A stretch of 39,466 bases of DNA from Flavobacteriia bacterium. Its GTDB lineage: Bacteria; Bacteroidota; Bacteroidia; Flavobacteriales_D; Crocinitomicaceae. Position 1 is the first letter of the stretch, and every line of letters starts with the position of its first letter. The translations under genes were made by a program, and so were the position numbers. The notes under the pieces were generated by a model that saw only the letters and a list, made by a program, of their open reading frames with translations, searched no databases and was not told the DNA's origin. The DNA is taken from the NCBI GenBank assembly GCA_016178305.1, contig JACOTM010000090.1, positions 1 through 39,466 of the forward strand. Direction: 5' to 3'. Positions 1 through 39,466 of the stretch are shown one piece after another.

Positions 1-751
1 CTGCGTGTAAAGCTCTTAATTTTTTATATTTCAAAAAAGTTGCGTAGGCTGAAATTCTAGATATTGTAAAACCTTCTTTTCCATCTAAAATTCCAAGTTT
101 CACAAAATAATCTTTATTAAATTTTACGATTGGGCTCATTAACATCGTAAGTAAAGGTGCTTTTTTGCCTCTTTTGAATTGAGCTTTTGAAAGTATATCT
201 GTAAAATAATTTACTTGCTTGTAATGATCTTCTAAAGTGTAATAACTGTAATGTAAAATATCGCCTTTCAAATGTTTTGTAGGACTATTTTTATTAAACA
301 ATTCATATTTATCGTGTGGATTATCCCCTCCCCATTCACCTTTACGAGAATCCCAAAGTCTTAGTTTCACATCCGGATACCAACCGCAATGATGAATCCA
401 TTTACCACAATAATTAGTCAAGCGATTCATGGCATATCCATCAAATTCCCAATTATTTTTTGCTTCTAAAATACTTTTTTGAAGTGTTTCATTCAATGCT
501 TCATCTGCATCTAAAGAAAGTACATAAGGAAATGTTGCTTGTGTAATCGCCCAATTTTTTTGTTCAATATGCCCATCAAATTTATGTTCAACAAATTTGA
601 CATTATATGATTCGCAAATTTCTTTTGTTTTATCTTTTGAAAATGAATCTACCACCACAATTTCATCAGCTATCCCTTGAAGTGAATCCAAACATCTTCG
701 AATATTTTTTTCTTCGTTAAATGTAATGATTACTGCAGAAATTTGAACCAT
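1..751 (-). CDS. WaaE/KdtX-like family 2 glycosyltransferase (3' end outside window)
   Basis: The frame opens at ATG 751-749 and stays open to base 1, so about 250 N-terminal residues are visible and the C-terminus is missing. It begins MVQISAVIITFNEEKNIRRC, the GT-A nucleotide-binding start of family 2 transferases. A DxD-type motif follows in VLSLDADEALNETL, and a later YPDVKLRLW segment and an NPHDKYE segment match the LPS core transferases of the WaaE/KdtX group. It probably adds a sugar to a cell-surface glycan or LPS core at the cytoplasmic face of the inner membrane; donor and acceptor cannot be read. It starts 9 bases after the lytic transglycosylase stop, on the same strand, so it is likely the last visible gene of the tatA-gatA-transglycosylase unit. 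Family assignment is fairly safe, substrate is not. Confidence 0.85.
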   Translation of the reverse strand, partial: MVQISAVIITFNEEKNIRRCLDSLQGIADEIVVVDSFSKDKTKEICESYNVKFVEHKFDGHIEQKNWAITQATFPYVLSLDADEALNETLQKSILEAKNNWEFDGYAMNRLTNYCGKWIHHCGWYPDVKLRLWDSRKGEWGGDNPHDKYELFNKNSPTKHLKGDILHYSYYTLEDHYKQVNYFTDILSKAQFKRGKKAPLLTMLMSPIVKFNKDYFVKLGILDGKEGFTISRISAYATFLKYKKLRALHA

Positions 752-760
752 AGTAAAAGA

Positions 761-2338
761 TTATTTCACTCTTAAACGTTGACCTACACTCAATCTATTT
801 TCATTGATTCCTGGATTCAATCGTTTTAATTGTTGTTGTGTTAAATTATGTCTCTGGGCAACTTTCGAAAAAGTATCACCTGAGCGAACATTGTAATAAC
901 GAATTACAGGTTTTGGTTTTACAGGTTTTATTGGTTTAACTTCTTCTTTAGGCTGAACAATAACCGTATCTGAAGGATTCGTAATTTTATTAGGATCAAT
1001 CTCAATTGGTGTTGCCACTCCTATTTGTTTGATTTTTATTTTTTGACCAGCAAATAATGAAGCACTTTTGAAATTATTTAATGTCATAATTTGGCTAACT
1101 GTTACTCCATGTTTAGTTGCTATTCGACCAATAGTTTCTCCTTTTAAAACAGTATGATAAACAAAGGCTTCTGTATTAATCGAAGAAACTACAGTGTTTG
1201 TACCACTGACTTTTATTGTTTCTATCGTATCTTTTTCAACTACAAAAGGCTCCGTTGATTGGTATGACGAAAATATTTGCTTTTCAAGTGCATATAATTC
1301 ATCTTCTAAACTAACTAACTTACCGATTTCTTGTAATGGACCAGTGATACATTGTGGAGGATATGTTGTTGGAATATATCCTGTTTTGTAAATAGGATTT
1401 AGTGCTTGAATTTCATCTAAAGACCACCCTGTTAATTTGGTCATTGTTGACATGTGAATTCCTGTAGATAAGCACATCGTATCTAATTGAGCATATTTCC
1501 ATTTGGCTTCAATTGGAATAATGTTATGTTCAGCATGATACGTTAAAAGATAAGCCGCGGCAATAAAATTTGGAACATATCCTTGTGTTTCAGCAGGTAA
1601 AAAAGGGCGAACTTCCCAATAAGTAGTTTTTCCACCAGAACGTCTGATTGCTTTGTTCACATTTCCTGGTCCTGCATTATAAGATGCTAAAGCCAAATTC
1701 CAATCGCCATAAATATCAAATAATTTTTTCAAATATCTACAAGCTGCATCCGTAGCTTTTTCAGGATCCATACGCTCATCTATATAGGAATTTTCTTTTA
1801 AACCATAATACAAGCCTGTTTTATACATAAATTGCCACAAGCCTAAAGCCCCAGCTCTGGATTTCACTTGTGGTCTCAAACCACTTTCAATGACTGCTAA
1901 ATATTTTAATTCAACGGGTAAACCATATTGAACTAGTTTTTCTTCAAACATTTCAAAATATAGCTGAGATCTTCCTAAAACAACTCTGGCAAAACTTCTT
2001 CTATTTTCAGCGAAAAACTTAATTGTAGCTAATGATGCAGGAGTACAATCCAAATGAAAAGGAGTCATTTGGTTCATCTTTTCTAAACGTTCACAATAAA
2101 CCTCATCCGTAAATTTCGGTGTTTGTCCTGGCTCATATTTTAACGCATTGATGATAGAGTCGTAATTCGATTGATTAGCTACTTCATCATAAAAAGCATT
2201 CAACGATTGTTCAACAGTGATATAAAAAGGATCTTTTTTCATCGCTATTGTATCAAAAGGTTTCGTTATAGGTTTAACTTGACCAAATGAAGCGACTGCA
2301 ATAATACTAATTAAAACTATTAAACTTTTTTTTATCAT
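761..2338 (-). CDS. Membrane-bound lytic murein transglycosylase, MltD-like, with LysM repeats
   Basis: A 525-residue exported peptidoglycan hydrolase. Residues 1-20 form a signal peptide ending ASFGQ. The SLT (family 1 lytic transglycosylase) domain spans about 130-270, with the catalytic glutamate in VIESGL (E151), the GALGLWQFM segment and ALASYNAGPGNV. A degenerate LysM-like segment lies near 298-330, and two clear LysM domains lie at about 393-437 and 480-524, separated by a proline/lysine linker. The family cleaves the MurNAc-GlcNAc bond to leave 1,6-anhydroMurNAc, and LysM holds the enzyme on the wall. There is no lipobox, so it is probably periplasmic. Its ATG is 9 bases past the gatA stop. 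Confidence 0.93.
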   Translation of the reverse strand: MIKKSLIVLISIIAVASFGQVKPITKPFDTIAMKKDPFYITVEQSLNAFYDEVANQSNYDSIINALKYEPGQTPKFTDEVYCERLEKMNQMTPFHLDCTPASLATIKFFAENRRSFARVVLGRSQLYFEMFEEKLVQYGLPVELKYLAVIESGLRPQVKSRAGALGLWQFMYKTGLYYGLKENSYIDERMDPEKATDAACRYLKKLFDIYGDWNLALASYNAGPGNVNKAIRRSGGKTTYWEVRPFLPAETQGYVPNFIAAAYLLTYHAEHNIIPIEAKWKYAQLDTMCLSTGIHMSTMTKLTGWSLDEIQALNPIYKTGYIPTTYPPQCITGPLQEIGKLVSLEDELYALEKQIFSSYQSTEPFVVEKDTIETIKVSGTNTVVSSINTEAFVYHTVLKGETIGRIATKHGVTVSQIMTLNNFKSASLFAGQKIKIKQIGVATPIEIDPNKITNPSDTVIVQPKEEVKPIKPVKPKPVIRYYNVRSGDTFSKVAQRHNLTQQQLKRLNPGINENRLSVGQRLRVK

Positions 2339-2347
2339 AAATAAATC

Positions 2348-3757
2348 TTAGGCTATCTCTATTAGATAGGATGAGAAATTAAATAAATCTTTTTCTTTGA
2401 AATGATTTGCCATCACTTGAATTCCAAATGGTAATCCGCTACTATGTTTTCCTAATGGCAACGAAATTGCAGGATTCCCTGTTAAATTAGCATGTACTGT
2501 AAAAATATCTTGTAGATACATTTGAATTGGATCTTTTACTGCATTAATTTGAAAAGCAGTAGATGGAGTTGTAGGAAGAATCATTAGATCGAAATTTTTA
2601 TAAATCTCGTCTGTTTTGTCTCTCAAAACTCTTCTCACTTTTTGACCTTTGGTATAATAAGCATCGTAAAACTCATTCGATAAAACGAAAGTTCCTGCCA
2701 TAATTCTACGTTGAACTTCTGGTCCAAATCCTTCGCTTCTAGAGTTAATATACGTAGCTTCAACCCCAACAGCTTCTGAGCTCCTATATCCATAGTGTAC
2801 GCCATCAAAACGCGACAAATTTGAAGACGCTTCTGCAGTTGTTAACACATAATATGTTGGAACCATGTATTCTAAATAAGGAAAAGAAACATTTTCAACG
2901 GTATGTCCCTCTTTTTTTAATTTTTCTATGATTTCATTCATTTTAGAAACAACTTCTGAGTCAACACCTTCTGTTTCTAAACTTTCTTGAAGAACGGCTA
3001 TTTTTAATTTCTCTGGTTTTTCAAACGAAGTATATTTTTCAACAGATCTGGATGTCGCAGTACTATCGTACGCATCACAACCAGCCATAATCTCTAAAAG
3101 TAGAGCGCTATCTTCAATCGAATTTGTAAATGGTCCTATTTGATCGAACGAAGAAGCATAGGCAATTAACCCGTGTCTGCTAATTCTTCCATAAGTAGGC
3201 TTCAAACCAAAAGTCCCTGTAAAAGAAGCTGGTTGACGAATAGAGCCGCCCGTATCACTTCCTAATGCTGCAGTACAAAGTCCAGCACAAACAGCTGCCG
3301 CCGAACCTCCAGAAGACCCACCAGGAACAAGATTTTTATTAATTGGATTTTTCACTGGACCAAAAGCTGAGTTTTCATTCGAACTACCCATTGCAAATTC
3401 ATCGCAATTTAACCTTCCAATGATGACAGCGTCTTCGTCTAATAATCTTTGAACTGCTGTACCTGTGTATAAAGATTCAAAATTTTGTAAAATTTGAGAA
3501 GAAGCAGAAACTTTATGTCCTTTATAGCATAGATTATCTTTCAGTCCAATAACCATTCCAGCTAAGCGACCAGCATTACCTGCTTTTATTTTTTTATCAA
3601 CTTCTAAAGCTTGTTGCTTTACCGTTTCTTCAAAAACTTCTAAAAAAGCATTCAAATCAGAATTTTCATTTATTTTGGAAAGGTAAGTTTCAACTATTTC
3701 CAAAACAGAAACTCCTGAAGAAAGAGCTTTCTTTACTTCAGCAAAATTTTGATACAT
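2348..3757 (-). CDS. gatA: Asp-tRNA(Asn)/Glu-tRNA(Gln) amidotransferase subunit A
   Basis: A 469-residue amidase-signature protein of full family length. GatA releases ammonia from glutamine so that the GatCAB complex can convert Glu-tRNA(Gln) or Asp-tRNA(Asn) to the amidated form. The Ser-cisSer-Lys triad is visible: K73 in GLKDN, S148 in PGGSSGGSA and S172 in DTGGSIRQPAS, with the family's usual spacing (75 and 24 residues). gatB and gatC are not in this window. The start is 14 bases downstream of the tatA stop. A general amidase is the only alternative; overall similarity and the LKPTYGRISRHGLIAYASS stretch favour GatA. Confidence 0.95.
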   Translation of the reverse strand: MYQNFAEVKKALSSGVSVLEIVETYLSKINENSDLNAFLEVFEETVKQQALEVDKKIKAGNAGRLAGMVIGLKDNLCYKGHKVSASSQILQNFESLYTGTAVQRLLDEDAVIIGRLNCDEFAMGSSNENSAFGPVKNPINKNLVPGGSSGGSAAAVCAGLCTAALGSDTGGSIRQPASFTGTFGLKPTYGRISRHGLIAYASSFDQIGPFTNSIEDSALLLEIMAGCDAYDSTATSRSVEKYTSFEKPEKLKIAVLQESLETEGVDSEVVSKMNEIIEKLKKEGHTVENVSFPYLEYMVPTYYVLTTAEASSNLSRFDGVHYGYRSSEAVGVEATYINSRSEGFGPEVQRRIMAGTFVLSNEFYDAYYTKGQKVRRVLRDKTDEIYKNFDLMILPTTPSTAFQINAVKDPIQMYLQDIFTVHANLTGNPAISLPLGKHSSGLPFGIQVMANHFKEKDLFNFSSYLIEIA

Positions 3758-3771
3758 TTTATTTGAAATTT

Positions 3772-3942
3772 CTAGTTTTTATCTTCTTTCACTTCTTTTG
3801 AAGAATCTTCTCCTCTTGAAGCATCTTTAAATTCTTTCATTCCTTTTCCTAGACCCTTCATTAATTCTGGAATTTTTTTACCTCCAAACAACAATAAGAC
3901 TACGGCAAGTATTAAAATAATTTCTCCGGCACCTAATTTCAT
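3772..3942 (-). CDS. tatA: Twin-arginine translocase subunit TatA/TatE
   Basis: A 56-residue gene. It starts [20 protein letters not shown], a single membrane helix (about residues 5-19), followed by [20 protein letters not shown], the FGxxKxPEL hinge and amphipathic helix that define TatA. A short charged tail ([15 protein letters not shown]) ends it. TatA polymerises to make the pore through which the Tat system moves folded proteins across the inner membrane. tatB and tatC are not nearby, and many Bacteroidetes carry a lone tatA with gatA and a LysM protein downstream, as here. Length and motifs are typical. Confidence 0.94.
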
Positions 3943-3963
3943 AACTTTTCTTTTTTAATAATA

Positions 3964-3971
3964 CAAATTTA
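3964..3971 (-). promoter_or_regulatory. Possible -7 element upstream of tatA
   Basis: On the minus strand this reads TAAATTTG, a match to the Bacteroidetes TAnnTTTG -7 motif, 22 bases before the tatA ATG. No TTTG-like -33 box sits at the expected 19-nt spacing, so the call is tentative. Confidence 0.35.
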
Positions 3972-4037
3972 CTTAAATATCCTAAACACACATTTTTTAA
4001 TTCTTATTTTGTGTTAAAAAGATAAAGATTTTTAATT

Positions 4038-4484
4038 TTACGCCATTACAGCTTGACTAACGCTTCTATAAGTAAATGTAGTACATATTTTTCGTCTTGC
4101 AAATCGCGCTTGGGAATCTGATTGACATAATTTTTTATAAACATCTTGAGACACTCCAAAATATTCATACGAATTCCCATCCGAAAAATCAATTTTTAAA
4201 ACTTGTCCTTTGTATTGAAAATCAGTAATAATGTTGTTATTAATACTTTCTAAATATTGTTCTTTATTGTTTTCTGCTGTTTCAGGAGAGATGCTCACTA
4301 AAAAATGATAGGCTTCGATCACTCTTTTACTTTTTTCTTCAGCTGCTTTTAATTCCGTTTCATTGTCTTGAAATTTATCTGGATGACAATCTTTCATGAA
4401 GTTTCTGTAGATTTTTTTCATTTCATTCAATGAAGTTGTTCTTTCTACACCCATTAATTTTCTAAACTCAACAATTCTTTTCAT
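4038..4484 (-). CDS. J-domain protein with C-terminal KTSC domain
   Basis: A 148-residue cytoplasmic protein. Residues about 5-65 form a short DnaJ-like domain with the HPD tripeptide at 34-36 (DCHPDKF), the motif that stimulates Hsp70 ATPase. Residues about 82-145 fit the KTSC domain (VLKIDFSDGNSYEYFGVSQ, then VYKKL and a closing TFTYRSV). KTSC domains are small and of unknown function, often linked to RNA or lysyl-tRNA synthetase proteins; the J-KTSC pairing recurs in Bacteroidetes. The role is probably a specialised DnaK co-chaperone, which is inference. It stands alone, with its own likely promoter at 4593-4623. Confidence 0.85.
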   Translation of the reverse strand: MKRIVEFRKLMGVERTTSLNEMKKIYRNFMKDCHPDKFQDNETELKAAEEKSKRVIEAYHFLVSISPETAENNKEQYLESINNNIITDFQYKGQVLKIDFSDGNSYEYFGVSQDVYKKLCQSDSQARFARRKICTTFTYRSVSQAVMA

Positions 4485-4837
4485 TTGTTTTTTTTTCTAT
4501 ATACGCCTTATAATATGCCCACAATTGAAAAAGAAAGCTCTTTAACAATATTCAACAACTACTAATCAACGTGATTTTTAAGATATTTTGCGCAAAGATA
4601 CATCCTTTTTTTGGAATGTTAAATGAGAATTATTAATAACATAGGCATTCGATAAAATTTTACACTCAGATTTTAATTATATTTAAAAGGAACTATGAGG
4701 TAAAAATGGAGCAAAAAGACTTCTTCTTTAAGAAAAGATTAAAAAATAAATTCAAACAAAGTTGAAATTCTTCATTTTTTGTTAAGGAACTTTCTATAAA
4801 ACCGGACTTCTATTTTTTTTAAGAATTTCATTAAATC
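4485..4837. other. Intergenic stretch, promoter region of the J-KTSC gene
   Basis: Between the J-KTSC start and the stop of the TPR regulator, both on the minus strand. It is AT-rich, holds no credible ORF, and contains the promoter listed at 4593-4623. I saw no strong terminator for the TPR regulator in it. Confidence 0.6.
4593..4623 (-). promoter_or_regulatory. Bacteroidetes-type promoter of the J-KTSC gene
   Basis: Read on the minus strand: TTTA at 4623-4620, exactly 19 bases, then TATCTTTG at 4600-4593. This is one mismatch from the TTTG-N19-TAnnTTTG consensus. It leaves an untranslated leader of about 100 bases before the ATG at 4484. Confidence 0.55.
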
Positions 4838-6481
4838 TTAAATTGAATTGAGGAAATCAGTTGTTGAAATAATGGAAGAATTTATTTGTAATTTTTTTCG
4901 AATTCGAAAACGGGCTGTTTTTATCGTCTCAAAAGTATTATTTCTAATTATCGCTATTTCTTTTATTGATAAATTAAGTTTAATTAAGCCACATAATTCT
5001 AAATCTGATTTTGAAAGAGAAGGGAATTTTTCTTTTAAACGGTTATAAAAGTCTTCATTATTTTCTAGAACTTTATGTTGTAATGCTAAATTATTGTTAT
5101 CAATAATTAATTGATCTTTTAAATAATTAATCTCAGATGTTAAACCTTCTTTAATTTCATCTAAATAATTTTTTTTCGCTAAACTTTTTAGTTTTGATGA
5201 CACATTCAATATAAGTTCAGTTTTTCGTGATGAAATTATAGCAGTATCAGCAATATTCCTATTTTTCCATTCAATTTTTTTTTCTAAAATATTCCTTTCC
5301 AATTCTTTTATTCTTAATTCCTTTTCATATCGATTCTGTTCTAAAATCAAAATCTTATTTTTATTTAAAATTTCATTTTTTCTTTTTTTAATTATCACCA
5401 TTAGCACAATGATTAATAGCAATGTAAAACAAAAAATAAAGAAGTAAGTAATATTTCTTTGTTTAAGGTTTGCTTTTACTGTTTTTAATTTTTCAATTGT
5501 TAAACCTAATTTTAATTTGCTAATATTATTATCAAAAATTCTATTCATCTCAAACAGTCTTGATTCGCTTCCTAAAGAATCTATAGCATGCTTTTTAATT
5601 TGAAATAATCTACTGTAAACAAGCGCTTTTTCGGTATTTCCCGTTTTTTCATATAATCTCGAAAGTAAATCATATACATCGATAAATTTTTTCTCTAAAT
5701 CAAGTTTTTCAATCAATAATATTTCTTTCAATAATATTTTTTCAGCCAATTGAAAATTTCCTTTATTCTGAAAAGTTTGTGCTATTGTTGATAAACTAGA
5801 AATTTTTCCATCTATCAAATGTGTATCTCCATAAAAAATCAAAGCTCTATTAGCGTAAAATAAAGTCGAATCATATTGCTTTTTTAAAAGGAAGAGTTTG
5901 GATAATGTATTATAATTGATTTGTAAATAATATGACCTACTTGATTTTGAAGTATATTTTTTTTTTACAAGATCTATTGTTTTGCGGACAAAATAAAAAG
6001 AAGAATCGAGAGATCCTTTGTTTTTCAAATAATTAGCCATACTAATATAAGCTGAAATTCTAAATTTTAAGTCCCCATTTTTTTCTGACAAGCTCAATAA
6101 TTTCCGATAACATCTTCCTGCTTCAAATAACATTTCCCTATGCAAATACATGTTACCTAAACCAAGATAACTTGTTATTTCCATCGTTTGATTATTCGTC
6201 TTCAAAGCGATATTCATTGCAGCTAAATAATATTTTTGGGAAGAGGTATATAACCCCATATCTTCGTAAGCAAGTGCCTTAATATAATTTAATGAAAAAT
6301 GATTTTTTTGATTTTTAGTTTCCTTAATCAATGAATCTGCTGTGTTAATAATAATATATCTTGGAATATTTTGATTATCAACCTTAACTTCTAAATCAAT
6401 AATCTTTTTACGTTCTTGGCAAAAATTATTGAAGGATAAAAAGAAAAATACAATGACATATATATTGATTTTACTTATCAT
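4838..6481 (-). CDS. TPR repeat protein with a membrane helix and LuxR-type HTH
   Basis: A 547-residue membrane-anchored regulator of a kind common in Flavobacteriia. A signal peptide covers residues 1-21 (ends NNFCQ). TPR-like helices fill about 50-320 (for example YIKALAYEDMGLYTSSQKYY). One membrane helix lies at 344-364, then a coiled coil at about 367-405, then a LuxR/GerE-like HTH at about 487-535 (FPSLSKSDLELCGLIKLNLS and KEIAIIRNNTFETIKTAR). The TPRs would lie in the periplasm and the HTH in the cytoplasm. What it senses and which genes it controls cannot be told; the T9SS surface-protein gene lies just upstream on the same strand, 110 bases away. Confidence 0.85.
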   Translation of the reverse strand: MISKINIYVIVFFFLSFNNFCQERKKIIDLEVKVDNQNIPRYIIINTADSLIKETKNQKNHFSLNYIKALAYEDMGLYTSSQKYYLAAMNIALKTNNQTMEITSYLGLGNMYLHREMLFEAGRCYRKLLSLSEKNGDLKFRISAYISMANYLKNKGSLDSSFYFVRKTIDLVKKKYTSKSSRSYYLQINYNTLSKLFLLKKQYDSTLFYANRALIFYGDTHLIDGKISSLSTIAQTFQNKGNFQLAEKILLKEILLIEKLDLEKKFIDVYDLLSRLYEKTGNTEKALVYSRLFQIKKHAIDSLGSESRLFEMNRIFDNNISKLKLGLTIEKLKTVKANLKQRNITYFFIFCFTLLLIIVLMVIIKKRKNEILNKNKILILEQNRYEKELRIKELERNILEKKIEWKNRNIADTAIISSRKTELILNVSSKLKSLAKKNYLDEIKEGLTSEINYLKDQLIIDNNNLALQHKVLENNEDFYNRLKEKFPSLSKSDLELCGLIKLNLSIKEIAIIRNNTFETIKTARFRIRKKLQINSSIISTTDFLNSI

Positions 6482-6591
6482 ATATAAATTTTTAGTTAAT
6501 TCATAAATTTGAAAACTTGTTTGCTAAAAAAATAATCATGCTGAATAATTTTGAATATTAAATACAATTTAAAAAATAACCTGTTTAATAG

Positions 6592-8226
6592 CTATTTTTT
6601 TAAAAATTTAGTTTGGTAACTATAGTCTTTATTTTCAATTTGAATAAAATAAAGTCCAGGTATTAATTTTTCTATATTGATATCTTTAGTAATAACATCA
6701 TTTGATATAAATTCTTTTATAAGAATATTACCTGCAATATCAAATATATAAATTGTCGAATTCATTAATGATATTCTATCACTGTAGATATTGATAAATT
6801 TTTCAGGTGGATTTGGATATATACCTATTAAGTCATCTTGTTTTAAGCCCTCTATACTAATAACATCTGAAAAAGTTTGATGTCCATTATAATCAACCTG
6901 AGTTAGTCTATAATACGATATCACTTGATTCGTGTTTCTATCAACATAAAAATATTGCTTCGGTGTAAAACTATTTCCTGCCCCATCAACTTTCATAACA
7001 AAATCCCAATATTGGCCATCAATCGTTCTTTCTAAAATAAATTTGTCACTATTTATTTCACTCCCAGTTCGCCATGAAATATCTGCAAAATTCCCATTCC
7101 TTTTTCCTGAAAAATCAATTAGAGTAATTGGTAAAACAATCGGACAAGTTATCGATATATTATCTAAGCCCATTCGAACTCCAGATAACTCTCCTGCTAC
7201 AAAAAGTGATAAGTTAACATCATTATCTTGGGGTAAAAACTTAATCACATGAGTTGAAGCTGTTGCTGTAAAAGTAATTGTTCGTTTATCCCAAATTACA
7301 TTCACATCATCAACGGTAGGAGTCAGCGAAGTAGAAACAGCTGATATACCTAGTAAAGTATTATCAGCATAAACAATCCATGAACCTGTTGGATCTGGAC
7401 AACTTGCCTGTTTAACAACACATTGATAAAAAGTAATTGTATAAATATTCCCTGAAGTAAATCCACTGATACTTTGTTGAATACCTTCTTGATATCTAGA
7501 AGCAACACTGCCAGCATGCAGCCCTGACACACAAGTCCCACCAGATTGAGGTATCGCCCTAAAATCATACCCACTTGGAGCCACGGCATTACTAGCATCA
7601 GGAGAAGCATACATTGGATCCGTTGCTTCGCATACTGGGTCATCATACAACACACTTGACCAATTTCCAGGAATAGTTGAAATTCCCGGATATGCTTCAA
7701 GATATGAATTTGTTAAAGACGTACAATCACCATTATTCGTAAAAGCTGGTAATGGAGCATGGGTCACACAAATATTTCCCGATGCAGCTCCGCCTCCCCC
7801 AACTGTTCGTACAATTTCAATTAAATACTGTGTCCCGACTGTAGTCGAAAAAGTAGCAGAGGCGCTTGTTGAATTCGTATTACTACAAGCTACCTGTGTA
7901 GTTAGGGCACAATCTGCTGTCCACACAACCAATGCAATATTTTTGCTTCCTCCCGTTATCGAAACAGTCGTTAAATTGCCAACTGCGATAAAACTAAACC
8001 AACCAAAAGTAGGATGTGTTGCACCTACGCAAGATCCCACTGTTCCACTAAATGCTGCGGGTAAAGTAAATGTTGTATTACTACAAGCAACATTTGAAGT
8101 AAGCACTGAAGAAGTAGGTATTGCAGGAGAAGCAATAGCATTGGCACAACTTGTAGCTTGACTGTTAACTATGAATGGTAGAAATAATATTCCTACTAAA
8201 ATGTAATTTATTCGAAGAGTTTTCAT
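6592..8226 (-). CDS. Secreted surface protein with T9SS type A sorting domain
   Basis: A 544-residue protein from ATG 8226 (MKTLRINYILVGILFLPFIV). The frame is open up to 8295, but only the 8226 start gives a proper signal peptide (ends VNSQ), and the likely -7 box at 8247-8254 lies upstream of it. About residues 20-160 are a Thr/Ser/Ala-rich beta domain. About 170-360 resemble a carbohydrate-binding jelly roll, with paired cysteines and a GLDNISITC end typical of DUF642-like or choice-of-anchor domains. About 365-460 are an Fn3-like segment, and 470-544 are the Por-type sorting tail (IYPNPPEKFINIYSD, ending YSYQTKFLKK). Such proteins cross the outer membrane by T9SS and stay on the surface or are released. 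No enzymatic domain was recognised. Confidence 0.87.
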   Translation of the reverse strand: MKTLRINYILVGILFLPFIVNSQATSCANAIASPAIPTSSVLTSNVACSNTTFTLPAAFSGTVGSCVGATHPTFGWFSFIAVGNLTTVSITGGSKNIALVVWTADCALTTQVACSNTNSTSASATFSTTVGTQYLIEIVRTVGGGGAASGNICVTHAPLPAFTNNGDCTSLTNSYLEAYPGISTIPGNWSSVLYDDPVCEATDPMYASPDASNAVAPSGYDFRAIPQSGGTCVSGLHAGSVASRYQEGIQQSISGFTSGNIYTITFYQCVVKQASCPDPTGSWIVYADNTLLGISAVSTSLTPTVDDVNVIWDKRTITFTATASTHVIKFLPQDNDVNLSLFVAGELSGVRMGLDNISITCPIVLPITLIDFSGKRNGNFADISWRTGSEINSDKFILERTIDGQYWDFVMKVDGAGNSFTPKQYFYVDRNTNQVISYYRLTQVDYNGHQTFSDVISIEGLKQDDLIGIYPNPPEKFINIYSDRISLMNSTIYIFDIAGNILIKEFISNDVITKDINIEKLIPGLYFIQIENKDYSYQTKFLKK

Positions 8227-8246
8227 AACGATAATATTATTGTCAA

Positions 8247-8254
8247 CAAAGGTA
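8247..8254 (-). promoter_or_regulatory. -7 promoter element of the T9SS surface protein
   Basis: Minus-strand TACCTTTG, a full match to TAnnTTTG, 20 bases before the ATG at 8226. No good -33 box at 19-nt spacing. It helps to choose the 8226 start. Confidence 0.5.
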
Positions 8255-8473
8255 TGGAGACCAAGTATCAAGCATATTATCACATAGGGGAGCAATATGT
8301 GAGCATTAGAAATTTATTCTAAAATCCGAATTATAATTAGTAGGAAACCTTAATTACTACTCCAACTAAATTCTATTAATTGAATATTTAAAATAAAATA
8401 CTTCCATTTTTTTTACTTCCAATGTTCATCGTAATAAATATTTGTTTATATTGCATTAACAAACTTTAAAACA

Positions 8474-8683
8474 ATGCTAGAACTTACAAAGAAAATTCTT
8501 GTGAAAGTTAGCTTTGATGCGAAACTTTTTCAAAAAGAACTACTAAAGTCCTTAAATTGGATTACAGATGCTGAAGAAATTAAACGTTTTCAAGAATGGT
8601 GTATCGTAGAATTTGGTGCGAAATACCCTAAAATTATCAAGAAAACATTTGCACAAGTATCTCTTAGTAGCATTAGAAATTGA
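8474..8683 (+). CDS. Small conserved Bacteroidetes protein of unknown function
   Basis: A 69-residue, charged, soluble protein (MLELTKKILVKVSFDAKLFQ...IKRFQEWCIVEFGAKYPKII). It looks like a small family widely kept in Bacteroidetes next to unrelated genes; I know of no assigned role. It is followed 25 bases later by a strong intrinsic terminator, which supports a real, single-gene transcript. The alternative frame overlapping its end (8613-8801) is a shadow. Confidence 0.7.
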   Translation: MLELTKKILVKVSFDAKLFQKELLKSLNWITDAEEIKRFQEWCIVEFGAKYPKIIKKTFAQVSLSSIRN

Positions 8684-8708
8684 TTTTTATGTAGTATTTT
8701 TTATGAAG

Positions 8709-8733
8709 GCTATTCGAAAGGATAGCTTTTTTT
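8709..8733 (+). terminator. Intrinsic terminator after the 69-residue gene
   Basis: GCTATTC, a GAAA tetraloop, GGATAGC, then a run of seven T. Seven paired bases (one T-G). It lies between convergent genes and overlaps the last bases of the membrane protein gene on the minus strand. Confidence 0.85.
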
Positions 8734-9223
8734 ATGGTATCAAAGTTTTCTTTTTTGAATGCTTCATGTGTACACCGATTAAAACAGAAAAAACTATTTG
8801 AAGACTCAATGTAAAACAATAGACCATTAAAATAGCCTGAAAAAAAGTTCCTTTAGTCACCAAGATGGTCGAAATTGACTGTTGAGTGATATAATAAGTG
8901 TAAATTTCATTAAAATGATAGGTATAATTATAGAAATAATTGAAAGCTGTGCTAATTACCGCAATTGTTTGAAAAAATAAGAAGATGTAAAACCCTTTTC
9001 TTTTTAACTTCCAAATCAATAAAACACTATAAATAAGACCAATATCCAAAACAATTGTAAAAATCAATACCGTTTTATACCAAATTAGTCTTTGAAGTTG
9101 TATATCCATTCGAATAACCTGCCACATTGACCAGCAACAAATTAAAGTAAAAAGAATACAAACTACTTTTAAAAAAACAAAGTGCTTTTTCTTTTCTTGA
9201 AGAATAGAATCTATAATATCCAT
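8732..9223 (-). CDS. Four-helix membrane protein, related to the one at 10603-11085
   Basis: A 163-residue protein with four hydrophobic helices: about 19-37, 47-73, 78-95 and 125-150. The pattern KKHFVFLKVVCILFTLICCW, then LLIWKLKRKGFYIFLFFQ, then a final helix and a basic tail HMKHSKKK parallels the protein at 10603-11085 (LTVLCILTFIGSAWG, LQMWKLKKVGLFIW, YWINAKHLK), so I take them as distant paralogues. It is the last gene of the CCC/DUF2752 cluster, 3 bases after the DUF2752 stop. No catalytic motif is visible; function unknown. Confidence 0.7.
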   Translation of the reverse strand: MDIIDSILQEKKKHFVFLKVVCILFTLICCWSMWQVIRMDIQLQRLIWYKTVLIFTIVLDIGLIYSVLLIWKLKRKGFYIFLFFQTIAVISTAFNYFYNYTYHFNEIYTYYITQQSISTILVTKGTFFQAILMVYCFTLSLQIVFSVLIGVHMKHSKKKTLIP

Positions 9224-9226
9224 TTT

Positions 9227-9505
9227 TTAAGTATAGATTTCTCCATTTATTATTTTAATAACATAACTTATTACCATAATCGTAACTGCCGTAATATATG
9301 TTCCTAAAATAATTTTTGCTCCATTTTTTAATTTAAAAATCAAATGTATTGCCACTAAAAGAAATGAAGCTAAAAAAGGAATAGTTGCTGGAAACATTTG
9401 AATACTTTCTATAATATTACCATCCATTAATAAAAAAAAAGAGCGTTGAAACCCACAGGTCAAACACTCAATTCCAAGATTTTCCTTCCAGCTACAAGCA
9501 ATCAT
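9227..9505 (-). CDS. DUF2752 membrane protein
   Basis: A 92-residue protein with the DUF2752 signature: ECLTCGFQRSFFLLMDGNII (CxxC, then GxxRSxxxLxxGN) and a later proline segment MFPATIPFL before two membrane helices. The family is small and uncharacterised. Its ATG overlaps the TGA of the preceding CCC-motif gene (9502-9505), a sign of translational coupling. DUF2752 genes often sit with CCC-motif membrane proteins in Flavobacteriia, as here. Several proteins of this family start near their CxxC, so the short N-terminus is normal. Confidence 0.85.
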   Translation of the reverse strand: MIACSWKENLGIECLTCGFQRSFFLLMDGNIIESIQMFPATIPFLASFLLVAIHLIFKLKNGAKIILGTYITAVTIMVISYVIKIINGEIYT

Positions 9506-9846
9506 TTATAGCGAAACATTGGTCCATTTTTAAAGATAAATGTAAATGCTATTACAAGTATTATTAAATACAAAATGGATAATGATAGCCCTATAATTCC
9601 ACAAACTTTTCCAGCTTTTGAAGTTTTAAATGACACTTCATATTGTGCTTGATTTTCTTCATATAAATATTTATCTTTTTTATGAAGTACCAATGCAATT
9701 ATTCCACAAATAATCCCAGGCAAAGCATAAAATAGACATCCAACAATTGAAACAATTCCTAAAACAAGAACTGGCACTGCATTCGGTACCGACTTTTGAA
9801 TGAGATTATTTGTATTTGTATTTTCAATATCAATTATTTCTTCCAT
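9502..9846 (-). CDS. CCC-motif membrane protein, third copy of a tandem trio
   Basis: 114 residues. A short polar N-terminus, then PNAVPVLVLGIVSIVGCLF, a helix, GIICGIIALVLHKKDK, a cytoplasmic loop (LYEENQAQYEVSFKTSKAG) and a third helix. This is the DUF4190-like CCC-motif family of Flavobacteriia. The name-giving cysteine triplet is reduced here to one cysteine in VGCLFYAL. Function is unknown; the KKDKYLY segment after the second helix is kept in all three copies. It is coupled to DUF2752 by an ATGA overlap. Confidence 0.8.
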   Translation of the reverse strand: MEEIIDIENTNTNNLIQKSVPNAVPVLVLGIVSIVGCLFYALPGIICGIIALVLHKKDKYLYEENQAQYEVSFKTSKAGKVCGIIGLSLSILYLIILVIAFTFIFKNGPMFRYK

Positions 9847-9855
9847 AATTTAAGT

Positions 9856-10188
9856 TTAACGATGTGTAGCAAATGAGGCAAACATTGTGCCTATAAAAAT
9901 TAGATAAAACACAATTATTAATAAATAAACAGCAGAAAGAATTAAACCAATCAATCCACATATATATCCAGCTCTTGAGGTTTTAAATGAAATTTCATAC
10001 ATTGCATTATTTGATTCATATAAAACTTTATCTTTTTTGTGTAAAACCATAGAAATAATCCCGCAAACTAAACCTGGAATTCCCCAAGCAGCACAAGTTA
10101 CGATTGAAATTATTCCCAACACTAACACAGCTGTTGCATTAGGTAAAGTTTGAGGTTTTTGGTTTGAATTGTCTAAACTTTCTTCCAT
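9856..10188 (-). CDS. CCC-motif membrane protein, second copy
   Basis: 110 residues, same layout as its two neighbours: PNATAVLVLGIISIVTCAAW, GLVCGIISMVLHKKDKVLYE, then an FKTSRAGYICGLIGL third helix. The CCC position reads TCAAW, so one cysteine is left. The start is 10 bases after the stop of the first copy and the stop is 9 bases before the third copy, so all three are read from one transcript. Confidence 0.8.
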   Translation of the reverse strand: MEESLDNSNQKPQTLPNATAVLVLGIISIVTCAAWGIPGLVCGIISMVLHKKDKVLYESNNAMYEISFKTSRAGYICGLIGLILSAVYLLIIVFYLIFIGTMFASFATHR

Positions 10189-10198
10189 ATTTTTTAAA

Positions 10199-10528
10199 TT
10201 AATGTGGGAATTTAGTGATTAATGAATAAATAAAATAAAAATAAAAAACTCCAAAAATAATCATCAAGAAAGATAAAGAAACTCCCACAATTCCACAGAT
10301 ATATCCTGCTCTTGAAGATTTAAATGAGTTTTCAAAAACATCTGGATTAAATTCATAAATTAATTTATCTTTTTTATGCAATATTATCGCAACAATACCG
10401 CAAATTAATCCTAGAACTCCCCAAAAAACATAACCAACTAATGAAACAATACCTAATACTAAGACAGCAATTGCGTTAGGTAATGATTTTGATTGTAATT
10501 TTTCATTTAAGCCCAATTGATCTTCCAT
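10199..10528 (-). CDS. CCC-motif membrane protein, first copy
   Basis: 109 residues and first gene of the cluster after the terminator at 10548-10582. PNAIAVLVLGIVSLVGYVFW, GLICGIVAIILHKKDKLIYE and FKSSRAGYICGIVGVSLS match the other copies. The CCC position is GYVFW, so no cysteine remains there. This copy has diverged most at the motif, while the helix-flanking HKKDK and SRAG are kept. Role unknown; perhaps a subunit or modulator in a small membrane complex with DUF2752 (inference). Confidence 0.8.
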   Translation of the reverse strand: MEDQLGLNEKLQSKSLPNAIAVLVLGIVSLVGYVFWGVLGLICGIVAIILHKKDKLIYEFNPDVFENSFKSSRAGYICGIVGVSLSFLMIIFGVFYFYFIYSLITKFPH

Positions 10529-10547
10529 TTATTTTTGATAAAATGTA

Positions 10548-10582
10548 AAAATAAAAAAACTCTCCATATAAACAGAGAGTTT
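10548..10582 (-). terminator. Intrinsic terminator after the four-helix membrane protein
   Basis: On the minus strand AAACTCTC (10582-10575), a 10-base loop, GAGAGTTT (10564-10557), then a run of T with one A. Eight perfect pairs. It separates the gene at 10603-11085 from the CCC cluster that follows. Confidence 0.88.
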
Positions 10583-10602
10583 CTTCAAAATATTGTTAAC
10601 CC

Positions 10603-11085
10603 TTATTTCAAATGTTTTGCATTTATCCAATACAACACAACAAAAATTGCTGAAAAAACAGAACCTGTAATTAATACCGTATTCATTATACCTTCAACCA
10701 TTGCAGAGCCAGCTGTAGTTACTGCGTTACTCAATTGTGCTCCAGAGCCTTCTAAAGCAGTATCCATCGCTGGATTCATTATAGAAGCAACGTATCCTTT
10801 TATAACAATCCACATTAAAACAACTGCCAATACTTCACATGCTGTCCAAATAAATAAACCAACTTTTTTAAGTTTCCACATTTGTAATGCACCAAATAAA
10901 GTGCCTACATTTAATAATAATACTACCCAATAATAATATCCAGCATAATTTGACAAACCTGGGTCTTTGCTCGCAAATGTTGAAATTATTCCCCATGCAG
11001 ATCCAATAAAAGTCAAAATGCATAAAACTGTTAAAAATGTTGGTCTTTTTGCATCTCCATGCAAATCTTGGTCTAAATTTTCCAT
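10603..11085 (-). CDS. Four-helix membrane protein of unknown function
   Basis: 160 residues from ATG 11085 (MENLDQDLHGDAKRPTFLTV). The frame is open to 11118, but that earlier ATG lies inside the promoter's -7 box, so 11085 is preferred. Four hydrophobic helices lie at about 15-35, 48-66, 75-95 and 128-152, with a charged WKLKK between helices two and three and a basic end NAKHLK. It resembles the protein at 8732-9223 in layout, so two members of this family flank the CCC/DUF2752 genes. It has its own promoter and terminator. The 138-residue frame opposite it (10517-10933) is a shadow. Confidence 0.75.
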   Translation of the reverse strand: MENLDQDLHGDAKRPTFLTVLCILTFIGSAWGIISTFASKDPGLSNYAGYYYWVVLLLNVGTLFGALQMWKLKKVGLFIWTACEVLAVVLMWIVIKGYVASIMNPAMDTALEGSGAQLSNAVTTAGSAMVEGIMNTVLITGSVFSAIFVVLYWINAKHLK

Positions 11086-11111
11086 AAATAGTTTTTTAAA
11101 TTTGTAAACCT

Positions 11112-11142
11112 CAAACATATAAAAATTTAACAGATAAAAAAA
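11112..11142 (-). promoter_or_regulatory. Promoter of the four-helix membrane protein
   Basis: Minus strand: TTTT at 11142-11139, 19 bases, TATGTTTG at 11119-11112. One mismatch from TTTG-N19-TAnnTTTG. The expected start of transcription near 11105 gives a leader of about 20 bases and rules out the upstream ATG at 11118. Confidence 0.6.
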
Positions 11143-11192
11143 ATAATCTCTATTAAAATGATCCTACATCCATTTTTAGGAATACGTTTTGA

Positions 11193-12182
11193 CTAATCAA
11201 ATGAAGTATCTGTAAGTGTTTTTAAAAATAATAACAATTGATTTTTTTCTTTCAATGATAAATTAAATTTTTGAATTATTTTACTTTGAGTTTTGTTTCC
11301 TGAAGCACCTTTTTGATAATGCTGAATTACGTCTTCTAATGTTGTAATACTCCCATCATGCATATAAGGATAGGTTAATTCAATATTCCGCAGAGATGGA
11401 ATTTTAAAAAAGCCTATGAAACTTGAATCATTTTCTATTCTAAATTTCCCTTTATCATTAATCGCCGAATAATCTTTGTATAACCCATTATTTTCAACTT
11501 TATAGGTTGTAAAATAAGGTGCTGGATGACATTGAATACAATATAACTTTTCAGAAAATAGTTGCCATCCTTTCAATTCATCTTTGCTCATTGCTTTTTT
11601 ATTTCCTTGATAAAAATATTGATCAAATCGACTGTTTTTTGAAATTAACGACCGCTCATAAGCTGCAATACTTCTCGTCAGAACAAATGGGTCGAAATCT
11701 CTTTTAAAAATAAATTGCGCTGCTGATTGGTACTTTTGAATAGCTCTCAATTTTTTAATTAAATCCAGCATATTCATATCCATTTCTACGTGTTCTTGAA
11801 TCGGAACAATCACTTGTTTTTCTAATGTTTCTAAATGACCATCAAACATCACGGTTGGCAAATATCCTGCATTTAAAATACTCGGCGAATTGCGTTCCGT
11901 TTTTCTTCCATAAACACCATCACTTACTTTTTTCCTATCTGAAAAAGCAAATTCAGGAATGTGACAACTTGCACAGGCTATCGAATCGTTTATAGATAGT
12001 CGTTTATCAAAAAAAAGCTCCCGCCCCAGTTCAATTTTTTCAAGTGTTGACAAATTATCTTTGGGCTCTTCAATCGCCTTGAAATTTGATAGTGTGCTTT
12101 TAGAGGAAAAACAAGAGTGTATAAAAATAGGGATGACAAAAATCACCCCTATAAAAAAAACAGTATGTCTAAAAAGAATCAT
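11193..12182 (-). CDS. Di-haem cytochrome c peroxidase family protein, MbnH/MauG-like lipoprotein
   Basis: 329 residues. Residues 1-24 form an export signal with a likely lipidation cysteine (FIHSC24F), so it is probably anchored in a membrane facing the periplasm. Two c-type haem motifs are visible, CASCH (C70-C73-H74) and CIQCH (C215-C218-H219), plus the family's YPYMHDGSIT segment (about 272-280). The bacterial CcP/MauG fold uses both haems, either to reduce hydrogen peroxide or, in MauG and MbnH, to form a bis-Fe(IV) state that oxidises a partner protein's side chain. Its ATG overlaps the stop of the MbnP-like gene by 4 bases, the arrangement of MbnP-MbnH, so an MbnH-type role is favoured over simple peroxidase. 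Confidence 0.88.
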   Translation of the reverse strand: MILFRHTVFFIGVIFVIPIFIHSCFSSKSTLSNFKAIEEPKDNLSTLEKIELGRELFFDKRLSINDSIACASCHIPEFAFSDRKKVSDGVYGRKTERNSPSILNAGYLPTVMFDGHLETLEKQVIVPIQEHVEMDMNMLDLIKKLRAIQKYQSAAQFIFKRDFDPFVLTRSIAAYERSLISKNSRFDQYFYQGNKKAMSKDELKGWQLFSEKLYCIQCHPAPYFTTYKVENNGLYKDYSAINDKGKFRIENDSSFIGFFKIPSLRNIELTYPYMHDGSITTLEDVIQHYQKGASGNKTQSKIIQKFNLSLKEKNQLLLFLKTLTDTSFD

Positions 12183-13141
12183 TTGATAATTCTTAATTTA
12201 TTTAATTGGTTTCCATCTTTTGAATAAACAATAAACCAATAATTTCCTGTAGAAATATTTGAAATTTGAACTAAACCATTATTAGAAGTTATCGTACCAG
12301 AATTAAGTTTTGCTCCACCAATATTGATTAATTCATAATGAGAAGCATTTTGAAATTCACTCCAATTTACATCCAATGTGTTGTTAGAGGTAGTGTAAAA
12401 TAATTTTCCTTCTTCCAATTTCACGTTTTGAATTCCAGCATTTGCTTCAGCAATAAAGACAGGATAATTTTGTGTATTATTCATCAAAGTCACATTATTT
12501 CCAGAACTTCCATGTAAAATTCCATTTGTAGCCAAATTAATCCCTTTATACCATTGATCAATATTTGTTTGAATACTAATTTGATTTGCCTCATTAATCA
12601 TTAAAGATGTAATTGGTAATTGTATTGAACGATACAACATATCACTTAATGAGAAAAATTCAAAAGCTTTATTTGGAACATTATCTCCGTTATCATCTAC
12701 AATTCCAATAATACCTACTTGATTATATCCAGATGTCCAACCCCATTGCATTGAAGGCGATTGATAACTCAACGGATGATCAACCGGATAAGTTGAAATA
12801 TCTAAATGATTTAAAGCTTGTGGAACACCAACACCAAAATTAATTTGCTCGACATTGGTTACATTTTGCACACCAAAATCAAATAAAAAATTGTCATTTT
12901 TAACAATAATTACAGTATCCGATAAATCTAAATCTTGGCCACCATCATGAATAACATGAATGTTGGAGATATAATAGTATAAATTGGTAATGGAAACTTT
13001 TTCTCCCGTAATATTACTTACAACCGTGTTAAATTCTAATGGTACTCCCCCATTACAAGGGCGAAAAGATACTTTTAAATTCGTTTGTGAAAAAGCAGAA
13101 GAAAAAATCAAAAGTATTCCTGAAAGTATAATTTGTTTCAT
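12179..13141 (-). CDS. MbnP-like copper-binding protein with a T9SS-like tail
   Basis: 320 residues from ATG 13141 (MKQIILSGILLIFSSAFSQ); the frame opens at 13189, but only the later start has a clean signal peptide and the promoter at 13160-13190 lies between. Residues about 20-250 match the MbnP-like family: FRPCNGG, ITNLYYYISNI, NFGVG, LNHLD and MQWGWTSGYN (131-140). MbnP proteins bind copper after an MbnH partner turns a tryptophan into kynurenine; W133 and W135 are candidates, but I cannot say which. Residues about 260-320 (ISNISTGNYWFIVYSKDGNQ, ending LNKLRIIK) look like a T9SS type A sorting tail, so the protein may reach the cell surface. The di-haem partner follows with an ATGA overlap. 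Confidence 0.85.
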   Translation of the reverse strand: MKQIILSGILLIFSSAFSQTNLKVSFRPCNGGVPLEFNTVVSNITGEKVSITNLYYYISNIHVIHDGGQDLDLSDTVIIVKNDNFLFDFGVQNVTNVEQINFGVGVPQALNHLDISTYPVDHPLSYQSPSMQWGWTSGYNQVGIIGIVDDNGDNVPNKAFEFFSLSDMLYRSIQLPITSLMINEANQISIQTNIDQWYKGINLATNGILHGSSGNNVTLMNNTQNYPVFIAEANAGIQNVKLEEGKLFYTTSNNTLDVNWSEFQNASHYELINIGGAKLNSGTITSNNGLVQISNISTGNYWFIVYSKDGNQLNKLRIIK

Positions 13142-13159
13142 AAAAATATAGTTTAAAAC

Positions 13160-13190
13160 TAAAATTACTGATTTTAAAGCGAAAAGCAAT
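13160..13190 (-). promoter_or_regulatory. Possible promoter of the MbnP-MbnH pair
   Basis: Minus strand: ATTG at 13190-13187, 19 bases, TAATTTTA at 13167-13160. Two mismatches overall, but exact spacing. It would give a leader of about 12 bases and let the pair be made apart from DUF2339/DUF3999. Confidence 0.4.
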
Positions 13191-13217
13191 CTAAAAATAC
13201 ATCGAATCGTTGAAATG

Positions 13218-14462
13218 CTATTTGTTTTTCATATCATTTAGCATTTTGAAGGATAACCATCCTATAAAAATAATGACAGCGCCAATTACAAGCCACAAAA
13301 CAGTTTGATCCTCTTCTTGCGGTATTTCCATATCACTATTCTCAAGATTTTGAAGTTTTACAACATTATTAGAGCGGATTATTGGAATATTGGAAGGAAT
13401 CTTATCTTGAAAAAATGCCAAATCATAGGAAGGAGCTTCTAAATTTTTATCACCAAATTTTAAGATATATGTATCCCCCTTTTTTAAATCTGCTGTTAAA
13501 TAAGTATTGAGTTGAAACATTTCGATTTCTTTAATTTCCAAAGGAGGATTATCTTCATTTTCAATTATCAGATATAAATTTTGAGAAGAAATTCCATTCA
13601 AAACAAACTGATTAATTCCCTCTGAAGTTAATTCAAATTGTTGCAAAGGTTGCAACTCTCGTCTAATTTCCCCATTCGTTGTATCAACGATGCAGTTTGC
13701 TAAAAAAGCATTTCTCTTATATAAAGCAGGGGATGAAATTTGAATTTTACATTTATGTATCAATTGTAAATCTGGCAGATTTAATTGAACATAACTTCTT
13801 TTATCATGGATACTATCAGCAAAATGAAAAGTCAAATTTTGAAGCTTCGTGTAATTCCCTTCTGCTGACGTACTGATATAAAATCCAGCTTTCAATACAT
13901 TTATCGGTTCTGTGAAACGGTCATTTATTTCGATTTTTAAATAATTATAGTTACTTAAGGGGAAATTCATTTGAATCATTTCAGCAGTTTCAGTGTTGCT
14001 GAAAATAGAATTAAATAAATAATTATCTTTAATGATAAACCAATTATTTAAGTCATCACTTCCTGATATTTTGACTTCTTTTTGAACATCCGAATTTTGA
14101 ATAATTAAATTCAAATTATTCAAACTTTTTTTCGTCGTGTTTTGAAGAATTATTTCCGTTTTTACATGTGGTTGAATTATGCGTTTGATGATTGGATATT
14201 CAATAAAATGGTTGTTTAAATAATTAGTAGATTCAAAATTAAGTACGTAAGGCACTTCTTTTCCTTCTTTATCAAAAAGACGAATATCTGAAAAATCACT
14301 CTTCACTTGTGCGCTTATCCTAGGATCTAATACAATTTTATGAAAGCCAGATTTTTGAACATTTTCAATCGTTGCTTGCCACCTAAAATCTTGCGCAAAT
14401 AACACATTTATACAAAATATGAATCCTAAAAAAAGGAATAAAGTCTTAATCATTGTTCTCAT
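13218..14462 (-). CDS. DUF3999 family exported membrane protein
   Basis: 414 residues from ATG 14462 (MRTMIKTLFLFLGFIFCINV), with a signal peptide ending LFAQ. The frame also has ATGs at 14480 and 14453; all overlap the end of the DUF2339 gene, and 14462 gives a good basic N-terminus. The body is beta-rich (FRWQATIENVQKSGFHKIVL, DIRLFDKEGKEVPYVL), matching DUF3999, and ends in one membrane helix (TVLWLVIGAVIIFIGWLSF) and a short basic tail. It is therefore an inner-membrane protein with most of its mass in the periplasm. DUF3999 and DUF2339 genes are neighbours in many bacteria and probably work together, possibly in envelope or glycan functions; the activity is unknown. Confidence 0.85.
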   Translation of the reverse strand: MRTMIKTLFLFLGFIFCINVLFAQDFRWQATIENVQKSGFHKIVLDPRISAQVKSDFSDIRLFDKEGKEVPYVLNFESTNYLNNHFIEYPIIKRIIQPHVKTEIILQNTTKKSLNNLNLIIQNSDVQKEVKISGSDDLNNWFIIKDNYLFNSIFSNTETAEMIQMNFPLSNYNYLKIEINDRFTEPINVLKAGFYISTSAEGNYTKLQNLTFHFADSIHDKRSYVQLNLPDLQLIHKCKIQISSPALYKRNAFLANCIVDTTNGEIRRELQPLQQFELTSEGINQFVLNGISSQNLYLIIENEDNPPLEIKEIEMFQLNTYLTADLKKGDTYILKFGDKNLEAPSYDLAFFQDKIPSNIPIIRSNNVVKLQNLENSDMEIPQEEDQTVLWLVIGAVIIFIGWLSFKMLNDMKNK

Positions 14463-16860
14463 TTTGAATTTTAGAATCATTATCTAACACTAGTTTTTTT
14501 AATTTTTGATACATGAATGACACGACTAATAATATGATTCCTAAGAAAATAAAAGCTGTTATTTTTCCTCCTTCGGAAATACCTCGAATATCAAAAATAA
14601 ACAATTTAAGTATGATGATTAAAAATAAAGTTAATGATATGATTCTCAAATCTCTTCGTTTAAAACGCATCCCAATAAACATCAATACAAAAGAGTAAAT
14701 TCCCCACAAAATTGGAAAGCCTATTTTATGATTTTGATTTAATGTATGCTGTATATAAAGCAATGCATTTTCGCTTTGATCTTTCATCACTACAAAATTA
14801 TCCAATTCAGCACTTGAAACATAAATAACAATAAAGCTAATAAACCACATGATAAATAAATCTAATTCTTTTACGGCAAAATCTTTCATTTTGGAATTTT
14901 TGAAAGTAATAAACAATAAAAGCAAGACTAAAATAACATCTACATAGTGAAACAAATAATTCCCTAAACTAACTTCTTTTGCCATTAAATATGCTTCTCG
15001 AACGTTTTTAACCATTTCATTGTAAAACAAGGGGTAGGATAAAATTCCTAAAATCCCCAGAAACACGGCTATTTCCAACAAATAAGGAATCGCTTTATAT
15101 TTTCTTGCAAAAAGATTTAATAAAATTAAAAATGAAATATTAAATGCTCCAACAATAATATCTTTTGTAGCATAATAATGAACATGCTGATTTAGTTGAC
15201 ACCTTAATTCTAAAAGACAAGTGATATAAACAACTAAAACAAGCGCAATATTAATCAGTAATTTATAAACTTTATATATATCTGAATTCGATTCTTCCTT
15301 TTTTAATAATCGCAATGTTCCTATTAAACTTCCTGTCACAAACAATCCTGTAATAAACCCTTTATTGAAAATTAAAGGACGTACCTCCACAGGATAACGG
15401 AAATAGATATTTTCCCAATCTTCCAATAAACTAATTCCCATCAAACATAAAACTATAACAGATGCATATTTCATCAGACGAATAGACGATTTCTGGTAAA
15501 GCCAAATTAACAATACAGATTCTGCTGCCCAAAAAAGCGTAATATAGTTTCCTTCTAATTGAATCGGTGCGGTTAAACTTACAAAAGTTAATACTATTCC
15601 TATCAGAAAGTAAACCAATGTTTTGTCGATCTGCTGTTTTCGAAATAAAATAAATGCAAAAAACAAGTTGAATAAAGAAATTAATAAAGTAAACAATCCA
15701 TTATATACTCCTCCATTGAAATGAAAAAGAATAAAAATACCTGCCGAAAAATACAGAAATGTATTACTTAATAAAATTGCAATGTCAAATCCTGAGAATT
15801 TTCTATTTGATTTCAAATTGTTTACAACATTCATCGAGAAGAACAATAAATAGAAAATAGTAGCAAAAATAAAAGCCCCTGTATAAGGTGGATTTTTCAT
15901 CCAAATTACTTTCGTAAGCAACCAACCTGCAAACAAAACAATTGTAAATATATATGTTAAAATATTTAATATATTCCATTTTTTAAAGAATGCTAAGGCA
16001 AGAATTCCTGAATTTAAAATGGTCACATAAGTAAATAACGCGATGTAATTTCCTTCGCCTGTACTTAATAAAAAAGGGCTTGCAAACCCACCAATGAGAG
16101 CTAAAATGGCTAATTCCTTTCGATCATAAGAAATGGACAGTAACACGGAAAAAGCAGTAATAATAACCATAATTATAAACGCACCTATTTGGCTAAACAC
16201 ATGATATTCATGAAAGGCTATAGTAATCGTAAAATATAAAATAGCTAATCCCCCACCAACTAAAACCGAACTAAAAGCAGCAAAAGATTTTCGAAGTTTA
16301 TGGGCTAAAGCAATTAATACTCCACCACAAAACACACCGATAGACGTTCGTCCATAAACTCCAATCCAATCTTTACTAATTGCAAATTTCACAAAGAAGC
16401 CAATTCCCAATACAAGAATTCCAATTCCAATTTTATTAATTAAATTTTCACCAATAAATTTTTCTAAATCTGGATTTCTTTCAAAAAACGTTGGCTTAAC
16501 TTGTTTTGGTGCCTGTTTTTGTTTTGGTGCCAAAGTTGAAGGAAGGGGCTTAGAACTTGTACTACTTTCTGTAATTATTTGAATTGGTTTAGGGTTGGAA
16601 ATACTTGTTGGAACAACTTCAATAGGAGGTTTTACATTTTCTTGAATAACCGCATCTACCTTTGACTTAAGTTCAACTTCTTTATTTTCAATAGATTGAT
16701 CTTTCAGTTTATTTTCAATAGAAGTTTGCATTGCTTGCATTTGGCGTTCTAAAGCTTCCATTTTTTTTAAAAATAACCTACTTTGATCAGAGATGTTATT
16801 TTTTATGATTATAATAAAAATGATTAAAAATAAGATTCCTAAAAAAAACAATGATTCCAT
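14446..16860 (-). CDS. DUF2339 polytopic membrane protein
   Basis: 804 residues. One membrane helix at 3-20, a coiled coil at about 28-70 (RLFLKKMEALERQMQAMQTS), a proline/lysine-rich linker to about 125, then the DUF2339 core starting NPDLEKFIGENLINKIGIGI and WIGVYGRTSIGVFCGG. The rest is nearly continuous hydrophobic segments, roughly 20 or more helices, to about residue 795. The family is uncharacterised and is usually found with DUF3999, whose start it overlaps here. The layout suggests a large membrane complex with a cytoplasmic or periplasmic coiled-coil stalk. First gene of the run that ends with MbnP and MbnH. Confidence 0.88.
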   Translation of the reverse strand: MESLFFLGILFLIIFIIIIKNNISDQSRLFLKKMEALERQMQAMQTSIENKLKDQSIENKEVELKSKVDAVIQENVKPPIEVVPTSISNPKPIQIITESSTSSKPLPSTLAPKQKQAPKQVKPTFFERNPDLEKFIGENLINKIGIGILVLGIGFFVKFAISKDWIGVYGRTSIGVFCGGVLIALAHKLRKSFAAFSSVLVGGGLAILYFTITIAFHEYHVFSQIGAFIIMVIITAFSVLLSISYDRKELAILALIGGFASPFLLSTGEGNYIALFTYVTILNSGILALAFFKKWNILNILTYIFTIVLFAGWLLTKVIWMKNPPYTGAFIFATIFYLLFFSMNVVNNLKSNRKFSGFDIAILLSNTFLYFSAGIFILFHFNGGVYNGLFTLLISLFNLFFAFILFRKQQIDKTLVYFLIGIVLTFVSLTAPIQLEGNYITLFWAAESVLLIWLYQKSSIRLMKYASVIVLCLMGISLLEDWENIYFRYPVEVRPLIFNKGFITGLFVTGSLIGTLRLLKKEESNSDIYKVYKLLINIALVLVVYITCLLELRCQLNQHVHYYATKDIIVGAFNISFLILLNLFARKYKAIPYLLEIAVFLGILGILSYPLFYNEMVKNVREAYLMAKEVSLGNYLFHYVDVILVLLLLFITFKNSKMKDFAVKELDLFIMWFISFIVIYVSSAELDNFVVMKDQSENALLYIQHTLNQNHKIGFPILWGIYSFVLMFIGMRFKRRDLRIISLTLFLIIILKLFIFDIRGISEGGKITAFIFLGIILLVVSFMYQKLKKLVLDNDSKIQNENND

Positions 16861-17522
16861 AAGTTAGAAATAATAAAGGCTTAAATTTTATTTAATTGTG
16901 ATAAATATAAGTAAAAATATTAATTAGTATCTATCTTATTTAGCGGAACCAAAATTCTAAAAATACAATTTTCGTTAGATGGATTGAAACTTCGTCCTAA
17001 ATTTTATGAAAAAATGAAAATGAAGAAAGTAAAGTAAAAAACATCATTCTCATTCTGTTTATTTTCGATGCTGCTGGCGCGGCCTCACTCTGCCTTTGTG
17101 ACCTTAGACGTAAAAAAGTTCAACCTTATTGGTGAAGATATTTTCAAAATTTTGAATTTTAAATAAATGAACACATTTTTTTCACGTGTTCATATGGAAT
17201 CAGTATAAGTAAACAAAACGGTCGAGTTCTAACCAAAACCATAAACTCGCTTTTCGCACCAATCGTAGATATAAATGAATACTCCTATAAATTCAATCGG
17301 AGAACTTTTAAGGATGGGTGCTTAAGTAGATTACTAATAGCTTCTGTTTCATATACATGGTATTAATTCAGACAAAGTCCCCGATAGTCATATTAAATTA
17401 TCTATGTTCCACAAAATTTTGAGGTTACATAAATTAATGATTTTTTTTTCAAATAACAAACAATCATTAATTTAAATCAAGGGGTTAACACGGGTAGTTT
17501 TAAGCTTGGTTACTAAATCGAA
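16861..17522. other. Long gene-free stretch with a GC-rich islet and two hairpins
   Basis: About 660 bases without a credible gene. It holds a 34-base GC-rich islet (17070-17103, 23 of 34 G or C) in otherwise AT-rich DNA, a hairpin at 17167-17193 (ATGAACAC, 11 bases, GTGTTCAT) and a larger one at 17430-17474. The longest frame across the islet (17068-17166) is only 32 codons. Together with the truncated genes to the right it looks like decayed, formerly mobile or coding DNA. Confidence 0.5.
17430..17474. repeat. 13-bp perfect inverted repeat downstream of the gene remnant
   Basis: TAAATTAATGATT at 17430-17442 and AATCATTAATTTA at 17462-17474, with a 19-base spacer. It lies 49 bases past the stop of the minus-strand remnant and may act as a terminator or transcript stabiliser, but no clean T run follows on either strand. 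Confidence 0.5.
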
Positions 17523-18168
17523 CTATTCTTCAATACAAATCTTTTGATGATAAATCTTACCATTGTTTTCGACTTCAAGTATATATAAAACATTTGGAGT
17601 TATCAAGAATGGCTCATTTTTAAAAGATGTTGCCAAACGACCATCTTGAAAGTATAGAGACCCTTCCTCTATATTTTGTTGTATCTTAAACAGATTAGTT
17701 CCGACAGCAAATAATTCAAAATTTTTAAAAATTAATTCATTCAATCCCATAGAAACGAAAGCTCCATTCGTACAGTTATTTATTGAATAATACACCATTT
17801 CATCCGAAAAATTAGATGGTCCAGAAATCTCATAAATTTCTGATCCTAACGATTCATAATAAATGTTATTATTCAAATCAATATTCGGGTCCAAATCTTC
17901 CGCAGCGTAAGTAGAATCCAAACTACAATATTGATTAATTAAATTATCCATTTCTTCTAATTGAAAAATAGTATCTCCTGAACAGTTCCGTACACGATAT
18001 AAAGTTTTCCATTTTCCAATCATCGAATAAAAATCAGTAGTCAAATATTCTTCCTCTATAAAATTGACAAAAAACAGATGGAATATCCGTATTATCATCT
18101 TCATATAATCCTGTATTGAGGTTAAATGCATGATTAAAAATAGTCTTATGATAAAACACTCTTTTTTA
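17523..18168 (-). pseudogene. N-truncated, frameshifted remnant of an exported or lipocalin-like protein
   Basis: An ATG-started frame of 202 residues exists from 18131, but its first 25 residues look unnatural. The next frame upstream reads HKTIFNHAFNLNTGLYEDDN then TDIPSV, and joins the lower frame (VNFIEEEYLTTDFYSMIGKW) if one base is removed from the six-A run at 18069-18074 (six T on the coding strand). The upstream frame itself meets a stop (18166-18168) exactly where the IS-like iterons begin. The core, SMIGKWKTLYRVRNCSGD, resembles small secreted lipocalin-like Bacteroidetes proteins. I therefore read this as a gene beheaded by a mobile element and then frameshifted. A sequencing error in the A run or a working short protein from 18131 are alternatives. 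Confidence 0.6.
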
Positions 18169-18262
18169 GGTGGTCAATATACTCCGGAATGCACTGGTCA
18201 ACATACTCCGGATTTGCATGGTCACTTTAAACCGGAATCACATGGTCACTATGACCGGATTT
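18169..18262. mobile_element. IS21-like solo terminal region with four 24-bp iterons
   Basis: Four direct repeats, each starting TGGTCA and carrying CCGGA 12-13 bases on, begin at 18171, 18195, 18219 and 18243, an exact 24-base period. This pattern of repeated transposase-binding sites is seen at the ends of IS21-family elements in Bacteroidetes; I recognise it by form only. No transposase (istA/istB) is present. Gene fragments abut both sides: a minus-strand remnant on the left and the WYL C-terminal piece on the right, both missing their N-terminal coding parts, so this is a deletion scar or solo end. Confidence 0.7.
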
Positions 18263-18742
18263 TCCAATGATGCACCATCTATAAGAAAAGGTGATCCATT
18301 AGCATTGAAAGAATTTAATAACAGATGGTATGTTCTTCTTCATGACGAAAAAGACAAGCGAATAAAAACGTTTGCCTTGGATCGATTATCAGAGTTAACT
18401 ATTTCCAATACAAAATATTTGAGTGAAAAACCTTTCAAAGTAGAAGAACATTTTAAATATTGTTTTGGAATTATAAGCCCAGATGACGCTGTTCCAGAAA
18501 AAATCATTTTATCTCTAGATTCTTTTCAAGGAAAATACATAAAGACGTTACCTCTCCATGAATCTCAAAAGGTTATAATTGATAATGAAGATGAATTAAG
18601 AATTCAATTAAATTTATGTGTCACCCATGATTTCATTATGGAATTACTTTCACTTGGAGATTGCTTGAAAGTTGTGGAACCACAATCATTAATTAAAAAA
18701 ATTAAAAAGAATCTAAAAAACACATTGGAACAATATTCGTAA
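18251..18742 (+). pseudogene. C-terminal fragment of a WYL-domain transcriptional regulator
   Basis: The recognisable part starts right after the iterons: FSNDAPSIRKGDPLALKEFN, NRWYVLLHDEKDKRIKTFAL, DRLSEL, the second half of a WYL domain, followed by the WCX-like C-terminal region (IILSLDSFQGKYIKTLPLHE to LEQYS). The N-terminal winged helix and the first half of WYL are absent. The open frame continues back through the iterons to 18170, and the ATGs there (18170, 18218, 18242, 18251) all lie in mobile-element sequence. WYL regulators bind ligands and control, among others, defence and DNA-repair genes; this copy cannot bind DNA through its usual domain. It could be expressed as a fragment, but I favour a pseudogene. 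Confidence 0.72.
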
Positions 18743-18750
18743 AATAATTA

Positions 18751-19320
18751 ATGTCAATAATTATCAATCTTTTAGGAGAAGGAATCCGATATTGGATTTG
18801 TGACATTCCAATTCATCGATTTAATGAATTTGAAAAGATTAAAGAAAGGAATAATTTAGATTGGGAAACCATGCTTTTCGACTTCGATTTTTTAAAACAT
18901 TTCGGTTACTCTCATTGGAGTGAATTATCCAACAAAAAGGATTTAAATGGATTTCTAGTAAATTCAACCAATAAAATCGAAATAAAAGAAAGAAAAAAGA
19001 TACTCTTGAAAATGCCAATTATAAATATATTAAATCAATCCAGTCTTTTTGATTTATACTCCACCAAAAAAATTCATTTCAATTTTAAAATGAAAAAAAA
19101 TATGAAAACAATCATTTTAGTTCAAAAAGAAATAGGACTTATAGGGAAATTTCAAATTAATTCTTCTTCATTTAAAATTGACAAATTAGAATTTGAAATA
19201 ACACTAAATAACTATCCTTTTTTCGAAATGATAGTATCTAAATTTAAATATGAAAATAAAATATTAAAAATAAATTCAGAAGATCTCCTTGTAAAATCTT
19301 TAAATGTCACAATAATTTAA
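18751..19320 (+). CDS. Hypothetical protein downstream of the WYL fragment
   Basis: 189 residues, soluble, not recognised. It begins MSIIINLLGEGIRYWICDIP, then an acidic/aromatic stretch (LDWETMLFDFDFLKHFGYSH WSEL) and a Lys/Ile-rich, beta-like second half. It lies 8 bases after the WYL fragment and was probably in its operon, so it may have been a target or partner of that regulator. Base use is like its neighbours and the frame is intact. No catalytic motif or membrane segment can be seen. With the regulator truncated, it may be expressed from whatever reads through the iteron region, or not at all. Confidence 0.6.
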   Translation: MSIIINLLGEGIRYWICDIPIHRFNEFEKIKERNNLDWETMLFDFDFLKHFGYSHWSELSNKKDLNGFLVNSTNKIEIKERKKILLKMPIINILNQSSLFDLYSTKKIHFNFKMKKNMKTIILVQKEIGLIGKFQINSSSFKIDKLEFEITLNNYPFFEMIVSKFKYENKILKINSEDLLVKSLNVTII

Positions 19321-19427
19321 CTTATTTATAATTTTAGATTATTATTGCACTATAATTGGTAAATATTAAAATCAAAATTTCACATTTATATAAACCCATT
19401 ATCTCAAACAATATTCTCTAAGATTAG

Positions 19428-19781
19428 ATGCTAGACATACAAACTAAAACAGATATTGAGCTATTTGTTAATACATTTTACAATAAGGTATTAACTAATA
19501 AATTATTGGCTCCTTTTTTTATACATTTAGATTTTGAAAAACATTTACCAAAAATGATTCACTTTTGGTCGTTTGTACTTTTAGATGAACCTGGATATTC
19601 TACCAACGTAACGGATAAACACATGAATATACCTCTCAAAAAAGAACATTTTGAGACTTGGTTAACACTATTCCATGAAACTTTAGATGAATTATTCAAA
19701 GGTGAAAAAGTAGAATCAGCAAAGCAACATGCCGCAATTATCGGTTGGACAATTGAGAGTAAAATGAAAACTAGTCATTAG
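19428..19781 (+). CDS. Group III truncated haemoglobin
   Basis: 117 residues, the normal size of a 2-on-2 globin. The B helix has the FY pair (F17-Y18, tyrosine B10), and the proximal histidine is H74 in LKKEHFETWLTLFHETLDEL. Group III features are the HFxxWLxLFxxTxDxxFxGxxA run and absence of the glycine-glycine motifs of groups I and II. These globins bind haem and oxygen or nitric oxide; roles in NO detoxification or redox sensing are proposed. It stands alone, 66 bases before dusB on the same strand. Confidence 0.9.
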   Translation: MLDIQTKTDIELFVNTFYNKVLTNKLLAPFFIHLDFEKHLPKMIHFWSFVLLDEPGYSTNVTDKHMNIPLKKEHFETWLTLFHETLDELFKGEKVESAKQHAAIIGWTIESKMKTSH

Positions 19782-19832
19782 CAAATGATAATTGTCAGTT
19801 CAATTGTACGATAACTACTGAAACTATTTTCT

Positions 19833-19840
19833 TAACTTTG
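19833..19840 (+). promoter_or_regulatory. -7 element of dusB, giving a leaderless or near-leaderless mRNA
   Basis: TAACTTTG, a full TAnnTTTG match, ends 7 bases before the dusB ATG at 19848. Transcription normally starts about 7 bases after this box, which would place the first base at or next to the A of ATG. No good -33 box is visible at 19-nt spacing. Confidence 0.55.
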
Positions 19841-19847
19841 CATTACA

Positions 19848-20840
19848 ATGGTAAAAATCAGAAATATTGAATTAGGAGAATTTCCACTTTTGTTGGCTCC
19901 AATGGAAGATGTAAGTGATCCACCGTTTCGTGCTTTATGCAAAAAACATGGTGCAGATTTAATGTACACTGAATTTATTTCTTCTGAAGGTTTAATTCGA
20001 GATGCGGCAAAAAGTGTCCAAAAATTGGATATTTACGAATATGAACGTCCTGTTGGTATTCAAATTTTTGGCTACGACATTGAAAGCATGAAGGAATCTG
20101 CTCGTATCATTGAACGTACAAATCCTGATATTATTGATATAAATTATGGCTGTCCTGTAAAGAAAGTAACTTGTAAAGGTGCTGGTGCTGGGATGTTACA
20201 AGATATTCCGAAGTTGATTAAAATGACCGAAGAAATCATTAAAGTAACTAATTTACCTGTTACTGTAAAAACACGATTGGGTTGGGATGAACAGTCAAAA
20301 TTTGTAGTGAATACCGCTGAACGATTACAAGATGTTGGTGTCGAAGCGATTTCAATTCATGGAAGAACTAGACAGCAATTGTACAAAGGAGATGCCGATT
20401 GGACTTTAATTGGTGAGGTAAAAAACAATCCCCGAATGCACATTCCTATATTCGGAAATGGTGATATTGATAGCCCTGAAAAAGCCTTAGAGTATCGAAA
20501 TAAATACGGAGTTGATGGTATCATGATTGGTCGTGCAAGCATCGGCTATCCTTGGATTTTCAATGAAGTTAAGCATTTCATGAATACCGGTAATTATTTA
20601 AATAAACCAGGAATTAAAGAAAGAGTTCAAATTACACGTGATCATTTATTAATGAGTGTTGAATGGAAAGGGCCAAAATTAGGAGTCGCAGAAATGAAAC
20701 GACATTATACCAATTATTTTAAAGGAATTTCGCATTTCAAAGAATACCGCCAAAAATTAGTAACCACTTTTGATTTAAACGAAATTCTTGAAACACTTCT
20801 TTACATTGAGGAAAATGCTGATTCATTTGAGTTAGCTTAA
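19848..20840 (+). CDS. dusB: tRNA-dihydrouridine synthase B
   Basis: 330 residues, usual length. The FMN TIM-barrel start is LLLAPMEDVSDPPFRALCKK; the catalytic cysteine is C102 in DINYGCPVKKV; VKTRLGWDE and SIHGRTRQQLYKGDADW are the expected phosphate and substrate motifs, and GNGDI and MIGRASIGYPWIF close the barrel. The enzyme reduces specific uridines in tRNA to dihydrouridine using NADPH and FMN. The protein ends with the helical tRNA-binding domain (GVAEMKRHYTNYFKGISHFK). The symbol follows the DusB subfamily pattern; position specificity is not readable from the sequence. Confidence 0.93.
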   Translation: MVKIRNIELGEFPLLLAPMEDVSDPPFRALCKKHGADLMYTEFISSEGLIRDAAKSVQKLDIYEYERPVGIQIFGYDIESMKESARIIERTNPDIIDINYGCPVKKVTCKGAGAGMLQDIPKLIKMTEEIIKVTNLPVTVKTRLGWDEQSKFVVNTAERLQDVGVEAISIHGRTRQQLYKGDADWTLIGEVKNNPRMHIPIFGNGDIDSPEKALEYRNKYGVDGIMIGRASIGYPWIFNEVKHFMNTGNYLNKPGIKERVQITRDHLLMSVEWKGPKLGVAEMKRHYTNYFKGISHFKEYRQKLVTTFDLNEILETLLYIEENADSFELA

Positions 20841-20880
20841 GAACCCCGTTCGTGCTTTTAATTTTATTTAAATCTGAGAA

Positions 20881-20940
20881 CTGTCTAAATTTATTCTGAT
20901 TTCAATATTTTAAGTCTTTTTATCTAATCATTTTAGACAG
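20881..20940. repeat. 9-bp inverted repeat between dusB and lepA
   Basis: CTGTCTAAA at 20881-20889 and TTTAGACAG at 20932-20940, extended outward by AGAA/TTCT with one bulged base. It lies between the converging dusB and lepA genes and may limit read-through in both directions; the long loop and lack of a T run make it weak. Confidence 0.35.
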
Positions 20941-21041
20941 ATTCTGAATGTACAATTTTATGCGAACTAGGATTAATAACGAATTTACCTACTCTTCGAA
21001 ACCCTGATTATACAACCACTTTATTTGCTTTTAAACAGATC

Positions 21042-22844
21042 CTAATCATTCAATTTCAAAATCGCCATAAACGCATCTTGAGGGATTTCTACACGACCTA
21101 CTTGACGCATTCTTTTCTTTCCTTCTTTTTGTTTCTCTAACAATTTACGTTTACGAGAAATATCACCACCATAACATTTAGCCGTAACATCTTTGCGTAG
21201 TGCTTTAATCGTTTCACGAGCTATAATTTTTGCTCCAATAGCAGCTTGAACTGGAATTTCAAATTGTTGTCTTGGAATCAATTCTTTTAATTTCAAACAC
21301 AATTTTTTTCCTAAATTAAACGCATTACTTCTATGTACCAAAGCTGATAAAGCATCTACTTGTTCCGCATTTAATAATAAATCCATTTTTACTAAGTCAG
21401 ACTCTTTATAACCAACAGGATGGTAATCAAACGAAGCATACCCTCTAGAAACTGATTTTAGACGATCATAAAAATCAAATACAATTTCCGCTAATGGCAT
21501 TTCGAATGTTAATTCAACACGATCTTGCGTTAAATAAACTTGATTTCTTAATTCACCACGTTTCTCAATACATAAAGTCATAATAGCACCAACGTATTCA
21601 GATTTAGTGATCACTTGCGCTTTGATATATGGTTCTTCAATTCTGTCCATTCCAGAAGGATCAGGCAATTCAGAAGGATTATTTACAATTAATCTATCAT
21701 TAACATTTTTCTTCATGTACGCATAATAAGATACGTTTGGAACAGTTGTAATCACTGTCATATTGAACTCACGTTCTAAACGCTCTTGAATAATTTCCAT
21801 GTGTAACATTCCTAAGAATCCACAACGGAAACCGAAACCTAATGCGGCAGAAGATTCAGGTTCAAATACCAGTGAAGAATCATTTAATTGTAACTTCTCC
21901 ATGGAATACCTCAATTCTTCATAATCCTCAGTATCTACAGGATAAATTCCAGCGAAAACCATTGGTTTAACATCTTCAAACCCTTTAATAGATTCCAAAC
22001 AAGGATTTTCTAATAATGTAATTGTATCTCCAACTTTGACTTCATTTGCTTGTTTAATCCCTGAAATAATATAACCAACATCACCCGCTTTAATCTCATT
22101 TCTAGGATGTAACGAAGGATTTATCTTTAAAATTCCAATTTCGTCAGCATTGTAATCTCTTCCTGTATTAAAGAATTTTACTCTATCACCTTTTCGTAAT
22201 ACACCATTTCTAACTCTGAAATAAGCAATAATTCCTCTAAATGGATTGAAAACAGAATCAAAAATCATTGCTTGTAAGGGCGCATTTTCATCTCCTTTTG
22301 GTGCTGGAATACGGTTAATAACCGCTTCTAAAATTTTATCAACTCCCAATCCTGTTTTACCAGAAGCAGGAATAATATCCTCCATTTTACAACCAATCAA
22401 GTCAATAATTTGATCTGAAACTTCCTCTGGCATTGCACCAGGTAAATCCATTTTATTTAATATTGGAATAATTTCCAAATCGTGTTCGATTGCCAGATAA
22501 AGATTTGAAATTGTTTGGGCTTCTATTCCTTGAGAGGCATCTACAATCAATAAAGCACCTTCACAAGCAGCGATTGAACGAGAAACTTCATACGAAAAAT
22601 CTACGTGTCCAGGGGTGTCAATTAAATTTAGAATATAATCTTGACCTTCATGTTTGTAATTCATTTGAATTGCATGACTTTTAATAGTGATACCACGTTC
22701 ACGTTCTAAGTCCATATCGTCCAAGGCTTGGTTTTGCATTTCTCTGTCAGAAATAGTACCAGTTGTTTGTAATAAACGGTCAGCCAATGTGCTCTTACCG
22801 TGGTCAATATGTGCAATTATACAAAAATTACGTATGTTCTTCAT
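21042..22844 (-). CDS. lepA: Elongation factor 4 (back-translocating GTPase)
   Basis: 600 residues, full length. GTPase motifs are clear: [15 protein letters not shown] (G1), [13 protein letters not shown] (G2), DTPGHVDF (G3) and NKMDLP (G4). The EF-G-like domains follow, and the LepA-specific C-terminus is present ([36 protein letters not shown]-type segment with [20 protein letters not shown]). LepA acts on ribosomes, assisting initiation or rescue under stress. It is monocistronic, convergent with dusB and divergent from the Asp-box protein. Confidence 0.97.
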
Positions 22845-22890
22845 AAATGTTTTAAAAAACTGATTTTTCCGCTAAAATAGAAAGCGACTA

Positions 22891-22898
22891 CAAAATTA
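22891..22898 (-). promoter_or_regulatory. Possible -7 element of lepA
   Basis: Minus-strand TAATTTTG, matching TAnnTTTG, 46 bases before the lepA ATG. No -33 box at the expected distance. Confidence 0.35.
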
Positions 22899-23094
22899 AG
22901 GCAAAAAATCGAGAATCTAAGACTAAAGCGTGCTTTATTTAAGCGAATGAAAAATAATAGTCAAAAAAATTCATTTGCAATAAAATTTGGTCGATAAAAA
23001 CATCCTATTCAGCTAATTATTCTAAAAAAGAAGTTCATATTGTGCGATTCGTCAAAATAAAAACATAAATTAGAAACGCTAAAATTATAAACTT

Positions 23095-26000
23095 ATGAAA
23101 AATCTCTTCCATAAAGGGATAATAATATTCTTATTGTCTATTATTTCATCGTCTCTTTTCTCCCAATCAGATTCTACAAATTGGGTACAATTAATGCAAG
23201 ATCCTTCTGCTAATTTTTACGATGTTCAAAAAGCATTTTACAAATATTGGGATGGTCGAAAAATTGAAAAAGGAAAAGGGTATAAACAATTTAAAAGGTG
23301 GGAAGCTTATATGACTCCCAGAGTTTATCCTTCTGGAGACATGAAACTACCATCAAAAAGTTATGAAATGTTTCAAGAATGGGAAGCTAATCAATCTCTA
23401 AATAATAATTCATCTAAAACTCCTACTTCCGTTTGGACTCCTCTTGGGCCAGTCGGAACAGCAACTGGTGGCGGGGCTGGACGAGTAAATTTTATTCGAT
23501 TTGATCCTGCAACCAGCAATACTATATATGTTGGTACACCTGACGGTGGTTTATGGAAGTCAATCAATGGCGGTACATCTTGGACAACAAATACAGATCA
23601 ATTAACCGTTATTGGATGTTCCGATATTGCTATCAATCCATCAAATACTCAAATAATGTATTTAGCAACGGGAGATGGAGATGCAGGAGATAGTTATAGT
23701 ACAGGAGTTTTAAAATCTACGGATGGAGGAGCGACATGGAATACAACTGGTTTATCTTGGTCTGTCTCAGCTGGAGTTCGAATTTCAAAATTATTAATTC
23801 ATCCATCTAATCCTACAATATTGATAGCAGCTACGAGTAATGGAATCTACCGTACAGCTGACTCAGGAACAACTTGGACACAAACTCAAAGTACCGCTAG
23901 TTTTAAAGATATTGAATTCAAACCAACAGATCCAAATACCGTTTATGCAGCGGGAAGTACTGTCTATAAATCAACAAATAATGGTGTTTCTTGGACACAA
24001 ATTACTAGCGGATTGCCAACTTCAGGAATAGAAAGATTTGCTTTAGCTGTTACAGAAGCAAATGCTGCTTATGTCTATATTTTAGGAGGGAGATCAAGTG
24101 ATCAAGGCCTTTTGGGAGTTTACCGATCAACTGATAGTGGAACTACTTATACTACAATGAAAGGTCCTACTGGTCCAAATTTATTAGGCTATGATGCAAA
24201 TGGTGGTGATGTAGGCGGACAAGCTTTTTATGATTTAACAATCGCAGCTTCACCAACAGCTGCAAATACAGTAATCGTTGGAGGAGTAAACATTTGGAAA
24301 TCTACCGATGGAGGAACAAATTGGGTATTAAATGCTCAATGGACAGGCACAGGGGCACCTTATGTACATGCAGATCAACATGATTTGGTGTTTTTACCTG
24401 GCAGTGGAACTACTTATTTTGCTGGTTGTGATGGTGGAATTTTTAAAACAACAAATAGTGGAACAGCTTGGTCAGACATTAGTGCTAACCTAACAATAAG
24501 TCAACAATATCGTTTAAATCTTTCCGCTAGTACTGAAGGATTACTTGTTACAGGTCACCAAGACAATGGAATTAATAAATATTCAGGTGGAGCATGGTCA
24601 CAAATTTTTGGAGGAGATGGAATGGATTGTTTTATTGACCGTACAAATAATTCAATTATTTACAGTTCGTATGTTTACGGAGACTATTCTAGATCAACAA
24701 ATGGCGGCTCTAGTTGGACATCCATCAACAGTGGAATCCCAGCAGGAGATTGGTTAAGTGTCTGGCATCAAGATCCAACAACAGCTACTACAATTTATGC
24801 TGGAGGAAGAGCTGCTATTTATAAAACAACAAATAGTGGGACGGCTTGGTCTGCTTTAGGAACTCCAACAGGTACAGGAAATATCATTGAATTTGCAATT
24901 GCTCCAAGCAATAATACAATCATTTATGCCGTAAAAGAAAATGCTATAAGTAAATCTACTAATAGTGGAACTACATGGACAAATATTACAGGAACATTAC
25001 CGACATCTTCTGCATTTACAAATGTAGTTGTTCACAATACAGATCCAAATATTGTTTGGATTACCATTTCAGGCTATAATGCAGCTAATAAAGTATATAA
25101 ATCTACTAATGGAGGTACATCTTGGACAAATATTTCAACTGGATTACCTAACGTTCCTTGCAATACAATTGTATTTCAAAATGGTGGCGCAAATGATCCT
25201 GTCTATATCGGAACAGATATTGGGGTATATTATAAAGATAATACTTCTGGAACTTGGGTTTCCTATTTCAATGGGTTACCTAGAGTTTCAATTAGAGATT
25301 TAGAAATTTTTTATCCTACAGGAAAATTAAGAGCAGCAACTTTTGGTCGTGGAACATGGGAAACTGGTTTAATGACAACTGGCTCTTATCCTCCAACTGC
25401 TGAATTTACAGGACAACAAAGTGCATGTCAAGGTGCAACAATTACCTACACTGACGCATCTGCCTTTACACCAACATCTTGGAGCTGGTCGATTACACCT
25501 GGAACTGCTGGAACAGATTGGAGTTATGTTGGAGGAACATCTTCTACTTCACAGAATATTCAAGTACAATTTAATACAAATGGAATTTACACAATCGCCT
25601 TAACAGCAACGAATGTAAATGGATCTAATACAATTACAAAATCAAATTATACAACTATTAATGCAAATATTACGCAAGCATTACCTATTTCTGAAGGATT
25701 TACATCTGTAACTTTTCCTGCAATCAATTGGACAATCATCAATTCCAACGCTTCAACAACTTGGACAAGATCTAGCAGTGTAGGAAATGCTCCATCTGCA
25801 GGGAATTCAATGTTTTTCAATAATTTCAATATTAATGATAGCGGTGATAATGATGAAGTTAGATTACCAAAAGCAATTTTCACAGGCTTATCTTCTGCTC
25901 AATTAACATTTGATGTTGCTTATGCTCCTTATGATGCTACCAATTATGATGGACTAGAAATTGCCGTTTCAACTAATTGTGGAGGTACTTTTACAAATGT

Positions 26001-27171
26001 TTACTCAAAAAATAATACAACTTTAGCAACAGCGGCAGCAACAACAAATGCATTTACACCAACAAGTGCACAATGGCGTACAGAAACAATTGACTTAACA
26101 GCATATATTGGTCAAAGTAGTGTAATTATTGCATTTAGAAATGTGGCAGGCTATGGAAATAATTTATACATTGATAACATCAATTTAACAGGTGTTGCGA
26201 CACCACAAGCTCCTGTTGCAAGTTTTACAACAACTAATGCAAGTATTTGTGCAGGAAATTCAATTACATTCACCAATACCTCTACCAATACACCAACTTC
26301 CTACTCTTGGACTTTTACTGGTGGAAATCCTACAACATCGACTGCAACAAATCCAACTGTCGTATATTCAACAGCTGGAAATTACAATGTGTCTATGACA
26401 GCTACCAATGCGCAAGGATCAAATACTACAACGCAAACAAATTACGTAACTGTAAATGCCGTTCCTTCGATACCTACAATTACAACTAGTGGATCTACAA
26501 CTTTTTGTCAAGGAAACAATGTTGTACTAACCTCATCAGCTTCAACAGGAAATACATGGTCAACAAGCGCCAGCACTCCATCAATAACCGTTACAAATTC
26601 AGGTAATTACACTGTAACAACATCAAATGGTAGTTGTAGTTCGACATCAAGTTCAACAACAATAACAGTCAATCCTTTACCAACCATCTCTATGACTAAT
26701 TTCCCAATGGTTTGCGTTTATGCTACACCATTTACACTAACTGGAGCAACACCTTCAGGAGGAAATTATTCAGGAATAGGAATCAGTGCAAATACTTTTA
26801 ACCCAACAGTAGCTGGTATTGGAACACATTATATCACTTATAATTACACAGATCCATCAACAACATGTTCAAAATCAGATTCTGCAACCATTGTTGTAGA
26901 TGCTTGTTTAGGATTAGAATCCATGAATTCAACAACTTTCGATGTATTTCCAAATCCTAGTATTGGAACTTTGAATGTTGTTTCAAATAATATTCAAATC
27001 AACAATATTATAATTACAGATGAATTAGGTAAAATAATTAAGGTTATTTATCCTAAAAATGAAAATCAGATTGAAACTTTTTCATTAAATGAATTAGCTG
27101 GTGGTTGTTATACATTAATTTTTAATACTGCAGATTTTCAAAAATCAATCAAATATACGTTGATAAAGTAA
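23095..27171 (+). CDS. Large secreted Asp-box (BNR) and PKD protein with T9SS sorting domain
   Basis: 1358 residues. Signal peptide 1-23 (ends SLFSQ). About 115-760 form a beta-propeller-like region with at least ten Asp-boxes, for example KSINGGTSWT, KSTDGGATWN, RTADSGTTWT and KTTNSGTAWS (SxDxGxxW). Then a PKD-like domain at about 763-855, a MAM/choice-of-anchor-J-like domain at about 861-1035 (GFTSVTFPAINWTI ... NLYIDNINL), a second PKD at about 1038-1120, an Ig-like Ser/Thr-rich segment, and the type A sorting tail from about 1282 (FDVFPNPSIGTLNVV). This is the sortilin/VPS10-like 'exo-alpha-sialidase fold' class of gliding bacteria; without clear catalytic residues I do not claim sialidase activity. 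It is followed by a strong terminator. Confidence 0.9.
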   Translation: MKNLFHKGIIIFLLSIISSSLFSQSDSTNWVQLMQDPSANFYDVQKAFYKYWDGRKIEKGKGYKQFKRWEAYMTPRVYPSGDMKLPSKSYEMFQEWEANQSLNNNSSKTPTSVWTPLGPVGTATGGGAGRVNFIRFDPATSNTIYVGTPDGGLWKSINGGTSWTTNTDQLTVIGCSDIAINPSNTQIMYLATGDGDAGDSYSTGVLKSTDGGATWNTTGLSWSVSAGVRISKLLIHPSNPTILIAATSNGIYRTADSGTTWTQTQSTASFKDIEFKPTDPNTVYAAGSTVYKSTNNGVSWTQITSGLPTSGIERFALAVTEANAAYVYILGGRSSDQGLLGVYRSTDSGTTYTTMKGPTGPNLLGYDANGGDVGGQAFYDLTIAASPTAANTVIVGGVNIWKSTDGGTNWVLNAQWTGTGAPYVHADQHDLVFLPGSGTTYFAGCDGGIFKTTNSGTAWSDISANLTISQQYRLNLSASTEGLLVTGHQDNGINKYSGGAWSQIFGGDGMDCFIDRTNNSIIYSSYVYGDYSRSTNGGSSWTSINSGIPAGDWLSVWHQDPTTATTIYAGGRAAIYKTTNSGTAWSALGTPTGTGNIIEFAIAPSNNTIIYAVKENAISKSTNSGTTWTNITGTLPTSSAFTNVVVHNTDPNIVWITISGYNAANKVYKSTNGGTSWTNISTGLPNVPCNTIVFQNGGANDPVYIGTDIGVYYKDNTSGTWVSYFNGLPRVSIRDLEIFYPTGKLRAATFGRGTWETGLMTTGSYPPTAEFTGQQSACQGATITYTDASAFTPTSWSWSITPGTAGTDWSYVGGTSSTSQNIQVQFNTNGIYTIALTATNVNGSNTITKSNYTTINANITQALPISEGFTSVTFPAINWTIINSNASTTWTRSSSVGNAPSAGNSMFFNNFNINDSGDNDEVRLPKAIFTGLSSAQLTFDVAYAPYDATNYDGLEIAVSTNCGGTFTNVYSKNNTTLATAAATTNAFTPTSAQWRTETIDLTAYIGQSSVIIAFRNVAGYGNNLYIDNINLTGVATPQAPVASFTTTNASICAGNSITFTNTSTNTPTSYSWTFTGGNPTTSTATNPTVVYSTAGNYNVSMTATNAQGSNTTTQTNYVTVNAVPSIPTITTSGSTTFCQGNNVVLTSSASTGNTWSTSASTPSITVTNSGNYTVTTSNGSCSSTSSSTTITVNPLPTISMTNFPMVCVYATPFTLTGATPSGGNYSGIGISANTFNPTVAGIGTHYITYNYTDPSTTCSKSDSATIVVDACLGLESMNSTTFDVFPNPSIGTLNVVSNNIQINNIIITDELGKIIKVIYPKNENQIETFSLNELAGGCYTLIFNTADFQKSIKYTLIK

Positions 27172-27191
27172 AAATTAGAAAGCTGAATATC

Positions 27192-27225
27192 AAAAAAGGG
27201 GGAAACTGGCATTTCCCCCTTTTTT
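27192..27225 (+). terminator. Strong intrinsic terminator after the Asp-box protein
   Basis: A 14-base perfect stem, AAAAAAGGGGGAAA / TTTCCCCCTTTTTT, with a six-base loop (CTGGCA). The A and T runs make it effective in the forward direction. Confidence 0.93.
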
Positions 27226-27405
27226 CTTACCTAAAACTACTACTTATGAAAAAACGCTCTAAAATCTTCACTTAAAAATTACAAGTCATTTACTTTGCTA
27301 AAACTATAAACTTGTTTCTTTATTATACAACGGAGATGTCATTCAAAAATTACAGTTAGAATGATAATTTAACATTTATTTAGGATTTTATTTTTTAATA
27401 GCCGT

Positions 27406-27436
27406 TTTGATTTCTTACAAAAGGATTGTAATTTAG
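27406..27436 (+). promoter_or_regulatory. Promoter of the small lipoprotein
   Basis: TTTG at 27406-27409, exactly 19 bases, TAATTTAG at 27429-27436. The -33 box is perfect and the -7 box has one or two mismatches. It predicts a leader of about 13 bases before the ATG at 27457. Confidence 0.6.
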
Positions 27437-27456
27437 CACCTTAAACTGAAAACAAA

Positions 27457-27864
27457 ATGAAAATGCTTACAAAATTTCTTTCTTTCTTTATTCTAATTTT
27501 AACACTCTTAAGCTGCACGAAGGATCAAGGAAAAAATCCATCCATCCAATTTATAAATGCCTTGGATTATATTTCATCCAATGAAGCAATGGAGCCTGGA
27601 CAAGCTTTTAAAATAGGTGTCAATACTTTTAAGGCTGAAACCCATGTAAGTTTAAAAACTTTCAAGGTTACTAAATCTATTAATAATGGTGAAGCAGAAG
27701 AAGTTTTTTCTAAAAGATTGAGAAACACCGAAAAAGATGATTACAACTATTTATTACAAGGAAATGTTGGTTCTACATCTGGTCAAACAGAAAAATATAC
27801 TTTTACAGTTACCAATCGATATGGTACTACAAACCAAGTTTCTCTAACATTGTCTATATTATAA
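27457..27864 (+). CDS. Small exported lipoprotein of unknown function
   Basis: 135 residues with a lipoprotein signal: basic start MKMLTKF, hydrophobic core FFILILTL, lipobox LLSC with C20. After lipidation the mature part is about 115 residues, beta-rich, containing a stretch of FKVTKSINNGEAEEVFSKRL and ending TFTVTNRYGTTNQVSLTLSI, which suggests a single immunoglobulin-like sandwich. It would be tethered to the outer or inner membrane. ATG at codon 3 is an alternative start. It has its own promoter and is followed by a 354-base gene-free region. Not recognised as a named family. Confidence 0.8.
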   Translation: MKMLTKFLSFFILILTLLSCTKDQGKNPSIQFINALDYISSNEAMEPGQAFKIGVNTFKAETHVSLKTFKVTKSINNGEAEEVFSKRLRNTEKDDYNYLLQGNVGSTSGQTEKYTFTVTNRYGTTNQVSLTLSIL

Positions 27865-28218
27865 AAACAGTTACGCTTAATCTCTAACAATTATATGGAA
27901 AACCAACTTGTATTGAATAATCTCCATTCCATTTTCAAAATAATTGATTGGAGAAAATAGCTATCGTTTAGCTCGTAAACAATACTCGAAGTTAACGCTC
28001 CGAATAAAGAAGAAAGTCTCAAATCTAACATTTAGACTTCGGAACTAGGCAACTTGACATTTGAAGTCCAAAACCTGCCCACGACTGATGTCTGGAATCA
28101 AAACGGCTAGCCATTTTTATTTTTTGTTAATCTTAGAAACTCCTATGTTTGTTTTATCAAAAAAAAACATAGGAGTTACTTAGTTCAATTAAAATCTGAG
28201 AGTAAAATCAAACTAAGG
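27865..28218. other. Gene-free stretch with several inverted repeats
   Basis: Lies between the converging lipoprotein gene and the membrane-protein gene. Besides the 13-bp hairpin at 28138-28177, there is an imperfect AAGTCTcAAAT / ATTTAGACTT pair near 28018-28045 and a nearby GACTTC / GAAGTC pair. Nothing coding. It may be decayed repeat DNA or a structured 3' region. Confidence 0.45.
28138..28177. terminator. 13-bp perfect hairpin between convergent genes
   Basis: AACTCCTATGTTT at 28138-28150 and AAACATAGGAGTT at 28165-28177, loop of 14 bases with an A/T run. The position between convergent genes suggests a two-way terminator, though the T run sits inside the loop rather than after the stem. 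Confidence 0.5.
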
Positions 28219-28893
28219 TTATAACGCTCTTACATTTTCAGAAAAGAAAACACGATCTCGATTTACAGAAGATTCAATGACATCTTTGAAAGATTTTTTA
28301 TTTTTATCATCGATACAATTTTTAGGAAAAGTCAATTGTAAATCATCTTTATAATCAAAATAAAAAGATTCTGAATGCATACTCACCTCTCTTAAACCTG
28401 AAAAATAGAGTACTTTTACTTCACGATCTGCAACAACTATTGCTTGAGAAGTTACTCCTACTCTATATGTATTTCTAGACAAACCTATTACAATGAAAAA
28501 AAGACTATCAATTGTTCCGATAAATAATGCGACAGAAACTAACCAAGCTAAGGGACAAATACGAATAAAAACAAATCCAACAAAAGCCATAACCAAAGCT
28601 TCTAGTAACAAATAAGTATTCACTCTTTTCTTCCTTTCTGAACTTACTGATTCATTCCATTTATATTTTGTAATTGCATTTACCATTTTCATCCCCATCC
28701 ACCTTCTAACTGATCTCCGAAGAATGATTACGAAATATAGAATACCTATTACAAGAAACACTTCTTTTACATAAGGCAAGTGCAGCCCTGTTGTTTTAAA
28801 AAATTCTATTGGCATATCAAAACCCACATAGATTGAAAACAACATTGTTGGAAGACTCAACAATAAAAGAAGTATGTTTATAAATTTATTCAT
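28219..28893 (-). CDS. Hypothetical four-helix membrane protein
   Basis: 224 residues. Hydrophobic helices at about 5-25, 42-60, 91-112 and 117-137, with a basic loop (RRSVRRWMG) between the second and third. The last 85 residues are soluble: RVGVTSQAIVVADREVKVLY, SGLREVSMHSESFYFDYKDD, and a Lys-rich end. That part resembles the PH-like or YcxB-like domains that follow membrane helices, but this is only a shape match. It overlaps the DUF349 gene by 8 bases and is likely co-translated with it. Confidence 0.7.
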   Translation of the reverse strand: MNKFINILLLLLSLPTMLFSIYVGFDMPIEFFKTTGLHLPYVKEVFLVIGILYFVIILRRSVRRWMGMKMVNAITKYKWNESVSSERKKRVNTYLLLEALVMAFVGFVFIRICPLAWLVSVALFIGTIDSLFFIVIGLSRNTYRVGVTSQAIVVADREVKVLYFSGLREVSMHSESFYFDYKDDLQLTFPKNCIDDKNKKSFKDVIESSVNRDRVFFSENVRAL

Positions 28894-30595
28894 TCGGAAT
28901 CATCTTGATTTTACGTGCCATCTCATCGATTTTACGTTTCGTATATTCTATTTTCTTTTCAACTTCCTTTTTCATTTCATTTGCTCCTTTTGATTTAGCA
29001 AAGAAACCTAAATTATTTTCGTATTGAATAATATCTTGCTTCAACGTCTCAATTTGTTTACGCAAGTCATATTTTTCTTTTTCTAATAATTTACCAGCAT
29101 TTGGGCTTGATTTGATGGTTTCAATTCGAGATTGAAACATCACTTTTTCTTTCTCTTCACCTTCTAATTTTAAAGATTGATAATGCTTATCGATTGCATT
29201 TTTATAAGCATTGTAAATCGCATCTTTTTCTTTTACAGGAACATGCCCAATTGCATTAAATGTATTTGTAAATTCTTTTAAATCAGTTATCGCTTGCTGC
29301 TTATTTTCAGAAATAACATAATTTTCAATTGTTGAAATTAAATCTTGTTTTGCAATAAGATTCGTTTCATTTAATTTATCTTGTTCGTTGTAAAAAGCTT
29401 GTTTTGCATTGAAAAACGCATCACAAGCTGCACGAAATTCTTTCCAAAGTCGTTGTTCGTTTCTTTGCCCAGCATTTCCTAATTCTTTCCATCTTTTTTG
29501 CAAAGTAATTAGTTGTTCACTTGTTTTTTTCCAATCCGTAGAAGTCTTCAAATTATTCGCCTGATCAATCAAAGATTGTTTTTTTTCTGCGATTGCATCA
29601 AAAGTAACTCTAATAGTATCAAAAAAAGCTTTTTTCTTAGCGAAAAAATTATCACATTCCATTCGGAACAAGTGCCAAACTTCTTCATTTTCTTTTTTCG
29701 GTCCAAATCCAATTTGCTTCCAAACTTCTTGTATTTTTAATAATTCCTGCGTTTTTTCTTCCCAATCTTTCGTTGAGTTCATTGCTGCCAGAGAACCGTT
29801 AAATTCAATCGTTTTATTTAATAAAGCATTTTTTTTATCTAAATTATCCGCTTGTAAGGTTCTTTTTTCTTCGTAAAATTTATTAATTCTATCGTAAATG
29901 TTTCGAACAGCTTCTAAATATGATGCTTTAATTTCTTCCCAACGCTCTTTATTGACAGGTCCAATTTCATCCCATTCGTTTTGAAAGGTTTTAATTTGGC
30001 CTTCAATTTCACGAACAGATTCAACAGAAACTAAGTTTTTAATTTTCTGAATTACTTCTAATTTAACTTGTTCATTTCTATGGAAGTCGTGTTCTTTCAA
30101 TTCTCTATAAATTTTCATATTATAGAAAAAATCTTCTAATAAACGAGAATATTCAGCTTGAATTTCAGCTCTTTTTTCTCGTTCAATTTCACCAATTGAT
30201 TTCCAAGTCTCATGAATTTCTTTATAAGCATTGAAAGCCGCTCCAATATGTTCTTCGTTTGCTATTAATTCTTTCAATCTAGAAATTAATGATCTTTTTT
30301 GTTTTAGATTTTCAGTTTGAATAGCCTTTTTAGTATCCATTGCAACAGACCAAGCACCTCTAAATTCTTTGAAAACTTCATAAAATTCATTTCTAATCGG
30401 ATCATCTTCACGAACATATTCTACATCTTCACCATTAGCTTTCGCTTCTAAAATAGCAACTTGTTTTTTTCGCTCATCTTCCAATACGAAATCATCGAAT
30501 CGAGTTCTTAATTCATTTACTTCACGGTTAATTGAAAGTTTATCTTCATTGCTAACCAATGTTTTCAATTCTTCTAAAAATGCTTGTTTTTCCAT
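28886..30595 (-). CDS. DUF349 repeat protein
   Basis: 569 residues, soluble, highly charged, mostly helical. Five DUF349-type repeats can be followed by their WxxIG hallmark: ETWKSIGEIE, NEWDEIGPVNKERW, EVWKQIGFGPKKENEEVW, KRWKELGNAGQRNEQRLW and NTFNAIGHVP, each followed by an F/Y-rich helix such as CDNFFAKKKAFFD. A C-terminal coiled coil (about 510-565, MKKEVEKKIEYTKRKIDEMA) ends it. DUF349 proteins form long spectrin-like helical rods; function is not established. Downstream of the PfkB gene by 22 bases and overlapping the next gene by 8, so probably mid-operon. Confidence 0.9.
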   Translation of the reverse strand: MEKQAFLEELKTLVSNEDKLSINREVNELRTRFDDFVLEDERKKQVAILEAKANGEDVEYVREDDPIRNEFYEVFKEFRGAWSVAMDTKKAIQTENLKQKRSLISRLKELIANEEHIGAAFNAYKEIHETWKSIGEIEREKRAEIQAEYSRLLEDFFYNMKIYRELKEHDFHRNEQVKLEVIQKIKNLVSVESVREIEGQIKTFQNEWDEIGPVNKERWEEIKASYLEAVRNIYDRINKFYEEKRTLQADNLDKKNALLNKTIEFNGSLAAMNSTKDWEEKTQELLKIQEVWKQIGFGPKKENEEVWHLFRMECDNFFAKKKAFFDTIRVTFDAIAEKKQSLIDQANNLKTSTDWKKTSEQLITLQKRWKELGNAGQRNEQRLWKEFRAACDAFFNAKQAFYNEQDKLNETNLIAKQDLISTIENYVISENKQQAITDLKEFTNTFNAIGHVPVKEKDAIYNAYKNAIDKHYQSLKLEGEEKEKVMFQSRIETIKSSPNAGKLLEKEKYDLRKQIETLKQDIIQYENNLGFFAKSKGANEMKKEVEKKIEYTKRKIDEMARKIKMIPNE

Positions 30596-30617
30596 AACGC
30601 AGATTTTATTTTAGGTT

Positions 30618-31547
30618 TTACCCTACAGTTTGTACCATTTCAAAATTTGTCAAAGAAACGAATTCTTCAATTCTATCTTCCACTTCTTGTTTCGTAATAT
30701 TTAATAATTTTTCTGTTCCAAATTTCTCAACACAAAAAGAGGCTAATGCTGATCCAGTAATAATTGCTCTTTTCATATTTTCAAACGAAAGATCATTCGT
30801 GCTCGCTAAATACCCGATGAAACCACCCGCAAATGTATCTCCTGCTCCCGTTGGATCAAATACATCCTCCAAAGGTAAAGCCGGAGCAAAAAATACTTGG
30901 TCATTATGGAATAACAATGCGCCATGCTCTCCTTTTTTGATAATCAAATAGCTGGGTCCCATTGCACGAATTACTTTAGATGCTTTTTTCAATGAATATT
31001 CTCCAGACAATTGACGTGCTTCTTCATCATTGATAATCAACACATCTACCATACTGATTGTTTTTTTCAAATCATCCATCGCAATGTCCATCCAAAAATT
31101 CATGGTATCCATCGCTATTAATTTTGGACGTGCCTCTAAACGTTCAATCACTGAACTTTGAACTTGAGGACTTAAATTTCCTAACAATAAATATTCAACA
31201 CCTTGATAACTTGTTGGAATAATTGGATCAAAATGCTCTAAAACATTTAATTCAGTTACTAATGTATCTCTTGAATTCATATCGTTGTGGTAACGACCTG
31301 ACCAAAAAAATGTTTTTTCGCCTTGTTTTATTTGTAGCCCCTCCAAATTTACTCCTTTAGAAGCTAATGTATCTAACATTTCTTTCGGGAAATCTTCCCC
31401 TACCACAGAAACTAATTTTTGATTTTCTTCGTAAAATGAAGCTGATAACGCAATGTATGTCCCCGCTCCTCCTATGATTTTATCGGTTTTACCGAATGGT
31501 GTTTCGATCGCGTCGAATGCCACACTTCCAACTGTTAGTAAACTCAT
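30618..31547 (-). CDS. PfkB/ribokinase-family sugar or nucleoside kinase
   Basis: 309 residues from ATG 31547 (MSLLTVGSVAFDAIETPFGK). The frame extends to 31577, but that ATG lies inside the promoter's -7 box. PfkB hallmarks: GGAGTYIALSASF near the start and the ATP and catalytic signature DPTGAGDTFAGGFIGYL near 237-253, with the catalytic aspartate in GAGD. The family phosphorylates sugars or nucleosides such as ribose, fructose or adenosine; substrate cannot be fixed from the sequence. It heads the unit kinase, DUF349, membrane protein. Confidence 0.92.
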   Translation of the reverse strand: MSLLTVGSVAFDAIETPFGKTDKIIGGAGTYIALSASFYEENQKLVSVVGEDFPKEMLDTLASKGVNLEGLQIKQGEKTFFWSGRYHNDMNSRDTLVTELNVLEHFDPIIPTSYQGVEYLLLGNLSPQVQSSVIERLEARPKLIAMDTMNFWMDIAMDDLKKTISMVDVLIINDEEARQLSGEYSLKKASKVIRAMGPSYLIIKKGEHGALLFHNDQVFFAPALPLEDVFDPTGAGDTFAGGFIGYLASTNDLSFENMKRAIITGSALASFCVEKFGTEKLLNITKQEVEDRIEEFVSLTNFEMVQTVG

Positions 31548-31574
31548 GTACTCTTTTTGTTTTTTTAAGTGTTG

Positions 31575-31605
31575 CAAAATTACTGAAAATTACTGTAAAA
31601 TCAAT
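31575..31605 (-). promoter_or_regulatory. Promoter of the PfkB operon
   Basis: Minus strand: ATTG at 31605-31602, 19 bases, TAATTTTG at 31582-31575. The leader is about 20 bases to the ATG at 31547, which settles that start. Confidence 0.65.
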
Positions 31606-31628
31606 AGATTAGAAGAAAAAGATGTCAG

Positions 31629-31646
31629 GGCGAATTGCAATTCGCC
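31629..31646. repeat. 18-bp perfect palindrome, REP-like
   Basis: GGCGAATTGCAATTCGCC is its own reverse complement. Outer bases TGTC...GGG and CCC...GACA add a weaker flanking inverted repeat. GC-richer than its surroundings. It matches a repeated intergenic motif I recall in Bacteroidetes genomes, between the divergent PfkB and AsmA genes. Confidence 0.6.
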
Positions 31647-31769
31647 TTTATCTTCTCCCCGACAATTTATCTCACATTTTCACGTTAATAAATTTAGAGA
31701 CTCCGTAATTATTAAGCAACATTTCAATTTAACTTTACGAGTTAACACAGTATTAAATTCAATTCTCTA

Positions 31770-34460
31770 ATGGAATCCGAAAAGGTTAAAAAATCGATCT
31801 CAAAACGAATCCTAAAATTTGGAATGTGGTTTTTCGGAATTATTCTGAGTATCATGTTGTTGATTTCTGCTGGACTGTATTTTTTCAAAGACGATATTTG
31901 TGGATACGTGATTAAACAAGTCAATCAAAACTTAAAAGCAAAGGTATCCGTTTCCGAAGTTGATTTAGCTTTTTGGGGATCATTTCCTAATTTATCTGTT
32001 GATTTTAATGAAGTTTTTATCCAAGATTCCTATCAAAATTCAACTCTAAAAGATACGCTCCTTTTTTCTGATCAAATTCGTTTAAAATTTAATCCTTTAG
32101 ATATTTGGAATGAAAAATACAATGTCAAACAAATTGAAATAGCCCCAGGTACATTAAAGCTAAAAATCAATAAAGCAGGTAACATTAATTATGATATTTT
32201 TAAAAAATCATCCGATACAACTGCTTCAAAATTTAAATTGAATTTAAAAGAAGTAAACATAGAACAAATTCGGTTTTCTTATAAAAATTCTTTGACTCAT
32301 CAGTATTATGCTTCTACAATTCATCAATTAGATTTAAATGGTGCATTTACTGAAAAACAATTTACGCTTCAAAGTCAAATCAATATGCATATCAATCAAA
32401 TTAAAAGTGGTGATGTTGCATTAATTTCAAATAAAGATTCTCATTTCAACATTGCAATTTCTGTGAATCAAGAAACGGGGAATGTTCTTATTCCTCCATG
32501 CACTATTTATATTGCCAACCTACCTTTTGATTTAAATGGAAAAGTCACACCCAAAAATTTAAACTTTAATATCCAAGCAAAGGAATTGGAATTGGTTGAT
32601 GTAGCAACAAACTTTACACATAGTTCTCTAGAGAATATAGACAAATTTGGCGGCTCAGGAACGGTCCATTTTAAACTTGCAATTGCTGGGAAATTAGAAA
32701 AAAATGCTCCTACCAATATTGATTGTGATTTTGGAATTCAAAATGGCTCATTAATTGAACCAGCAAAAGGTTTAAAATTAAATAACATAAAATTAACTGG
32801 AAAATATTCAAATTTAAACGGAACGGAAAATGAATATGTTAAACTATCAAACATTTCTTTCTCTAGTCCTGGAGGTCCTTTTGCGGCAAATATTTTAATA
32901 ACCCATTTTGAAGCCCCAATTATTCAAGGGAATGCTCATGGAAATATTGATTTAACTGTTGCCAATGGGATTTTAAAATTAACAGAAATTCAAGAGGTTA
33001 ATGGAAACATTAAATTAAACAGCTCTTTTTTAGTTGAAACCATTTACGATGAAATAGGTCGATCAAAATTAAATTTGGAAAAATGCGAAGGTAACATTGA
33101 AATGCAAAACATCACACTTCAATTAATTAATGACAAAAGAAAATTTAGAAATGTTAAAGGAAGTATTTACTTACGTGATAATGAAGCAGGGATCGATAAT
33201 GTTTCCTTAAATGTTGGTACTTCGGATTTAAAAGTGGATGGCGTTTTTCAAAATATTATTGGCTTTGTTCGAGGTGAAAATAATCTCAATGCCAATGTAG
33301 CTATTCAAAGTAATTATGTCAATGTGCAAGATTTAAGCACAGAAACAAAACAAGAACAAATCTCAGATGGTCGGAATTGGATATTACCCATTGAATTGGA
33401 AGGAAATATGGATGTCAATGTGCAAGAATTAAAATATGAAAAACATTTATTTAAGTCGCTCCGAGGAAATTTCACAATGAAAAATAGAATGATTCATTTT
33501 CCTGAATTAACCGTTTCGAATGCTAACGCAAATATTAGAGGAGGATTAATTATTGAAGAAAGGACTCCTGAAATATTTACAATAGCAACAAAAGCAACTT
33601 CCGATAATGTTGAAATGAAACCATTATTCAAAGAGTGGGAAAATTTTCATCAAGAAATTATTACTGAAAATAATATTTTTGGAAAGATTCGGGTTTTTCT
33701 AGAATTTGAGGCACCATTTGATTTAAGGTCTGGAATTGTCGAAAAAGAAATCAAATCAAAAATTCAATTACGTATTTCAGATGGTCGTTTGAAGAATGTT
33801 TTAGCCTTTAAATCTATTACGGAAAGCATGAAAAATTCTTCTGCTAAATTCATTTTAAACAAAGAAAACATCAATGAATTTGAGAAAAAACTATTGGATT
33901 TAAAATTCGAAAATTTTGAAAATACCTTCTTGATTCGAAATGGAAAATTAGAAATCCCTTCCATGACCATTTTATCAAATGCATTGGATATCAAACTTGA
34001 AGGAATTCATGATTTCAACAACACGATTGATTACCGTTTTGCTTTTCGTTTTAGAGAATTAAAACAACAAAAGTCAGAGGAAGAATTTGGAGAAATAATT
34101 GATGATGGGACAGGAGTTAAATTATTTGTCCGAATGACTGGAAATATGGATAACCCAAAAATTGTTTGGGATAATGCTGCAAAAAAACAACAAGCAAAAG
34201 AAAATCGGGAAGCAGCGAAACAAGATGCTAAATCTATTTTAAAATCTGAATTTGGTTTATTTAAAAATGATTCAACCGTGAAAAATTTTAACCCCATAGT
34301 TAAACCTAAAGAAGAATTAAAAATTGAATTCGGACCAGATAAACCCTTGGATTCAAAACAAAAAGATTCTAAAAAAGATTCTAAAATCAACAAAACGCTT
34401 AATAAGTGGAAGCAAGAAGCAGGAAAAGAGAAGAAAGAGGAGTTTGAGGATATTAATTAG
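31770..34460 (+). CDS. AsmA-family inner-membrane protein
   Basis: 896 residues. One membrane helix at about 14-36 (MWFFGIILSIMLLISAGLYF) follows a short basic tail; the rest is a long periplasmic beta-rich chain of repeating motifs (NVKQIEIAPGTLKLKINKAG, then two further copies of the chorein-like groove pattern). It ends in a Lys-rich region (KDSKINKTLNKWKQEAGKEK) after an AsmA-like C-terminal domain around 700-810. AsmA-type proteins bridge the inner and outer membrane and move phospholipids. Divergent from the PfkB operon. The frames on the other strand at 32507, 33764 and 34031 are shadows. Confidence 0.87.
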   Translation: MESEKVKKSISKRILKFGMWFFGIILSIMLLISAGLYFFKDDICGYVIKQVNQNLKAKVSVSEVDLAFWGSFPNLSVDFNEVFIQDSYQNSTLKDTLLFSDQIRLKFNPLDIWNEKYNVKQIEIAPGTLKLKINKAGNINYDIFKKSSDTTASKFKLNLKEVNIEQIRFSYKNSLTHQYYASTIHQLDLNGAFTEKQFTLQSQINMHINQIKSGDVALISNKDSHFNIAISVNQETGNVLIPPCTIYIANLPFDLNGKVTPKNLNFNIQAKELELVDVATNFTHSSLENIDKFGGSGTVHFKLAIAGKLEKNAPTNIDCDFGIQNGSLIEPAKGLKLNNIKLTGKYSNLNGTENEYVKLSNISFSSPGGPFAANILITHFEAPIIQGNAHGNIDLTVANGILKLTEIQEVNGNIKLNSSFLVETIYDEIGRSKLNLEKCEGNIEMQNITLQLINDKRKFRNVKGSIYLRDNEAGIDNVSLNVGTSDLKVDGVFQNIIGFVRGENNLNANVAIQSNYVNVQDLSTETKQEQISDGRNWILPIELEGNMDVNVQELKYEKHLFKSLRGNFTMKNRMIHFPELTVSNANANIRGGLIIEERTPEIFTIATKATSDNVEMKPLFKEWENFHQEIITENNIFGKIRVFLEFEAPFDLRSGIVEKEIKSKIQLRISDGRLKNVLAFKSITESMKNSSAKFILNKENINEFEKKLLDLKFENFENTFLIRNGKLEIPSMTILSNALDIKLEGIHDFNNTIDYRFAFRFRELKQQKSEEEFGEIIDDGTGVKLFVRMTGNMDNPKIVWDNAAKKQQAKENREAAKQDAKSILKSEFGLFKNDSTVKNFNPIVKPKEELKIEFGPDKPLDSKQKDSKKDSKINKTLNKWKQEAGKEKKEEFEDIN

Positions 34461-34498
34461 AAGGAGATTTTGAATTTTGGATTAAACAAAAAAATTAT

Positions 34499-34846
34499 AT
34501 GTTAAATTACATTTATTCTATACTCAAAAGATGTAATAATGATCAAAATGGAAAGATGGAAAGTAATTTTTTTAGGTTAATATCAGCTTTTATTTTTATT
34601 AATATTTTTTTTCCCTTTTTAATTTTTTATTTCAAATTTCAAGATCAAATTGATAATGCAAATATTTTTAATAAAATGATATTCTTTTTATCAATAGCAT
34701 TTCTAATGGTCTATCCATTTATTCATGCTTTTTATCCAGGTTACAAATATTTAGACAAAGTCAAATCTTACAGCAAAGAAAAAGCATATATTATATTAAT
34801 TCTTATAAGTTCACCAAATTTGATTTATTTATTCTTCAATAGATAA
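34499..34846 (+). CDS. Small membrane protein of unknown function
   Basis: 115 residues, very AT-rich. Three hydrophobic helices: about 25-45 (FRLISAFIFINIFFPFLIFY), 59-79 (MIFFLSIAFLMVYPFIHAFY) and 95-113 (YIILILISSPNLIYLFFN). It lies 38 bases after the AsmA-like gene and may be read with it. Not recognised; the frame is plausible but modest in evidence. Possible small membrane accessory protein. Confidence 0.55.
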   Translation: MLNYIYSILKRCNNDQNGKMESNFFRLISAFIFINIFFPFLIFYFKFQDQIDNANIFNKMIFFLSIAFLMVYPFIHAFYPGYKYLDKVKSYSKEKAYIILILISSPNLIYLFFNR

Positions 34847-34883
34847 TCATTTAGCTTTCTATCATTTTTTTGTAGTTCCAAAA

Positions 34884-35717
34884 TCATTCTAACCCGTTTT
34901 GAATCGTTTTAAAACTATCCCCAATATTCGCTATCACATCAGAAATCAACATACTTTCATGACTTTGAGATTCTAGCGTTAAATCGGCTGCTAATCCATG
35001 CAGAAAAACAGCCAATTGGGAAGCTTCAATCGGAAGATAACCTTGAGCAGCAAAAGCTAATACCATTCCTGTCAAAGCATCTCCTGAACCACCTTTTGCT
35101 AAACCTGCATTTCCATTGGTATTAACAAAAATAGAGTCTTCTGAAATAATATGAGTTTGGTGTCCTTTTAAAACGATAATACAATGTAATTCTCTCGTTT
35201 TCTTTTTTGCCAAAGCAATTCTTTCTTCTGTATTTTCACATATTCCAAATAACCGGTCAAATTCTTTTGGATGAGGTGTTAAAATCGTTTGATTAGGTAA
35301 TTGATATAACAATTCATTTGCATTTGCAAGCATATTTAAGGCATCTGCATCTAAAATAATTGTTCTGTTTTTAGTCGTTAATATTTGCTTCAACCATTTT
35401 TTTGACAATTGACTTTGTCCAATTCCTGGTCCAATTGCAATTGCATCAAAATTCATTAATTCAATAGGTTCATTTTCACGAAAAACAACCATGGCTTCTG
35501 GAACAGTACTTTGAATTATCATCCGTTCATTCTGAGGAGAATTTACAGTTAATAAACCTACTCCTGAACGCAAACATGCTTTTGAAGCAATAACTGACGC
35601 TCCCATTTTACCGATTTCACCAGCAATTAGTAATGCATGGCCATGTGTTCCTTTATGTGAATTTATCGCTCTTTTTATAAAAAACGTTTTAATAAAATCA
35701 ATGGTAATTGCTTGCAT
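34884..35717 (-). CDS. nnrD: ADP-dependent NAD(P)H-hydrate dehydratase
   Basis: 277 residues. It is the stand-alone dehydratase half (CARKD/NnrD, ribokinase-like) with no epimerase (NnrE) domain. Visible motifs: KGTHGHALLIAGEIGKMGAS, IAIGPGIG, ILDADALNML, TILTPHPKEF and AKGGSGDALTGM (GGSGD at 209-213, the ATP/ADP site). It repairs damaged hydrated NADH or NADPH using ADP. It begins one base after the stop of bioA, so it is expressed with the biotin genes; bioA-nnrD coupling implies nothing direct for biotin. The partner epimerase is not in this window. Confidence 0.92.
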   Translation of the reverse strand: MQAITIDFIKTFFIKRAINSHKGTHGHALLIAGEIGKMGASVIASKACLRSGVGLLTVNSPQNERMIIQSTVPEAMVVFRENEPIELMNFDAIAIGPGIGQSQLSKKWLKQILTTKNRTIILDADALNMLANANELLYQLPNQTILTPHPKEFDRLFGICENTEERIALAKKKTRELHCIIVLKGHQTHIISEDSIFVNTNGNAGLAKGGSGDALTGMVLAFAAQGYLPIEASQLAVFLHGLAADLTLESQSHESMLISDVIANIGDSFKTIQNGLE

Positions 35718-35718
35718 A

Positions 35719-36996
35719 TCAATAAATTTTGTTGATAAATTCTGTTAATGCAATATAGACTAAATCCAATTCCTCATCTTTGATACTGTATGGCGGATTG
35801 ATAAATACAATGTTTCCCAATGGCCTTATTAACATTCCTTTTTCAAGAAAAAAATGGTAGGCATCCTCTCGAATTTTAGCGAAATAAGATGACTCTTCTC
35901 CTATTTGAATTTCAATTGCTAAAATTGTTCCCAAAACTCTAACTTCCTTAATTTTTTTATGTTCTTGAATTTGATTTTTAAACGTCAAATGCTTTGCTCC
36001 TATTCTTTCAATTCTTTTCCAGGTATAGCCAATTTCAAATAAATCTAAACTTGCATTGGCAGCGGCACAAGCAATCGAATTTCCCGTAAATGAATGCCCA
36101 TGTAATAAGGCTTTAGCTTTATCTTCAGCTAAAAACGCATTGTATATTTCATCTGTCGCAACCGTTAATCCTAAAGGTAATACCCCACCAGTCAATCCTT
36201 TAGATAAACATACAATATCTGGAATTTCTTGACAATAATTCATTGCAAAATATTTTCCTGTTCGACCCCAAGCAGTCATTACCTCATCAAAAATAACTTT
36301 AACATTATATTTTTTTGCCAATTTTACAAATGCATCAAGCCATAAATGGGAATAAAGAACCATTCCTGCTGAACCTTGAATCAGTGGCTCTACAATAACT
36401 GCTGCAAAATTTCCCGTTTGAAATAATTCTTCTGCTTTTTTTAAGGAACTTTTTTCTTTTTCAGGAGTTGGAAATTCAAGAAAATCAACATTGAAAAAAA
36501 AAGATTCAAAAGGTTTATTGAAATATCCTCTTTGTCCGACAGACATTGCCCCAAAAGTATCTCCATGGTAAGCTCCTTCCAAAGCTAAAATTTTTGTTTT
36601 GGATTGATCTAAATTATGCCAATATTGAAATACCATTTTCAAAGCTACTTCAACCGCTGTAGAACCATTATCGGAAAAGAAGACTTTTTGAAAATTTTCG
36701 GGTAGCAATTTCACAACTCTTTCAGCTAATTTCACGGCCTGTTCATGTGTTGCTCCTGCAAAAATCACATGATCTATTTGTTTTATTTGCTCCATGATTT
36801 TTTTGGTTATATGTGAATGACAATGTCCATGAACATTAACCCACCAAGAAGAATTACAGTCTAAATACGACTTTCCATCACGATCATAGAGATAAGATCC
36901 TTTTGCTTTGACAATATCTAAAGGCTCGCCAGCAGTTTTCATTTGCGTAAATGGATGCCAAACATATTGTTTATCTTTTTCTAAAACTGAACTCAT
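35719..36996 (-). CDS. bioA: Adenosylmethionine-8-amino-7-oxononanoate aminotransferase
   Basis: 425 residues from ATG 36996 (MSSVLEKDKQYVWHPFTQMK). The longer frame from 37116 runs inside bioD and is discarded. Class III PLP fold: GSTAVEVALK (phosphate binding, 111-120), IFDEVMTAWGRTGKYF (D237), and the Schiff-base lysine K266 in CLSKGLTGG. It uses S-adenosylmethionine as amino donor to make 7,8-diaminopelargonate (DAPA), the substrate of BioD. Aromatic motif WWVNVHGHCH near 51-60 is typical of BioA. Starts 34 bases past bioD. Confidence 0.95.
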   Translation of the reverse strand: MSSVLEKDKQYVWHPFTQMKTAGEPLDIVKAKGSYLYDRDGKSYLDCNSSWWVNVHGHCHSHITKKIMEQIKQIDHVIFAGATHEQAVKLAERVVKLLPENFQKVFFSDNGSTAVEVALKMVFQYWHNLDQSKTKILALEGAYHGDTFGAMSVGQRGYFNKPFESFFFNVDFLEFPTPEKEKSSLKKAEELFQTGNFAAVIVEPLIQGSAGMVLYSHLWLDAFVKLAKKYNVKVIFDEVMTAWGRTGKYFAMNYCQEIPDIVCLSKGLTGGVLPLGLTVATDEIYNAFLAEDKAKALLHGHSFTGNSIACAAANASLDLFEIGYTWKRIERIGAKHLTFKNQIQEHKKIKEVRVLGTILAIEIQIGEESSYFAKIREDAYHFFLEKGMLIRPLGNIVFINPPYSIKDEELDLVYIALTEFINKIY

Positions 36997-37015
36997 TTTA
37001 AGAATTTTGAATGAT

Positions 37016-37039
37016 GGACTTCGACTACGCTCAGTCTGA
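37016..37039. repeat. REP-like repeat over the bioD stop codon
   Basis: Reads GGACTTCGACTACGCTCAGT on the plus strand, then CTGA; GACT/AGTC inner bases can pair. It supplies the bioD stop (TGA on the minus strand, 37031-37033) and most of the bioD-bioA gap. The TTCGACTACGCTCAG core is a form I recall as repeated in Flavobacteriia. GC-rich against its neighbours. Confidence 0.6.
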
Positions 37040-37654
37040 ATAATTTGAATTGATTTTTTTGGATTGATTTTGAATGAATTCATAATCAATTTTGTCTGTG
37101 AAAGGAATTCTTGCAATCACATTTAATTTCATTTTTTGTAGAATAATTTTTTCGGTTGCTGAATTTTCATCTCCAACGAAAACGATTCCTTCAATTTGAA
37201 TATTTCTAGATTTTAAAGCTTCAATTGATAATAACGTATGATTGATACTTCCGAGATAATGCATCGAAACCAAAATCACAGGAAGTTTGAATTGTTGAAT
37301 TATATCGATGTACAAGTCACCTTCATTGTTAATAGGAACCATTAATCCTCCAGCACCTTCAACGATTAAATTACTATCAACGGATGGTAACCTAAAATCA
37401 GATAATTTAATTTTTATCCCATCAATTTCAGCTGCGAGATGAGGTGAAGCAGAAGTATTGAATCGATATTTTTCTTCTAAAACATTCACATTTTTGGAAG
37501 TTAAAATGTCAACTTTTATGGAATCCGAATAATCTAAATCTCCAGCTTGAACAGGTTTCCAATAAGTCGCTTTTAAAGCTTCTGAAAGAATAGCGCTGAC
37601 AACTGTTTTGCCAACATTTGTTCCAATTCCTGTTACAAAAAAGTGTTTTTTCAC
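37031..37654 (-). CDS. bioD: Dethiobiotin synthetase
   Basis: 207 residues. P-loop near the start, GIGTNVGKTVVSAIL; YWKPVQAGD is the substrate-binding segment and VEGAGGLMVPIN the ligand loop. It makes dethiobiotin from DAPA, bicarbonate and ATP, one step after BioA. The last residues (QNQSKKINSNYSD) look added: the stop codon lies in a REP-like repeat, so the C-terminus may have been remodelled by it. Downstream of folA by 9 bases. bioB and bioF are not in this window. Confidence 0.94.
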   Translation of the reverse strand: MKKHFFVTGIGTNVGKTVVSAILSEALKATYWKPVQAGDLDYSDSIKVDILTSKNVNVLEEKYRFNTSASPHLAAEIDGIKIKLSDFRLPSVDSNLIVEGAGGLMVPINNEGDLYIDIIQQFKLPVILVSMHYLGSINHTLLSIEALKSRNIQIEGIVFVGDENSATEKIILQKMKLNVIARIPFTDKIDYEFIQNQSKKINSNYSD

Positions 37655-37663
37655 AGTTTGTTT

Positions 37664-38173
37664 TTAGAATTTAGTGTACTTTTTAATCTCAAAACTAGCT
37701 TCGTTTTTCTCGTCTTTTTCAAACGTTAAAATCGATTCTGATTTCCAAATAGTCGAATCAATTTCAGGAAAAAATGTATCCGCATCGTATTTTTTAGCAA
37801 CATGCGTAATGTACATTTCATCTAGAACAGAAGTTTCCAAAGCCATTTTGTAAATTTCACCTCCACCAATGATAAATACTATTTTGTCTTCATTTTTAGT
37901 TGAATAATGCGAAATACAGTCTTCAAGTGAATTAAAAACAAGACAATTTGGAGCAATATATACTTCGTTTCGAGTCAAAACAACATTCTCACGATTCGGT
38001 AATGGACGATATTTTTCTGGAATCGACTCGTAATTTTTTCGACCCATTACCACCACATGATTGGTCGTAGTTTCCTTGAAAAATTTCATATCGGCAGGCA
38101 AGTGCCACATCAAATCATTGTTTTTACCAATCCCCCTTTCAAGATCCATCGCCACAATCAAAGCTACCTTCAT
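37664..38173 (-). CDS. folA: Dihydrofolate reductase
   Basis: 169 residues. DHFR fold markers: ALIVAMDLERGIGKNNDLMW, HLPADMKFFKETT with the acidic catalytic residue D28, VVVMGRKNYESIP and IFIIGGGEIYKMAL. It reduces dihydrofolate to tetrahydrofolate with NADPH, replacing the dihydrofolate that ThyA produces. Located 47 bases downstream of thyA, the usual pairing, and 9 bases upstream of bioD. Confidence 0.96.
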   Translation of the reverse strand: MKVALIVAMDLERGIGKNNDLMWHLPADMKFFKETTTNHVVVMGRKNYESIPEKYRPLPNRENVVLTRNEVYIAPNCLVFNSLEDCISHYSTKNEDKIVFIIGGGEIYKMALETSVLDEMYITHVAKKYDADTFFPEIDSTIWKSESILTFEKDEKNEASFEIKKYTKF

Positions 38174-38220
38174 AATCTGTATTTTATAATCTACACTCTG
38201 CTAATTTGTAATCTGTCAAT

Positions 38221-39015
38221 CTATACAGCTACTGCCGCTTTAATATGCGGATGTGGGGCGTAACCAACCAATTCAAAATCTTCTAATTTGAAAGAAAAAA
38301 TATCTTTTACATCTGGATTAATTTTCATGGTTGGTAATTCTCTAAACTCTCTTAACAATTGAAGATTAGCTTGTTCGATGTGGTTACTATATAAATGCGC
38401 ATCGCCTAAAGTATGAATAAATTCTCCTGGTTCAAGTCCAACAACTTGTGCCAACATCATTGTTAAAAGTGCGTAAGAAGCAATGTTAAAAGGGACACCT
38501 AAAAACACATCCGCGCTTCGTTGATACAATTGACAGCTTAATTTACCATTTGCAACGTAAAATTGAAACATTGTATGACAAGGAGGTAAAGCCATATTAT
38601 CAACATCCGCTACATTCCAAGCAGAAACAATTAGTCTTCTAGAATCAGGGTTCTTTTTTAATTGATCTACTAATTTGGTAATTTGATCAATCGTACCACC
38701 ATCTTTCGCAGGCCAACTTCTCCATTGATGACCGTAAACCGGGCCTAAATTTCCATTTTCATCCGCCCATTCATCCCAAATAGAAACGTTATTATCTTTC
38801 AGGTATTTTATATTTGTGTCTCCTTGTAAAAACCATAACAACTCAACAATAATCGAACGTAAATGCAATTTCTTTGTTGTTAAACATGGAAAACCTTTTG
38901 ATAAATCAAAGCGACTTTGGTAACCAAAAACAGAAATTGTTCCGGTTCCGGTACGGTCTTCTTTTTTCGTACCGTTATCCAAAATGTGCTGCATTAAATC
39001 GTGATATTGTTTCAT
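38221..39015 (-). CDS. thyA: Thymidylate synthase
   Basis: 264 residues, the same length as the E. coli enzyme. The nucleophile C146 sits in [13 protein letters not shown]; the substrate arginines are in RTGTGT and [20 protein letters not shown] and [17 protein letters not shown] are conserved. It converts dUMP to dTMP with methylene-tetrahydrofolate. First gene of a unit with folA, bioD, bioA and nnrD on the same strand. Start at 39015 matches the family start ([12 protein letters not shown]). Confidence 0.97.
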
Positions 39016-39370
39016 GGTATTTACGCTTTTTAAGTACGGTAAAATTAAGGATTTTGAGTGATTGAATATTATGAATAGTCAAATTATTATGAATAAAAAT
39101 ATCTATAGCCAACTATTTGTCGCTTTAGAGGTTCAAATTTCGAACGAAAATAGATGAAAAAAAGAATGATTGTAGGGAATTGGATGTGTTTTTTGAAGAT
39201 TTAAAAAAAAGTTTGAAAATGGCTAAAATAGGGGGTAAAGCGGTTTCTAACCGATAGAAACTGCTAATTCACAAAATTGATTTTTTTATAAAATTTATTG
39301 AATTATTGCTTGAACCTGAATGTTTACAGATTCTGTGTTAATATCCTAATAAAAATATTTTATTTTTTTA

Positions 39371-39378
39371 TACCTTTG
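39371..39378 (+). promoter_or_regulatory. -7 promoter element ahead of a short terminated transcript
   Basis: TACCTTTG, a full TAnnTTTG match. No good -33 box at 19-nt spacing. Transcription would begin near 39385. Confidence 0.45.
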
Positions 39379-39407
39379 AATCCTAAAGCAGTCAAGAACT
39401 AGCTTGT

Positions 39408-39445
39408 AAGAGTGTTTTCTATTAATAGAGGCACTCTTTTTTTTG
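39408..39445 (+). terminator. Intrinsic terminator near the right edge
   Basis: AAGAGTG at 39408-39414 pairs with CACTCTT at 39432-39438, extended inside by CTATT/AATAG around a tight loop, and followed by a long T run. Together with the -7 box at 39371 it would make a transcript of about 60 nt, either a small RNA or an attenuated leader of a gene past the edge. Confidence 0.75.
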
Positions 39446-39466
39446 CTTCATAATCTTGATCAAATA

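Follow-up and report, generated by a model that had tools for sequence, protein, structure and literature searches.

Surface proteins with a kynurenine-containing Cu(I) site are known from methanotrophs. Passages of PMC3912023 describe CorA of Methylomicrobium album BG8 and MopE/SACCP of Methylococcus capsulatus as proteins of this kind with a co-transcribed di-haem peroxidase, and place CorA and SACCP at the surface while CorB appears predominantly periplasmic, which gives a precedent for a maturase that stays in the periplasm and a substrate that is exported. MbnP/MbnH pairs occur far beyond the methanobactin producers, according to part of PMC3621798, and folded proteins cross the outer membrane via T9SS, as set out in part of PMC9251779. 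We analysed a stretch of 39,466 nucleotides from a Flavobacteriia bacterium (the window), for which the initial annotation had proposed a surface kynurenine-copper site built from an MbnP-like protein in a non-methanotroph. On the surface location and on the non-methanotroph host this proposal was overstated, since such surface sites are already known from CorA and MopE in the methanotrophs (passages of PMC3912023), and the MbnP family PF20243 was found in 185 of the 247 sampled genomes of the class. The CorA/CorB and MopE/SACCP systems, which were compared with the window pair by function only, differ from it in their site of kynurenine plus two histidines and in their methanotroph hosts. CorA and MopE are not known to be exported by T9SS.

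The pair of genes lies on the minus strand of the window. The MbnP-like open reading frame starts with the ATG at 13141 and stops at 12181-12179 (320 amino acids), and the MbnH-like frame starts with the ATG at 12182 and ends at 11193 (329 amino acids), so that an ATGA at 12182-12179 is common to the stop of the former and the start of the latter. The same 4-base overlap was found in the four closest relatives (L005-L008), which form with the window a clade of support 1.0, called here the window clade. "Tailed" is used below for MbnP copies with a long C-terminal extension. The features of the pair are as follows.

12179..13141, minus strand: MbnP-family gene, 320 amino acids, with a C-terminal sorting-type domain (PF20243, E 1.5e-23; 7l6g, Z 16.6)
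13085..13141, minus strand: residues 1-19, probably a Sec signal peptide (judged by eye; the model has a helix at 2-13)
12449..13084, minus strand: MbnP domain, residues 20-231 (model mean pLDDT 90; residues 17-234 align with 7l6g)
12737..12745, minus strand: WxW motif, W133-G134-W135, with W133 as the predicted MbnH target
12749..12751, minus strand: M131 of MxWxW, kept in 159/159 tailed copies
12653..12655, minus strand: F163, in place of the conserved histidine of the inferred metal site (Phe in all 5 window-clade sequences)
12512..12514, minus strand: H210, second inferred ligand position, kept in 159/159 tailed copies
12182..12409, minus strand: Ig-like C-terminal domain, residues 245-320, putatively of T9SS type (profile and predicted fold)
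12179..12182, minus strand: ATGA start/stop overlap that couples both genes (sequence)
11193..12182, minus strand: MbnH/MauG-type di-haem enzyme, 329 amino acids, probable lipoprotein with Cys24 (TIGR04039, 255 bits; CCP_MauG, E 4e-48)
11961..11975, minus strand: first haem motif CASCH, C70-H74 (sequence; 137/137 aligned enzymes, a set chosen for two CxxCH)
11526..11540, minus strand: second haem motif CIQCH, C215-H219 (sequence; 137/137 in the same set)
11316..11318, minus strand: Y289, where peroxidases have their axial methionine (aligned to a methionine of 3o5c and 1iqc)

The results of our profile searches supported the assignment to the MbnP family that had been made from the sequence alone. 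The window protein scored 84 bits against PF20243 (cut-off 27) and 38 bits against TIGR04052, the equivalog model of copper-binding MbnP, which is short of its cut-off of 140. The motif MQWGWTSGYN corresponds to residues 131-140 and both of its tryptophans, W133 and W135, are present. An AlphaFold2 model built from a 30-sequence alignment matched 7l6g best over residues 17-234 (202 residues, rmsd 3.0), while the next chain reached a Z of 9.6 and the lower rows of the structure search aligned almost solely with the tail. Foldseek ranked the six chains of 7l6g first (E 2.5e-7), and a profile comparison of the window family with five methanotroph and other MbnPs gave 97.3%. The entry 7l6g is the MbnP of Methylosinus trichosporium OB3b (Manesis et al. 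2021). The window pair shares with the OB3b system the MbnP fold, the WxW motif and an adjacent MbnH-type di-haem enzyme, while it differs in the added T9SS-type domain and in a phenylalanine at the position of the canonical H204. It also differs from the five canonical MbnPs in lacking their invariant cysteines, and it falls far under the TIGR04052 cut-off.

The coupling of this gene by ATGA to a di-haem protein with two CxxCH motifs was confirmed at the exact coordinates. The best NCBIfam model for the second protein was TIGR04039 (the MbnH family), under its equivalog cut-off of 363, and the best PDB match was 6e1c (E 2e-46), which is presumably the MbnH of M. trichosporium; classical bacterial peroxidases were matched strongly as well. 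Profile hits were aligned when they contained two CxxCH and at least 280 residues, identical ones being kept once, which retained 137 of 165, and this set includes second di-haem enzymes adjoining a pair. Y289 of the window enzyme aligns with a methionine of the classical peroxidases 3o5c and 1iqc that we take to be their axial haem ligand, as tyrosine presumably is in MauG, and a tyrosine occupies this position in 131 of the 137 enzymes. Position 113, which we take to be that of the inter-haem tryptophan of MauG and the classical peroxidases, is a phenylalanine in the window enzyme, which counts against the reading favoured below, although the position varies in relatives. The joint loss of this tryptophan and of H163 was considered as a signature of the window clade and was rejected, since position 113 varies across the whole set (Phe in 61 and Trp in 46 of 137). 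The leader of the clade enzymes ends in a lipoprotein-type cysteine, the lipobox being recognised by eye. At five tailed loci (L014-L018), a second di-haem gene follows the first and is cut by the locus end.

The AlphaFold2 model places residues 245-320 of the window MbnP in a separate seven-strand Ig-like domain, so that the C-terminus lies outside the MbnP fold. With the tryptophans of WxW present as well, neither of the two findings named in the initial annotation as contrary to it was obtained. These last 75 residues sit where relatives carry recognised T9SS sorting domains: Por_Secre_tail (PF18962) was found in 18 of the 30 members of an alignment of 21 tailed and 9 untailed MbnPs. The window tail itself matched neither of the curated sorting-domain models PF18962 (Pfam, E 0.01) and TIGR04183 (NCBIfam, E 0.1). 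The profile of the 30-member alignment found the solved T9SS C-terminal domains 8glj, RemZ and gingipain, with Endonuclease I (8glk) as the best match (E 1.6e-6), and when the tails found in the window clade and its close relatives were compared by profile with a set of four tails presumed to be of T9SS type, of which Pfam confirms one, the probability was 91.5%. Among the structure matches of the window model, the T9SS protein RemZ ranked 19th among many Ig/FN3 domains; this list is dominated by Ig domains and the absence of other families from it carries no meaning. The search for T9SS components covered SprA and PorU, and the same genome encodes both SprA (2118 bits) and the PorU sortase (1206 bits). 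The window protein thus resembles the T9SS type A substrates in its Ig-like C-terminal domain and in the presence of SprA and PorU in the genome, while it differs from them in a tail that lacks the PNP start and scores below the curated models. Given the Por_Secre_tail domains of its relatives, the profile matches to solved T9SS domains and the two T9SS genes, a diverged T9SS sorting domain is the best reading of the window tail, although it is not proven. The surface export proposed for this protein is likely in the light of the Ig-like fold, the relatives and the secretion genes, while a match of the window tail to a curated model was not obtained.

To describe the residues around the candidate site, we aligned 257 distinct MbnP-like open frames. 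The loci that supplied them had been chosen because they resembled the window, PF20243 or L003, and redundancy was removed only for identical C-terminal ends. All 160 frames of at least 308 residues had both W133 and W135; this set, selected only on length, gives the same picture as the final sets and includes one untailed long frame (L286). The final sets were drawn from frames carrying the WxW motif and were separated by the length after it, into 79 untailed copies (68-142 residues; L145, L171 and L272 are truncated C-terminally, and L171 probably belongs with the tailed copies) and 159 tailed copies (177-314 residues), with 16 copies lacking W133. Three rows were left out of these counts: L254 (gap), L280 (which has WxW and H163 but did not fit the search pattern) and L281, a WxW-less exception with W133, Gln163, no W135 and no MbnH found.

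The tailed copies kept M131 and H210 in 159/159 and H163 in 146/159. The untailed copies with WxW had M131 in 68/79, H163 in 79/79 and a neighbouring MbnH in 65/79, with a histidine (44 copies) or a methionine (15 copies) at position 210. Among the 16 copies without W133, H163 was present in none, position 210 was a histidine in none and a methionine in two, and MbnH was found beside one. Fisher's test on these counts gave a P of 2e-18, which overstates the evidence because the sequences are related. The 16 copies have MWF-type motifs in common and probably represent a single group of paralogues, so that W133 and H163 may have been lost together in one event. These paralogues (L003, L052, L054-L057, L059, L260-L268) carry Lys, Arg or Gln at position 163, and 15 of the 16 have no adjacent MbnH; one of them, L003, adjoins an apparent outer-membrane protein.

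The copper site of MbnP is reportedly formed by kynurenine together with one histidine, one methionine and a solvent molecule. In the five canonical MbnPs, which come from plasmids, H204 and M266 (H204 in the numbering of L174) are invariant and lie at or near window positions 163 and 210. Judged by this conservation, position 163 is likely to be that of the copper histidine, and position 210 or its neighbourhood that of the second ligand. A further invariant histidine of the canonical proteins, H154, corresponds to H112 of the window and could be an alternative ligand, which is less likely given that, among W133-bearing copies, a histidine occupies this position in just 87 of the 160 long and 18 of the 80 short ones.

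The exception at position 163 concerns the window itself. All five members of the window clade have a phenylalanine there, while L010, of the same genus and placed as sister to the clade (support 0.62), has a histidine. The residues that characterise the clade and are rare elsewhere include Q132, N140, Q141 and G143 besides F163, and no clade-specific His, Met or Cys that could replace H163 was found among them. Four of the 11 clade-specific residues of the MbnP domain fall within positions 131-146 (P 0.007, tested after the data had been seen). Comparison of the window with L005-L007 gave a dN of 0.30-0.33 and a dS of 1.1-1.4 for MbnP, and a dN of 0.26-0.27 and a dS of 1.7-2.2 for MbnH, with dS near saturation in both cases; these values indicate that both genes of the clade are under purifying selection. 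Since H163F and the neighbouring changes occur in genes under selection, the pocket appears to have been remodelled, and on the evidence of the sequences the site is rebuilt and not abandoned.

Other tailed copies without H163 carry an asparagine (L132 and L136, with no MbnH found), an arginine or a serine with MbnH (L154, L156, L158, L161 and L162), or an arginine with MbnH (L231). Two lineages outside the window clade, with six copies, thus lack H163 and keep both WxW and MbnH, so H163 may not be essential. One of them (L154, L156, L158, L161, L162) has the motif MDWSW or MDWGW, and Asp132 and Arg163 may form a pair in these proteins; in L161 and L162 the MbnP gene occurs in tandem copies. 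Parsimony on the length-defined set (n=160) required four changes at position 163.

The window pair is a member of a tailed subfamily in Flavobacteriales and other Bacteroidota. An adjacent MbnH on the same strand was found for 150 of the 159 tailed copies examined, the window copy included, and the recurrence of a tailed MbnP beside a di-haem gene in many other genomes makes the pairing more than chance. Close relatives of the window MbnP apparently come from Fluviicola and other Crocinitomicaceae. The tailed form was found in 6 of the 12 genomes of the genus and was absent from the matches in the other six, several of which are incomplete. No treatment of tailed MbnPs was found in the literature covered, which mostly excluded subscription papers, so that one may be in print. 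The window genome has three MbnP genes: the tailed one, an untailed one on contig C50 and a solo copy without WxW on contig C24. The C50 paralogue (L001) is a classical untailed MbnP with the motif MFWTWNSGY and an adjacent MbnH, and a protein with a T9SS-like tail (by eye) is encoded upstream of it. Untailed Bacteroidota pairs such as this one resemble the window pair in their WxW motif and, in 65 of 79 cases, their adjacent MbnH, while they differ from it in having no sorting domain and in keeping H163.

A link of the pair to nitric oxide sensing through H-NOX was considered and set aside, since the window genome has the two on different contigs (H-NOX at G000:C24:111471-111953). In the clade relatives G003, G008 and G009 (L180, L181 and L182), an H-NOX gene is found no more than 2 kb from the pair, divergent from it and near genes for a hybrid kinase and a sigma-54 regulator, which were recognised by a Pfam scan in L182 and as homologues by BLAST in L180 and L181. 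Of the 12 genomes of the genus, the 6 with H-NOX are also the 6 with a tailed MbnP. Across the family the link fails: five genomes of genus g2 (G071, G073-G076) have H-NOX and no match to the tailed MbnP query at 1e-6, and G243 and others have a tailed MbnP without H-NOX. Neither the window nor five relatives showed a simple sigma-54 pattern in the sequence preceding the MbnP gene.

Several other genes were observed near these pairs. At L185:7938-9116, adjoining a tailed pair that bears H163, a protein with multicopper-oxidase domains (domain scan on the L185 protein) has its own Por_Secre_tail, and a homologue lies at L184:7948-9132; this neighbour hints at a surface copper context. Small open frames of about 135-187 amino acids lie on the same strand just upstream of MbnP in L014, L016, L017, L021, L022, L023 and L025, and have a PP motif near their C-terminal end (by eye). 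In the window, DUF3999 and DUF2339 proteins are encoded upstream of the pair and on its strand (13218-16860), with no homologues beside the pair in the eight relatives compared, and three similar small membrane proteins of 109-114 amino acids are encoded in tandem at 9502-10528, an apparent local duplication.

Taken with the model and the sequence comparisons, these results lead us to favour, with moderate confidence, a T9SS-type MbnP with its own MbnH, in which W133 is probably still oxidised and copper binding is weakened, achieved with other ligands or gone. The copper site as first proposed was not supported by the comparison, because the near-universal His163 is a phenylalanine in the window and its four closest relatives, so that copper binding cannot be transferred by homology. 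It is possible, though in our judgement rather unlikely, that the pair nevertheless builds an ordinary surface kynurenine-copper site in which H210, H112, M131 or a nearby residue compensates for H163 and Cu(I) is bound as in MbnP. M131, W133, W135, H210 and MbnH are all kept, H112 stands at the place of an invariant histidine of the canonical MbnPs, the polar residues N140 and Q141 lie beside the motif in the window clade, and the six tailed copies without H163 outside the clade retain MbnH. Against this, H163 is the sole near-universal histidine in all three groups (the five canonical proteins and the untailed and tailed copies with WxW), it is missing where W133 is missing, and the clade offers no His, Met or Cys of its own as a substitute. 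A decaying and inactive relic would account for the loss of a conserved residue and for the six genomes of the genus in which the tailed form was unfound, several of them incomplete; we regard this as very improbable, as the open frames, their overlap and both haem motifs are kept in five genomes and dN is well under dS in both genes.

The remaining alternatives concern the tail and the enzyme. The C-terminal domain might instead act as a binding module in the periplasm, carry no sorting signal and leave the window MbnP there. This would agree with the failure of the window tail to match the curated T9SS models, with the frequency of Ig-like folds and with the 19th rank of RemZ among many Ig/FN3 domains; it is nonetheless improbable in view of the Por_Secre_tail domains at the same place in relatives, the profile matches to solved T9SS domains and the presence of SprA and PorU. 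The di-haem enzyme could be an ordinary cytochrome c peroxidase whose pairing with MbnP has nothing to do with tryptophan oxidation, as its strong matches to classical peroxidases and its score under the TIGR04039 cut-off might suggest. The tyrosine in place of the presumed axial methionine, the closest solved relative 6e1c, taken to be an MbnH, and the adjacency to MbnP in 150 of 159 tailed copies make this quite improbable.

In the pathway that we favour, a T9SS-type MbnP matured by its own MbnH, both proteins would enter the periplasm through Sec, and MbnH, anchored as a lipoprotein, would oxidise W133 once the MbnP domain has folded; in the characterised system, this reaction yields kynurenine. 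Export of the folded product would follow, with the Ig-like C-terminal domain directing it through SprA and PorU removing that domain at the cell surface. A Cu(I) site would probably be formed by the oxidised W133, H163 and H210 in most of the tailed relatives. In the window clade, the oxidised tryptophan is probably still made, and copper binding may be weakened, use other ligands or be gone. By homology, oxidation of the tryptophan and export of the window MbnP are likely, while an ordinary MbnP copper site is doubtful. A more specific proposal, which we make only tentatively, is that MbnH oxidises W133 without yielding a copper site of the known type, and that a pocket remodelled by H163F, Q132, N140, Q141 and G143 displays the oxidised tryptophan itself as an organic redox or binding group at the surface. 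If this were true, tryptophan oxidation by MbnH would be separate from copper binding. The natural series at position 163 (His, Arg, Ser, Asn and Phe), with WxW unchanged and MbnH mostly present, offers a direct test of whether MbnH serves copper alone or a broader chemistry. The existence of a tailed subfamily in Bacteroidota suggests that common environmental bacteria display on their surface a protein bearing a tryptophan derivative made by an enzyme.
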